Source: Bacilli bacterium
GTDB lineage: Bacteria; Bacillota_I; Bacilli_A; RF39; UBA660
Assembly (NCBI GenBank): GCA_017511375.1
Contig: JAFWKJ010000018.1
Span: 139,115-172,195 of the forward strand
DNA length: 33,081 nt
Reading direction: 5' to 3'
The position numbers and the translations under genes were made by a program. The notes beneath the pieces were generated by a model, which saw only the letters and a program-made list of their open reading frames with translations, was not told the origin of the DNA and ran no database searches. Positions within the stretch are counted from its first letter, which is position 1. Each line of letters opens with the position of its first letter. Positions 1 through 33,081 of the stretch are shown piece after piece.

Positions 1-2
1 AA

Positions 3-623
3 GATTTTCAAAAAACAGCTGTTGATTTTACAGATGATTTTGTGATGGCTTGCCATTACTCTGTAGCTTCTCCTGGTTATTTTTATCAGCTTATTAGTAC
101 TTGCTGTAAAGAGCCGCGAGATTACTTAAAACAAGATTATTCTGCTGTGATGAGTTCCATGAAAAGGTTTATGAATAATCATTCATTCAGTTTGAGTGAT
201 CAAAGAACAGTTATGCATATTTTTAAAGAAGAATGGGATTTTATATATCGTGTTCCTCGTAGAGTTAGTTTGTTGTTTGTGAAAAAGAAAAGAGTTATGT
301 CTTTAAATGAGGATAAGTTGAATGAGTATTTAGAAAGTGATAAGTCTTTACTCATGATTGTTGAAAAACTTCTTATGCCTAAATATAATTCTGTAGCAGT
401 AGAAGATTCTATTCGTTATGGGGAATATCAGATTGTTTCTTTAGATAAGTTTTATAAATGTTTTATTCCAGATGATTGCCATTTGGAATCTGAAAAGAGA
501 GTTTCGTTCTCTAGAAGATTATTGAATTCTTATGGAGTTGTTTCTTTCTTCCTTATTGTAGGATCTTTCTTTATTACATTAGGGGTAATTGTAAGTATAA
601 TTATGATTCTTAGGGGGATTTAA
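3..623 (+). CDS. Membrane protein of unknown function, 5' end cut by window
   Basis: The reading frame is open from the window edge, so this is the C-terminal part of a longer protein. The GTG at 42 is probably internal because codons upstream of it (DFQKTAVDFTDDF) continue in frame without a stop. The visible part has a soluble, mixed-charge region with several Cys and Tyr residues. A strongly hydrophobic segment near the C-terminus (about the last 30 residues, VVSFFLIVGSFFITLGVIV) looks like one membrane helix ending four residues before the stop. The gene abuts fmt with no gap: its stop codon is followed directly by the fmt ATG, and the fmt ribosome binding site lies inside its last codons. 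That suggests co-transcription. I do not recognise the family. Confidence 0.6.
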   Translation, partial: DFQKTAVDFTDDFVMACHYSVASPGYFYQLISTCCKEPRDYLKQDYSAVMSSMKRFMNNHSFSLSDQRTVMHIFKEEWDFIYRVPRRVSLLFVKKKRVMSLNEDKLNEYLESDKSLLMIVEKLLMPKYNSVAVEDSIRYGEYQIVSLDKFYKCFIPDDCHLESEKRVSFSRRLLNSYGVVSFFLIVGSFFITLGVIVSIIMILRGI

Positions 624-1556
624 ATGAGAATAGTATTTATGGGAACTCCTGTTTTTGCAGTAAATGTATTACAGGGGTTAATTGATCATTATGAAGAAGA
701 AATTGTAGGAGTGGTAAGCCAACCTGATAAGTTAGTGGGAAGACATCATGTATTAACGCCTACACCTGTGAAACAGTTGGCTATCAAATATGGGATTCCT
801 GTATTACAACCAGAAAAGATTCGTAAAGAATATCAAGCGGTCTTGGATTTAAAGCCAGATATTATTATTACCTGTGCTTATGGACAAATTATTCCTACCG
901 AGATATTAGAGGCTCCTAGACTTGGTTGTATTAATGTGCATGCCTCTCTTCTTCCTAAACTTAGAGGGGGAGCTCCAATTCATAAAGCTATTATCGAGGA
1001 TTATAAAGTTACAGGCGTAACGATTATGTATATGGATGCTACTATGGATACTGGAGATATGATTTCTAAAGTAGAAGTTCCTATTTTAGAAAGTGATGAT
1101 TTAGAAAGTTTGCATGATAAATTGAGTGATGCAGGAACGCAATTACTTTTAGAAACACTTCCAAGTATTATGGATGGTACCAATTCAAGAGAAAAGCAAA
1201 AAGAAGAAGAGGCTACTTTTGCTTATAATATCAAAAGAGAAGAAGAGCATATTGATTTTTCGAAAAGTAGTAGAGAAATATTTAATTTAATTAGAGGGTT
1301 ATGTCCTATTCCTAGTGCTAATGTACTTTTTGATGGATGTGAAATGAAAGTTTATCATAGTATTATTTCTTCACAAAAATATATAGGAAAATGTGGAGAG
1401 ATTGTAGATGTTACGAAACAAGGGATTGTTGTCAAAACAGGAGATGGGGCGATTGTTTTAACAGAAATTAAACCCTTTGGAAAGAAGAGGATGGATGCTT
1501 CTAGTTATGTAAATGGAGTGGGAGCAAAAAATCTTATAGGTAAGGTGTTTCAATAA
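624..1556 (+). CDS. fmt: Methionyl-tRNA formyltransferase
   Basis: Transfers a formyl group from 10-formyltetrahydrofolate to Met-tRNAfMet for translation initiation. The 310-residue length fits the family. The N-terminus MRIVFMGTPVFAV is the typical Rossmann-like start. The signature HASLLPKLRGGAPI lies near residues 106-119, and MDTGD near 141-145 carries the expected catalytic Asp; the Asn and His partners are in INVHASLLP. The C-terminal OB-like domain begins after about residue 205. ATG at 624 is preceded by AGGGGG at a good distance. The stop overlaps the start of the next gene by one base (TAATG), so the two are probably translated together. No def (peptide deformylase) gene is visible beside it. 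Confidence 0.97.
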   Translation: MRIVFMGTPVFAVNVLQGLIDHYEEEIVGVVSQPDKLVGRHHVLTPTPVKQLAIKYGIPVLQPEKIRKEYQAVLDLKPDIIITCAYGQIIPTEILEAPRLGCINVHASLLPKLRGGAPIHKAIIEDYKVTGVTIMYMDATMDTGDMISKVEVPILESDDLESLHDKLSDAGTQLLLETLPSIMDGTNSREKQKEEEATFAYNIKREEEHIDFSKSSREIFNLIRGLCPIPSANVLFDGCEMKVYHSIISSQKYIGKCGEIVDVTKQGIVVKTGDGAIVLTEIKPFGKKRMDASSYVNGVGAKNLIGKVFQ

Positions 1557-2257
1557 TGAAAAATTTTCTAAACAATATAAGAGATACTTTGAATGATAGT
1601 GAGAATCCAAATAAGAAGATGTATTATTTCTTTGGGTTTTATACACTATTCTTTTCTATATTGATTTTAGTGATTTTCTTTGGGGGAGATAAAGATTATC
1701 TTTATCAAGAATATGAAGGGATTAATGATTCTCTTTATCGAGGTGAATTAAGTAAGAATTGTGTTTTTGATTATAAAGTAACTATTGATGGTGTTTTGCA
1801 TGATTATTATGGAAAGAGAAATCAAGGTGTAGAGAGTTTTAAGTATAATAATTTAGATTATTATTATGATCAAGGAGAATTTTTTGTTCATAAAGATTTA
1901 TGGGTAAAAAGTGATAATCCTTATCAGTTTTATGAGTTATTAAAAGATGAAAATATTTCTTCTATCTTACAACAGGCGACTTTGGATTCTGAAATAGAAG
2001 AAGATTCTAAAATGGTGTATCATTTTTTGATTTCTAGTAATACATTGAATCAATTTCTATATCAAGAGAATACAGATTATGATGAAGAGGCAGATAAGAT
2101 AGATGTGGTTGTTGATTCTTCGAATCATATTGAAAAAATTAGTTATGAATTAAATCATTTCTGTTTGCATAGAGAGAATTGTCAGAATACTTTAATGATT
2201 GAAATGAATTTTGAAATGTTTGATAGTGTAAAAGAAATAGATAATCCTATAGAGTAG
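1556..2257 (+). CDS. Single-pass membrane protein of unknown function
   Basis: A 233-residue protein with a short cytoplasmic N-terminus, one hydrophobic segment at about residues 22-43 (YYFFGFYTLFFSILILVIFF), and an acidic, Tyr- and Asn-rich region that is probably extracytoplasmic. Cys residues occur in NCVFDYK and in FCLHRENC near the C-terminus, so a disulphide outside the cell is possible. The layout (membrane anchor plus a roughly 190-residue outer domain with a YYDQGEFFVHKDLW-like segment) is typical of poorly described surface proteins of low-GC Bacillota. It sits between fmt and rlmN with minimal spacing, so it is co-transcribed with core translation genes. No function can be assigned. 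Confidence 0.75.
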   Translation: MKNFLNNIRDTLNDSENPNKKMYYFFGFYTLFFSILILVIFFGGDKDYLYQEYEGINDSLYRGELSKNCVFDYKVTIDGVLHDYYGKRNQGVESFKYNNLDYYYDQGEFFVHKDLWVKSDNPYQFYELLKDENISSILQQATLDSEIEEDSKMVYHFLISSNTLNQFLYQENTDYDEEADKIDVVVDSSNHIEKISYELNHFCLHRENCQNTLMIEMNFEMFDSVKEIDNPIE

Positions 2258-2296
2258 ATTATCTTTTTGTCATTTTTAGGAATGGATGTGAAGAAC

Positions 2297-3319
2297 ATGA
2301 ATAGTATTTATAATTATACATTGGAAGAGTTAGAACAATACTTTTTAGAGCATGATTCTAAAAAGTTTCATGCTCTTCAATTGTTTTTGTGGTTATATGA
2401 TAAGAGGGTAGAGTCTTTTGATGAAATGAGTAATATTAAAAAAGAAATGATAGAATCTCTTAAGAAGGATTTTTCGATTGAAAGACTTAAAATTGTGGAT
2501 GTTCAAGAAGATAAAGATGTTTGTAAATATTTGTTTGAATTAGCGGATGGAGAACATATTGAAGCAGTTCTTATGAGACATGATTATGGAAATAGTATTT
2601 GTGTGTCTAGTCAAGTTGGTTGCAATATGGGATGTAAGTTTTGTGAGTCTGGAAGACGAAAAAGAGTTCGTAATCTAGAAACGCATGAAATGCTTTTACA
2701 AATTCTAATGATTGAAAAGTTATTAAGAGAAAGAATTAGCCATGTTGTTGTGATGGGAATTGGAGAGCCTTTTGATAATTATGATAATTTAATTAAGTTT
2801 TTTCAGATTATTAATCATCCAAAAGGATTAGCTATTGGGGCAAGACATATTACGGTAAGTACATGTGGAATTGTTCCTAAAATATTAGAGTTTAGTGATT
2901 TTCCACTACAAATTAACTTAGCCATTAGTTTGCATGCTCCTAATAATGAGATTCGTAATCAGATTATGCCAATTAATAAAGTCTATCCGATTGGGCAAAT
3001 CATGGAGGCTTTAAAAATCTATTTAATTAAGACAAATAGAAGGGTTACTTTTGAATATATTTTATTAAAAGATATCAATGATTCAGAAGCATGTGCTTTG
3101 GAACTTTCGGAGTTAGTCAAAGATATGAATTGTTATATTAATCTAATTCCTTATAATGAAACAAATAATTTAGATTTTCAACGCTCAAATACTATTCAAA
3201 TTATGACGTTTTATGATATACTTAAAAGGAATAGTATTAATGTGACAATAAGAAGAGAGTTCGGTGGTAATATTAGTGCCGCTTGTGGACAGCTTAGAAG
3301 TAAGAAGGAGGAGTTATGA
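2297..3319 (+). CDS. rlmN: Dual-specificity 23S rRNA/tRNA adenine-C2 methyltransferase (radical SAM)
   Basis: RlmN methylates C2 of A2503 in 23S rRNA and of A37 in some tRNAs. The radical SAM cluster motif CNMGCKFC is at about residues 109-116, MGIGEPFDN follows near residue 150, and the C-terminal AACGQL holds the methyl-carrying Cys (about residue 330). The N-terminal helical domain is present (SIYNYTLEELEQYF, FLWLYDKRV). In-frame starts also exist at TTG 2267 and ATG 2282. I chose 2297 because the family's conserved N-terminus begins immediately after it, but ribosome binding sites are weak for all three. The segment after the cluster reads ESGRRKRVRNL rather than the usual ASTxxGxxRNL. 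The 3' end overlaps prpC by an ATGA junction. Confidence 0.92.
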   Translation: MNSIYNYTLEELEQYFLEHDSKKFHALQLFLWLYDKRVESFDEMSNIKKEMIESLKKDFSIERLKIVDVQEDKDVCKYLFELADGEHIEAVLMRHDYGNSICVSSQVGCNMGCKFCESGRRKRVRNLETHEMLLQILMIEKLLRERISHVVVMGIGEPFDNYDNLIKFFQIINHPKGLAIGARHITVSTCGIVPKILEFSDFPLQINLAISLHAPNNEIRNQIMPINKVYPIGQIMEALKIYLIKTNRRVTFEYILLKDINDSEACALELSELVKDMNCYINLIPYNETNNLDFQRSNTIQIMTFYDILKRNSINVTIRREFGGNISAACGQLRSKKEEL

Positions 3320-4062
3320 AAACGTTTTATTTAACGGACGCAGGAAAAGTGCGAACTCATAATGAGGATAGCGTTACAATTGTCCGAAATGACGAAAATG
3401 ATTATTTAATGGCCATCGCAGATGGAATGGGAGGCCATTCCGCTGGGGAAGTTGCCAGTAGTATTGCTATCGGTTATTTAGGAAAACACTTTCAAGAGTC
3501 ATTCCACCATATGACAAAGGTAGATGCGGTTAATTGGATACGTGATGCTGTGAATGAAATCAATCATCTTATATTTCAACATGAAAGTACACATCCTGAG
3601 AGTAAAGGAATGGGAACAACTCTTGTTATGGCAGTACTTACAAGTGATTTCTTGTTATTCGGTAATGTAGGAGATTCTAGTGGTTTTGTTATGAAAGATC
3701 AAAATCTACATAAAGTTACTTATGATCATACATTAGTGAATTTACTTGTTAGTGCAGGGGAATTAACCAAAGAAGAAGCAAGTGTTCATCCAAAGAAAAA
3801 TGTTTTGATGAAAGCCTTGGGTGCATCGCAAGAAGTAGATGTAGATATTTTTGATTGTGATATGGATATTTCTGAGATTTTGCTTTCTAGTGATGGATTA
3901 ACAGGAATGCTTGATCGTGGAGGAATTGAAAAAGTATTACTTGGAGAAGGAACGGTTGAAGAAAAAGTTCAAAAATTAGTGAAAAAAGCTAATAATAGGG
4001 GTGGAACAGATAATATTTCGGTTGCTTATTTAGTTCGAACTAAAGAAGGTGAAGACGAGTGA
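3316..4062 (+). CDS. prpC: PP2C-family Ser/Thr protein phosphatase
   Basis: A 248-residue metal-dependent phosphatase that removes phosphate from PrkC and its substrates. Visible PP2C motifs in order are TDAGKVRTHNEDS (residues 6-18), ADGMGGHSAGEVAS with the metal-binding Asp, GNVGDSSGF, SSDGLTGML, and GGTDNISV near the C-terminus with the last metal-binding Asp. No membrane segment is seen, so it acts in the cytoplasm. The start overlaps the rlmN stop (ATGA), has a strong GGAGG site, and the stop overlaps the prkC start. The order rlmN-prpC-prkC-rsgA-rpe matches the conserved block in Bacillus and relatives. Confidence 0.96.
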   Translation: MKTFYLTDAGKVRTHNEDSVTIVRNDENDYLMAIADGMGGHSAGEVASSIAIGYLGKHFQESFHHMTKVDAVNWIRDAVNEINHLIFQHESTHPESKGMGTTLVMAVLTSDFLLFGNVGDSSGFVMKDQNLHKVTYDHTLVNLLVSAGELTKEEASVHPKKNVLMKALGASQEVDVDIFDCDMDISEILLSSDGLTGMLDRGGIEKVLLGEGTVEEKVQKLVKKANNRGGTDNISVAYLVRTKEGEDE

Positions 4063-5867
4063 TAACAAAGGGGCAAAAAATAAATGATCGTTATGAAATC
4101 ATACGATCAATTGGTGAAGGTGGTATGGCAAATGTCTTTCTAGGGTATGATACTATTCTAGATAGAAATGTTGCTATTAAAGTCTTACGTGGAGACTTAT
4201 CAAATGATGAAAAATTTGTTAGACGTTTTCAAAGAGAAGCATTATCTGCCTCAAGTCTTGCACATCCTAATATCGTAGAAATGTATGATGTTGGAGAAGA
4301 TGATGGAACATATTACATTGTGATGGAATATGTAGAAGGCAAGACATTAAAACAATTATTAAAGAAGCGTGGAACTCTTACTTTGAGTGAAGCGATTGAT
4401 ATTATGAGTCAATTAACTGATGGTATGGCTCATGCTCATGATTCTTATATTATTCATAGAGATTTAAAACCTCAAAATATTATGATTAAAGATGATGGGC
4501 AAATCAAAATTACAGATTTTGGTATTGCGATGGCATTAAATGCTACCCAATTAACACAAACGAATTCTGTTATGGGATCTGTACATTATTTACCTCCTGA
4601 ACAAGCTAGTGGTAAAGGATGTACTATTAAAAGTGATATCTATTCTATGGGAATTATTTTCTATGAACTTTTATCTGGATCTTTACCATTTAGAGGAGAA
4701 AATGCCGTAGAGATTGCTTTAAAACATATGAGGGAACCACTTCCTAGTTTAAGAGATGAACATCCGGAAATACCTCAGAGTATTGAAAATATTATTCGTA
4801 AAGCAACCGCAAAGAACCCAAAGAATCGTTATGAGTCTGCTAGAGCTATGCATGAGGATTTATTAACAGCTTTAAATGATGAAAGAATGAATGAGGAACC
4901 TTACCAGTATAAATATCCAGAAAATGAAAATGAAGGAAGAAAGAAAAGTGCTAGTAAGGAAGCTAAGGAAGTAAAGAATAATCTTGAAAATACAATTGAT
5001 GAGGATTTTAAAGATGAATTTACGGATGAAATTAAGGGTAAGGGAGAAACAGGAGAAATAGAAGAGTTATTAACAGAAGAAGAAGAAAAGGATGAAAAAT
5101 TCACAAAATCTGTGAAAATAGCTATTTTGATTTTATCTGTTATCTTTATTATTTCTTTGTTTATTCCTATTTATATCTTCTTGATTTATCCTAAAATTTC
5201 TAGTACGAAATCTGCTATGGTACCAGATTGTGAAAACAAAAAGGTTAGTGTATGTGAAAAATTATTACAAGATGCAGGTTTTGAAGTAGCAACTAAAATT
5301 GAAAATATAGAATCTTCTGTTGTTAAAAAGAATTTGGTTGTTAAAACAGATCCTGAAGCAGGACGTAGTATTAAACAAGGAACTACGATTACGATTTATA
5401 AATCTATTGGAGAAGAAGTTGTGATTGTAGAAGATTATACAGGAAGAAATGCAACAGAGATTAAAGAAATGTTAGAAGCCAAAGAAATTGAAGTTACGAT
5501 TCGTAAGAAAGATCCTGAAGATGAATCTAAAAAATATGAAGATGATGAAATCATTGATCAAAGTATTGCCAAAGGTAGTGAGTTAAAGAAAGGGGAAAGT
5601 ATCATTCTTTATGTAGCTAATAATGAAGAAAAATTCCCTGACTTTGTAGCAGAAGGATATACCCTTGATGATGTAAAAGCTTATTGTGATGAGAATGAAC
5701 TTAACTGTACTTATACCGAAGAAGAGACGGAAGTATTTGCAGAAGGAAAGATTGTATATCAATCTAGAAAAGCTGATACTGTAGTTGCCAAGGGATCTAA
5801 TTTAACGGTTCGTTATGCCGTAAAACCAAAACCAAAAGAAACAGATGATTCAGAGGATGATGAATAA
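4059..5867 (+). CDS. prkC: Ser/Thr protein kinase with PASTA domains
   Basis: A 602-residue membrane kinase. The N-terminal kinase domain (about residues 10-270) shows the glycine loop GEGGMANVF, catalytic Lys in AIKVLR, HRDLKPQN and DFG. A highly charged linker (about 280-345) precedes one membrane helix (about 350-375). Three extracellular PASTA repeats follow (about 384-450, 455-522, 525-592), which in the family sense muropeptides or lipid II. The start is GTG at 4059, overlapping the prpC stop; no ATG is better placed. In Bacillus subtilis PrkC promotes germination in response to muropeptides. The presence of spoVA genes in this window makes that role plausible here, but this is inference. 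Cys in PASTA1 (two) and PASTA3 (two) could form disulphides. Confidence 0.96.
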   Translation: MITKGQKINDRYEIIRSIGEGGMANVFLGYDTILDRNVAIKVLRGDLSNDEKFVRRFQREALSASSLAHPNIVEMYDVGEDDGTYYIVMEYVEGKTLKQLLKKRGTLTLSEAIDIMSQLTDGMAHAHDSYIIHRDLKPQNIMIKDDGQIKITDFGIAMALNATQLTQTNSVMGSVHYLPPEQASGKGCTIKSDIYSMGIIFYELLSGSLPFRGENAVEIALKHMREPLPSLRDEHPEIPQSIENIIRKATAKNPKNRYESARAMHEDLLTALNDERMNEEPYQYKYPENENEGRKKSASKEAKEVKNNLENTIDEDFKDEFTDEIKGKGETGEIEELLTEEEEKDEKFTKSVKIAILILSVIFIISLFIPIYIFLIYPKISSTKSAMVPDCENKKVSVCEKLLQDAGFEVATKIENIESSVVKKNLVVKTDPEAGRSIKQGTTITIYKSIGEEVVIVEDYTGRNATEIKEMLEAKEIEVTIRKKDPEDESKKYEDDEIIDQSIAKGSELKKGESIILYVANNEEKFPDFVAEGYTLDDVKAYCDENELNCTYTEEETEVFAEGKIVYQSRKADTVVAKGSNLTVRYAVKPKPKETDDSEDDE

Positions 5868-5885
5868 TAATTGATAGGGGGAACT

Positions 5886-6725
5886 ATGAAGGGACAAATT
5901 GTTAAAATAAGTAGTGATTTACATTTTGTTAGCTTCGAAGGTGAGATTTATCCTTGTAAATGTAGAGGTGTATTTAGGAAAGAACATATACTTCCTGTAG
6001 TAGGAGATTATGTTCTTTTCCATAAGGATAAAAAACTAATTGAAGAAGTATTACCAAGAAAAAATGTGTTTCAAAGACCAAAAGTAAGTAATATTGATCA
6101 AGCTTTTTTAATTACGAGTTTGAAATTACCTGACTTTTCGTTAAATTTATTGGACAAATTTATTGTTTTGATGGAGATTCATCATGTGAAGCCTATTATT
6201 TGTATTACGAAGGGAGACTTGATGGATTCTGAGGCTTTAATAGAATATGATCAAATCCTTGATTATTATCGTAAGATAGGATACGATGTCCTATACAATC
6301 ATGAAGTGGATAAAATTAAAGCAATGCTTTCTCATAAAACAAGTGTTTTTACAGGGCAAACAGGAGCAGGAAAGAGTACACTTTTAAATCGTTTAAATCC
6401 TGATTGGGATTTAGAAGTAGGAGAGGTGTCTTTGGCGCTAGGGAGAGGAAAACATACGACAAGAGTGGTAGAGTTGTTTGAATTTGCTGGTGGAAAAGTA
6501 ATGGATACTCCTGGTTTTTCTTCTTTAGAATTATCGAATTATAAAAAAGAAGATATTAGGGATGCCTTTGTTGAATTTAAGAATTTTCCTTGTCAGTATC
6601 CTGATTGTATGCATACGAAAGAAGAAGAATGTGTTGTGAAAAAGGAAGTTTTAAGGAATCATATATTAGAGAGTCGTTATCTCAATTATTTAAATTTTAT
6701 AGGAGAGGATAATCATGAAAATTAG
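5886..6725 (+). CDS. rsgA: Small-ribosomal-subunit biogenesis GTPase RsgA
   Basis: A circularly permuted GTPase that helps mature the 30S subunit. After an N-terminal OB fold, the motifs occur in permuted order: ITKGDL (G4, near residue 106), GQTGAGKST (G1, near 157), and DTPGFSS (G3, near 208). The C-terminal zinc site is CQYPDCMH followed by ECVVK (about residues 236-252). ATG at 5886 is chosen over the in-frame TTG at 5871 because AGGGGG lies just upstream of the ATG. The length of 279 residues is close to the family norm. The 3' end overlaps rpe by 11 bases. The next gene usually found after rpe in this cluster, thiN, is missing. Confidence 0.96.
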   Translation: MKGQIVKISSDLHFVSFEGEIYPCKCRGVFRKEHILPVVGDYVLFHKDKKLIEEVLPRKNVFQRPKVSNIDQAFLITSLKLPDFSLNLLDKFIVLMEIHHVKPIICITKGDLMDSEALIEYDQILDYYRKIGYDVLYNHEVDKIKAMLSHKTSVFTGQTGAGKSTLLNRLNPDWDLEVGEVSLALGRGKHTTRVVELFEFAGGKVMDTPGFSSLELSNYKKEDIRDAFVEFKNFPCQYPDCMHTKEEECVVKKEVLRNHILESRYLNYLNFIGEDNHEN

Positions 6726-7341
6726 TGCTTCTTTTTTAAGTAGTAAAGATATACCAAAAGATTTAGTCAAATTGAATGATACAGATGTGGATTTTATTCA
6801 TTTGGATTTTATGGATGGTAAATTTGTACCTAATAAGACCCTTCCTTTTAGTGAAATGAAACATATTGGAGAATATACTTCTAAACGATTAGATATTCAT
6901 TTAATGGTGAAAGAACCATCTAAATATATACCGATGTTTGCGGAATTAAACGCAGAATATATTACCTTTCATGTAGAAGTAGATGAAGATATTTTAGAGG
7001 ATTTGCAACTTATTCATTCTTATTCAATAGGGGCAGGACTAGCTATTAAGCCAGATACCAAAGTATCTAGTTTAGTTCCTTATCTTCCTTATGTGGATCA
7101 AATTCTTGTAATGAGTGTGGAACCAGGAATGGGAGGTCAGGCTTTTATTCCAGAATCCGAAAATAAAATAAAGGAAGTTCGCGCTTTGCTTGATTCTTAT
7201 CATGTGAAAGCAGTCGTTAATGTAGATGGGGGAATAACAGATGAGACTATCTCCCTATGTAGGGAGGCAGATATGGTTGTTTCTGGAAGTTATATTGTGA
7301 AGAGTGATGACTTTCAGAAAAAAATATCTAGTTTAAGATAA
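6715..7341 (+). CDS. rpe: Ribulose-phosphate 3-epimerase
   Basis: Interconverts ribulose 5-phosphate and xylulose 5-phosphate in the pentose phosphate pathway. The TIM-barrel motifs are in order: FIHLDFMDGKFVPN with metal-binding His and Asp, LDIHLMVKEP, FHVE, VMSVEPGMGGQAF at the phosphate site, and VNVDGGI with the second catalytic Asp. At 208 residues it is slightly shorter than the common 215-225. The N-terminal strand reads ISASFLSSKD where most relatives have IAPSILSAD, so the family Ser is shifted. The ATG lies inside the end of rsgA, with AGGAGAGG upstream. Confidence 0.94.
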   Translation: MKISASFLSSKDIPKDLVKLNDTDVDFIHLDFMDGKFVPNKTLPFSEMKHIGEYTSKRLDIHLMVKEPSKYIPMFAELNAEYITFHVEVDEDILEDLQLIHSYSIGAGLAIKPDTKVSSLVPYLPYVDQILVMSVEPGMGGQAFIPESENKIKEVRALLDSYHVKAVVNVDGGITDETISLCREADMVVSGSYIVKSDDFQKKISSLR

Positions 7342-7348
7342 AAAACTA

Positions 7349-7357
7349 TGTTATAAT
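7349..7357 (+). promoter_or_regulatory. Extended -10 promoter for the Pro/Glu-rich membrane protein
   Basis: TGTTATAAT matches the TGnTATAAT extended -10 exactly. It lies about 25 bases before the GTG start at 7383, and AGGAG follows at 7370-7374. No good -35 is visible, as expected for this promoter class. Confidence 0.65.
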
Positions 7358-7382
7358 CATAGGTAGAATAGGAGTTGGTAGT

Positions 7383-8426
7383 GTGAATAATGAAAATGCT
7401 AATTTAGAACCAGTTCAAGAGAATGTAGGAATTCCTGAGGTGGGAGCTACGAATCCAGCAACGGATGCGCCTTCTTTTCAAACAATTGATCCTACAGCTG
7501 ACTTTCAAACAATTGATCCTACTGCCACAGAGGCAACGGTCCCTATTAGTGAGCCTGCACCTGTCGTAGAGGAAGCTGTTCCTGCCACTTCTATGGAAGA
7601 GGCACCTAAAGCGGAAGAACCAGCTCCTTTGGAAGCGACTGTACCGGTTGCGGAAAGCACAACGTCTGCTGAAGATACAGGGGCACCAACTAGTCCTGCT
7701 GTTGTGCAAGGACCAAGGGCTAATCCTGTAGATATGTCATCCTTTGAAGCTGATAAAGCACGTTATAATCCTGTTACTGGGGAAGAGATGGATGTTAATT
7801 CCTTAGTAAATGGTGGGGATGGAAAAATTGATCCGGATGCTATTAATAATGAAGAAAAACTTAAAACTGTTGAAGTAGAATATAAACCTTCTGGAAAAGG
7901 AAATACCGTTTTAATGATCTTCTTCTTTATTGGTTTGATTTTATTTGTTGTTTTCCTTCCAGATATAACGGAAATGATCGCTTTGCGTAGGGCAGGAGAT
8001 ACAGGACCTAAAGAAATCTTATCAGGAACTATGACTTGTAAATTGGATTCTAATACAGTGAATCTTGATCGTAGTATTACTCGTAAGTTTGAATTTACGG
8101 ATAAAAAGCTTCAAAAAGCAAAATTCGTTACCATTACTCGTGGAGATCCAACATTAGACGAAGAGGCATTAGATGCCTTTAATGAGCAATGTACTAAAAT
8201 TCGTGATAATGTTGAAAGCCTTGAGGGAATTGAAGTAAGTTGTGATTATAAAGAAGGAAAATTAACAGAAAGTGAAACCTTTACTTATTCTGTTTATGAT
8301 CTAGAAAACGTTAGTGCTGCTTATACGGAAGCAGGAGGAAGTGTTCTGGAGTTTGAATATGAAGAAGATATTGATAAAGTCATGAAACTTATGTTACAAG
8401 GTGGATTTGATTGTGTTAAAAAATAA
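7383..8426 (+). CDS. Single-pass membrane protein with Pro/Ala/Glu-rich N-terminal tail
   Basis: A 347-residue protein in three parts. Residues 1-110 are low complexity, rich in Pro, Ala, Glu and Thr, and include a direct repeat FQTIDPTA (about residues 32-39 and 42-49). Residues about 110-170 are charged, then comes one membrane helix (about 177-197, VLMIFFFIGLILFVVFL). The C-terminal 145 residues form a probable outer domain beginning SGTMTCKLDS. That domain (tyrosine- and acid-rich with VSCDYKEGKLTESETFTYS) loosely resembles the YehR/DUF1307 lipoprotein fold, but I am not sure. The GTG start fits AGGAG at 7370-7374. It has its own promoter and a hairpin terminator, so it is a separate transcription unit after rpe. 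Confidence 0.75.
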   Translation: MNNENANLEPVQENVGIPEVGATNPATDAPSFQTIDPTADFQTIDPTATEATVPISEPAPVVEEAVPATSMEEAPKAEEPAPLEATVPVAESTTSAEDTGAPTSPAVVQGPRANPVDMSSFEADKARYNPVTGEEMDVNSLVNGGDGKIDPDAINNEEKLKTVEVEYKPSGKGNTVLMIFFFIGLILFVVFLPDITEMIALRRAGDTGPKEILSGTMTCKLDSNTVNLDRSITRKFEFTDKKLQKAKFVTITRGDPTLDEEALDAFNEQCTKIRDNVESLEGIEVSCDYKEGKLTESETFTYSVYDLENVSAAYTEAGGSVLEFEYEEDIDKVMKLMLQGGFDCVKK

Positions 8427-8450
8427 AAGAAGACTCAGTCTTCTTTTTAT
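8426..8450. terminator. Bidirectional intrinsic terminator between convergent genes
   Basis: Arms AAAGAAGA (8426-8433) and TCTTCTTT (8439-8446) enclose a 5-nt loop, with T-runs on both strands. It separates the forward membrane protein gene from the reverse gene ending at 8447. Confidence 0.85.
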
Positions 8451-9388
8451 TTTTGTTTTGCATCAAAAAATTCTGGTTGATCTTCTAAAATACCTTCTTT
8501 TTTTAGTGTTTCAAAATGATCCATATTCGTAATAAAGTAATTCATTATTTCTATTCCATGATCATTATAAAATTGAGAAAGTCCTTCTTTGGTTTTTGGA
8601 TATTGTTTTAAACTATGTAATAATCGGTATTCTCCAAACGATAGATTCGAAGCTTTTTCTTTTTTATTTAAAACAGAAAATATCATTTCACTGATTAGGA
8701 CTTTTCTATCATTTTCTTCTTCTGTTATACCAAGTTGTGAATTATATTGTGCTAGAACATTTTGATGAAAAGTACTTGGGAAACGAATCTTTTTTAAAAA
8801 ATCTATTTTATCTTTGGGTTTAGGATGCTTATTAGTTCTTTTATCATATGTTATCGTTATAGCTTCCTGAATGCTTTCAAGTAAGAGTTCTTTTTCAGAA
8901 AAATCCTCCATTAGTGTATTCATGTGCTCTAATAGTAATGTGGGACATATATGATATAACTTTTTATGTAATCCATCTTTGATGGCACAATTAATTGCAT
9001 TTTGTTGAAAGAGTTTATTTGTTGAGAAAAGATAATATAAGGTATCATTAATCATTTCCTCTAAAATAGTAGGAGTGATTTGGATTGGTTCTTCTTTTTT
9101 TAATTGTTCAATCATCCATAAACTATCATCATCATCATTATCTAATGTACCCAAACTATCACGATAATGGTTTAACTCTGCGTATTTAGATAAAATGTAC
9201 ATCATCACGGCATTTTTTTCTTCCATATTCTTTCTAGATGTTGTACAAAATGTATCTGTCATCTTATAAATTGTTGCTTCATAATTTTTATTACATTTTT
9301 GATAGAATGAATTAAATAAACTCATGAATAATCTTCTTGGTATATTACTATCTTCATTTCCAATAGTAATCTTATCAATTGCATCCAT
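8447..9388 (-). CDS. Protein of unknown function, XRE-associated
   Basis: A 313-residue, mainly helical, soluble protein. I see no signal peptide, membrane segment or known motif. Features include an acidic run (DNDDDD, near residue 83) and a Lys/Pro stretch KRTNKHPKPKDK near 190. The ATG at 9388 has AAGGAAGGG upstream on the reverse strand and a plausible -10 (TATAAT, reverse complement of 9415-9420). The neighbour upstream on the same strand is a two-domain XRE regulator, with a terminator between them, so each may be transcribed on its own. It lies in a reverse-strand island among forward housekeeping genes, which suggests an accessory insertion. Function unknown. Confidence 0.7.
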   Translation of the reverse strand: MDAIDKITIGNEDSNIPRRLFMSLFNSFYQKCNKNYEATIYKMTDTFCTTSRKNMEEKNAVMMYILSKYAELNHYRDSLGTLDNDDDDSLWMIEQLKKEEPIQITPTILEEMINDTLYYLFSTNKLFQQNAINCAIKDGLHKKLYHICPTLLLEHMNTLMEDFSEKELLLESIQEAITITYDKRTNKHPKPKDKIDFLKKIRFPSTFHQNVLAQYNSQLGITEEENDRKVLISEMIFSVLNKKEKASNLSFGEYRLLHSLKQYPKTKEGLSQFYNDHGIEIMNYFITNMDHFETLKKEGILEDQPEFFDAKQK

Positions 9389-9447
9389 AATATCCCTTCC
9401 TTAGATAGCAACTTATTATATATGATTTCCCTTGAAAAATCAAATAA

Positions 9448-9471
9448 AAAGCAAAACCTATGTTTTGCTTT
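9448..9471 (-). terminator. Intrinsic terminator of the XRE gene
   Basis: Arms AAAGCAAAAC (9448-9457) and GTTTTGCTTT (9462-9471) with a 4-nt loop. Read on the reverse strand, the stem is followed by a T-run just after the XRE stop codon. Confidence 0.85.
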
Positions 9472-9475
9472 CTTG

Positions 9476-9913
9476 TTATACTTTTTCTCTTCCAAATAAT
9501 TCATCTATTGAAAACGGATGATAGATCTTCGTAAGCCCATAGATGAATGCCGTTGGGATAATGTTGGTTGCTGTTTCATAATGAGAGTAGGCTGACTGCG
9601 TTGTATTTAGTTTTTTTGCAACTTCCGTTTGTGTATATTTATTCTTTAATCTTAATTCTGTTAGATTGTGTGCTAATTGTAGTAAATCTAATTGAATTGG
9701 ATAATATTTCTTATTGGTTGTGATAATTCCAAATAGATAATCAAGACTTAGGCTATACTCGTTAGCATATTCGATGAGTCTTTCAATAGGGATTGTATCT
9801 TTTCCTGTTTCCCATCCGGATATAGTAGAAAAATGTAAGTGAAAGAATTCAGCTATATCTTTTTGTTTTAAATCTAGATTTTCTCTACTGGATTTGAAAT
9901 TTTGAATAATCAT
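9476..9913 (-). CDS. XRE-family regulator with two helix-turn-helix domains
   Basis: A 145-residue protein made almost only of two XRE/Cro-type DNA-binding domains in tandem. The first (about residues 5-60) contains QKDIAEFFHLHFSTISGWE; the second (about 80-140) contains QTEVAKKLNTTQSAYSHYE. Both are followed by the usual IP-x-x-x-L/I-x-x-L/I pattern. ATG at 9913 is preferred over the GTG/ATG codons at 9922 and 9919 because AGGTGA sits five bases upstream of it. One chain with two domains could bind a palindrome as a monomer. It is divergent from tex and upstream of the unknown 313-residue gene; a short inverted repeat at 9934-9947 may be its operator. Confidence 0.85.
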   Translation of the reverse strand: MIIQNFKSSRENLDLKQKDIAEFFHLHFSTISGWETGKDTIPIERLIEYANEYSLSLDYLFGIITTNKKYYPIQLDLLQLAHNLTELRLKNKYTQTEVAKKLNTTQSAYSHYETATNIIPTAFIYGLTKIYHPFSIDELFGREKV

Positions 9914-9933
9914 ATTCATCACCTAGATTTATT

Positions 9934-9947
9934 ATTTCATTTGAAAT
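9934..9947. promoter_or_regulatory. Candidate operator of the XRE regulator
   Basis: ATTTCATTTGAAAT is an inverted repeat (ATTTCA-TT-TGAAAT) about 20 bases before the XRE start. Its position suits autoregulation. This is inference from symmetry only, and the region is A+T-rich, so chance is possible. Confidence 0.3.
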
Positions 9948-10037
9948 TTAAAAACTCTTAAAACTAGGGGAAATAGAATATATAGGATTCAGGGAAATAG
10001 GAAATGTCAATACTTTTATTTTAAAGGGGGATTTGTT

Positions 10038-10064
10038 ATGATTAGAATGAGGTGTTTAAGATGA
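10038..10064 (+). CDS. Putative 8-residue leader peptide coupled to tex
   Basis: ATG at 10038 opens an 8-codon frame, MIRMRCLR, ending in TGA at 10062-10064. AAAGGGGG lies at 10023-10030, an ideal seven bases upstream. The TGA overlaps the tex ATG at 10061 (ATGA), so ribosomes finishing this peptide could restart on tex. Three of eight codons are Arg (AGA, AGG, AGA). I infer a regulatory upstream ORF; chance is possible because it is so short. Confidence 0.45.
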   Translation: MIRMRCLR

Positions 10065-12217
10065 ATGAGATGATTATTCAAGAAATAGCAAACAATTTAT
10101 CTATTTCCAATAAACAAGTTACAACCGTATTATCTTTATTAAGTGAAGGAAATACAATACCTTTTATTGCGAGATATAGAAAAGAGGCTACAGGGGCTTT
10201 AGATGAAGAAGCCATTCGTAGTATTAATGAAGTATATGAATATCAAAATAATTTACTAAAAAGAAAAGAAGATGTCATTCGTTTAATTGATGAGAAGGGC
10301 CTTCTTACGGAAGAATTAAAGAATTCTATTATAGCTTGTAGTAAGTTAGTAGAAGTGGAAGATATCTATAGACCCTATAAAGAGAAAAAGAAAACCAAAG
10401 CAACAGAAGCGATTGCTTTGGGATTAGAACCTCTTGCGAAAATGATGATGACTTTTCCTGAAAGTGGATCTATTGAGAGTTTAGCTAGTAGATTTATCAA
10501 TGATAAGGTAATAGATATAGATGCAGCGATAACGGGGGCTTGTTATATTATTGCAGAATGGATTAGTGATAATGCTTCCTATCGTAAATGGATTCGAGGT
10601 TATTTTTATAAGAATGGAGTTTTAATTTCTAAGATCAAAAAAAATGCTGTCGATGAGAATAAAACATATGAAATGTATTATGCTTATAGTGAAAATGTAA
10701 AAAGTATAAAACCTCATCGAATTCTTGCTTTAAATAGAGGAGAAGCAGAAAAAGTATTAAGTGTTAGTATTGATGTGAATAAAGATGAGATTCTTGCTTT
10801 TTTAAATCATAAAATTATTAAAAACGAAAAGAGTTTTGTAGTGAAATATGTAAAAAATGCGATAGAGGATTCTTATAAGAGACTGATTGAGCCTTCCATT
10901 GAAAGAGAAGTTAGAAGTGATTTATCTGAAAAAGGAGAAGTGGCAGCGATTGAGAATTTTGGTAAAAATTTAGAGGCTTTGCTTTTAACTCCTCCTATGA
11001 AAGAAAAAGTGGTTTTAGCGTTTGACCCAGGTTACGTAAATGGTTGTAAGCTTGCGGTGATTGATAAGAATGGAAAGTACTTAGATAGTACAGTCATTAA
11101 ACCTTTTCTGAAGGGAGAAGAAGAAAAAAGAATCCCTACTAGTATGGAAGTTGTGAAACAATTGATTGAAAAATACAACGTAGATTTGATTGCGATTGGA
11201 AATGGTACAGCTTCTCGTGAATCTGAAAAATTTTGCGCAGATATGATTCAAAAATATCATTTATCTTGTAAGTATGTCATAGTGAGTGAAGCAGGGGCTT
11301 CCATTTATTCGGCATCTCCTCAAGCAATTGAAGAGTTCCCTGATTTGGCGGTTGAAAAAAGAAGTGCTGTGAGTATTGGAAGAAGATTACAAGATCCTCT
11401 TGCGGAACTTGTAAAGATTCCACCTGAGGGAATAGGAGTAGGATTATATCAACATGATGTTTCAGAAAAAAAACTATCAAACAGTTTGGACTTTGTCGTA
11501 GAGAAGTGTGTTAATAGTGTAGGAGTCAATGTAAATACAGCTTCTCGTTCTTTACTTAGTTATGTTTCAGGTATTACCAAATCGGCCATTAGTAAGATTA
11601 TTGAATATCGAGAAAAAGTTGGTAAGATTATGAGTCGTGATGAAATTCGTAAAAAGAAACTATTGACCGATAAAGCTTTTGAACAAGCAATTGGCTTCTT
11701 ACGCATTACAGAAGGAGATAATGTTTTAGATTCAACTGCGATTCATCCTGAAAGTTATGAACTCGCAACCAAAATACTATCTGATTTAGGAGAAGATATT
11801 TTTAGTATTGGAACGGAAAAACTAATTGAAAAAATCAATGCTTTAAAGATAGAAGAATTATCGCAAAAGTATCAGAGCGATATTTATACGATTGAAGACG
11901 TTCTTGCATCTTTAAAGAAACCAAATTTAGATCCAAGAGATGAGTATCCACAACCTATTTTAAAAAGTAATATTTTGGATATTAAAGATTTACATGTAGG
12001 GGACAAGCTTCAGGGAACAGTAAGAAATGTAGTAGATTTTGGTTTATTTATTGATATTGGTCTACATGATGATGGGCTTGCTCATATATCAAAACTATCA
12101 AGAGATTATGTTAAACATCCAAGTGATTTATATAGTGTAGGAGATATTGTGGATTGTTGGGTTGATGATATTTCTTTAGAAAAAAATAAAATTAGTTTAA
12201 GTTTAATTGAGAGGTAA
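10061..12217 (+). CDS. tex: Tex-like RNA-binding transcription accessory protein
   Basis: An S1-domain nucleic-acid-binding protein related to eukaryotic Spt6. The order fits the family: N-terminal helical region with NTIPFIARYRKEATGALDE (about residues 30-48), a YqgF/RNase H-like domain starting at VVLAFDPGYVNGCKLAVI (near 320), helix-hairpin-helix repeats (VNVNTASRSLLSYVSGI region, near 490), and a C-terminal S1 domain (about 645-717, with GTVRNVVDFGLFIDIG). The length of 718 residues equals the norm. ATG at 10061 is chosen because GAGGTG is six bases upstream; an in-frame GTG at 10052 is less likely. The next gene starts three bases after the stop, so they share a transcript. Confidence 0.95.
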   Translation: MNEMIIQEIANNLSISNKQVTTVLSLLSEGNTIPFIARYRKEATGALDEEAIRSINEVYEYQNNLLKRKEDVIRLIDEKGLLTEELKNSIIACSKLVEVEDIYRPYKEKKKTKATEAIALGLEPLAKMMMTFPESGSIESLASRFINDKVIDIDAAITGACYIIAEWISDNASYRKWIRGYFYKNGVLISKIKKNAVDENKTYEMYYAYSENVKSIKPHRILALNRGEAEKVLSVSIDVNKDEILAFLNHKIIKNEKSFVVKYVKNAIEDSYKRLIEPSIEREVRSDLSEKGEVAAIENFGKNLEALLLTPPMKEKVVLAFDPGYVNGCKLAVIDKNGKYLDSTVIKPFLKGEEEKRIPTSMEVVKQLIEKYNVDLIAIGNGTASRESEKFCADMIQKYHLSCKYVIVSEAGASIYSASPQAIEEFPDLAVEKRSAVSIGRRLQDPLAELVKIPPEGIGVGLYQHDVSEKKLSNSLDFVVEKCVNSVGVNVNTASRSLLSYVSGITKSAISKIIEYREKVGKIMSRDEIRKKKLLTDKAFEQAIGFLRITEGDNVLDSTAIHPESYELATKILSDLGEDIFSIGTEKLIEKINALKIEELSQKYQSDIYTIEDVLASLKKPNLDPRDEYPQPILKSNILDIKDLHVGDKLQGTVRNVVDFGLFIDIGLHDDGLAHISKLSRDYVKHPSDLYSVGDIVDCWVDDISLEKNKISLSLIER

Positions 12218-12219
12218 TT

Positions 12220-12747
12220 ATGATAATATTAATTGTATCGGATACCCATGGAAACTATGGGAATATGAAAAAAGTATTAGAAAATGAACCTTCTTTTGAT
12301 TATTTCTTTCTACTAGGAGATATCTTGTATGGACCTGATATAGAAGGATATGATCCTGATAGATTGGCAGAATTACTAAACAAGTATTCTAATAAAATCT
12401 TTTATGTAAGAGGAAATTGTGATACTTCTAGAATGGAATTATTAGATTTTTATATGGAAAAAGATTATATGTTTTTACCCATAGACAACATTAACTTTTT
12501 CTTAACCCATGGACATCTTTATCATGAACATCATATGCCTAATTTAGGATTAGAATATGATGTTTATATGCAAGGACATACCCATATTCCTGTCATGAAG
12601 GAAAGAGGAGGGAAAATCTATTTGAATCCAGGATCAATTACGCTTCCTAAAGGTTTTAGTAAGAAAAGTTATATTATCTATCAAGATGGAATTTTTTACT
12701 TAAAAGATTTAGAAAAAAATACTATCTTAAAAGAAATACACATCTAG
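12220..12747 (+). CDS. YfcE/MJ0936-family metallophosphodiesterase
   Basis: A 175-residue calcineurin-like phosphoesterase. Metal ligands are visible in SDTHGN (residues 6-11), LGDIL (about 32-36), RGNCD (about 65-69), THGHLYHEH (about 90-98) and GHTH (about 114-117). The family hydrolyses phosphodiesters with Mn2+ or similar ions; the natural substrate is usually unknown. It directly follows tex, and its stop codon lies within the 5' half of a terminator hairpin. No signal peptide is present, so it is cytoplasmic. Confidence 0.9.
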   Translation: MIILIVSDTHGNYGNMKKVLENEPSFDYFFLLGDILYGPDIEGYDPDRLAELLNKYSNKIFYVRGNCDTSRMELLDFYMEKDYMFLPIDNINFFLTHGHLYHEHHMPNLGLEYDVYMQGHTHIPVMKERGGKIYLNPGSITLPKGFSKKSYIIYQDGIFYLKDLEKNTILKEIHI

Positions 12748-12758
12748 TGTATTTTTTT
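12734..12758 (+). terminator. Intrinsic terminator after tex-phosphodiesterase
   Basis: Arms AAATACAC (12734-12741) and GTGTATTT (12747-12754), loop of 5, then a T-run. The stem includes the end of the coding sequence. Confidence 0.85.
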
Positions 12759-12789
12759 TGTAAAGTAAGCCTCTATATCCTCTAAAACA

Positions 12790-12818
12790 TTGAATTTCAA
12801 ATGACGCATGGTTATAAT
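12790..12818 (+). promoter_or_regulatory. Consensus promoter of the BspA-like gene
   Basis: TTGAAT (12790-12795), exactly 17 bases, then TATAAT (12813-12818). AGGGGA follows at 12825-12830 before the ATG at 12840. It resembles the promoter at 18810, which also drives a surface protein. Confidence 0.8.
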
Positions 12819-12839
12819 TATAATAGGGGATAATATAGT

Positions 12840-15311
12840 ATGAGAACAAAAAGGAGAAAAGTCAGATTTAATCATGAGAAACGTAACTTGTTTATTTTTC
12901 TTCTTTTTGTGTTCTTCATGGGAATGGGGTATTCTACCTTAGGAAGTAACTTAGGGTTAGGAGGCACCATCTCAGTTTTATATCTTAGAGATCCTGTTAT
13001 TAAAACAACCTCATCTAGCGATATAACAGCTTTTAGAAGTGATATCTATAGAGAAAATATTAAAATCATCAATTTGGGTGATCAAATTAATCCTCCAGCG
13101 AATTATATTGAATCTTGGGATATTAGTGAAAGCCAAACCAAAAATGTCATGGCCTATATTACCACCAATCAAACAGATAGTAATTATTATGATTTATACA
13201 TTCAAGGAAGAGGTCATTTATATGCGAACCCTGATAGCAGTTATTTATTTGCAAACTTGACGGGAGTAGATGCCATCAACGGTATCGAAAAGTTGGATAC
13301 TTCTCGTGTGACTAATATGTCATCTATGTTTAATAATACAGGATATAGCAGTACAGTCTTTACTATAAATCTAGGCAGTCAGTTTAATACAAGTAATGTT
13401 ACTAATATGTCGTATATGTTTTATTCTACAGGATATAGCAGTACAGTCTTTACTTTAGATCTAGGCAGTCAGTTTAATACAAGTAATGTAACAAACATGC
13501 GATATATGTTTTGGAACGCTGGTTATTGTAGTACAAAATTAACTTTAAATTTGAAAAGTGAATTTTATACAAATCAAGTTCATAATATGGAAGGTATGTT
13601 TGATTGTGTTGGGCATAATAGTGCAATATTTACCTTGAATTTAGGAAATAATTTTGATACAAGTCAAGTGACCACAATGTCTCATATGTTTCAGGCGGTT
13701 GGTTATAATAATCCAAATTTCACTTTAGATCTAGGAAACAATTTTGATACCCATAAAGTAGAGAATATGTCCTATATGTTTATGGATACTGGATATAATA
13801 GTACAAATCTTACTATAAATTTAGGAAACAATTTTGATACTAGCATAGTAACGGATATGAGACTTATGTTTGCGGACGCAGGATATAGTAACACATCTTT
13901 CACTTTAGATTTATCTACTTTTACTTTTAATGCAACAAGTTATAATCAAATTTTCTTTGACTGGCGCACTACTCAGACTATTTTTGTGAAGGATACGACT
14001 GCCCAGGATTGGGTTATAAATAGTGGTAATTCTAATCTAACAAACACTAATGTTTTAATTAAGGGTCAATGTATGATTGAGGCTACTTCTCAAAATGATA
14101 GAAGTAAGTTTAGAGCTGATGAATACCGTGAGAATATCAATAATATTTATTTGAGTGAGACGATAAGTCCTCCAAGTGGTGGTACAAGTAAGGGAGCTTG
14201 GGATATTAGTGCATTGCATGATGAAAGTGTTATGGCTTATCTTATGTTATTTGCAAGTGGCGATTTAAATTTATATATACAAGGAAATGGAAGACTTTTT
14301 GCAAACCCTGACAGTAGTTATTTGTTTGCTAACATGAAGGGTGTCGATACAATTAATAATATCAATAAACTCAACGTTTCCCAAGTGAGTAGTATGAATC
14401 ATATGTTTTATTATACTGGATACAACAGTTCGTCGTTTTCTCTGGATTTAGGCGATAAGTTTGATACGAGAAATGTAACAAATATGTCTAATATGTTTAA
14501 TTCGGCAGGATTTTATAGTACATCTTTTATATTAAATTTAGGAAGTAATTTTGATACAAGCAAAGTAACTAATATGACGTTAATGTTTAGTAGCATGGGA
14601 GTCAGCAATCTTAATTTCACTTTAGATTTAGGCGATAAGTTTGATACAAGTAGTGTAACTCAGATGGCTGGTATGTTTCTGCAAACTGGTCGGCTTAGTA
14701 ACAATTTCACCTTGAATTTAGGCGATAAGTTTGATACGAAAAATGTAACAAATATGACTGCAATGTTTTTAAGGGCTGGTATCAGTAGTTTGGATTTAGG
14801 AGATAAGTTTGATACAAGTAGTGTAACTCAGATGGTTGGTATGTTTCAAGAATTGAGTAAGCCTAACTTCACTTTGGATTTGGGTGATAAGTTTGATACG
14901 AGAAATGTAACAGATATGAGCGGTATGTTTGAAGATACAGGATCAAATAACACAAGTTTCACTTTGAATTTAGGTAATAAATTTGATACAAGTAACGTAA
15001 CAGATATGATGGGAATGTTTTCTGGAACAGGACGTAGCAGTACATGTTTCACTTTAGAATTAGGTGATAAGTTTACTACTGAAAACGTAGTAGAGATGGA
15101 AGAAATGTTTTATAATACGGGTCGTGCAAATACTTCTTTTGAATTGGATCTTTCAACATTCACTTTTAATGCAACTTCTTATGATGATATTTTCTATGGA
15201 TTTCAAACTACTCAAAAAATCTATGTAAAAGATATAGATGCGAGAAGCTGGATCCTTACAAATAGCGGTAATAGTAATTTGACGACTGCCAATGTATTAA
15301 TTAAAACTTAA
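12840..15311 (+). CDS. BspA-like surface protein with DUF285 repeats, internally duplicated
   Basis: An 823-residue secreted or membrane-anchored protein. The basic N-terminus and hydrophobic segment (about residues 15-35) run into GYSTLGSNLGLGGTISV, a motif shared with the TasA-like protein at 18857. The rest is two copies of one plan: a head (about 54-147 and 412-504, both with YREN, WDIS and NPDSSYLFAN), an array of 30-residue repeats (pattern FTLNLGDKFDTSNVTNMxxMF; six full units, then about eight), and a tail with STFTFNATSY and NVLIK. DUF285/BspA repeats fold as leucine-rich-like solenoids, and relatives bind host proteins, but the ligand here is unknown. No LPXTG motif is seen at the C-terminus. 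It has its own promoter and terminator. Confidence 0.9.
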   Translation: MRTKRRKVRFNHEKRNLFIFLLFVFFMGMGYSTLGSNLGLGGTISVLYLRDPVIKTTSSSDITAFRSDIYRENIKIINLGDQINPPANYIESWDISESQTKNVMAYITTNQTDSNYYDLYIQGRGHLYANPDSSYLFANLTGVDAINGIEKLDTSRVTNMSSMFNNTGYSSTVFTINLGSQFNTSNVTNMSYMFYSTGYSSTVFTLDLGSQFNTSNVTNMRYMFWNAGYCSTKLTLNLKSEFYTNQVHNMEGMFDCVGHNSAIFTLNLGNNFDTSQVTTMSHMFQAVGYNNPNFTLDLGNNFDTHKVENMSYMFMDTGYNSTNLTINLGNNFDTSIVTDMRLMFADAGYSNTSFTLDLSTFTFNATSYNQIFFDWRTTQTIFVKDTTAQDWVINSGNSNLTNTNVLIKGQCMIEATSQNDRSKFRADEYRENINNIYLSETISPPSGGTSKGAWDISALHDESVMAYLMLFASGDLNLYIQGNGRLFANPDSSYLFANMKGVDTINNINKLNVSQVSSMNHMFYYTGYNSSSFSLDLGDKFDTRNVTNMSNMFNSAGFYSTSFILNLGSNFDTSKVTNMTLMFSSMGVSNLNFTLDLGDKFDTSSVTQMAGMFLQTGRLSNNFTLNLGDKFDTKNVTNMTAMFLRAGISSLDLGDKFDTSSVTQMVGMFQELSKPNFTLDLGDKFDTRNVTDMSGMFEDTGSNNTSFTLNLGNKFDTSNVTDMMGMFSGTGRSSTCFTLELGDKFTTENVVEMEEMFYNTGRANTSFELDLSTFTFNATSYDDIFYGFQTTQKIYVKDIDARSWILTNSGNSNLTTANVLIKT
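13338..13495 (+). repeat. Near-identical 90-bp tandem repeat inside the BspA-like gene
   Basis: The DNA from 13338 and from 13428 is nearly identical for about 68 bases (both begin ACAGGATATAGCAGTACAGT), offset by exactly one 30-codon unit. Other units of the array have drifted much more, so this pair looks like a recent duplication or conversion. Confidence 0.85.
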
Positions 15312-15334
15312 AAAGAAGCTTATGCTTCTTTTTT
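15310..15334. terminator. Bidirectional terminator between BspA-like gene and regulator
   Basis: Arms AAAAAGAAGC (15310-15319) and GCTTCTTTTT (15324-15333), loop TTAT, with T-runs on both strands. It separates convergent genes. Confidence 0.85.
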
Positions 15335-15968
15335 AGTAGTGTAGGATAATTCTTTTTCCAATTACTTCTATAAACCCTTCGTCTTTTAAATTCTTCAATT
15401 CTCTAGTCATTGCACATCTATCTATCGATAAGTAACTTGCAAGTTCTGTATAGGTAAGTGGTAGTCTGATTGTTTTTGAACCATTCCCTGTTTTTCTGTC
15501 AATATATTTGAAATAAGCTAGTAGTTTATCTCTAGTGGTTCTTTTAGTTAATAATTCAATTCTAATATTTCTAGTATTTAATTGCTCTGTAAGAACTTTG
15601 ATTAAGTTCTTAATAAAAATAATATAGTAATCTGTTTTAAAGATTTCATCATTCGTGATTTGATTATATTCAATAAATGTAATTTGAGTATCTTCTTTTG
15701 TGATACAGGTGATTCCTTCGTTTTTGATAGAGGAAGTTAGAGTACCAAAAACTTCTCCTGTTTCCAATTCTTCTATGACTGTTTTATTTCCTTCATAATC
15801 TGTATAGATAAGTTCAATATTCCCATAGTCGATTAAAGCGATAAAGTCATCTCGATTTACATTCGATAATACGTTGATGTTTTTTTTATATCGTTGGGAA
15901 CTTGCCCTTAAAATTTTCTTTAATTTCAACATATTATTTTCAGAGATATTTTCAAATAAATTGGACAT
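15333..15968 (-). CDS. Crp/Fnr-family transcriptional regulator
   Basis: A 211-residue regulator. The N-terminal cyclic-nucleotide-binding-like barrel (about residues 25-115) is recognisable from GNIELIYTDYEGNKTVIEEL and TGEVFGTL. A long dimerisation helix (about 118-150) precedes a winged helix with LTYTELASYLSIDRCAMTRE (about 171-190) and LKDEGFIEV. Only two Cys are present, so an FNR-type Fe-S cluster is unlikely; the effector is unknown. The start has AAGGTGAGG upstream. It is divergent from nrdDG, and a 22-bp palindrome lies between them, overlapping this gene's -35. I infer autorepression and control of anaerobic ribonucleotide reduction. Confidence 0.88.
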   Translation of the reverse strand: MSNLFENISENNMLKLKKILRASSQRYKKNINVLSNVNRDDFIALIDYGNIELIYTDYEGNKTVIEELETGEVFGTLTSSIKNEGITCITKEDTQITFIEYNQITNDEIFKTDYYIIFIKNLIKVLTEQLNTRNIRIELLTKRTTRDKLLAYFKYIDRKTGNGSKTIRLPLTYTELASYLSIDRCAMTRELKNLKDEGFIEVIGKRIILHY

Positions 15969-15987
15969 GTTTCCTCACCTTAAAAAA

Positions 15988-16016
15988 ATTATATCAAAAA
16001 ATGTAAAGTGTTGCAA
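15988..16016 (-). promoter_or_regulatory. Promoter of the Crp/Fnr regulator
   Basis: On the reverse strand, TGATATAAT is an exact extended -10 (TATAAT is the complement of 15988-15993). Seventeen bases upstream is TTGCAA (16011-16016), a 4/6 match to -35, lying inside the palindrome. Confidence 0.65.
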
Positions 16017-16027
16017 ATGCAACACTT
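16006..16027. promoter_or_regulatory. 22-bp palindromic operator between regulator and nrdD
   Basis: AAGTGTTGC-AAAT-GCAACACTT: two perfect 9-base arms (16006-16014 and 16019-16027) around 4 bases. Inside is TGTTG-N6-CAACA, the same geometry as a Crp site (TGTGA-N6-TCACA). It covers the -35 of the regulator's own promoter and lies about 57 bases upstream of the probable nrdD transcription start, a position where Crp-type proteins can activate. There is no T-run, so it is not a terminator. It does not match the NrdR box. Confidence 0.7.
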
Positions 16028-16040
16028 GTTTTATTGTATG

Positions 16041-16067
16041 TTGTGATATATTTGATTTAAATATGAT
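16041..16067 (+). promoter_or_regulatory. Probable nrdD promoter
   Basis: TATGAT at 16062-16067 is a fair -10. TTGTGA (16041-16046) with 15-base spacing is a poor -35, which suits a promoter needing an activator at the palindrome. Confidence 0.4.
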
Positions 16068-16084
16068 AGAAAGAGGTCAAAGGT

Positions 16085-18277
16085 ATGAAGGTTATCAAGA
16101 GAGATGGACATATGGTCGAATATATGCCATCTAAAATCGAAGATGCCATCGAAAAAGCAAATATGGAAGTGGATGAAGAAGATAGGGCTTCTTCAACGCA
16201 GATCAAGAATATCATAAAGTATATTGAGCATTTGGGTAAAAAAAGAATATTAGTCGAAGATATTCAAGATATTATCGAAATGAAATTGATGAGTATTGGA
16301 AAGTTTGCTTTAGCGAAGCATTATATTACGTATCGCTATACTAGGGAATTAGTGAGACGTAGTAACACGACAGATCAGTCAATTCGTGAATTGATTGATG
16401 GTGGTAGTGAATATTGGAATACGGAGAATTCTCACAAAGATGCGAAGGTAGTAACGACACAAAGAGATTATTTAGCGGGTATTACTAGTACGGATATTAC
16501 AAAAAGATTTTTATTGCCAGAAGATATTGTTGAGGCACATGAAGCGGGTCTTATTCATTTTCATGATGCAGATTATTATGCACAAAATGCATTACATAAT
16601 TGTGATTTAATTAATCTTGATGATATGCTTCAAAACGGTACTAATATGAATGGGGTTATGATTGAGAAACCACATAGATTTTTAACGGCTATGTCCATTG
16701 CAACACAACTTATTACAGCTGTTACATCTTCTCAATATGGAGGAGCAACCATCACCCTTACACATTTGGCTCCTTTTGTAAGATTAAGTCGTGAGTATTA
16801 TGAAAAACGTTATAAGAAACGTAAACTTACGAAAGAACAAATCAAACAGTTTGTAGAAGAAGATTTAAGGAAAGAAATTACGGATGGGGTACAAACATTC
16901 CAATATCAAGTTAATTCTTTGACTAATACAAATGGACAAATTCCTTTCTTAAGCGTCAATATGTATTTAGGAGAGACTGATGAATATAAAGAAGAACTTG
17001 CGATGATTATTGAAGAATTCTTAAATCAAAGAATTGAAGGAATGAAGAATGAAAAAGGTGTTTGGATTACTCCAGCATTCCCTAAACTCTTATATGTATT
17101 AGAAGAAGATAATATTAATCCAAAAAGTAAATATTATTATTTAACAAAGTTAGCTGCGAAATGTACAGCTAAGAGAATGGTACCTGACTATATATCTGAA
17201 AAAGTAATGTTGGAATTAAAGAAAAACGAGTTAGGTGTAGGAGATTGTTATCCATGTATGGGATGCAGAAGTTTCTTAACACCAGATAGAACGATTTCTC
17301 TTGGAAATATTGCGAAGGCCAAAAACTATGTTCCTGGAAAAGGAAAGTATTATGGGCGCTTTAATCAGGGTGTTGTTACCTTAAATTTAGTAGATGTTGC
17401 CTTAAGTAGTGATAAAGATATGGATGCCTTCTGGAAGATTCTAGATGAAAGATTGGAAATATGTCATAGGGCTTTGCAATGCCGTCATAAAAGACTTTCT
17501 CGTGTTACGAGTGATGTGGCGCCTATTTTGTGGCAACATGGAGCACTAGCAAGACTTGAGAAAGGTGAATCTATTCATGAATTATTACATCATGGATATT
17601 CCACTATATCTCTTGGATATGCTGGGCTTTATGAATGTGTGAAATATATGACAGGACACTCTCATACAGATAATGGAGAAGGAAAAAAATTTGGACTTTC
17701 TGTTATGCAGAAATTAAATGACGCTTGTAAGGTTTGGAAAACAGAAGAAGATATAGATTACTCTGTTTATGGTACTCCTATTGAATCCACGACTTATAAG
17801 TTTGCAAAGTGTTTAAAAGATCGTTTTGGTGTAATTAAAGGTATTACCGATCGAGATTATGTTACGAATAGTTATCATGTTCCTGTCTTTGAAGAAATTG
17901 ATGCTTTTACAAAGTTAAAATTAGAAAGTGAATTTCAAAAATTGAGTCCAGGAGGAGCTATTTCTTATATTGAAACAGCAGATTTAACAGGAAATATTGA
18001 TTCTGTATTAACAGTGATTCGTTTTATCTACGATAACATTATGTATGCAGAACTAAATACGAAGTCTGATTATTGTCAGGAATGTGGGTATGATGGAGAA
18101 ATCTTAATTGATGATAATTTAGAGTGGTATTGTCCTAACTGTGGTAATCGAGATCAAACAAAAATGAATGTTGCGAGACGTACGTGTGGATATATCGGGA
18201 ATAACTACTGGAACAAAGGAAGAACACAAGAAATTAAAGAAAGAGTTATTCATTTAGATAATAAGGATTTAGCATGA
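16085..18277 (+). CDS. nrdD: Anaerobic (class III) ribonucleoside-triphosphate reductase
   Basis: Makes deoxyribonucleotides without oxygen using a glycyl radical. The N-terminal ATP-cone (about residues 1-90, starting MKVIKRDGHMVEY) senses ATP/dATP. The barrel domain includes GYAGLYECVKYMTG. Near the C-terminus, CQEC and CPNC form the zinc site, and RRTCGYIG holds the radical Gly at residue 702 of 730. The length is normal. AGAGGTC precedes the ATG at 16085. The stop overlaps nrdG (ATGA). Its presence implies growth under anoxia, and no aerobic reductase is visible in the window. Regulation by the divergent Crp/Fnr protein is likely. Confidence 0.97.
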   Translation: MKVIKRDGHMVEYMPSKIEDAIEKANMEVDEEDRASSTQIKNIIKYIEHLGKKRILVEDIQDIIEMKLMSIGKFALAKHYITYRYTRELVRRSNTTDQSIRELIDGGSEYWNTENSHKDAKVVTTQRDYLAGITSTDITKRFLLPEDIVEAHEAGLIHFHDADYYAQNALHNCDLINLDDMLQNGTNMNGVMIEKPHRFLTAMSIATQLITAVTSSQYGGATITLTHLAPFVRLSREYYEKRYKKRKLTKEQIKQFVEEDLRKEITDGVQTFQYQVNSLTNTNGQIPFLSVNMYLGETDEYKEELAMIIEEFLNQRIEGMKNEKGVWITPAFPKLLYVLEEDNINPKSKYYYLTKLAAKCTAKRMVPDYISEKVMLELKKNELGVGDCYPCMGCRSFLTPDRTISLGNIAKAKNYVPGKGKYYGRFNQGVVTLNLVDVALSSDKDMDAFWKILDERLEICHRALQCRHKRLSRVTSDVAPILWQHGALARLEKGESIHELLHHGYSTISLGYAGLYECVKYMTGHSHTDNGEGKKFGLSVMQKLNDACKVWKTEEDIDYSVYGTPIESTTYKFAKCLKDRFGVIKGITDRDYVTNSYHVPVFEEIDAFTKLKLESEFQKLSPGGAISYIETADLTGNIDSVLTVIRFIYDNIMYAELNTKSDYCQECGYDGEILIDDNLEWYCPNCGNRDQTKMNVARRTCGYIGNNYWNKGRTQEIKERVIHLDNKDLA

Positions 18278-18768
18278 AATACCATAAGATAAGAAAAATG
18301 GATATTGCAAATGGTCCTGGCGTCAGAGTGTCTGTCTTCTTACAAGGATGTGCCTTTCATTGCAAAAACTGTTTTAATCCTGAAACTTGGGATTTTGATG
18401 GAGGATTAGAATTTGATGATTCCGTCATCGATGAAATCCTTTCCTTGTGTAAGGATGATTACATTACAGGATTATCTATCTTAGGGGGAGAGCCAATGCA
18501 TCCTAAAAATATAGAAGGAACTACTCGACTAGCAAAGGCTTTTAAAAAGATGTATCCAAATAAAAATATTTGGGCTTGGTCTGGGTTTTTATTTGATGAG
18601 GCTTTAAAAGGCAAAGAAGTATTACAATATTTAGATGTTTTGGTAGATGGTCAATTTGTGGAAGAACTTCGTAATCCTAATTTAAAATGGAGAGGCTCTA
18701 GTAATCAAAGAGTGATTGATGTCCAAAAAAGCCTAAAAAAGGATACCATTGTATTGTTTTGTGAATAA
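18274..18768 (+). CDS. nrdG: Anaerobic ribonucleotide reductase activating protein
   Basis: A 164-residue radical SAM activase that installs the glycyl radical on NrdD. The cluster motif CAFHCKNC is at residues 26-33 (Cx3Cx2C), within GCAFHCKNCFNPETWDF. The SAM-binding LGGEPM follows at about residues 70-75. It is translated in an ATGA overlap with nrdD, as is usual for this pair, and ends at a strong terminator. Confidence 0.96.
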   Translation: MKYHKIRKMDIANGPGVRVSVFLQGCAFHCKNCFNPETWDFDGGLEFDDSVIDEILSLCKDDYITGLSILGGEPMHPKNIEGTTRLAKAFKKMYPNKNIWAWSGFLFDEALKGKEVLQYLDVLVDGQFVEELRNPNLKWRGSSNQRVIDVQKSLKKDTIVLFCE

Positions 18769-18796
18769 AAAAGAGAATGTAAAGCATCTCTTTTTT
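18767..18796 (+). terminator. Intrinsic terminator of nrdDG
   Basis: Arms AAAAAAGAG and CTCTTTTTT (18767-18775 with 18788-18796) extended by ATG/CAT past a bulged A, loop of 5, ending in a T-run. Confidence 0.85.
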
Positions 18797-18809
18797 CCTT
18801 TTGAATTCA

Positions 18810-18838
18810 TTGACTAACTGGCTTAAGAACGTTATATT
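18810..18838 (+). promoter_or_regulatory. Consensus promoter of the TasA-like gene
   Basis: TTGACT (18810-18815), 17 bases, TATATT (18833-18838), followed by TATAATAGGTGA. The BspA-like gene has the same layout followed by TATAATAGGGGA. Confidence 0.8.
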
Positions 18839-18856
18839 TATAATAGGTGAGTGTAT

Positions 18857-19897
18857 ATGAATGAGAATGAACCTAAAAAAAATAAAAAGAAGAAACGTAT
18901 TGCATTAATCATCCTTTTGGTTTTAACAATATCCCTAGGTTTTGCTTTTTTAAGAGTAACCTTGTCTATAGGAGGAACTGCAACTTTAGCTCCACATAGT
19001 TGGGATGTTGTTTGGGAGATTCAAGACGCATATGCTTCTGATGGAGTTGTGTTTTCTCAACCAACACTGGATGAAAGTGGGACTTCTCTTACCGCTTCTT
19101 ATACACTTAGTAAGCCAGGAGATTATATTGAGTTAACGATTAATGCTGTTAATAATGGGACACTAGATGCAATGACTTCGGATTTAGAAGTAGAATTTAT
19201 GTCAAACAATACAGTAATAGGACACCCTAGTTATTTAAGAACATATTTCGGATATTCAGATGGGGTTCCATTAGATTATAAGCAGATTTTGAGAGCTGGC
19301 CAATCTGAGGAATTAAAAGTTAGGGTTCAATATAATAAAGACATAAGTTCAAATGATTTGCCTAGTTCGACACTAACTCTTACCTCTCGCGTTGGAGTAA
19401 CTTATAGTCAAGCAGATAGTACAGCTATAGAGGTTAGAAATGTAGTTTATACTGCAGAAACTCCTTCATCTACCTATATTAATAATAATTCTCCAATGCC
19501 AAGTAATGTAGTTACTTATGATAATCCTGAGGATGCTATGGCGTCTTGGAGTCAACCTTTCTTTTTAAAGCATCTTATATCAAATGGTAAAGTCGTTGTT
19601 TCTTATGTTGGTTTTGAGTATGATAATCACATCTATGAAGATGAGTTGAAATATGGATTTATCTTTTATGAAAGTAACAAGGCGTTTATTAGTGATCTAT
19701 TCCAGGATGGTAATATGGATATTTGGCATGGGCCCCAATATTCTGAAAAGCTTTATTTATATCACAATAGTGAGGGGACTTTGACGGGGGGAGTTAGTAT
19801 TCGTGGGGCTGTTACAGTATATGATGGCACTGATCTTTTGGATGGTAATTCTCATCATCATTGTTTTGCTGATTCAAGTAGGTCTTATTGTAGATAA
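18857..19897 (+). CDS. TasA/camelysin-like surface protein with extra C-terminal domain
   Basis: A 346-residue exported protein. A very basic N-terminus (KKNKKKKR) is followed by a hydrophobic segment (about residues 15-31), then LSIGGTATL and SWDVVWEI. The next domain contains SKPGDYIELTINAVNNGTLDA, which resembles the KPGD...NNGSL pattern of TasA/CalY (peptidase M73-like) fibre and matrix proteins. The C-terminal part, from about residue 235 (SYVGFEYDNHIYE), is a separate domain I do not recognise, ending in HHHC and a second Cys. ATG at 18857 is chosen over GTG at 18851 because AGGTGA lies six bases upstream. TasA proteins are normally cut by SipW; a degenerate SipW-like protein is encoded at 29022. 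Function is inferred. Confidence 0.7.
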   Translation: MNENEPKKNKKKKRIALIILLVLTISLGFAFLRVTLSIGGTATLAPHSWDVVWEIQDAYASDGVVFSQPTLDESGTSLTASYTLSKPGDYIELTINAVNNGTLDAMTSDLEVEFMSNNTVIGHPSYLRTYFGYSDGVPLDYKQILRAGQSEELKVRVQYNKDISSNDLPSSTLTLTSRVGVTYSQADSTAIEVRNVVYTAETPSSTYINNNSPMPSNVVTYDNPEDAMASWSQPFFLKHLISNGKVVVSYVGFEYDNHIYEDELKYGFIFYESNKAFISDLFQDGNMDIWHGPQYSEKLYLYHNSEGTLTGGVSIRGAVTVYDGTDLLDGNSHHHCFADSSRSYCR

Positions 19898-19929
19898 TGA
19901 AGTTGTAACAAACTAGTAATTGTTATTAC

Positions 19930-19961
19930 AAAGAAAATAGTAAGGATGCTATTTTCTTTTT
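19930..19961 (+). terminator. Intrinsic terminator of the TasA-like gene
   Basis: Arms AAAGAAAATAG (19930-19940) and CTATTTTCTTT (19949-19959), loop of 8, then T-run. Confidence 0.85.
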
Positions 19962-19989
19962 TTATGATATAGATTCTTCTTCTTTTTTT

Positions 19990-19998
19990 TGATACAAT
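19990..19998 (+). promoter_or_regulatory. Extended -10 promoter of the dUTPase gene
   Basis: TGATACAAT (TGnTACAAT), with GGGAGG just before the ATG at 20025. Confidence 0.55.
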
Positions 19999-20024
19999 TG
20001 TAATGTGAAGATAGGGAGGTTATT

Positions 20025-20486
20025 ATGAGAAAAAGAGGTTTTGAAATTGCAAAAGGATGGGAAGATAAAGATATTCATCTTCCGGTTAGAAAAACAGCTC
20101 ATTCTGCAGGATATGATATAGAGTGTGCAGAAGAAACTGTAGTCCCTAAGTTTGTGCCAGGATGTAATCCCACTTTGATTCCTACAGGTATTAAAGCTTA
20201 TATGGGGGATGATGAAGTTCTATATTTATATAATAGAAGTTCCAATCCTAAGAAGAAAGGACTTGTTCTTGCCAATAGTGTGGGAGTTGTCGATGCCGAT
20301 TATTATGGAAATCCAGATAATGATGGTCATATCATGTTCGCTTTTTATAATATTAAAGAGGAAGATATTACTATCAAAAAAGGGGAAGCCATTGGGCAAG
20401 GCGTGTTTGCTCCTTACTTAGTAGTTGATGGTGATAATGCTACAGGAACCCGTAAAGGTGGTTTTGGATCTACAGACAAGAAATAG
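20025..20486 (+). CDS. dut: dUTP diphosphatase (trimeric type)
   Basis: Hydrolyses dUTP to dUMP and pyrophosphate, keeping uracil out of DNA and feeding dTMP synthesis. The five family motifs are visible: AGYDIE (I, near residue 28), YNRSSNP (II, near 69), GVVDADYYGN (III, near 87, with the catalytic Asp), KGEAIGQGVF (IV, near 123) and RKGGFGST (V, C-terminus). At 153 residues the length is normal. A short insertion (GCNPTLIP) before motif II is seen in phage and low-GC Bacillota members. It has its own promoter and terminator. It complements nrdDG functionally but is not in the same operon. Confidence 0.92.
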   Translation: MRKRGFEIAKGWEDKDIHLPVRKTAHSAGYDIECAEETVVPKFVPGCNPTLIPTGIKAYMGDDEVLYLYNRSSNPKKKGLVLANSVGVVDADYYGNPDNDGHIMFAFYNIKEEDITIKKGEAIGQGVFAPYLVVDGDNATGTRKGGFGSTDKK

Positions 20487-20507
20487 TCAATCTCATATTC
20501 TAAATAT

Positions 20508-20543
20508 AAGAGGTTTTGTCGAAAAGGTAGAATCTCTTTTTTA
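20508..20543 (+). terminator. Intrinsic terminator of dut
   Basis: A 13-bp stem with several G-U pairs (20508-20520 with 20526-20538), loop GAAAA, then a T-run. Confidence 0.75.
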
Positions 20544-20575
20544 TTTGTTTTATTCTTATTTTGGAAAGGAGGAAA

Positions 20576-21184
20576 ATGGAGGACGTTTTAGACTATGAAG
20601 GTTTAATATATAGTATCATTAACAAATATACGTCGCGATATGATAAAGATGACTTGTATCAAGTGGGAATGATTGGGCTGATGGATGCTTATAAACATTA
20701 TGATTCCTCTTATGATACAAAATTTTCATCTTTTGCTTATTACTATATATTAGGAGAGGTAAATAAGTTTATTCGAAATAGTAGTAGTTTAAAAATTAGT
20801 AAAAGCGTTATTGAGTTAAAGTCTCGTATATTAAAAGTAAAAGAAAGCATGACACAAAAATTAGGAAGAACGCCTACCAATTTAGAAATATCTCTTTATT
20901 TAGAGGTCCCCGTAGAATTGATAGATGAAGCTCTTCTGACAGATGAAGTAGAGTCTATCGATGAAGAGTATAATATGATTCCTTCTTTTGATGATACGAG
21001 TGCAGAAGTTTTAGATTTAAAAGAAGAACTTCGAAAACTTCCAGAAGAAGAAAGAAAACTTATTATTGCGAGATACTTTGAAGAAATGACACAACAAGAA
21101 ACCTCTCAATTATTAGGGATGAGTCAGGTACAAGTATCACGTAATGAATCAAAGATTTTAAAAAAACTTAGAACACGATTATAA
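20576..21184 (+). CDS. sigF: Sporulation-type RNA polymerase sigma factor (SigF/SigG group)
   Basis: A 202-residue sigma-70-family protein. Region 2 is complete (DDLYQVGMIGLMDAYKHYD, then FSSFAYYYILGEVNKFIR, about residues 23-66). Region 3 has TQKLGRTPTNLEISLYLEV, and region 4 has LPEEERKLIIARYFEEMTQQE with the helix-turn-helix LLGMSQVQVSRNE. ILGEVNKFIR followed by KISKS matches the SigB/SigF/SigG branch. It is about 50 residues shorter than Bacillus SigF and lacks most of the N-terminal region. ATG 20576 is taken over TTG 20561, although GGAGG is only three bases away. The anti-sigma pair spoIIAA-spoIIAB, normally upstream, is absent; dut is there instead. Location beside spoVA supports a sporulation role; whether it is SigF or SigG is open. 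Confidence 0.8.
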   Translation: MEDVLDYEGLIYSIINKYTSRYDKDDLYQVGMIGLMDAYKHYDSSYDTKFSSFAYYYILGEVNKFIRNSSSLKISKSVIELKSRILKVKESMTQKLGRTPTNLEISLYLEVPVELIDEALLTDEVESIDEEYNMIPSFDDTSAEVLDLKEELRKLPEEERKLIIARYFEEMTQQETSQLLGMSQVQVSRNESKILKKLRTRL

Positions 21185-21197
21185 TTCTAAGTTTTTT
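21161..21197 (+). terminator. Strong terminator between sigma gene and spoVAC
   Basis: A 13-bp stem AAAAAACTTAGAA / TTCTAAGTTTTTT (21161-21173 and 21185-21197), loop of 11 containing the sigma gene stop codon, then T-run. It should limit read-through into spoVAC. Confidence 0.8.
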
Positions 21198-21222
21198 TGT
21201 TCATATTACTAAGGGTGATATC

Positions 21223-21669
21223 ATGAAAAATACAAAATATAATCATATTGCAGATCTTCATAAACCAAAAGAAAATCGTTTGATTCATATTTTTATTTCA
21301 TTTTTATCCGGAGGATTTCTTGGTTTGGTAGGAGAAGGGTTGGTTGAATTTTTTGTTTCTTATTTTTCTTTATCTCGAACAGATGCCTCTACTTTTATGA
21401 TTCTTGTTTTTATTTTTATGGCAAGTCTTTTGACAGGATTAGGGGTGTTTGATAAATTAGTTTCCATCTTTCGTTGTGGTTTATTAATCCCCATTACAGG
21501 GTTTGCTCATTCTATGGCTAGTTGTGCACTGGATTATCGTAATGAAGGCCCCATTTATGGGATTGGTTCTAATATGTTTAAGTTAGCTGGAAGTGTTATT
21601 GTCTATGGAATTGTATCTGCTTGGTTTTTTGGTACAATTCGTTATTTGATAGAGGTGTTTTTCTTATGA
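21223..21669 (+). CDS. spoVAC: Stage V sporulation protein AC
   Basis: A 148-residue membrane protein, the same length as Bacillus SpoVAC. In Bacillus it forms part of the channel that moves dipicolinic acid into the forespore and out at germination; SpoVAC alone behaves as a mechanosensitive channel. About four hydrophobic segments are seen (around residues 27-49, 58-75, 85-105, 120-146). Family motifs are FLSGGFLGLVGEGL and LIPITGFAHSM. AAGGGTGAT precedes the ATG. It overlaps spoVAD by ATGA. Confidence 0.95.
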   Translation: MKNTKYNHIADLHKPKENRLIHIFISFLSGGFLGLVGEGLVEFFVSYFSLSRTDASTFMILVFIFMASLLTGLGVFDKLVSIFRCGLLIPITGFAHSMASCALDYRNEGPIYGIGSNMFKLAGSVIVYGIVSAWFFGTIRYLIEVFFL

Positions 21670-22655
21670 CCTATTTTTTTAATCAAGTTTATATAGAAGA
21701 GACAGCTACTATTTGTGGGCCCTATGAAAAAAAAGGACCCTTGAGAAGGTATTTTGATAAAACATATGATGATTTATATTGTGGAAAAACTTCTTTTGAA
21801 AAGGCGGAGATACAATTAGTTAAAGATGTGATTGTGATGCTTTTAAAGAAAAGCGGGTATAAAAAAGAGGAGATTGATGTTGTAATGGGAGGAGATTTAT
21901 CTAATCAAATTACAGCAACGACTTATGGTTCTTTGGGGGTTGGAAATGGTTTTGTAGGAATTTATGCTGCATGCAGTACTAGTTCTTTAGGACTTTTACT
22001 CTCTGCTTGTTTGATACAAGGGGGATTTGTTCAAAATAGTCTTTGTATGGTCTCTTCTCACAATCTAAGTAGTGAAAGACAGTTTCGTTATCCCATCGAA
22101 TATGGTTCTTTAAGACCGCATACTTCTACTTTTACAGCAACAGGAGCAGGTGCTTGTTTACTTTCTTCTGAAAAAAGTGATGTAAGAATTGATTGTGCCA
22201 CCCTAGGAAGAGTGATGGATTATGAACAAACTGATCCTAATGATATGGGACGAGTTATGGCTCCTGGGGTTATTGATACCTTAAAAAGACATTTAGAAGA
22301 TACGGGGAGAAATGCTTCTTATTATGACTTAATTGTGACAGGGGATTTAGGAAAGTATGGAGTAGAGATAGTAAGGGATTATTTCCAAAAAGAGTATCAA
22401 CTTTCTTTGCCAAATCTTCAAGATTGTGGCGTGTTACTTTATGATTTAGAAAAGCAAAAAGAAATTCATGCGGGAGGGAGCGGTCCTGTTTGTAGTGCTT
22501 TAGTTGTTTATTCTTATTTATACTCTTTATTAAGAGAAAAAAAATATAAACGTGTTCTTTTGTTGGCTACAGGGGCTTTGTTTTCTCCTATGATGCTTTA
22601 TCAAAAACAAAATATTCCTTGTGTTTGTCATGCTGTTAGTTTGGAGGCGGTTTAA
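21666..22655 (+). CDS. spoVAD: Stage V sporulation protein AD
   Basis: A 329-residue soluble or membrane-associated protein with a thiolase/ketoacyl-synthase-like fold. In Bacillus it binds dipicolinic acid. Matches include CGPYEKKGPL near the N-terminus, FDKTYDD, ACSTSSLG (around residue 103), SSHNLSSERQFRYP and ATGALFSP near the C-terminus. The start is ATG 21666, overlapping the spoVAC stop; a further-upstream in-frame start at 21621 would lie deep inside spoVAC and gives a non-family N-terminus. The spoVAE start overlaps its stop by one base. Confidence 0.96.
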   Translation: MTYFFNQVYIEETATICGPYEKKGPLRRYFDKTYDDLYCGKTSFEKAEIQLVKDVIVMLLKKSGYKKEEIDVVMGGDLSNQITATTYGSLGVGNGFVGIYAACSTSSLGLLLSACLIQGGFVQNSLCMVSSHNLSSERQFRYPIEYGSLRPHTSTFTATGAGACLLSSEKSDVRIDCATLGRVMDYEQTDPNDMGRVMAPGVIDTLKRHLEDTGRNASYYDLIVTGDLGKYGVEIVRDYFQKEYQLSLPNLQDCGVLLYDLEKQKEIHAGGSGPVCSALVVYSYLYSLLREKKYKRVLLLATGALFSPMMLYQKQNIPCVCHAVSLEAV

Positions 22656-23005
22656 TGTATTTATTGTATTCTTTTCTATTTTGTGGTTTTCTTTGTGCTA
22701 TTGCGCAAGTCATTATCGATTATACGAAATTGACTCCCGGGCATGTTACCAGTATTTTTGTTGTTTTTGGGGCATTTCTAGATACATTCAATATTTATGA
22801 TTGGATTATTAAAAAAGTAGGGGGTGGGGCTCTTTTGCCCATAACTAGTTTTGGTCATTCGCTTATTCATGGGGCTTTGGAGAAGGCCTCTGAGAAGGGT
22901 ATATTTGGACTTCTTATGGGAATGTTTCAGTTAACAGCAACGGGTATTACAGCGGCTATTATCTTTGCTTTTTTGACGGCTCTTGTCTTTAAGTCAAAAG
23001 ATTAG
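22655..23005 (+). CDS. spoVAE: Stage V sporulation protein AE
   Basis: A 116-residue membrane protein homologous to SpoVAC and normally its partner. Three to four hydrophobic segments and the motif LLPITSFGHSLIHGALE are visible. It completes the minimal C-D-E set typical of Clostridia and some other spore formers; spoVAA, spoVAB and spoVAF are missing. TAATG overlap with spoVAD implies coupled translation. Confidence 0.94.
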   Translation: MYLLYSFLFCGFLCAIAQVIIDYTKLTPGHVTSIFVVFGAFLDTFNIYDWIIKKVGGGALLPITSFGHSLIHGALEKASEKGIFGLLMGMFQLTATGITAAIIFAFLTALVFKSKD

Positions 23006-23060
23006 TGTAAAATATGTGTCTACAGCTGAAATCTAGTGTGTCAAACTTTTTTAACTATTG

Positions 23061-23066
23061 TATAAT
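23061..23066 (+). promoter_or_regulatory. -10 element for the 85-residue gene
   Basis: TATAAT within TTGTATAATACAATTAAGG, 21 bases before the start codon. The -35 is unclear. Confidence 0.5.
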
Positions 23067-23086
23067 ACAATTAAGGTAGTGATATT

Positions 23087-23344
23087 ATGAGTTTGGTTTA
23101 TTATATTGTATTAGGTATTACAGCCATTTCATTTTTATTAGGATTATTCTTATCTTATTGGGAAAAGAAGAGTAAACTTTCTATTATGGATGAATTTGGA
23201 AGTGCTGGATTCATTAATGTTTTTGGAAATGATTATCTAGAACATATGGAAATAGAAGCACCTATGATGTATCAACAAGGTTTTTCTGAAGAACAAGTTC
23301 TATCCTCTGAAGCTTCTTCTTATATGGATGAAGAAATAATATAA
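23087..23344 (+). CDS. Small membrane protein of unknown function
   Basis: An 85-residue protein with an N-terminal membrane helix (about residues 4-25, YYIVLGITAISFLLGLFLSY) and an acidic tail ending YMDEEII. No family is recognised. It has its own -10 element and a strong terminator after it. It follows the spoVA genes but is separated from them by about 80 bases. Confidence 0.7.
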   Translation: MSLVYYIVLGITAISFLLGLFLSYWEKKSKLSIMDEFGSAGFINVFGNDYLEHMEIEAPMMYQQGFSEEQVLSSEASSYMDEEII

Positions 23345-23350
23345 AAAAAT

Positions 23351-23374
23351 AAAGGTAGCTAAGCTACCTTTTTT
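23351..23374. terminator. Bidirectional terminator
   Basis: Arms AAAGGTAG (23351-23358) and CTACCTTT (23364-23371), loop of 5, with flanking A- and T-runs. It lies between convergent genes. Confidence 0.85.
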
Positions 23375-23675
23375 CATTGATTTGAGATATTTCTATGATT
23401 TTTTTCATATCATCGTCTTTGGCGATGATATTTTTATGTTCTTTTTTACATTTTTCACATTGATAGAGTATTTTATATGTGTCTTTATATTTTTCAATTC
23501 CTTTTGGCTTTAATAAACCTTTACAAGGATTTCCTCTATCACCAGGATTAATATCTACATGTTTGGAATAAAGACAATAGGGACAATGATCTCTAGAAGT
23601 ATATCCGAGAGGTTTTACTTCTTTTCCACAGTTTTCACATACAAAACCTTCATCTAGTTCATGAAACATTTTCAT
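23364..23675 (-). CDS. RNHCP-domain zinc-ribbon protein
   Basis: A 103-residue protein with four Cys pairs: CENC, CPYC, a single C in GNPCKG, and CEKC. The core SRDHCPYCLYSKHVD followed by NPGDR matches the RNHCP domain (usually RNHCPFCL.SKHVD), with Ser-Arg-Asp replacing Arg-Asn. The domain probably binds zinc; its role is unknown. The start has GGTGAT upstream on the reverse strand. It is divergent from scpA and ends at the shared terminator. Confidence 0.8.
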   Translation of the reverse strand: MKMFHELDEGFVCENCGKEVKPLGYTSRDHCPYCLYSKHVDINPGDRGNPCKGLLKPKGIEKYKDTYKILYQCEKCKKEHKNIIAKDDDMKKIIEISQINEKR

Positions 23676-23690
23676 AGTATCACCACATTC

Positions 23691-23696
23691 ATTATA
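23691..23696 (-). promoter_or_regulatory. -10 element of the RNHCP gene
   Basis: TATAAT on the reverse strand (ATTATA as given), about 16 bases before the start codon, with GGTGAT between. Confidence 0.45.
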
Positions 23697-23733
23697 TATT
23701 TTGTGTAGAAGAAATGCAAAAGAATTTGTTTTA

Positions 23734-23742
23734 TGTTATAAT
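23734..23742 (+). promoter_or_regulatory. Extended -10 promoter of scpAB
   Basis: TGTTATAAT, an exact TGnTATAAT, about 25 bases before the scpA ATG. Confidence 0.7.
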
Positions 23743-23766
23743 GAGAAAGAGTCGGAGTGAAGACAT

Positions 23767-24486
23767 ATGGAATTTGATTTTAGAATTAATGATTTTGAAG
23801 GCCCTTTAGATTTATTATTACATTTAATAAAAGAATCTAAAATGGATATTATGAATATTGAAATAGAAGAGATTACCAAACAATATGTGTCTTTTCTTGA
23901 ACAACAGGAGAAAATGAATCTAGAAGTATCTTCTGAGTATTTGGTTCTTGCATCTGAACTGATAGAGATTAAATCTAGAATGCTTCTTCCTAGAAGTGCG
24001 ATGGAAGAAGACAGTGAAGAAGGAGAAGATCCTCGAGAAGAATTAATTTCACGATTATTGGAATATCAAGCCTATAAAGATATTACAAGAGTTTTGCAAG
24101 AAAAAGAATTATTAAGAAAAGATATTTATACAAAGATTCCTGAAAGTATTTATAATTATGTAGAAGAGGATCATGAAATACATGCAGATGTAACGTTAGA
24201 GGATTTGGTGAATGCTTTACAAAATTATTATCAAAGAAAAGCAGATAAAAAACCTTTAAATACGAAGGTTACTGTGAATGAAATTAGTGTTTCTTCCAGA
24301 AGACATGATATTAAGAAATTATTAAAGAGTAAAAAACGTGTTTCTTTCTTTGAGTTATTTCCTGTTGTTACGAAGGAATATATTGTTGCGACTTTTTTAG
24401 CTATTTTAGAAATGGCTAAGAATAAAGAATTAGTAATTAAACAAGAAAATAACTTCGAAGATATTTATTGCGAGGTGGTAAAATGA
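23767..24486 (+). CDS. scpA: Segregation and condensation protein A
   Basis: A 239-residue kleisin that bridges SMC heads in the chromosome-condensing Smc-ScpAB complex. The N-terminus FEGPLDLLLHLIKESKMDI is diagnostic, ASELIEIKSRMLLP follows, and the C-terminal winged helix contains VVTKEYIVATFLAILEMAK. ATG at 23767 has CGGAGTGA upstream. The end overlaps scpB by ATGA. Confidence 0.96.
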   Translation: MEFDFRINDFEGPLDLLLHLIKESKMDIMNIEIEEITKQYVSFLEQQEKMNLEVSSEYLVLASELIEIKSRMLLPRSAMEEDSEEGEDPREELISRLLEYQAYKDITRVLQEKELLRKDIYTKIPESIYNYVEEDHEIHADVTLEDLVNALQNYYQRKADKKPLNTKVTVNEISVSSRRHDIKKLLKSKKRVSFFELFPVVTKEYIVATFLAILEMAKNKELVIKQENNFEDIYCEVVK

Positions 24487-25064
24487 AAGCAGTATTAGAA
24501 GGTTTGTTATTTGTAGTAGGGGAAGATGGACTTACTATTAACCAAATTGAGGATGTTTTAGAAGTAGATGAAGATACTGCTAAAGGCCTTGTGATGGAAT
24601 TAAAAAAGGATTATGAGGATGAGTCTAGAGGACTTAGAATTGATTTTTTAGGGAACCGTTTCAAGATTACTACGAAGTTTGAACATAAAGAGTATTATCA
24701 AAAGTTATTAGAGAATCCTGAAACGAATTTCTTAAGTCAAGCGGCTTTAGAAACGCTTGCGATAGTTGCTTATAATGAACCTGTTACTAGAGTACAAGTG
24801 GATGCTATACGTGGTGTTGGATCAACTTCAATTTTGAGGAAGCTTGTTGCCAAAGGTTTTATTAAAGAGGCAGGAAGAAGTGATATGCCTGGGAGGCCTA
24901 TCCTTTATGAAACTACGCATGAGTTTTTAGATTATTTTGGTCTTTCTTCTATTGAAGATTTACCTAATATGGAAGATATCATGAAAAAGGTAGAAGATTT
25001 TGAAGAAGATGAAAATAAAGATTTATACACTTCTCGTTATACGGAAATAGAGGAAGAGGAATAA
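24483..25064 (+). CDS. scpB: Segregation and condensation protein B
   Basis: A 193-residue double winged-helix partner of ScpA. LEGLLFVVGEDGLT near the N-terminus and ALETLAIVAYNEPVTR followed by IRGV (about residues 95-118) are family marks, then GRPILYETTHEFLDYFGL. ATG 24483 is used because GAGGTGG precedes it and it overlaps the scpA stop; the in-frame codon at 24468 is less likely. Confidence 0.95.
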   Translation: MKAVLEGLLFVVGEDGLTINQIEDVLEVDEDTAKGLVMELKKDYEDESRGLRIDFLGNRFKITTKFEHKEYYQKLLENPETNFLSQAALETLAIVAYNEPVTRVQVDAIRGVGSTSILRKLVAKGFIKEAGRSDMPGRPILYETTHEFLDYFGLSSIEDLPNMEDIMKKVEDFEEDENKDLYTSRYTEIEEEE

Positions 25065-25089
25065 AAAATACTAAAAAATAGTATTTTTT
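25063..25089 (+). terminator. Intrinsic terminator of scpAB
   Basis: Arms AAAAAATACTA (25063-25073) and TAGTATTTTTT (25079-25089), loop AAAAA. Confidence 0.85.
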
Positions 25090-25102
25090 CTTTTTCTTTT
25101 TA

Positions 25103-25111
25103 TGTTATAAT
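25103..25111 (+). promoter_or_regulatory. Extended -10 promoter of tRNA-Leu
   Basis: TGTTATAAT ends 11 bases before the tRNA 5' end. Confidence 0.7.
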
Positions 25112-25122
25112 GTTTATGTGTT

Positions 25123-25209
25123 GCTCCCATGGCGGAATTGGTAGACGCGGCAGACTCAAAATCTGTTTCTAGCGATAGAGTTCCGGTTCAAGTCCGGATG
25201 GGAGCACCA
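25123..25209 (+). tRNA. tRNA-Leu (anticodon CAA)
   Basis: Acceptor stem GCTCCCA (25123-25129) pairs with TGGGAGC (25199-25205), then discriminator A and encoded CCA. The D loop has AATTGGTAGAC. The anticodon stem GCAGA/TCTGT encloses CTCAAAA, giving anticodon CAA, which reads UUG. A long variable arm (CTA-GCGA-TAG) is the class II form expected for Leu. The T arm is TCCGG-TTCAAGT-CCGGA. It is a single tRNA with its own promoter and terminator. Confidence 0.97.
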
Positions 25210-25216
25210 TTGTTTG

Positions 25217-25249
25217 AAATGGTAAACATCTTGTTTCCCATTTGTTTTT
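25217..25249 (+). terminator. Intrinsic terminator of tRNA-Leu
   Basis: AAATGG/CCATTT (25217-25222, 25238-25243) plus inner AAAC/GTTT around ATCTT, with a t/c mismatch between, then GTTTTT. Confidence 0.75.
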
Positions 25250-25250
25250 A

Positions 25251-25259
25251 TGTTACGAT
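25251..25259 (+). promoter_or_regulatory. Extended -10 promoter of the structured RNA
   Basis: TGTTACGAT fits TGnTAnnAT and mirrors the tRNA promoter 150 bases upstream (TATGTTATAATG versus TATGTTACGATG). Confidence 0.5.
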
Positions 25260-25265
25260 GAATAT

Positions 25266-25378
25266 GAATGAAGGAGACTTCATATCATAATAAAGGGAAC
25301 ATTCGGTTTTAAGCTGAATGTCTACCTTAATAATATGGTGGACATTTAATTTCTTATGAAATTAAGTGCCATTTTTTT
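25266..25378 (+). ncRNA. Candidate structured small RNA or attenuator, about 110 nt
   Basis: No convincing ORF is present. Four hairpins can be drawn. A: ATATGAA/TTCATAT (25262-25268, 25279-25285), with GGAG in its loop. B: ACATTCGG/CTGAATGT (25299-25306, 25314-25321). C: GTCTACC/GGTGGAC (25320-25326, 25337-25343). D: TGG-a-CATTTAATTTC with its complement (25339-25353, 25358-25371), followed by seven T's, a typical terminator. C and D share 25339-25343, so they exclude each other, and B competes with the foot of C. That is the logic of a terminator/antiterminator switch. The ZIP transporter gene starts 91 bases later but has its own promoter, so this may be a free small RNA or a leader. I do not recognise a known riboswitch class. 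Confidence 0.55.
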
Positions 25379-25431
25379 ATTACTAAAACCAGTATGGTTA
25401 TGAGTAGTCAAATGAGAAAAATATTGTTTTG

Positions 25432-25440
25432 TGTTATAAT
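25432..25440 (+). promoter_or_regulatory. Extended -10 promoter of the ZIP transporter gene
   Basis: TGTTATAAT, exact TGnTATAAT, 29 bases before the ATG; AAGGAGATG follows. Confidence 0.65.
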
Positions 25441-25469
25441 AGGTATGTTGTTTTTAAGGAGATGAAATT

Positions 25470-26201
25470 ATGGGGTTACTTATTACCTTTATATTAGGAT
25501 TATTCTTTTTAGTAGGAGTCTTATTTGTACATTTTCAAAAGAATACAAAAGTAATTGAGTTTTATTCAATTTCGATTGCACTTGGTACAATGACAGCCCT
25601 TGTTTTATTTGATCTAGTACCAGAAATGTTGGAACACATGGAAGGCGTTTCGTTTATTTGGATTCTTTTTCTTATCCTACTTGGTATTGGAATACTAAAA
25701 GGACTAGATCACTTTGTTCCTGATCATGATGATCATGATGCACCTCATAAGTGTAGTGAAGGAAATTTAATTCATATTGGAATTGTATCTTTAGTAGCTA
25801 TTGTGCTTCATAATATTATTGAAGGAATGGCTGTTTATAGTTTAACCATTGAATCTATTAAGACAGGATTTTTGGTTGCGTTAGGGGTAGGACTTCATAA
25901 TATTCCTATGGGAATGGTGATTGCTACTACGATGGAACATGAACCTAAAAAGACTAAGATGATTGCGTATTGTTTTGCGGTTCTTTCTACTTTTATTGGA
26001 GGACTTCTTATGTTCTTCATTCACTCTATTGTGAGTGAGTTTGTGATTGGACTTTTGATATGTATTACTTTGGGAATGATTTTATATATTATTTTATTTG
26101 AACTTATTCCTCATATTCTTCATGCGAAAGAGCCTAAGAAATTTTTAATAGGATTTGTGATAGGAATGTCTGTTGTTTTTATCAGTATGTTATTTGAGTA
26201 A
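25470..26201 (+). CDS. ZIP-family divalent metal transporter
   Basis: A 243-residue membrane protein with seven to eight hydrophobic helices. A His/Asp-rich loop (about residues 85-97, DHDDHDAPHK) resembles the metal-sensing loop of ZIP proteins. The metal-binding helices read LHNIIEGMAVY (helix 4, near 113-123) and GLHNIPMGMVIATTM (helix 5, near 140-155). Helix 5 usually has HNIPEG; here Met replaces the metal-binding Glu, so one of the two transport-site metals may be lost. ZIPs move Zn2+, Mn2+ or Fe2+ inward. It is a single-gene unit with its own promoter; a structured RNA lies upstream. Confidence 0.88.
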   Translation: MGLLITFILGLFFLVGVLFVHFQKNTKVIEFYSISIALGTMTALVLFDLVPEMLEHMEGVSFIWILFLILLGIGILKGLDHFVPDHDDHDAPHKCSEGNLIHIGIVSLVAIVLHNIIEGMAVYSLTIESIKTGFLVALGVGLHNIPMGMVIATTMEHEPKKTKMIAYCFAVLSTFIGGLLMFFIHSIVSEFVIGLLICITLGMILYIILFELIPHILHAKEPKKFLIGFVIGMSVVFISMLFE

Positions 26202-26226
26202 AGGCTTGTAAATGGTTATATAATAT

Positions 26227-26257
26227 AAAAGAAAAATTATTATTTTTTCTTTTTTTA
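26227..26257 (+). terminator. A/T-only intrinsic terminator after the ZIP gene
   Basis: AAAAGAAAAA pairs with TTTTTCTTTT across a short loop, then a T-run. It is weak because the stem has only one G-C pair. Confidence 0.5.
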
Positions 26258-26284
26258 TGCTAAGTTATTATAGAGGTGATATAG

Positions 26285-27040
26285 ATGTCTGAGGTTGATG
26301 ATTTTATTTCTAAAACAAGGGAATGGACGGATGAGGATTCCATAAAAAGTTATATGGATGAAGCTTCTAAAATACAAAGCTCTGGAGTGGAAGCAGTTCT
26401 TGCCATAGCGGATTTAGATCCTAATGTTGATAAACTTCCGTCTATTGGGGTATTGTATCATAATAAAATGGTTGAATTATACCAATTGTTTCAGGAAAAG
26501 GGCCTTTCTTTTGCGCACTCCCTTGTTGTTTCATCTGTAGCTGGTTATTTTCATTCTTTAATCAATGAAGCAGTAGATTCTTTATCTAAGTATACAAATG
26601 CCAATAAAGGGAAAATATCTACGATTCGTAGGGCTATGGGTAAAAGTGTTGGATATAAATACTTAGAACGTTATATAGAAATTTGTAAGGAATTGGAAAA
26701 TTTCTCTTTGGAAAAGGATATTGATAAAGCCATTAATAGGGATCTTGACCAGGAGATGAAAAATCCGTGGTATATAGGAGGTATTAACTCTTTTGTTGAT
26801 GGGTATAATGAACAACTAGAAAAACTAGGATTACCTAATAGAATTGAATATCGAAAAGAAACGTTTAAAAAGACTCCGGAGGAAGTAGAAGAGAAAGCAA
26901 AAAAATCTATTCAAAAGCAAAGAGATAAACTTGAGAAGAAAGCTAAAACGGAAACAGACTATGAGTTAATTGCTATGATGGATGAGTATCTAGGTACTAA
27001 AAAAACATCTTTTGAAGATGAGAATCACAATCAAAAATAA
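26285..27040 (+). CDS. Soluble protein of unknown function
   Basis: A 251-residue, helix-rich, highly charged protein without a signal peptide or membrane helix. The C-terminal third (about 190-240) is a Lys/Glu-rich likely coiled coil (TPEEVEEKAKKSIQKQRDKL). No family is recognised. AGAGGTGAT precedes the ATG. It forms its own unit, ending in a hairpin that starts at the stop codon. Confidence 0.7.
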   Translation: MSEVDDFISKTREWTDEDSIKSYMDEASKIQSSGVEAVLAIADLDPNVDKLPSIGVLYHNKMVELYQLFQEKGLSFAHSLVVSSVAGYFHSLINEAVDSLSKYTNANKGKISTIRRAMGKSVGYKYLERYIEICKELENFSLEKDIDKAINRDLDQEMKNPWYIGGINSFVDGYNEQLEKLGLPNRIEYRKETFKKTPEEVEEKAKKSIQKQRDKLEKKAKTETDYELIAMMDEYLGTKKTSFEDENHNQK

Positions 27041-27063
27041 AGATATGGTGACATATCTTTTTT
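27039..27063 (+). terminator. Intrinsic terminator
   Basis: Arms AAAGATATG (27039-27047) and CATATCTTT (27052-27060), loop GTGA, T-run. Confidence 0.85.
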
Positions 27064-27069
27064 ATTATG

Positions 27070-27078
27070 TGTTATACT
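27070..27078 (+). promoter_or_regulatory. Extended -10 promoter of the FemX-like gene
   Basis: TGTTATACT, one base off TGnTATAAT, 23 bases before the ATG. Confidence 0.6.
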
Positions 27079-27101
27079 TGTAATGAATAGGAGAGAGAGA
27101 T

Positions 27102-28367
27102 ATGGAATTTGTTACCTTAACAGAAAAAGAGTTTTTAGAGTATTCAGAAAAAAGTCCAATTACTAGTTTCTTTCAAATGCCTCTTTGGGCGGAAGTAAAA
27201 AAAGAAAATGGATGGGACTCCTATTATGTTGGATTAAAGGACGGAAAAGAGATTGTTGCGGCTACTTTATTGTTATCTAAGAAAATTAAATTCTTTAAAA
27301 ATATGTTTTATGCTCCTCGTGGTTTTTTATTAGATTATAGTCGTTTAGATATTTTAGAAGAGTTTACAAAGGGAATCAAAAAATTCTTAAAAGATAAGAA
27401 TGCTTTGTTTTTAAAAATTAATCCCTATGTTGATTACCAAGAACGTACCGTAGATGGAGAAATTGTTCCTGATACCGAGAGAAATGACTTGATGGATAAA
27501 CTAAGGAGTTTAGGGTTTGTTCATAATGGATTTTATATTGATCAAGATAAGAAGACGGATTTAGAGCCTCGTTGGATATCTGTTTTAGATATTAATCATA
27601 TGACGATGGATGAGTTATATAGTCATATGAGAAAGAGTTGTAAGTGGAGGATTAATAATTCTCGTAAAAATTCTTTAAAGATAATAGAAGCTGATGAAGA
27701 AAATCTATTTGAATTTAAAAACTTAATGAAACATACGGCTGAAAGAAGAGAGTTTGTTGATAGACCCTTGTCTTATTACTTAAATATGTTTAAGATTCTA
27801 AAGGGAGAGAATCTTGTAAAAGTATTGTTAGTAGAAATTAATTTTAAAGAGTTACTTGATACTTCCAAAAAGAACTTAGAAGAGAATTCTCTTATGCAAA
27901 AGGAACTAAAAGAAAAGGGAAATCGAGATAAACAATTAAAAGAATTAGAACTTGAGAGAGAACGTTTGGAAGAAAAAATAGGGGTATTAGAATCTACCAT
28001 AGAGGAGTATGGAGAAAAGAAGATTATTGCTGGTGGATGGTATATGCTTTATGGAAGAGAAGTCAATTACTTATTTGGAGCTAGTTATAAACAGTTTATG
28101 AAATATAATTCTCAATATCTATTACAATATGAAATGATTGATTATGCTGTGAAGAATGGATATCAAGCATTTAATTTTTATGGAATTGATGGAAATTTTG
28201 ATGAGAAATCTAAGGGATTTGGATTGTTTGATTTTAAAAGAGGATTTAATGCCTGCGTTCATGAACTTGTAGGAGAATTTGATTTAATCATTGATCCTTT
28301 TCGCTATAGATTGTATCGATGTAGTTTTGCTTTTTATAAAAAAATTAAAAAAGTATTTAAGGGGTAA
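27102..28367 (+). CDS. FemX/FemAB-family peptidoglycan aminoacyltransferase
   Basis: Members transfer amino acids from aminoacyl-tRNA to the lipid II stem peptide to build the peptidoglycan cross-bridge. The 421-residue length fits. The N-terminal half has SFFQMPLWAEVKKENGW and YAPRGFLLDY (about residues 20-80), and the second GNAT-like domain has LKINPYVDYQ and MRKSCKWRINNSRK (about 173-186). A charged coiled-coil arm (about 245-305, KELKEKGNRDKQLKELELER) is the usual insertion of this family. The C-terminal part contains YLLQYEMIDYAVKNGYQAFNFYGIDG. GGAGAGAGA precedes the ATG. It is cytoplasmic at the membrane face. Which amino acid it adds cannot be told. Confidence 0.92.
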   Translation: MEFVTLTEKEFLEYSEKSPITSFFQMPLWAEVKKENGWDSYYVGLKDGKEIVAATLLLSKKIKFFKNMFYAPRGFLLDYSRLDILEEFTKGIKKFLKDKNALFLKINPYVDYQERTVDGEIVPDTERNDLMDKLRSLGFVHNGFYIDQDKKTDLEPRWISVLDINHMTMDELYSHMRKSCKWRINNSRKNSLKIIEADEENLFEFKNLMKHTAERREFVDRPLSYYLNMFKILKGENLVKVLLVEINFKELLDTSKKNLEENSLMQKELKEKGNRDKQLKELELERERLEEKIGVLESTIEEYGEKKIIAGGWYMLYGREVNYLFGASYKQFMKYNSQYLLQYEMIDYAVKNGYQAFNFYGIDGNFDEKSKGFGLFDFKRGFNACVHELVGEFDLIIDPFRYRLYRCSFAFYKKIKKVFKG

Positions 28368-28390
28368 ACATTGTTTTTCCTCTTTTTTTT
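28359..28390 (+). terminator. Intrinsic terminator of the FemX-like gene
   Basis: AAGGGG/CCTCTT plus AAAC/GTTT around ATT, overlapping the stop codon, then T-run. Confidence 0.6.
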
Positions 28391-28391
28391 G

Positions 28392-28400
28392 TGGTATACT
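28392..28400 (+). promoter_or_regulatory. Extended -10 promoter
   Basis: TGGTATACT, with AGGAGGG at 28411-28417 before the TTG start at 28424. Confidence 0.55.
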
Positions 28401-28423
28401 TTTAGAAGATAGGAGGGTTAAAT

Positions 28424-28948
28424 TTGAAAAAGATTTACATTGTATTATCTTATACAGGAACCATCCTTTCTAGAGCTATTAAATTGTATACTAGAAAAGA
28501 GTATTCTCATGTTTCTATTTCTTTGGATAAAAATATGGAGCATATGTATAGCTTTGGAAGGTTAAATGCATATAACCCTTTTATTGGAGGGTTTGTTCAA
28601 GAATCTCCTCATTTTGGAACCTTCAAAAGATTTAAACATAGTAAAATTAAAGTTTATTCTTTAAATGTGTCTGATGAAGATTATGAAAGAATCCAAGATA
28701 CGATTCATAAGTTTGAAATTAATCATGATAAATATGGATTTAATTTTATGGGGGTTGTTACAGCAGCGGGGAATTATCGTATGAGAAGAAAGTATTACTA
28801 CTATTGTGCGGAATTTGTCAAATATGTGTTAGAAAACACTAGTTTGAAATTGAATCTTCCTGAAATTGTTAAACCAGAAGACTTTCAAAAATTGGAAGGG
28901 TTACAAGAAGTTTTTACAGGTATTTTGAGTGATTATAAAGTTGCGTGA
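28424..28948 (+). CDS. Permuted NlpC/P60-like (YiiX/YaeF-type) protein
   Basis: A 174-residue protein. The order YSHVSISLD (His near residue 29) then YYCAEFVKYVLE (Cys near residue 128) is that of circularly permuted papain-like NlpC/P60 enzymes, in which His precedes the catalytic Cys. These cut amide or ester bonds in peptides or lipids. No clear signal peptide is seen, although the first 20 residues are moderately hydrophobic. The start is TTG at 28424, six bases after the excellent site AGGAGGG; no ATG is available nearby. It follows the FemX-like gene but has its own promoter. The substrate is unknown. Confidence 0.78.
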   Translation: MKKIYIVLSYTGTILSRAIKLYTRKEYSHVSISLDKNMEHMYSFGRLNAYNPFIGGFVQESPHFGTFKRFKHSKIKVYSLNVSDEDYERIQDTIHKFEINHDKYGFNFMGVVTAAGNYRMRRKYYYYCAEFVKYVLENTSLKLNLPEIVKPEDFQKLEGLQEVFTGILSDYKVA

Positions 28949-28955
28949 TTTTAAT

Positions 28956-28978
28956 AAAAAAATCATAGATTGTTTTTT
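28956..28978 (+). terminator. Weak A/T-rich terminator
   Basis: AATC/GATT extended by A-run/T-run past a bulged G, loop ATA. A competing hairpin, TGATTTT/AAAATCA, lies just upstream. Confidence 0.4.
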
Positions 28979-28988
28979 AAATGTATTG

Positions 28989-28994
28989 TATAAT
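28989..28994 (+). promoter_or_regulatory. -10 element of the SipW-like gene
   Basis: TATAAT in ATTGTATAATATTTG, 27 bases before the ATG; GGTGAT is the ribosome binding site. Confidence 0.5.
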
Positions 28995-29021
28995 ATTTGT
29001 ACTATTAGGTTGGTGATCTAA

Positions 29022-29594
29022 ATGAAAAAAGTATGGAGAATTCTTTGGGGAGTTTTGGAATGTATTATTATTGTTGTTACGATTATGATGACTGCCGTTT
29101 TACTTAGTAAAAATAAATATGGGTATACGCAGTTTGGTAACTATACGATTAGTACTATAGACCGTTTAGACTCAAAAGAGATGAAGGGGTTAAAAGCAGG
29201 AGATTTGCTTATTGTACATAATAAAAATGATATAAAAAAGGGAGATGTCATTTATTATTATGTGGTAAATGATGAGAGCTATTTAATTAGAAGTGATTCT
29301 GTAGCGGAAGTTGAAACAGATAATTATAATTCTATTTATACGATTGATAATGAAGGAATGATGTTAGTCTCTTCTAATAGAGTTCTTGGAAAAGACACGA
29401 TAGTTTGTCATAAATTGGGTAGTCTACTGGATACCCTTGAAAGTCGCCTTGGTTTCTTATTCTTAGTACTTTTACCTGTTATTGTTATCTTCATTTACCA
29501 AGTGTTTGAGTTGGTTAAAGTATTTAATGATGAGGTAGATAAAGCAGAAAAGACGGATAAAAAAGAGAAAGATAATAAAAAGAATAAAAAATAG
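29022..29594 (+). CDS. SipW-like signal peptidase I homologue with degenerate active site
   Basis: A 190-residue protein with one membrane helix at each end (about 8-28 and 143-166), the layout of SipW/archaeal-type (S26B) signal peptidases. MKGLKAGDLLIVHNKNDIKKGDVIYY is split here as MKGLKAGDLLIV, then KKGDVIYYYV; both match the family core (SMxPTIKxGDLxIV, IKxGDIIxF). Where the nucleophile motif should be SM, it reads SKEM, with Ser one place off, and the second motif (HRI/V) reads YLIRSDSV, without His. A Lys-rich tail ends the protein. It may be an inactive relative or use other residues. TasA-like and BspA-like proteins in the window are possible clients, by inference. Confidence 0.65.
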   Translation: MKKVWRILWGVLECIIIVVTIMMTAVLLSKNKYGYTQFGNYTISTIDRLDSKEMKGLKAGDLLIVHNKNDIKKGDVIYYYVVNDESYLIRSDSVAEVETDNYNSIYTIDNEGMMLVSSNRVLGKDTIVCHKLGSLLDTLESRLGFLFLVLLPVIVIFIYQVFELVKVFNDEVDKAEKTDKKEKDNKKNKK

Positions 29595-29645
29595 TTTTTC
29601 TATGATGGGTATCGATTTGTTTGATAGGATGAGAATGGTGATTTG

Positions 29646-29942
29646 ATGGAATTAGAAAATAAGTTTCGATATTTAGTAGGAGGGTATTATGGAGTTAGTT
29701 ATATGGATGAATACCCTTTAAAAGAATTTATCTTGAAAGATATAGAAAAATATATTAGAGATTTTATTGAAACCAATCCTATTTCTAATTTTGATTATAA
29801 AAAAGAGGCAATGAAGGTTAAAGAGCAAGTGAGTGAACGTGTCAAATTACAGGATGCTTTATTGGTACTTAATCAAATGAATGGACCAATGGATTTGGTT
29901 ATTATGATTAAACAAAGACTTAAAAAGATGGGTGTTAGATAA
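29646..29942 (+). CDS. Small soluble protein of unknown function
   Basis: A 98-residue, mostly helical, charged protein without membrane segments or Cys. ATG 29646 is preferred to TTG 29643 because GGTGAT lies five bases upstream of it. It begins 51 bases after the SipW-like gene with no terminator or clear promoter between, so it is probably in the same transcript. Its end lies inside a terminator stem. No family is recognised. Confidence 0.65.
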   Translation: MELENKFRYLVGGYYGVSYMDEYPLKEFILKDIEKYIRDFIETNPISNFDYKKEAMKVKEQVSERVKLQDALLVLNQMNGPMDLVIMIKQRLKKMGVR

Positions 29943-29959
29943 TTGACACTTCTTTTTTT
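29932..29959 (+). terminator. Intrinsic terminator
   Basis: GTGTTA/TGACAC (29932-29937, 29944-29949), loop GATAAT, then TTC and a run of nine T's. Confidence 0.65.
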
Positions 29960-29986
29960 TTAAAACTTTTTTTTCTAATCAAGATA

Positions 29987-29995
29987 TGATATATT
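29987..29995 (+). promoter_or_regulatory. Extended -10 promoter of the lipoprotein gene
   Basis: TGATATATT, 22 bases before the ATG at 30018. Confidence 0.45.
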
Positions 29996-30017
29996 TTTGT
30001 TGAAGGTAGGGATTCAA

Positions 30018-30842
30018 ATGAAGAAACGTTTTTTATTTGTTTTTACAGTTTTAGTTTTAGGTTTATTTTGTAGTGGCTGTGAAGGAGATGTTACACGAGC
30101 TATTAGACATGATGGCTTTAATGTAGGGGGAGACTTTATATGTGATGCTTTTATTGGAGAGGCAGCTACCGAAAGTGTTTACTTTTTTACAGGGAATCAC
30201 TTCATTACGACGAATGGAAGAATATATGAGTTATCTATAGGAAAAACGTTTGCGAATAATGCCAATTGTAAACCGGCAGATACGAGTATTCAGGTACTAG
30301 CTATATTTGATAATAGAATTGTAAAAGCGGTTGATGGAAGATATTATTCTTTGGTGAATCAAAATAATGGATCAGGAGCTTATCAGGAAATTACAGATAA
30401 TGATAATTCTTATGCTATTTATGATTTATTATTAAAACCAGATGATACGATTAAAGTAGGAACAGTAGATGCTAGTAATGGGGTTTATTATGTTTTAAAG
30501 AATGATGGAAATGTATATGATGTGACGATTCGTAAAGATAAAACAAATTCAACGCCTTCTATTTTAGGACAAACAGTTGTATATAGTCAGGATGACTATG
30601 GAGGACCTATTATTGATTTTAATTATAATGGTAATAGCGGGGCTACTTTTGTTCGTACCCAAACAAAGGCTTATCATTTAAATGCGATTAATTATGCGGA
30701 GTGTTCTAGATATGCAGATGTTGCTTGTGATTATCGTATGATGGAATCTGCTTCTTTCGCTGAGTATGGGGATTATATTCTAGCTTATAATGGAGCTATG
30801 ATTATCACGACTTATGGAAAGACATTTACAGTTGCGTCTTAA
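30018..30842 (+). CDS. Putative lipoprotein of unknown function
   Basis: A 274-residue exported protein. The N-terminus MKKRFLFVFTVLVLGLFCSGCEGD has a basic start, a hydrophobic core and Ser-Gly-Cys, so Cys near residue 22 is likely lipid-modified; Cys at -3 of the box is unusual. The mature part is rich in beta-type segments with repeated YxLxNDGxVYDV/GRYYSLVN-like units, reminiscent of a beta-propeller, though I cannot confirm it. ATG 30018 is chosen over TTG 29997 because AGGG lies seven bases before it and the signal peptide begins there. It is a single-gene unit with a strong terminator. Confidence 0.7.
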   Translation: MKKRFLFVFTVLVLGLFCSGCEGDVTRAIRHDGFNVGGDFICDAFIGEAATESVYFFTGNHFITTNGRIYELSIGKTFANNANCKPADTSIQVLAIFDNRIVKAVDGRYYSLVNQNNGSGAYQEITDNDNSYAIYDLLLKPDDTIKVGTVDASNGVYYVLKNDGNVYDVTIRKDKTNSTPSILGQTVVYSQDDYGGPIIDFNYNGNSGATFVRTQTKAYHLNAINYAECSRYADVACDYRMMESASFAEYGDYILAYNGAMIITTYGKTFTVAS

Positions 30843-30867
30843 GCAAAAGAATTTCTTTTGCTTTTTT
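30841..30867 (+). terminator. Intrinsic terminator of the lipoprotein gene
   Basis: Arms AAGCAAAAGA (30841-30850) and TCTTTTGCTT (30854-30863), loop of 3, T-run. Confidence 0.85.
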
Positions 30868-30875
30868 CTTTTATA

Positions 30876-30884
30876 TGCTATAAT
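30876..30884 (+). promoter_or_regulatory. Extended -10 promoter of the methyltransferase operon
   Basis: TGCTATAAT, exact TGnTATAAT, 22 bases before the ATG. Confidence 0.7.
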
Positions 30885-30906
30885 GTGTAGGAATTGAGGT
30901 GACTTT

Positions 30907-31776
30907 ATGCTTCTTAGTAAAGATTGGAAAGAATATGAATGTATTGATGCATCTTTAGGAATGAAATATGAAAGATGGGGAAATCTATTTTTATTGAGGC
31001 CAGATCCTCAAGTTATTTGGGATAATGGAAATTTAGAAGAAAAGTATCGTGGTCAGATTGATGCAATTTATCATAGAAGTAATAAAGGAGGAGGCAACTG
31101 GGAAAATCTAAAGTCTGTTCCTTCTTCTTGGATGATTCATTATAAGGAACTATCTTTTCATATTAAACAAATGGGATTTAAACATACAGGTTTATTTCCA
31201 GAACAAGCTGTGAATTGGGAATGGATGATTTCTAAAATTAAAAGTGCTGGACGAGAAATAAAAGTTCTTAATTTATTTGCCTATACAGGAGGGGCAACGG
31301 TTGCCTGCTTATCTGCTGGAGCTCATGTTACACATGTTGATTCTTCTCGTGGAATGGTTGATTGGTGTAAAGAAAATGTTAATAGTAGTGGCTTTCAAGG
31401 AGACCATGTTCGCTATATTGTCGATGATGTTGTCAAATTTGTGCAAAGAGAAATTCGTAGAGGAAATCACTATGATGCGGTTATTATGGATCCTCCAAGT
31501 TATGGTAGAGGAGCCAATGGCGAAGTGTGGGATATTGAGAGAGATTTGAATTACTTAGTTCAATTGTGTAGTGATTTATTATCAGAAAATCCTTTATTCT
31601 TTTTAATCAATTCTTACACAACTGGATTATCATCTACTGTTCTTGAAAACATTTTAAAGATCCATGTTTTGTCTCATTCACAAGGACAGGTTTCTTGTGG
31701 GGAGATAGGACTTCCTATTACGACAGGTAAATTTGTTTTACCTTGTGGAATTTATGGGAGATGGGAGTGCCAATGA
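30907..31776 (+). CDS. Class I SAM-dependent rRNA methyltransferase (RlmI/RlmK-like)
   Basis: A 289-residue methyltransferase. SAM-binding motif I is VLNLFAYTGGATVACLSAGA (about residues 120-139), followed by the acidic HVDSS, and motif IV is MDPPSYGRG (about 195-203). The FPEQAVNWEWM segment before motif I is typical of the Methyltrans_SAM (PF10672) group. It lacks the N-terminal PUA domain of E. coli RlmI. The site it methylates is unknown; rRNA is likely from the family and from its partner gene. ATGA overlap with the pseudouridine synthase shows a two-gene operon for RNA modification. Confidence 0.9.
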   Translation: MLLSKDWKEYECIDASLGMKYERWGNLFLLRPDPQVIWDNGNLEEKYRGQIDAIYHRSNKGGGNWENLKSVPSSWMIHYKELSFHIKQMGFKHTGLFPEQAVNWEWMISKIKSAGREIKVLNLFAYTGGATVACLSAGAHVTHVDSSRGMVDWCKENVNSSGFQGDHVRYIVDDVVKFVQREIRRGNHYDAVIMDPPSYGRGANGEVWDIERDLNYLVQLCSDLLSENPLFFLINSYTTGLSSTVLENILKIHVLSHSQGQVSCGEIGLPITTGKFVLPCGIYGRWECQ

Positions 31777-32429
31777 ATCAATTAAATGTACTATATGAAG
31801 ATAATCATATCATTGTTGTGGTGAAACCATTTAATGTACTTAGTCAAGGGGATAGTACGGGAGATCTTTCTATCATGGATATGGTGAAAGATTATATTAA
31901 AAAGAAATATCATAAGCCGGGGAATGTATATTTAGGATTAGTTCATCGATTAGATCGTCCTGTTGGAGGAATTATGGTATTTGCGAGAAGTAGTAAAGCG
32001 GCTAGTCGATTAACTAAAGCCTTTTCAGAACATAAAGTTACGAAAAAGTATTTAGCGATTGTTCATGGTAAAATAGAAGGCTCTGGTGTTTTTGAAGATA
32101 AGATTGAAAAAGGAAATGATGGGAATAGTTTCATTAGTCCCCAAGGGAAAGAAGCTATTTTGGAATATGAGGCTTTGGAATATAATAAGGAATCGGATTG
32201 TACTTTGGTTTCTGTTCTTTTAAAAACTGGAAGACATCATCAAATTCGTGTTCAATTTGCAAGTCGAGATCATTATCTATTGGGAGACCAACGATATGGA
32301 GTATTAGATCATACACAGATTTGTTTATTTTCTTATTATTTATCTTTTACCCATCCTGTTACAAAAGAAGTGTTAGAATTTAAAGCATATCCTGAAAAAA
32401 AAGGATATTGGACAATTTTTACACTGTAA
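31773..32429 (+). CDS. RluA-family 23S rRNA/tRNA pseudouridine synthase
   Basis: A 218-residue enzyme converting uridine to pseudouridine. The catalytic Asp is D61 in HRLDRPVGG; KKYLAIVHG and TGRHHQIRVQFA near residue 150 are family motifs, and FTHPVTKE is near the C-terminus. There is no N-terminal S4 domain, as in the shorter RluA-type enzymes. ATG 31773 overlaps the stop of the preceding methyltransferase; the earlier in-frame start at 31743 is unlikely. The exact uridine target cannot be named. Confidence 0.92.
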   Translation: MNQLNVLYEDNHIIVVVKPFNVLSQGDSTGDLSIMDMVKDYIKKKYHKPGNVYLGLVHRLDRPVGGIMVFARSSKAASRLTKAFSEHKVTKKYLAIVHGKIEGSGVFEDKIEKGNDGNSFISPQGKEAILEYEALEYNKESDCTLVSVLLKTGRHHQIRVQFASRDHYLLGDQRYGVLDHTQICLFSYYLSFTHPVTKEVLEFKAYPEKKGYWTIFTL

Positions 32430-32448
32430 AAAAATGTATAAAAAAAAT

Positions 32449-32474
32449 AACATTTGCATTTGCAAATGTTTTTT
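32449..32474 (+). terminator. Terminator-like palindrome sharing the nrdD operator core
   Basis: AACATTTGC-ATTT-GCAAATGTT (32449-32470), preceded by A's and followed by T's, as expected of a terminator for the methyltransferase/pseudouridine synthase operon. It has the same 9-4-9 geometry as the palindrome at 16006 and the same TTGC-N4-GCAA core. It may serve both as terminator and as operator of the next gene. Confidence 0.6.
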
Positions 32475-32516
32475 GTTATTATATTTATAGATTATAGAAT
32501 AAAGGGAGTAGATAAA

Positions 32517-33081
32517 ATGAGTTTTGATTTAAATTGGTTCACAACTTTACCTGGGTTATTTATTACAGGTGGAGTGTTATTTTTAATTTTGGCCTTAGTA
32601 TTACTGATTATTACAGGTAAGAAATCTAAGAAGGAGAAGAAAGCAAAAGAAGAGGCGCAAGCACAAGCTCAAGCTGAACAGCAAGCATCAACGATGGCTG
32701 TTCCTGGAGCACCTGTTCCTGCAGCAGCAACACCAGTTGTTGCACCAGCAGCACCTGCTAATCCTGTAGCAGTTCCTGCAACACCAGCTGCACCAGTAGC
32801 TCCTGGACCTGGTCCTATGCCAGCAGCACCAGCACCAGCTGTGTCTGCCGTTCCTGTTTCACCTGAAGCTGTTGCTGCTTCTGCAGCTCCTGCAGTACCA
32901 GCAGCACCTGTTGCTCCTCCAACACCTGTGGCACCAGCAGCACCTATGGCAGCACCTGAAATTCATCCAGCGCCAGCTGCACCAACTATTACAGCTGTGT
33001 CACCAGTTGGACCTGCATCACCAGCTGCACCAACTCCAACTCCAATATATGGAGGTGCTAATCCTGCAGCCATTCCTGCAG
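32517..33081 (+). CDS. Pro/Ala-rich single-pass membrane protein, 3' end cut by window
   Basis: ATG at 32517 (AGGGAG upstream) opens a frame with no stop before the window end, giving at least 188 residues. The N-terminus (about residues 13-33, LFITGGVLFLILALVLLIIT) is one membrane helix, then a Lys cluster KKSKKEKKAKEE, an Ala/Gln run, and a long Pro/Ala-rich tail of APAAP/PVAP type. The Lys cluster directly after the helix suggests that the tail is cytoplasmic by the positive-inside rule. The base composition is clearly richer in C and G than that of its neighbours, owing to GCA and CCA/CCT codons. Function unknown; such tails are flexible. Confidence 0.8.
   Translation, partial: MSFDLNWFTTLPGLFITGGVLFLILALVLLIITGKKSKKEKKAKEEAQAQAQAEQQASTMAVPGAPVPAAATPVVAPAAPANPVAVPATPAAPVAPGPGPMPAAPAPAVSAVPVSPEAVAASAAPAVPAAPVAPPTPVAPAAPMAAPEIHPAPAAPTITAVSPVGPASPAAPTPTPIYGGANPAAIPA

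Follow-up and report, generated by a model that had tools for sequence, protein, structure and literature searches.

What is the structured RNA that lies between a tRNA-Leu gene and the gene of a ZIP-family metal transporter in an uncultured gut Bacilli bacterium, and does it serve the transporter? The window, that is, the whole stretch of 33,081 nucleotides that we analysed, had received an initial annotation in which an extended -10, three hairpins and a terminator with a T-run were ascribed either to a small RNA of about 110 nt or to a metal- or metabolite-responsive leader of the ZIP gene. Our analysis favours, with a probability of roughly 0.8, a type I toxin-antitoxin (TA) family as the source of the RNA, which would be an orphan antitoxin at this place (Table 1), its toxin having been lost. 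The computations show the homology of the copies, the peptide gene, the geometry of the pair, the complementarity of the mRNA ends, the pseudogene and the empty sites in relatives; the transcription of the RNA, the toxicity of the peptide and the regulation by RNA-RNA pairing are what we infer from sequences and predicted folds.

Table 1. Features of the RNA locus and its neighbours (positions in the window)
Feature	Position	Strand	Basis
tRNA-Leu(CAA), upstream neighbour	25123..25209	+	ARAGORN, Rfam
Predicted promoter of the antitoxin RNA	25231..25259	+	sequence; aligned copies
Probable antitoxin RNA, orphan, about 113 nt	25266..25378	+	CM R1 match, blastn homologues, fold z
Hairpin A, ATGAAG-GAGA-CTTCAT	25268..25283	+	two-sided changes among copies
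Central hairpin B, GGGAACATTCGG...CTGAATGTCTACC	25295..25326	+	near-invariant across copies; toxin mRNA folds
Terminator D	25341..25378 (stem 25341-25370; T-run 25372-25378, seven T)	+	covariation in 6 pairs
Toxin pseudogene remnant, 16 codons	25369..25416	-	translation; toxin HMM; 5' repeat search
Predicted own promoter of ZIP, extended -10 (TATAAT with TG), downstream of the RNA terminator	25412..25440	+	sequence
ZIP-family metal transporter gene, downstream neighbour, outside the module	25470..26201	+	Pfam PF02535, E 4.7e-17

A multicopy RNA with a convergent peptide gene

A check of the sequence located the extended -10, the three hairpins and the terminator with its T-run where the initial annotation had placed them. 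The extended -10 of the predicted promoter is TGTTACGAT (TG-T-TACGAT at 25251-25259, hexamer at 25254-25259), separated by a 17-nt spacer from a weak -35-like TTGTTT (25231-25236), and the RNA would be expected to start near 25266. In the aligned copies of the family, TATGTTATTATG or TATGTTATAATG is found at the equivalent position, often with TTGACA 17 nt upstream, and the TACGAT of the window is weaker than the TATTAT or TATAAT of the other copies. The minimum free energy (MFE) of region 25251-25378 was -39.8 kcal/mol, compared with a mean of -19.8 after shuffling (z = -5.65; none of 200 shuffles was as good), and CM R1, the training set of which includes the window sequence, matched 25256-25378 with 103 bits (E 1.9e-15). 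The Rfam search of the window gave no match to a known RNA family or riboswitch here, and the region searched at a relaxed threshold gave nothing above the gathering score; the same search of nine homologous loci returned only tRNAs.

The mutual exclusivity of B, C and D that had been claimed is real by sequence, and covariation had been proposed as the check on these three stems. Among 23 diverse antitoxin homologues, chosen partly by hairpin B, the stem of terminator D has six pairs with two-sided changes (24 cells), which none of 500 shuffles reached. Of the cells in this set, 87.5% form the alternative pairing C (AATGTCTA/TAGACATT), compared with 18-50% for slid versions, but C showed no covariation. 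Hairpin B hardly varies, an invariance that is biased and says little because the alignment was partly selected by this hairpin.

Using blastn, we found a second copy in the same genome (contig C10, 75% identity) with an intact peptide gene; 21 of 59 relatives, all belonging to the genus of the window, also had homologues. A third, divergent copy in the same genome (contig C11) was found with CM R1, which matched 37 of 395 genomes of the class, often with several copies per genome; more copies per genome may exist, as up to eight candidates were scored in each. Of the matched genomes, 36 are among the 54 sampled from the bacterial family of the window and one is among the 341 others, suggesting that, within the genomes sampled, the RNA is restricted to a single family of uncultured gut Bacilli. 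When GTDB genomes were scanned with a sequence pattern, at least 115 stretches were found; the matches listed belonged mainly to uncultured Bacilli, 'Tenericutes' and Candidatus Ventrenecus, and a number had come from the ruminant gut. A phage or plasmid origin was rejected after viral contigs gave no match by exact pattern, and phages and plasmids none by blastn.

Several observations concern the distribution of the copies. The only match outside the bacterial family (L178, G228:C32:11738-11859) has an intact peptide gene and is close to the end of its contig, for which horizontal transfer and a misbinned contig are alternatives. Around the modules, tRNA genes are about seven times as frequent as expected (0.478 vs 0.065 tRNAs per kb; 33 of 107 copies), the baseline being the rest of the same loci (genome_contigs loci L039-L153). 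Two modules lie in tandem within about 400-1000 nt in L074, L030, L060 and L182. In L040, L043, L055, L128 and L081, the antitoxin terminator is interrupted by unrelated sequence, and the RNA would extend into other DNA.

The informative partner of the RNA, which had been overlooked in the earlier reading, is a convergent peptide gene on the other strand, present in the window only as a stump. Most copies are followed by this tiny ORF, which has an AGGAGG-type site (for example, MKKREYNIKLLRYISLILLLLTLLVLVIKK). Among 134 distinct copies, the peptide gene is intact in 94, a trace in 18 and absent in 16, and six copies are at contig ends; the 94 are a lower bound because a few of the 18 traces seem to be intact genes with an unusual start. 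The peptide, 27-33 amino acids long, has a basic N-terminus and a hydrophobic core of about 20 residues, and it often ends in KK. Its gene has a strong Shine-Dalgarno (SD) site and a stop codon adjoining the antitoxin terminator; among the first 84 copies parsed, the spacing between this stop codon and the end of the antitoxin was constant in 83. The pN/pS ratio of 0.45 (2762 pairs; 0.41 in close pairs) indicates purifying selection on the peptide. Known toxin families were rejected for it: in Pfam, NCBIfam, PHROGs and PADLOC, no match exceeded the cut-off, and Fst_toxin (PF13955) had no match in the 59 relatives. Short hydrophobic peptides are not necessarily toxic.

The same layout is kept in divergent subfamilies with other peptides. 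In one of these (L177 at G000:C11:9295-9416, L182 and L189), TTGCC or GCTACC replaces GTCTACC, and the peptides are such as MNKKDFLFFSLVILIFLLVLLLFIVLI.

The elements of a type I TA module were found on both strands, namely, a gene under selection for a small hydrophobic peptide with a ribosome-binding site, and an antisense noncoding RNA with its own predicted promoter and terminator. By position, the antitoxin RNA and the (putative) toxin mRNA overlap in antisense by about 80-90 nt.

Pairing predicted for the putative toxin mRNA

In the intact copies, a second promoter faces the antitoxin and would transcribe the mRNA of the peptide, the inferred toxin. Hairpin B read in antisense, together with the preceding A-run, forms an intrinsic-terminator-like element of this mRNA (...CTGAATGTTCCCTTTTTTATT), and the mRNA so defined is predicted to be about 235 nt long. 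The 28 nt with which it begins (GGAACATTTAGTTGTTGAGTGTCTACC or GGGAATATCAGTTGTTGAGTGTCTACC) form the complement of its own 3' end. At least 15 expected 5'-3' pairs were found in 82 of 83 reconstructed toxin mRNAs (median 26), compared with a median of 1 and a maximum of 18 when the 5' end was shuffled; the lone exception (L079) has lost the 5' repeat. In 14 divergent modules, cognate 5' and 3' ends paired with a mean of -36.1 kcal/mol and non-cognate ends with -26.1 kcal/mol (the cognate mean was reached in 0 of 20,000 permutations, a figure inflated by the shared ancestry of module subfamilies). The GTCTACC motif changes together on the two sides, to GTCGTCC/GTCGCC, GCTACC or TTGCC, and in L183 the ends are wholly different and the pairing still amounts to -40.5 kcal/mol. 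Pairing kept through such sequence change is what would be predicted for a functional helix.

The accessibility of the ribosome-binding site was examined with the 3' UTR masked, to imitate its occupation by the antitoxin. In 50 modules with ACCUC, masking raised the pairing of the SD with the upstream anti-SD from 3.6 to 5.7 of 6, clearly so in 41; in 30 modules without ACCUC, total SD pairing went from 4.99 to 4.89 of 6. Because masking changes little in the latter, the clamping of the SD is not a universal step.

These predictions suggest the following mechanism. The 5' end of the toxin mRNA would pair with its own 3' end, that is, the antisense copy of the antitoxin hairpin B, which would stabilise the message and keep its ribosome site mostly closed. 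Binding of the antitoxin to the 3' UTR of the toxin would form a long duplex, a likely substrate of RNase III, and would free the 5' arm of the mRNA so that the anti-SD (ACCUCC) could clamp the whole SD. The toxin could then be translated once the labile antitoxin was lost or the 3' end was trimmed.

Note that hairpin A, in the window and in the homologues, is not part of the segment that is antisense to the toxin mRNA. It is nevertheless conserved, with changes on both sides of the stem: TGAAG/CTTCA is exchanged for GCAAG/CTTGC between subgroups of copies.

The putative toxin remnant and the probable orphan state

In the window, homology to the intact modules runs past the T-run of the antitoxin to about 25416. 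The 3' codons of the remnant read L-I-stop-L-L-I-T-I-L-V-L-V-I-K-K-W (LI*LLITILVLVIKKW), and the toxin HMM matches them at positions 14-30 with 9.6 bits. The TTA of the relatives is replaced by a nonsense TGA at 25408-25410, and the usual stop, at 25369-25371, has become a readable codon. The remnant lacks the 5' half, the start codon and the SD site, and the window does not contain the 5' repeat of the toxin mRNA. With the nonsense codon, the lost stop and the lost 5' half, the window copy has no working toxin, and the antitoxin part keeps its hairpins, its terminator and the weaker promoter. Since the toxin is reduced to a 16-codon pseudogene stump, we regard the RNA as an orphan antitoxin. 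Three relatives (G026, G014 and G012) have ZIP after the same tRNA-Leu and no such RNA between them, and because these junctions are empty sites, the simplest explanation is an insertion that later lost its toxin: a module would have entered between tRNA-Leu and ZIP, and the loss of the toxin would have left the antitoxin behind. A broken T-run of the toxin terminator (AATAAA in the window) was rejected as a mark of toxin loss, as toxin-less copies generally keep the A-run.

The preservation of the promoter, the hairpins and the terminator beside a destroyed toxin may mean that the orphan is retained as a trans-acting antitoxin against the C10 module or incoming modules (anti-addiction), although it may reflect only a recent loss of the toxin. 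The predicted duplex of the window RNA with the C10 toxin mRNA reaches -73.6 kcal/mol, compared with a mean of -33.8 and a best value of -48.8 kcal/mol for shuffled window RNA, and toxin-less copies occur elsewhere too, 16 of the 134 being without any trace of the toxin. However, the value for the cognate C10 antitoxin is -148.8, and the gain in trans may therefore be small; on the C11 toxin mRNA the window RNA has no advantage (-40.2, inside the shuffled range). Trans protection by the window RNA may occur, and we consider retention for this purpose rather doubtful. Equally tentative is the broader proposal of a new type I TA family in which one DNA hairpin would be the antitoxin core, the toxin-mRNA terminator and the 3' arm of a 5'-3' lock like that of hok/AapA, and in which antitoxins would outlive their toxins as stand-alone trans protectors against related modules.

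Relation to known type I systems and to the ZIP gene

Gram-positive type I pairs are described as convergent and overlapping at their 3' ends (PMC4147584, PMC7472228). BsrG/SR4 and TxpA/RatA of Bacillus subtilis (PMC4147584) share with the new family convergent genes with RNA overlap only at the 3' ends, a small hydrophobic peptide and an antitoxin RNA with its own promoter; SR4 bound at the bsrG 3' end lengthens the stem over the SD site, which resembles the clamp predicted in the ACCUC modules. The new peptide, in contrast, has about half the length of TxpA (59 aa) and matches no family model, the copies are dispersed over the chromosome and often close to tRNA genes, and the predicted 5'-3' helix through the antisense strand of the antitoxin hairpin is not described for BsrG or TxpA in the available text of PMC4147584.

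Fst/par of Enterococcus faecalis pAD1 (RNA I/RNA II) has in common with the new family the convergent promoters, the overlapping terminators, a toxin mRNA of about 230 nt, a peptide of about 33 aa and an anti-SD stem in the toxin 5' UTR (PMC7472228). However, the new peptide has neither the PXXXG motif, which is absent from peptide A1, nor the acidic tail of Fst, and the antitoxin has about 113 nt and three hairpins compared with about 40 nt in Fst/par. Unlike the direct repeats DRa/DRb of Fst/par, the repeats of the new family (GGGAACATTCAG..GTCTACC and GGAACATTTAG..GTCTACC) are inverted on the DNA and have the same sense in both RNAs.

In hok and AapA, the toxin message is locked by a 5'-3' interaction, and Hok/Sok (plasmid R1) and AapA/IsoA (Helicobacter) resemble the new family in this pairing (predicted here) with a locked full-length message and in local SD-sequestering hairpins (PMC6733600). 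The end pairing predicted in all but one of the 83 mRNAs, with its coordinated changes and cognate preference, corresponds to a lock of this kind. The new family differs in phylum and peptide, and in that the 3' arm of its lock doubles as the toxin terminator, antisense to the antitoxin gene.

The basic N-terminus, hydrophobic stretch and KK end of the peptide, together with its lack of family matches, would also suit a small membrane regulator or signalling peptide with the RNA as its antisense regulator. We consider this improbable, since the convergent pair with 3' overlap, the hydrophobic peptide, the locked mRNA, the multiple copies and the frequent toxin-less remnants make up the anatomy of type I TA modules (PMC7472228, PMC4147584).

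These multicopy modules would place an apparently undescribed type I TA family in an uncultured gut lineage. A search of the openly licensed literature on type I toxin-antitoxin systems and RF39 found no such family, and the novelty is provisional because the search covered openly licensed papers and the lineage term RF39. The computations suggest an economical design, in which the opposite strand of the antitoxin hairpin terminates and locks the toxin message, and which would unite the Gram-positive 3'-overlap layout with the 5'-3' lock of hok/AapA. The toxin-less copies offer a testable case of toxin loss with retention of the antitoxin.

Finally, a cis-acting ZIP leader (riboswitch or attenuator), in which the exclusivity of C and D would switch between termination and read-through into ZIP, agrees with the location of the RNA, which is on the strand of ZIP and ends about 90 nt before it, and with the frequent formation of pairing C, but is highly improbable and was rejected from the synteny and the Rfam searches: C does not covary, the RNA is missing before the ZIP orthologues at the three empty sites, ZIP follows a regulator-like gene in other relatives, dozens of copies adjoin unrelated genes, no other examined copy lies upstream of ZIP, and ZIP has its own predicted promoter. 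An attenuator with a leader peptide, an idea arising from the alternation of B, C and D, was also rejected, as the sole conserved ORF is on the opposite strand and C lacks covariation. The window RNA appears to be unrelated to the neighbouring metal transporter, and the leader reading is not supported, which removes a false riboswitch candidate upstream of the ZIP gene. The other half of the original proposal, a stand-alone small RNA of about 110 nt, is supported by the conserved promoter and terminator and by the many copies located away from any ZIP gene.
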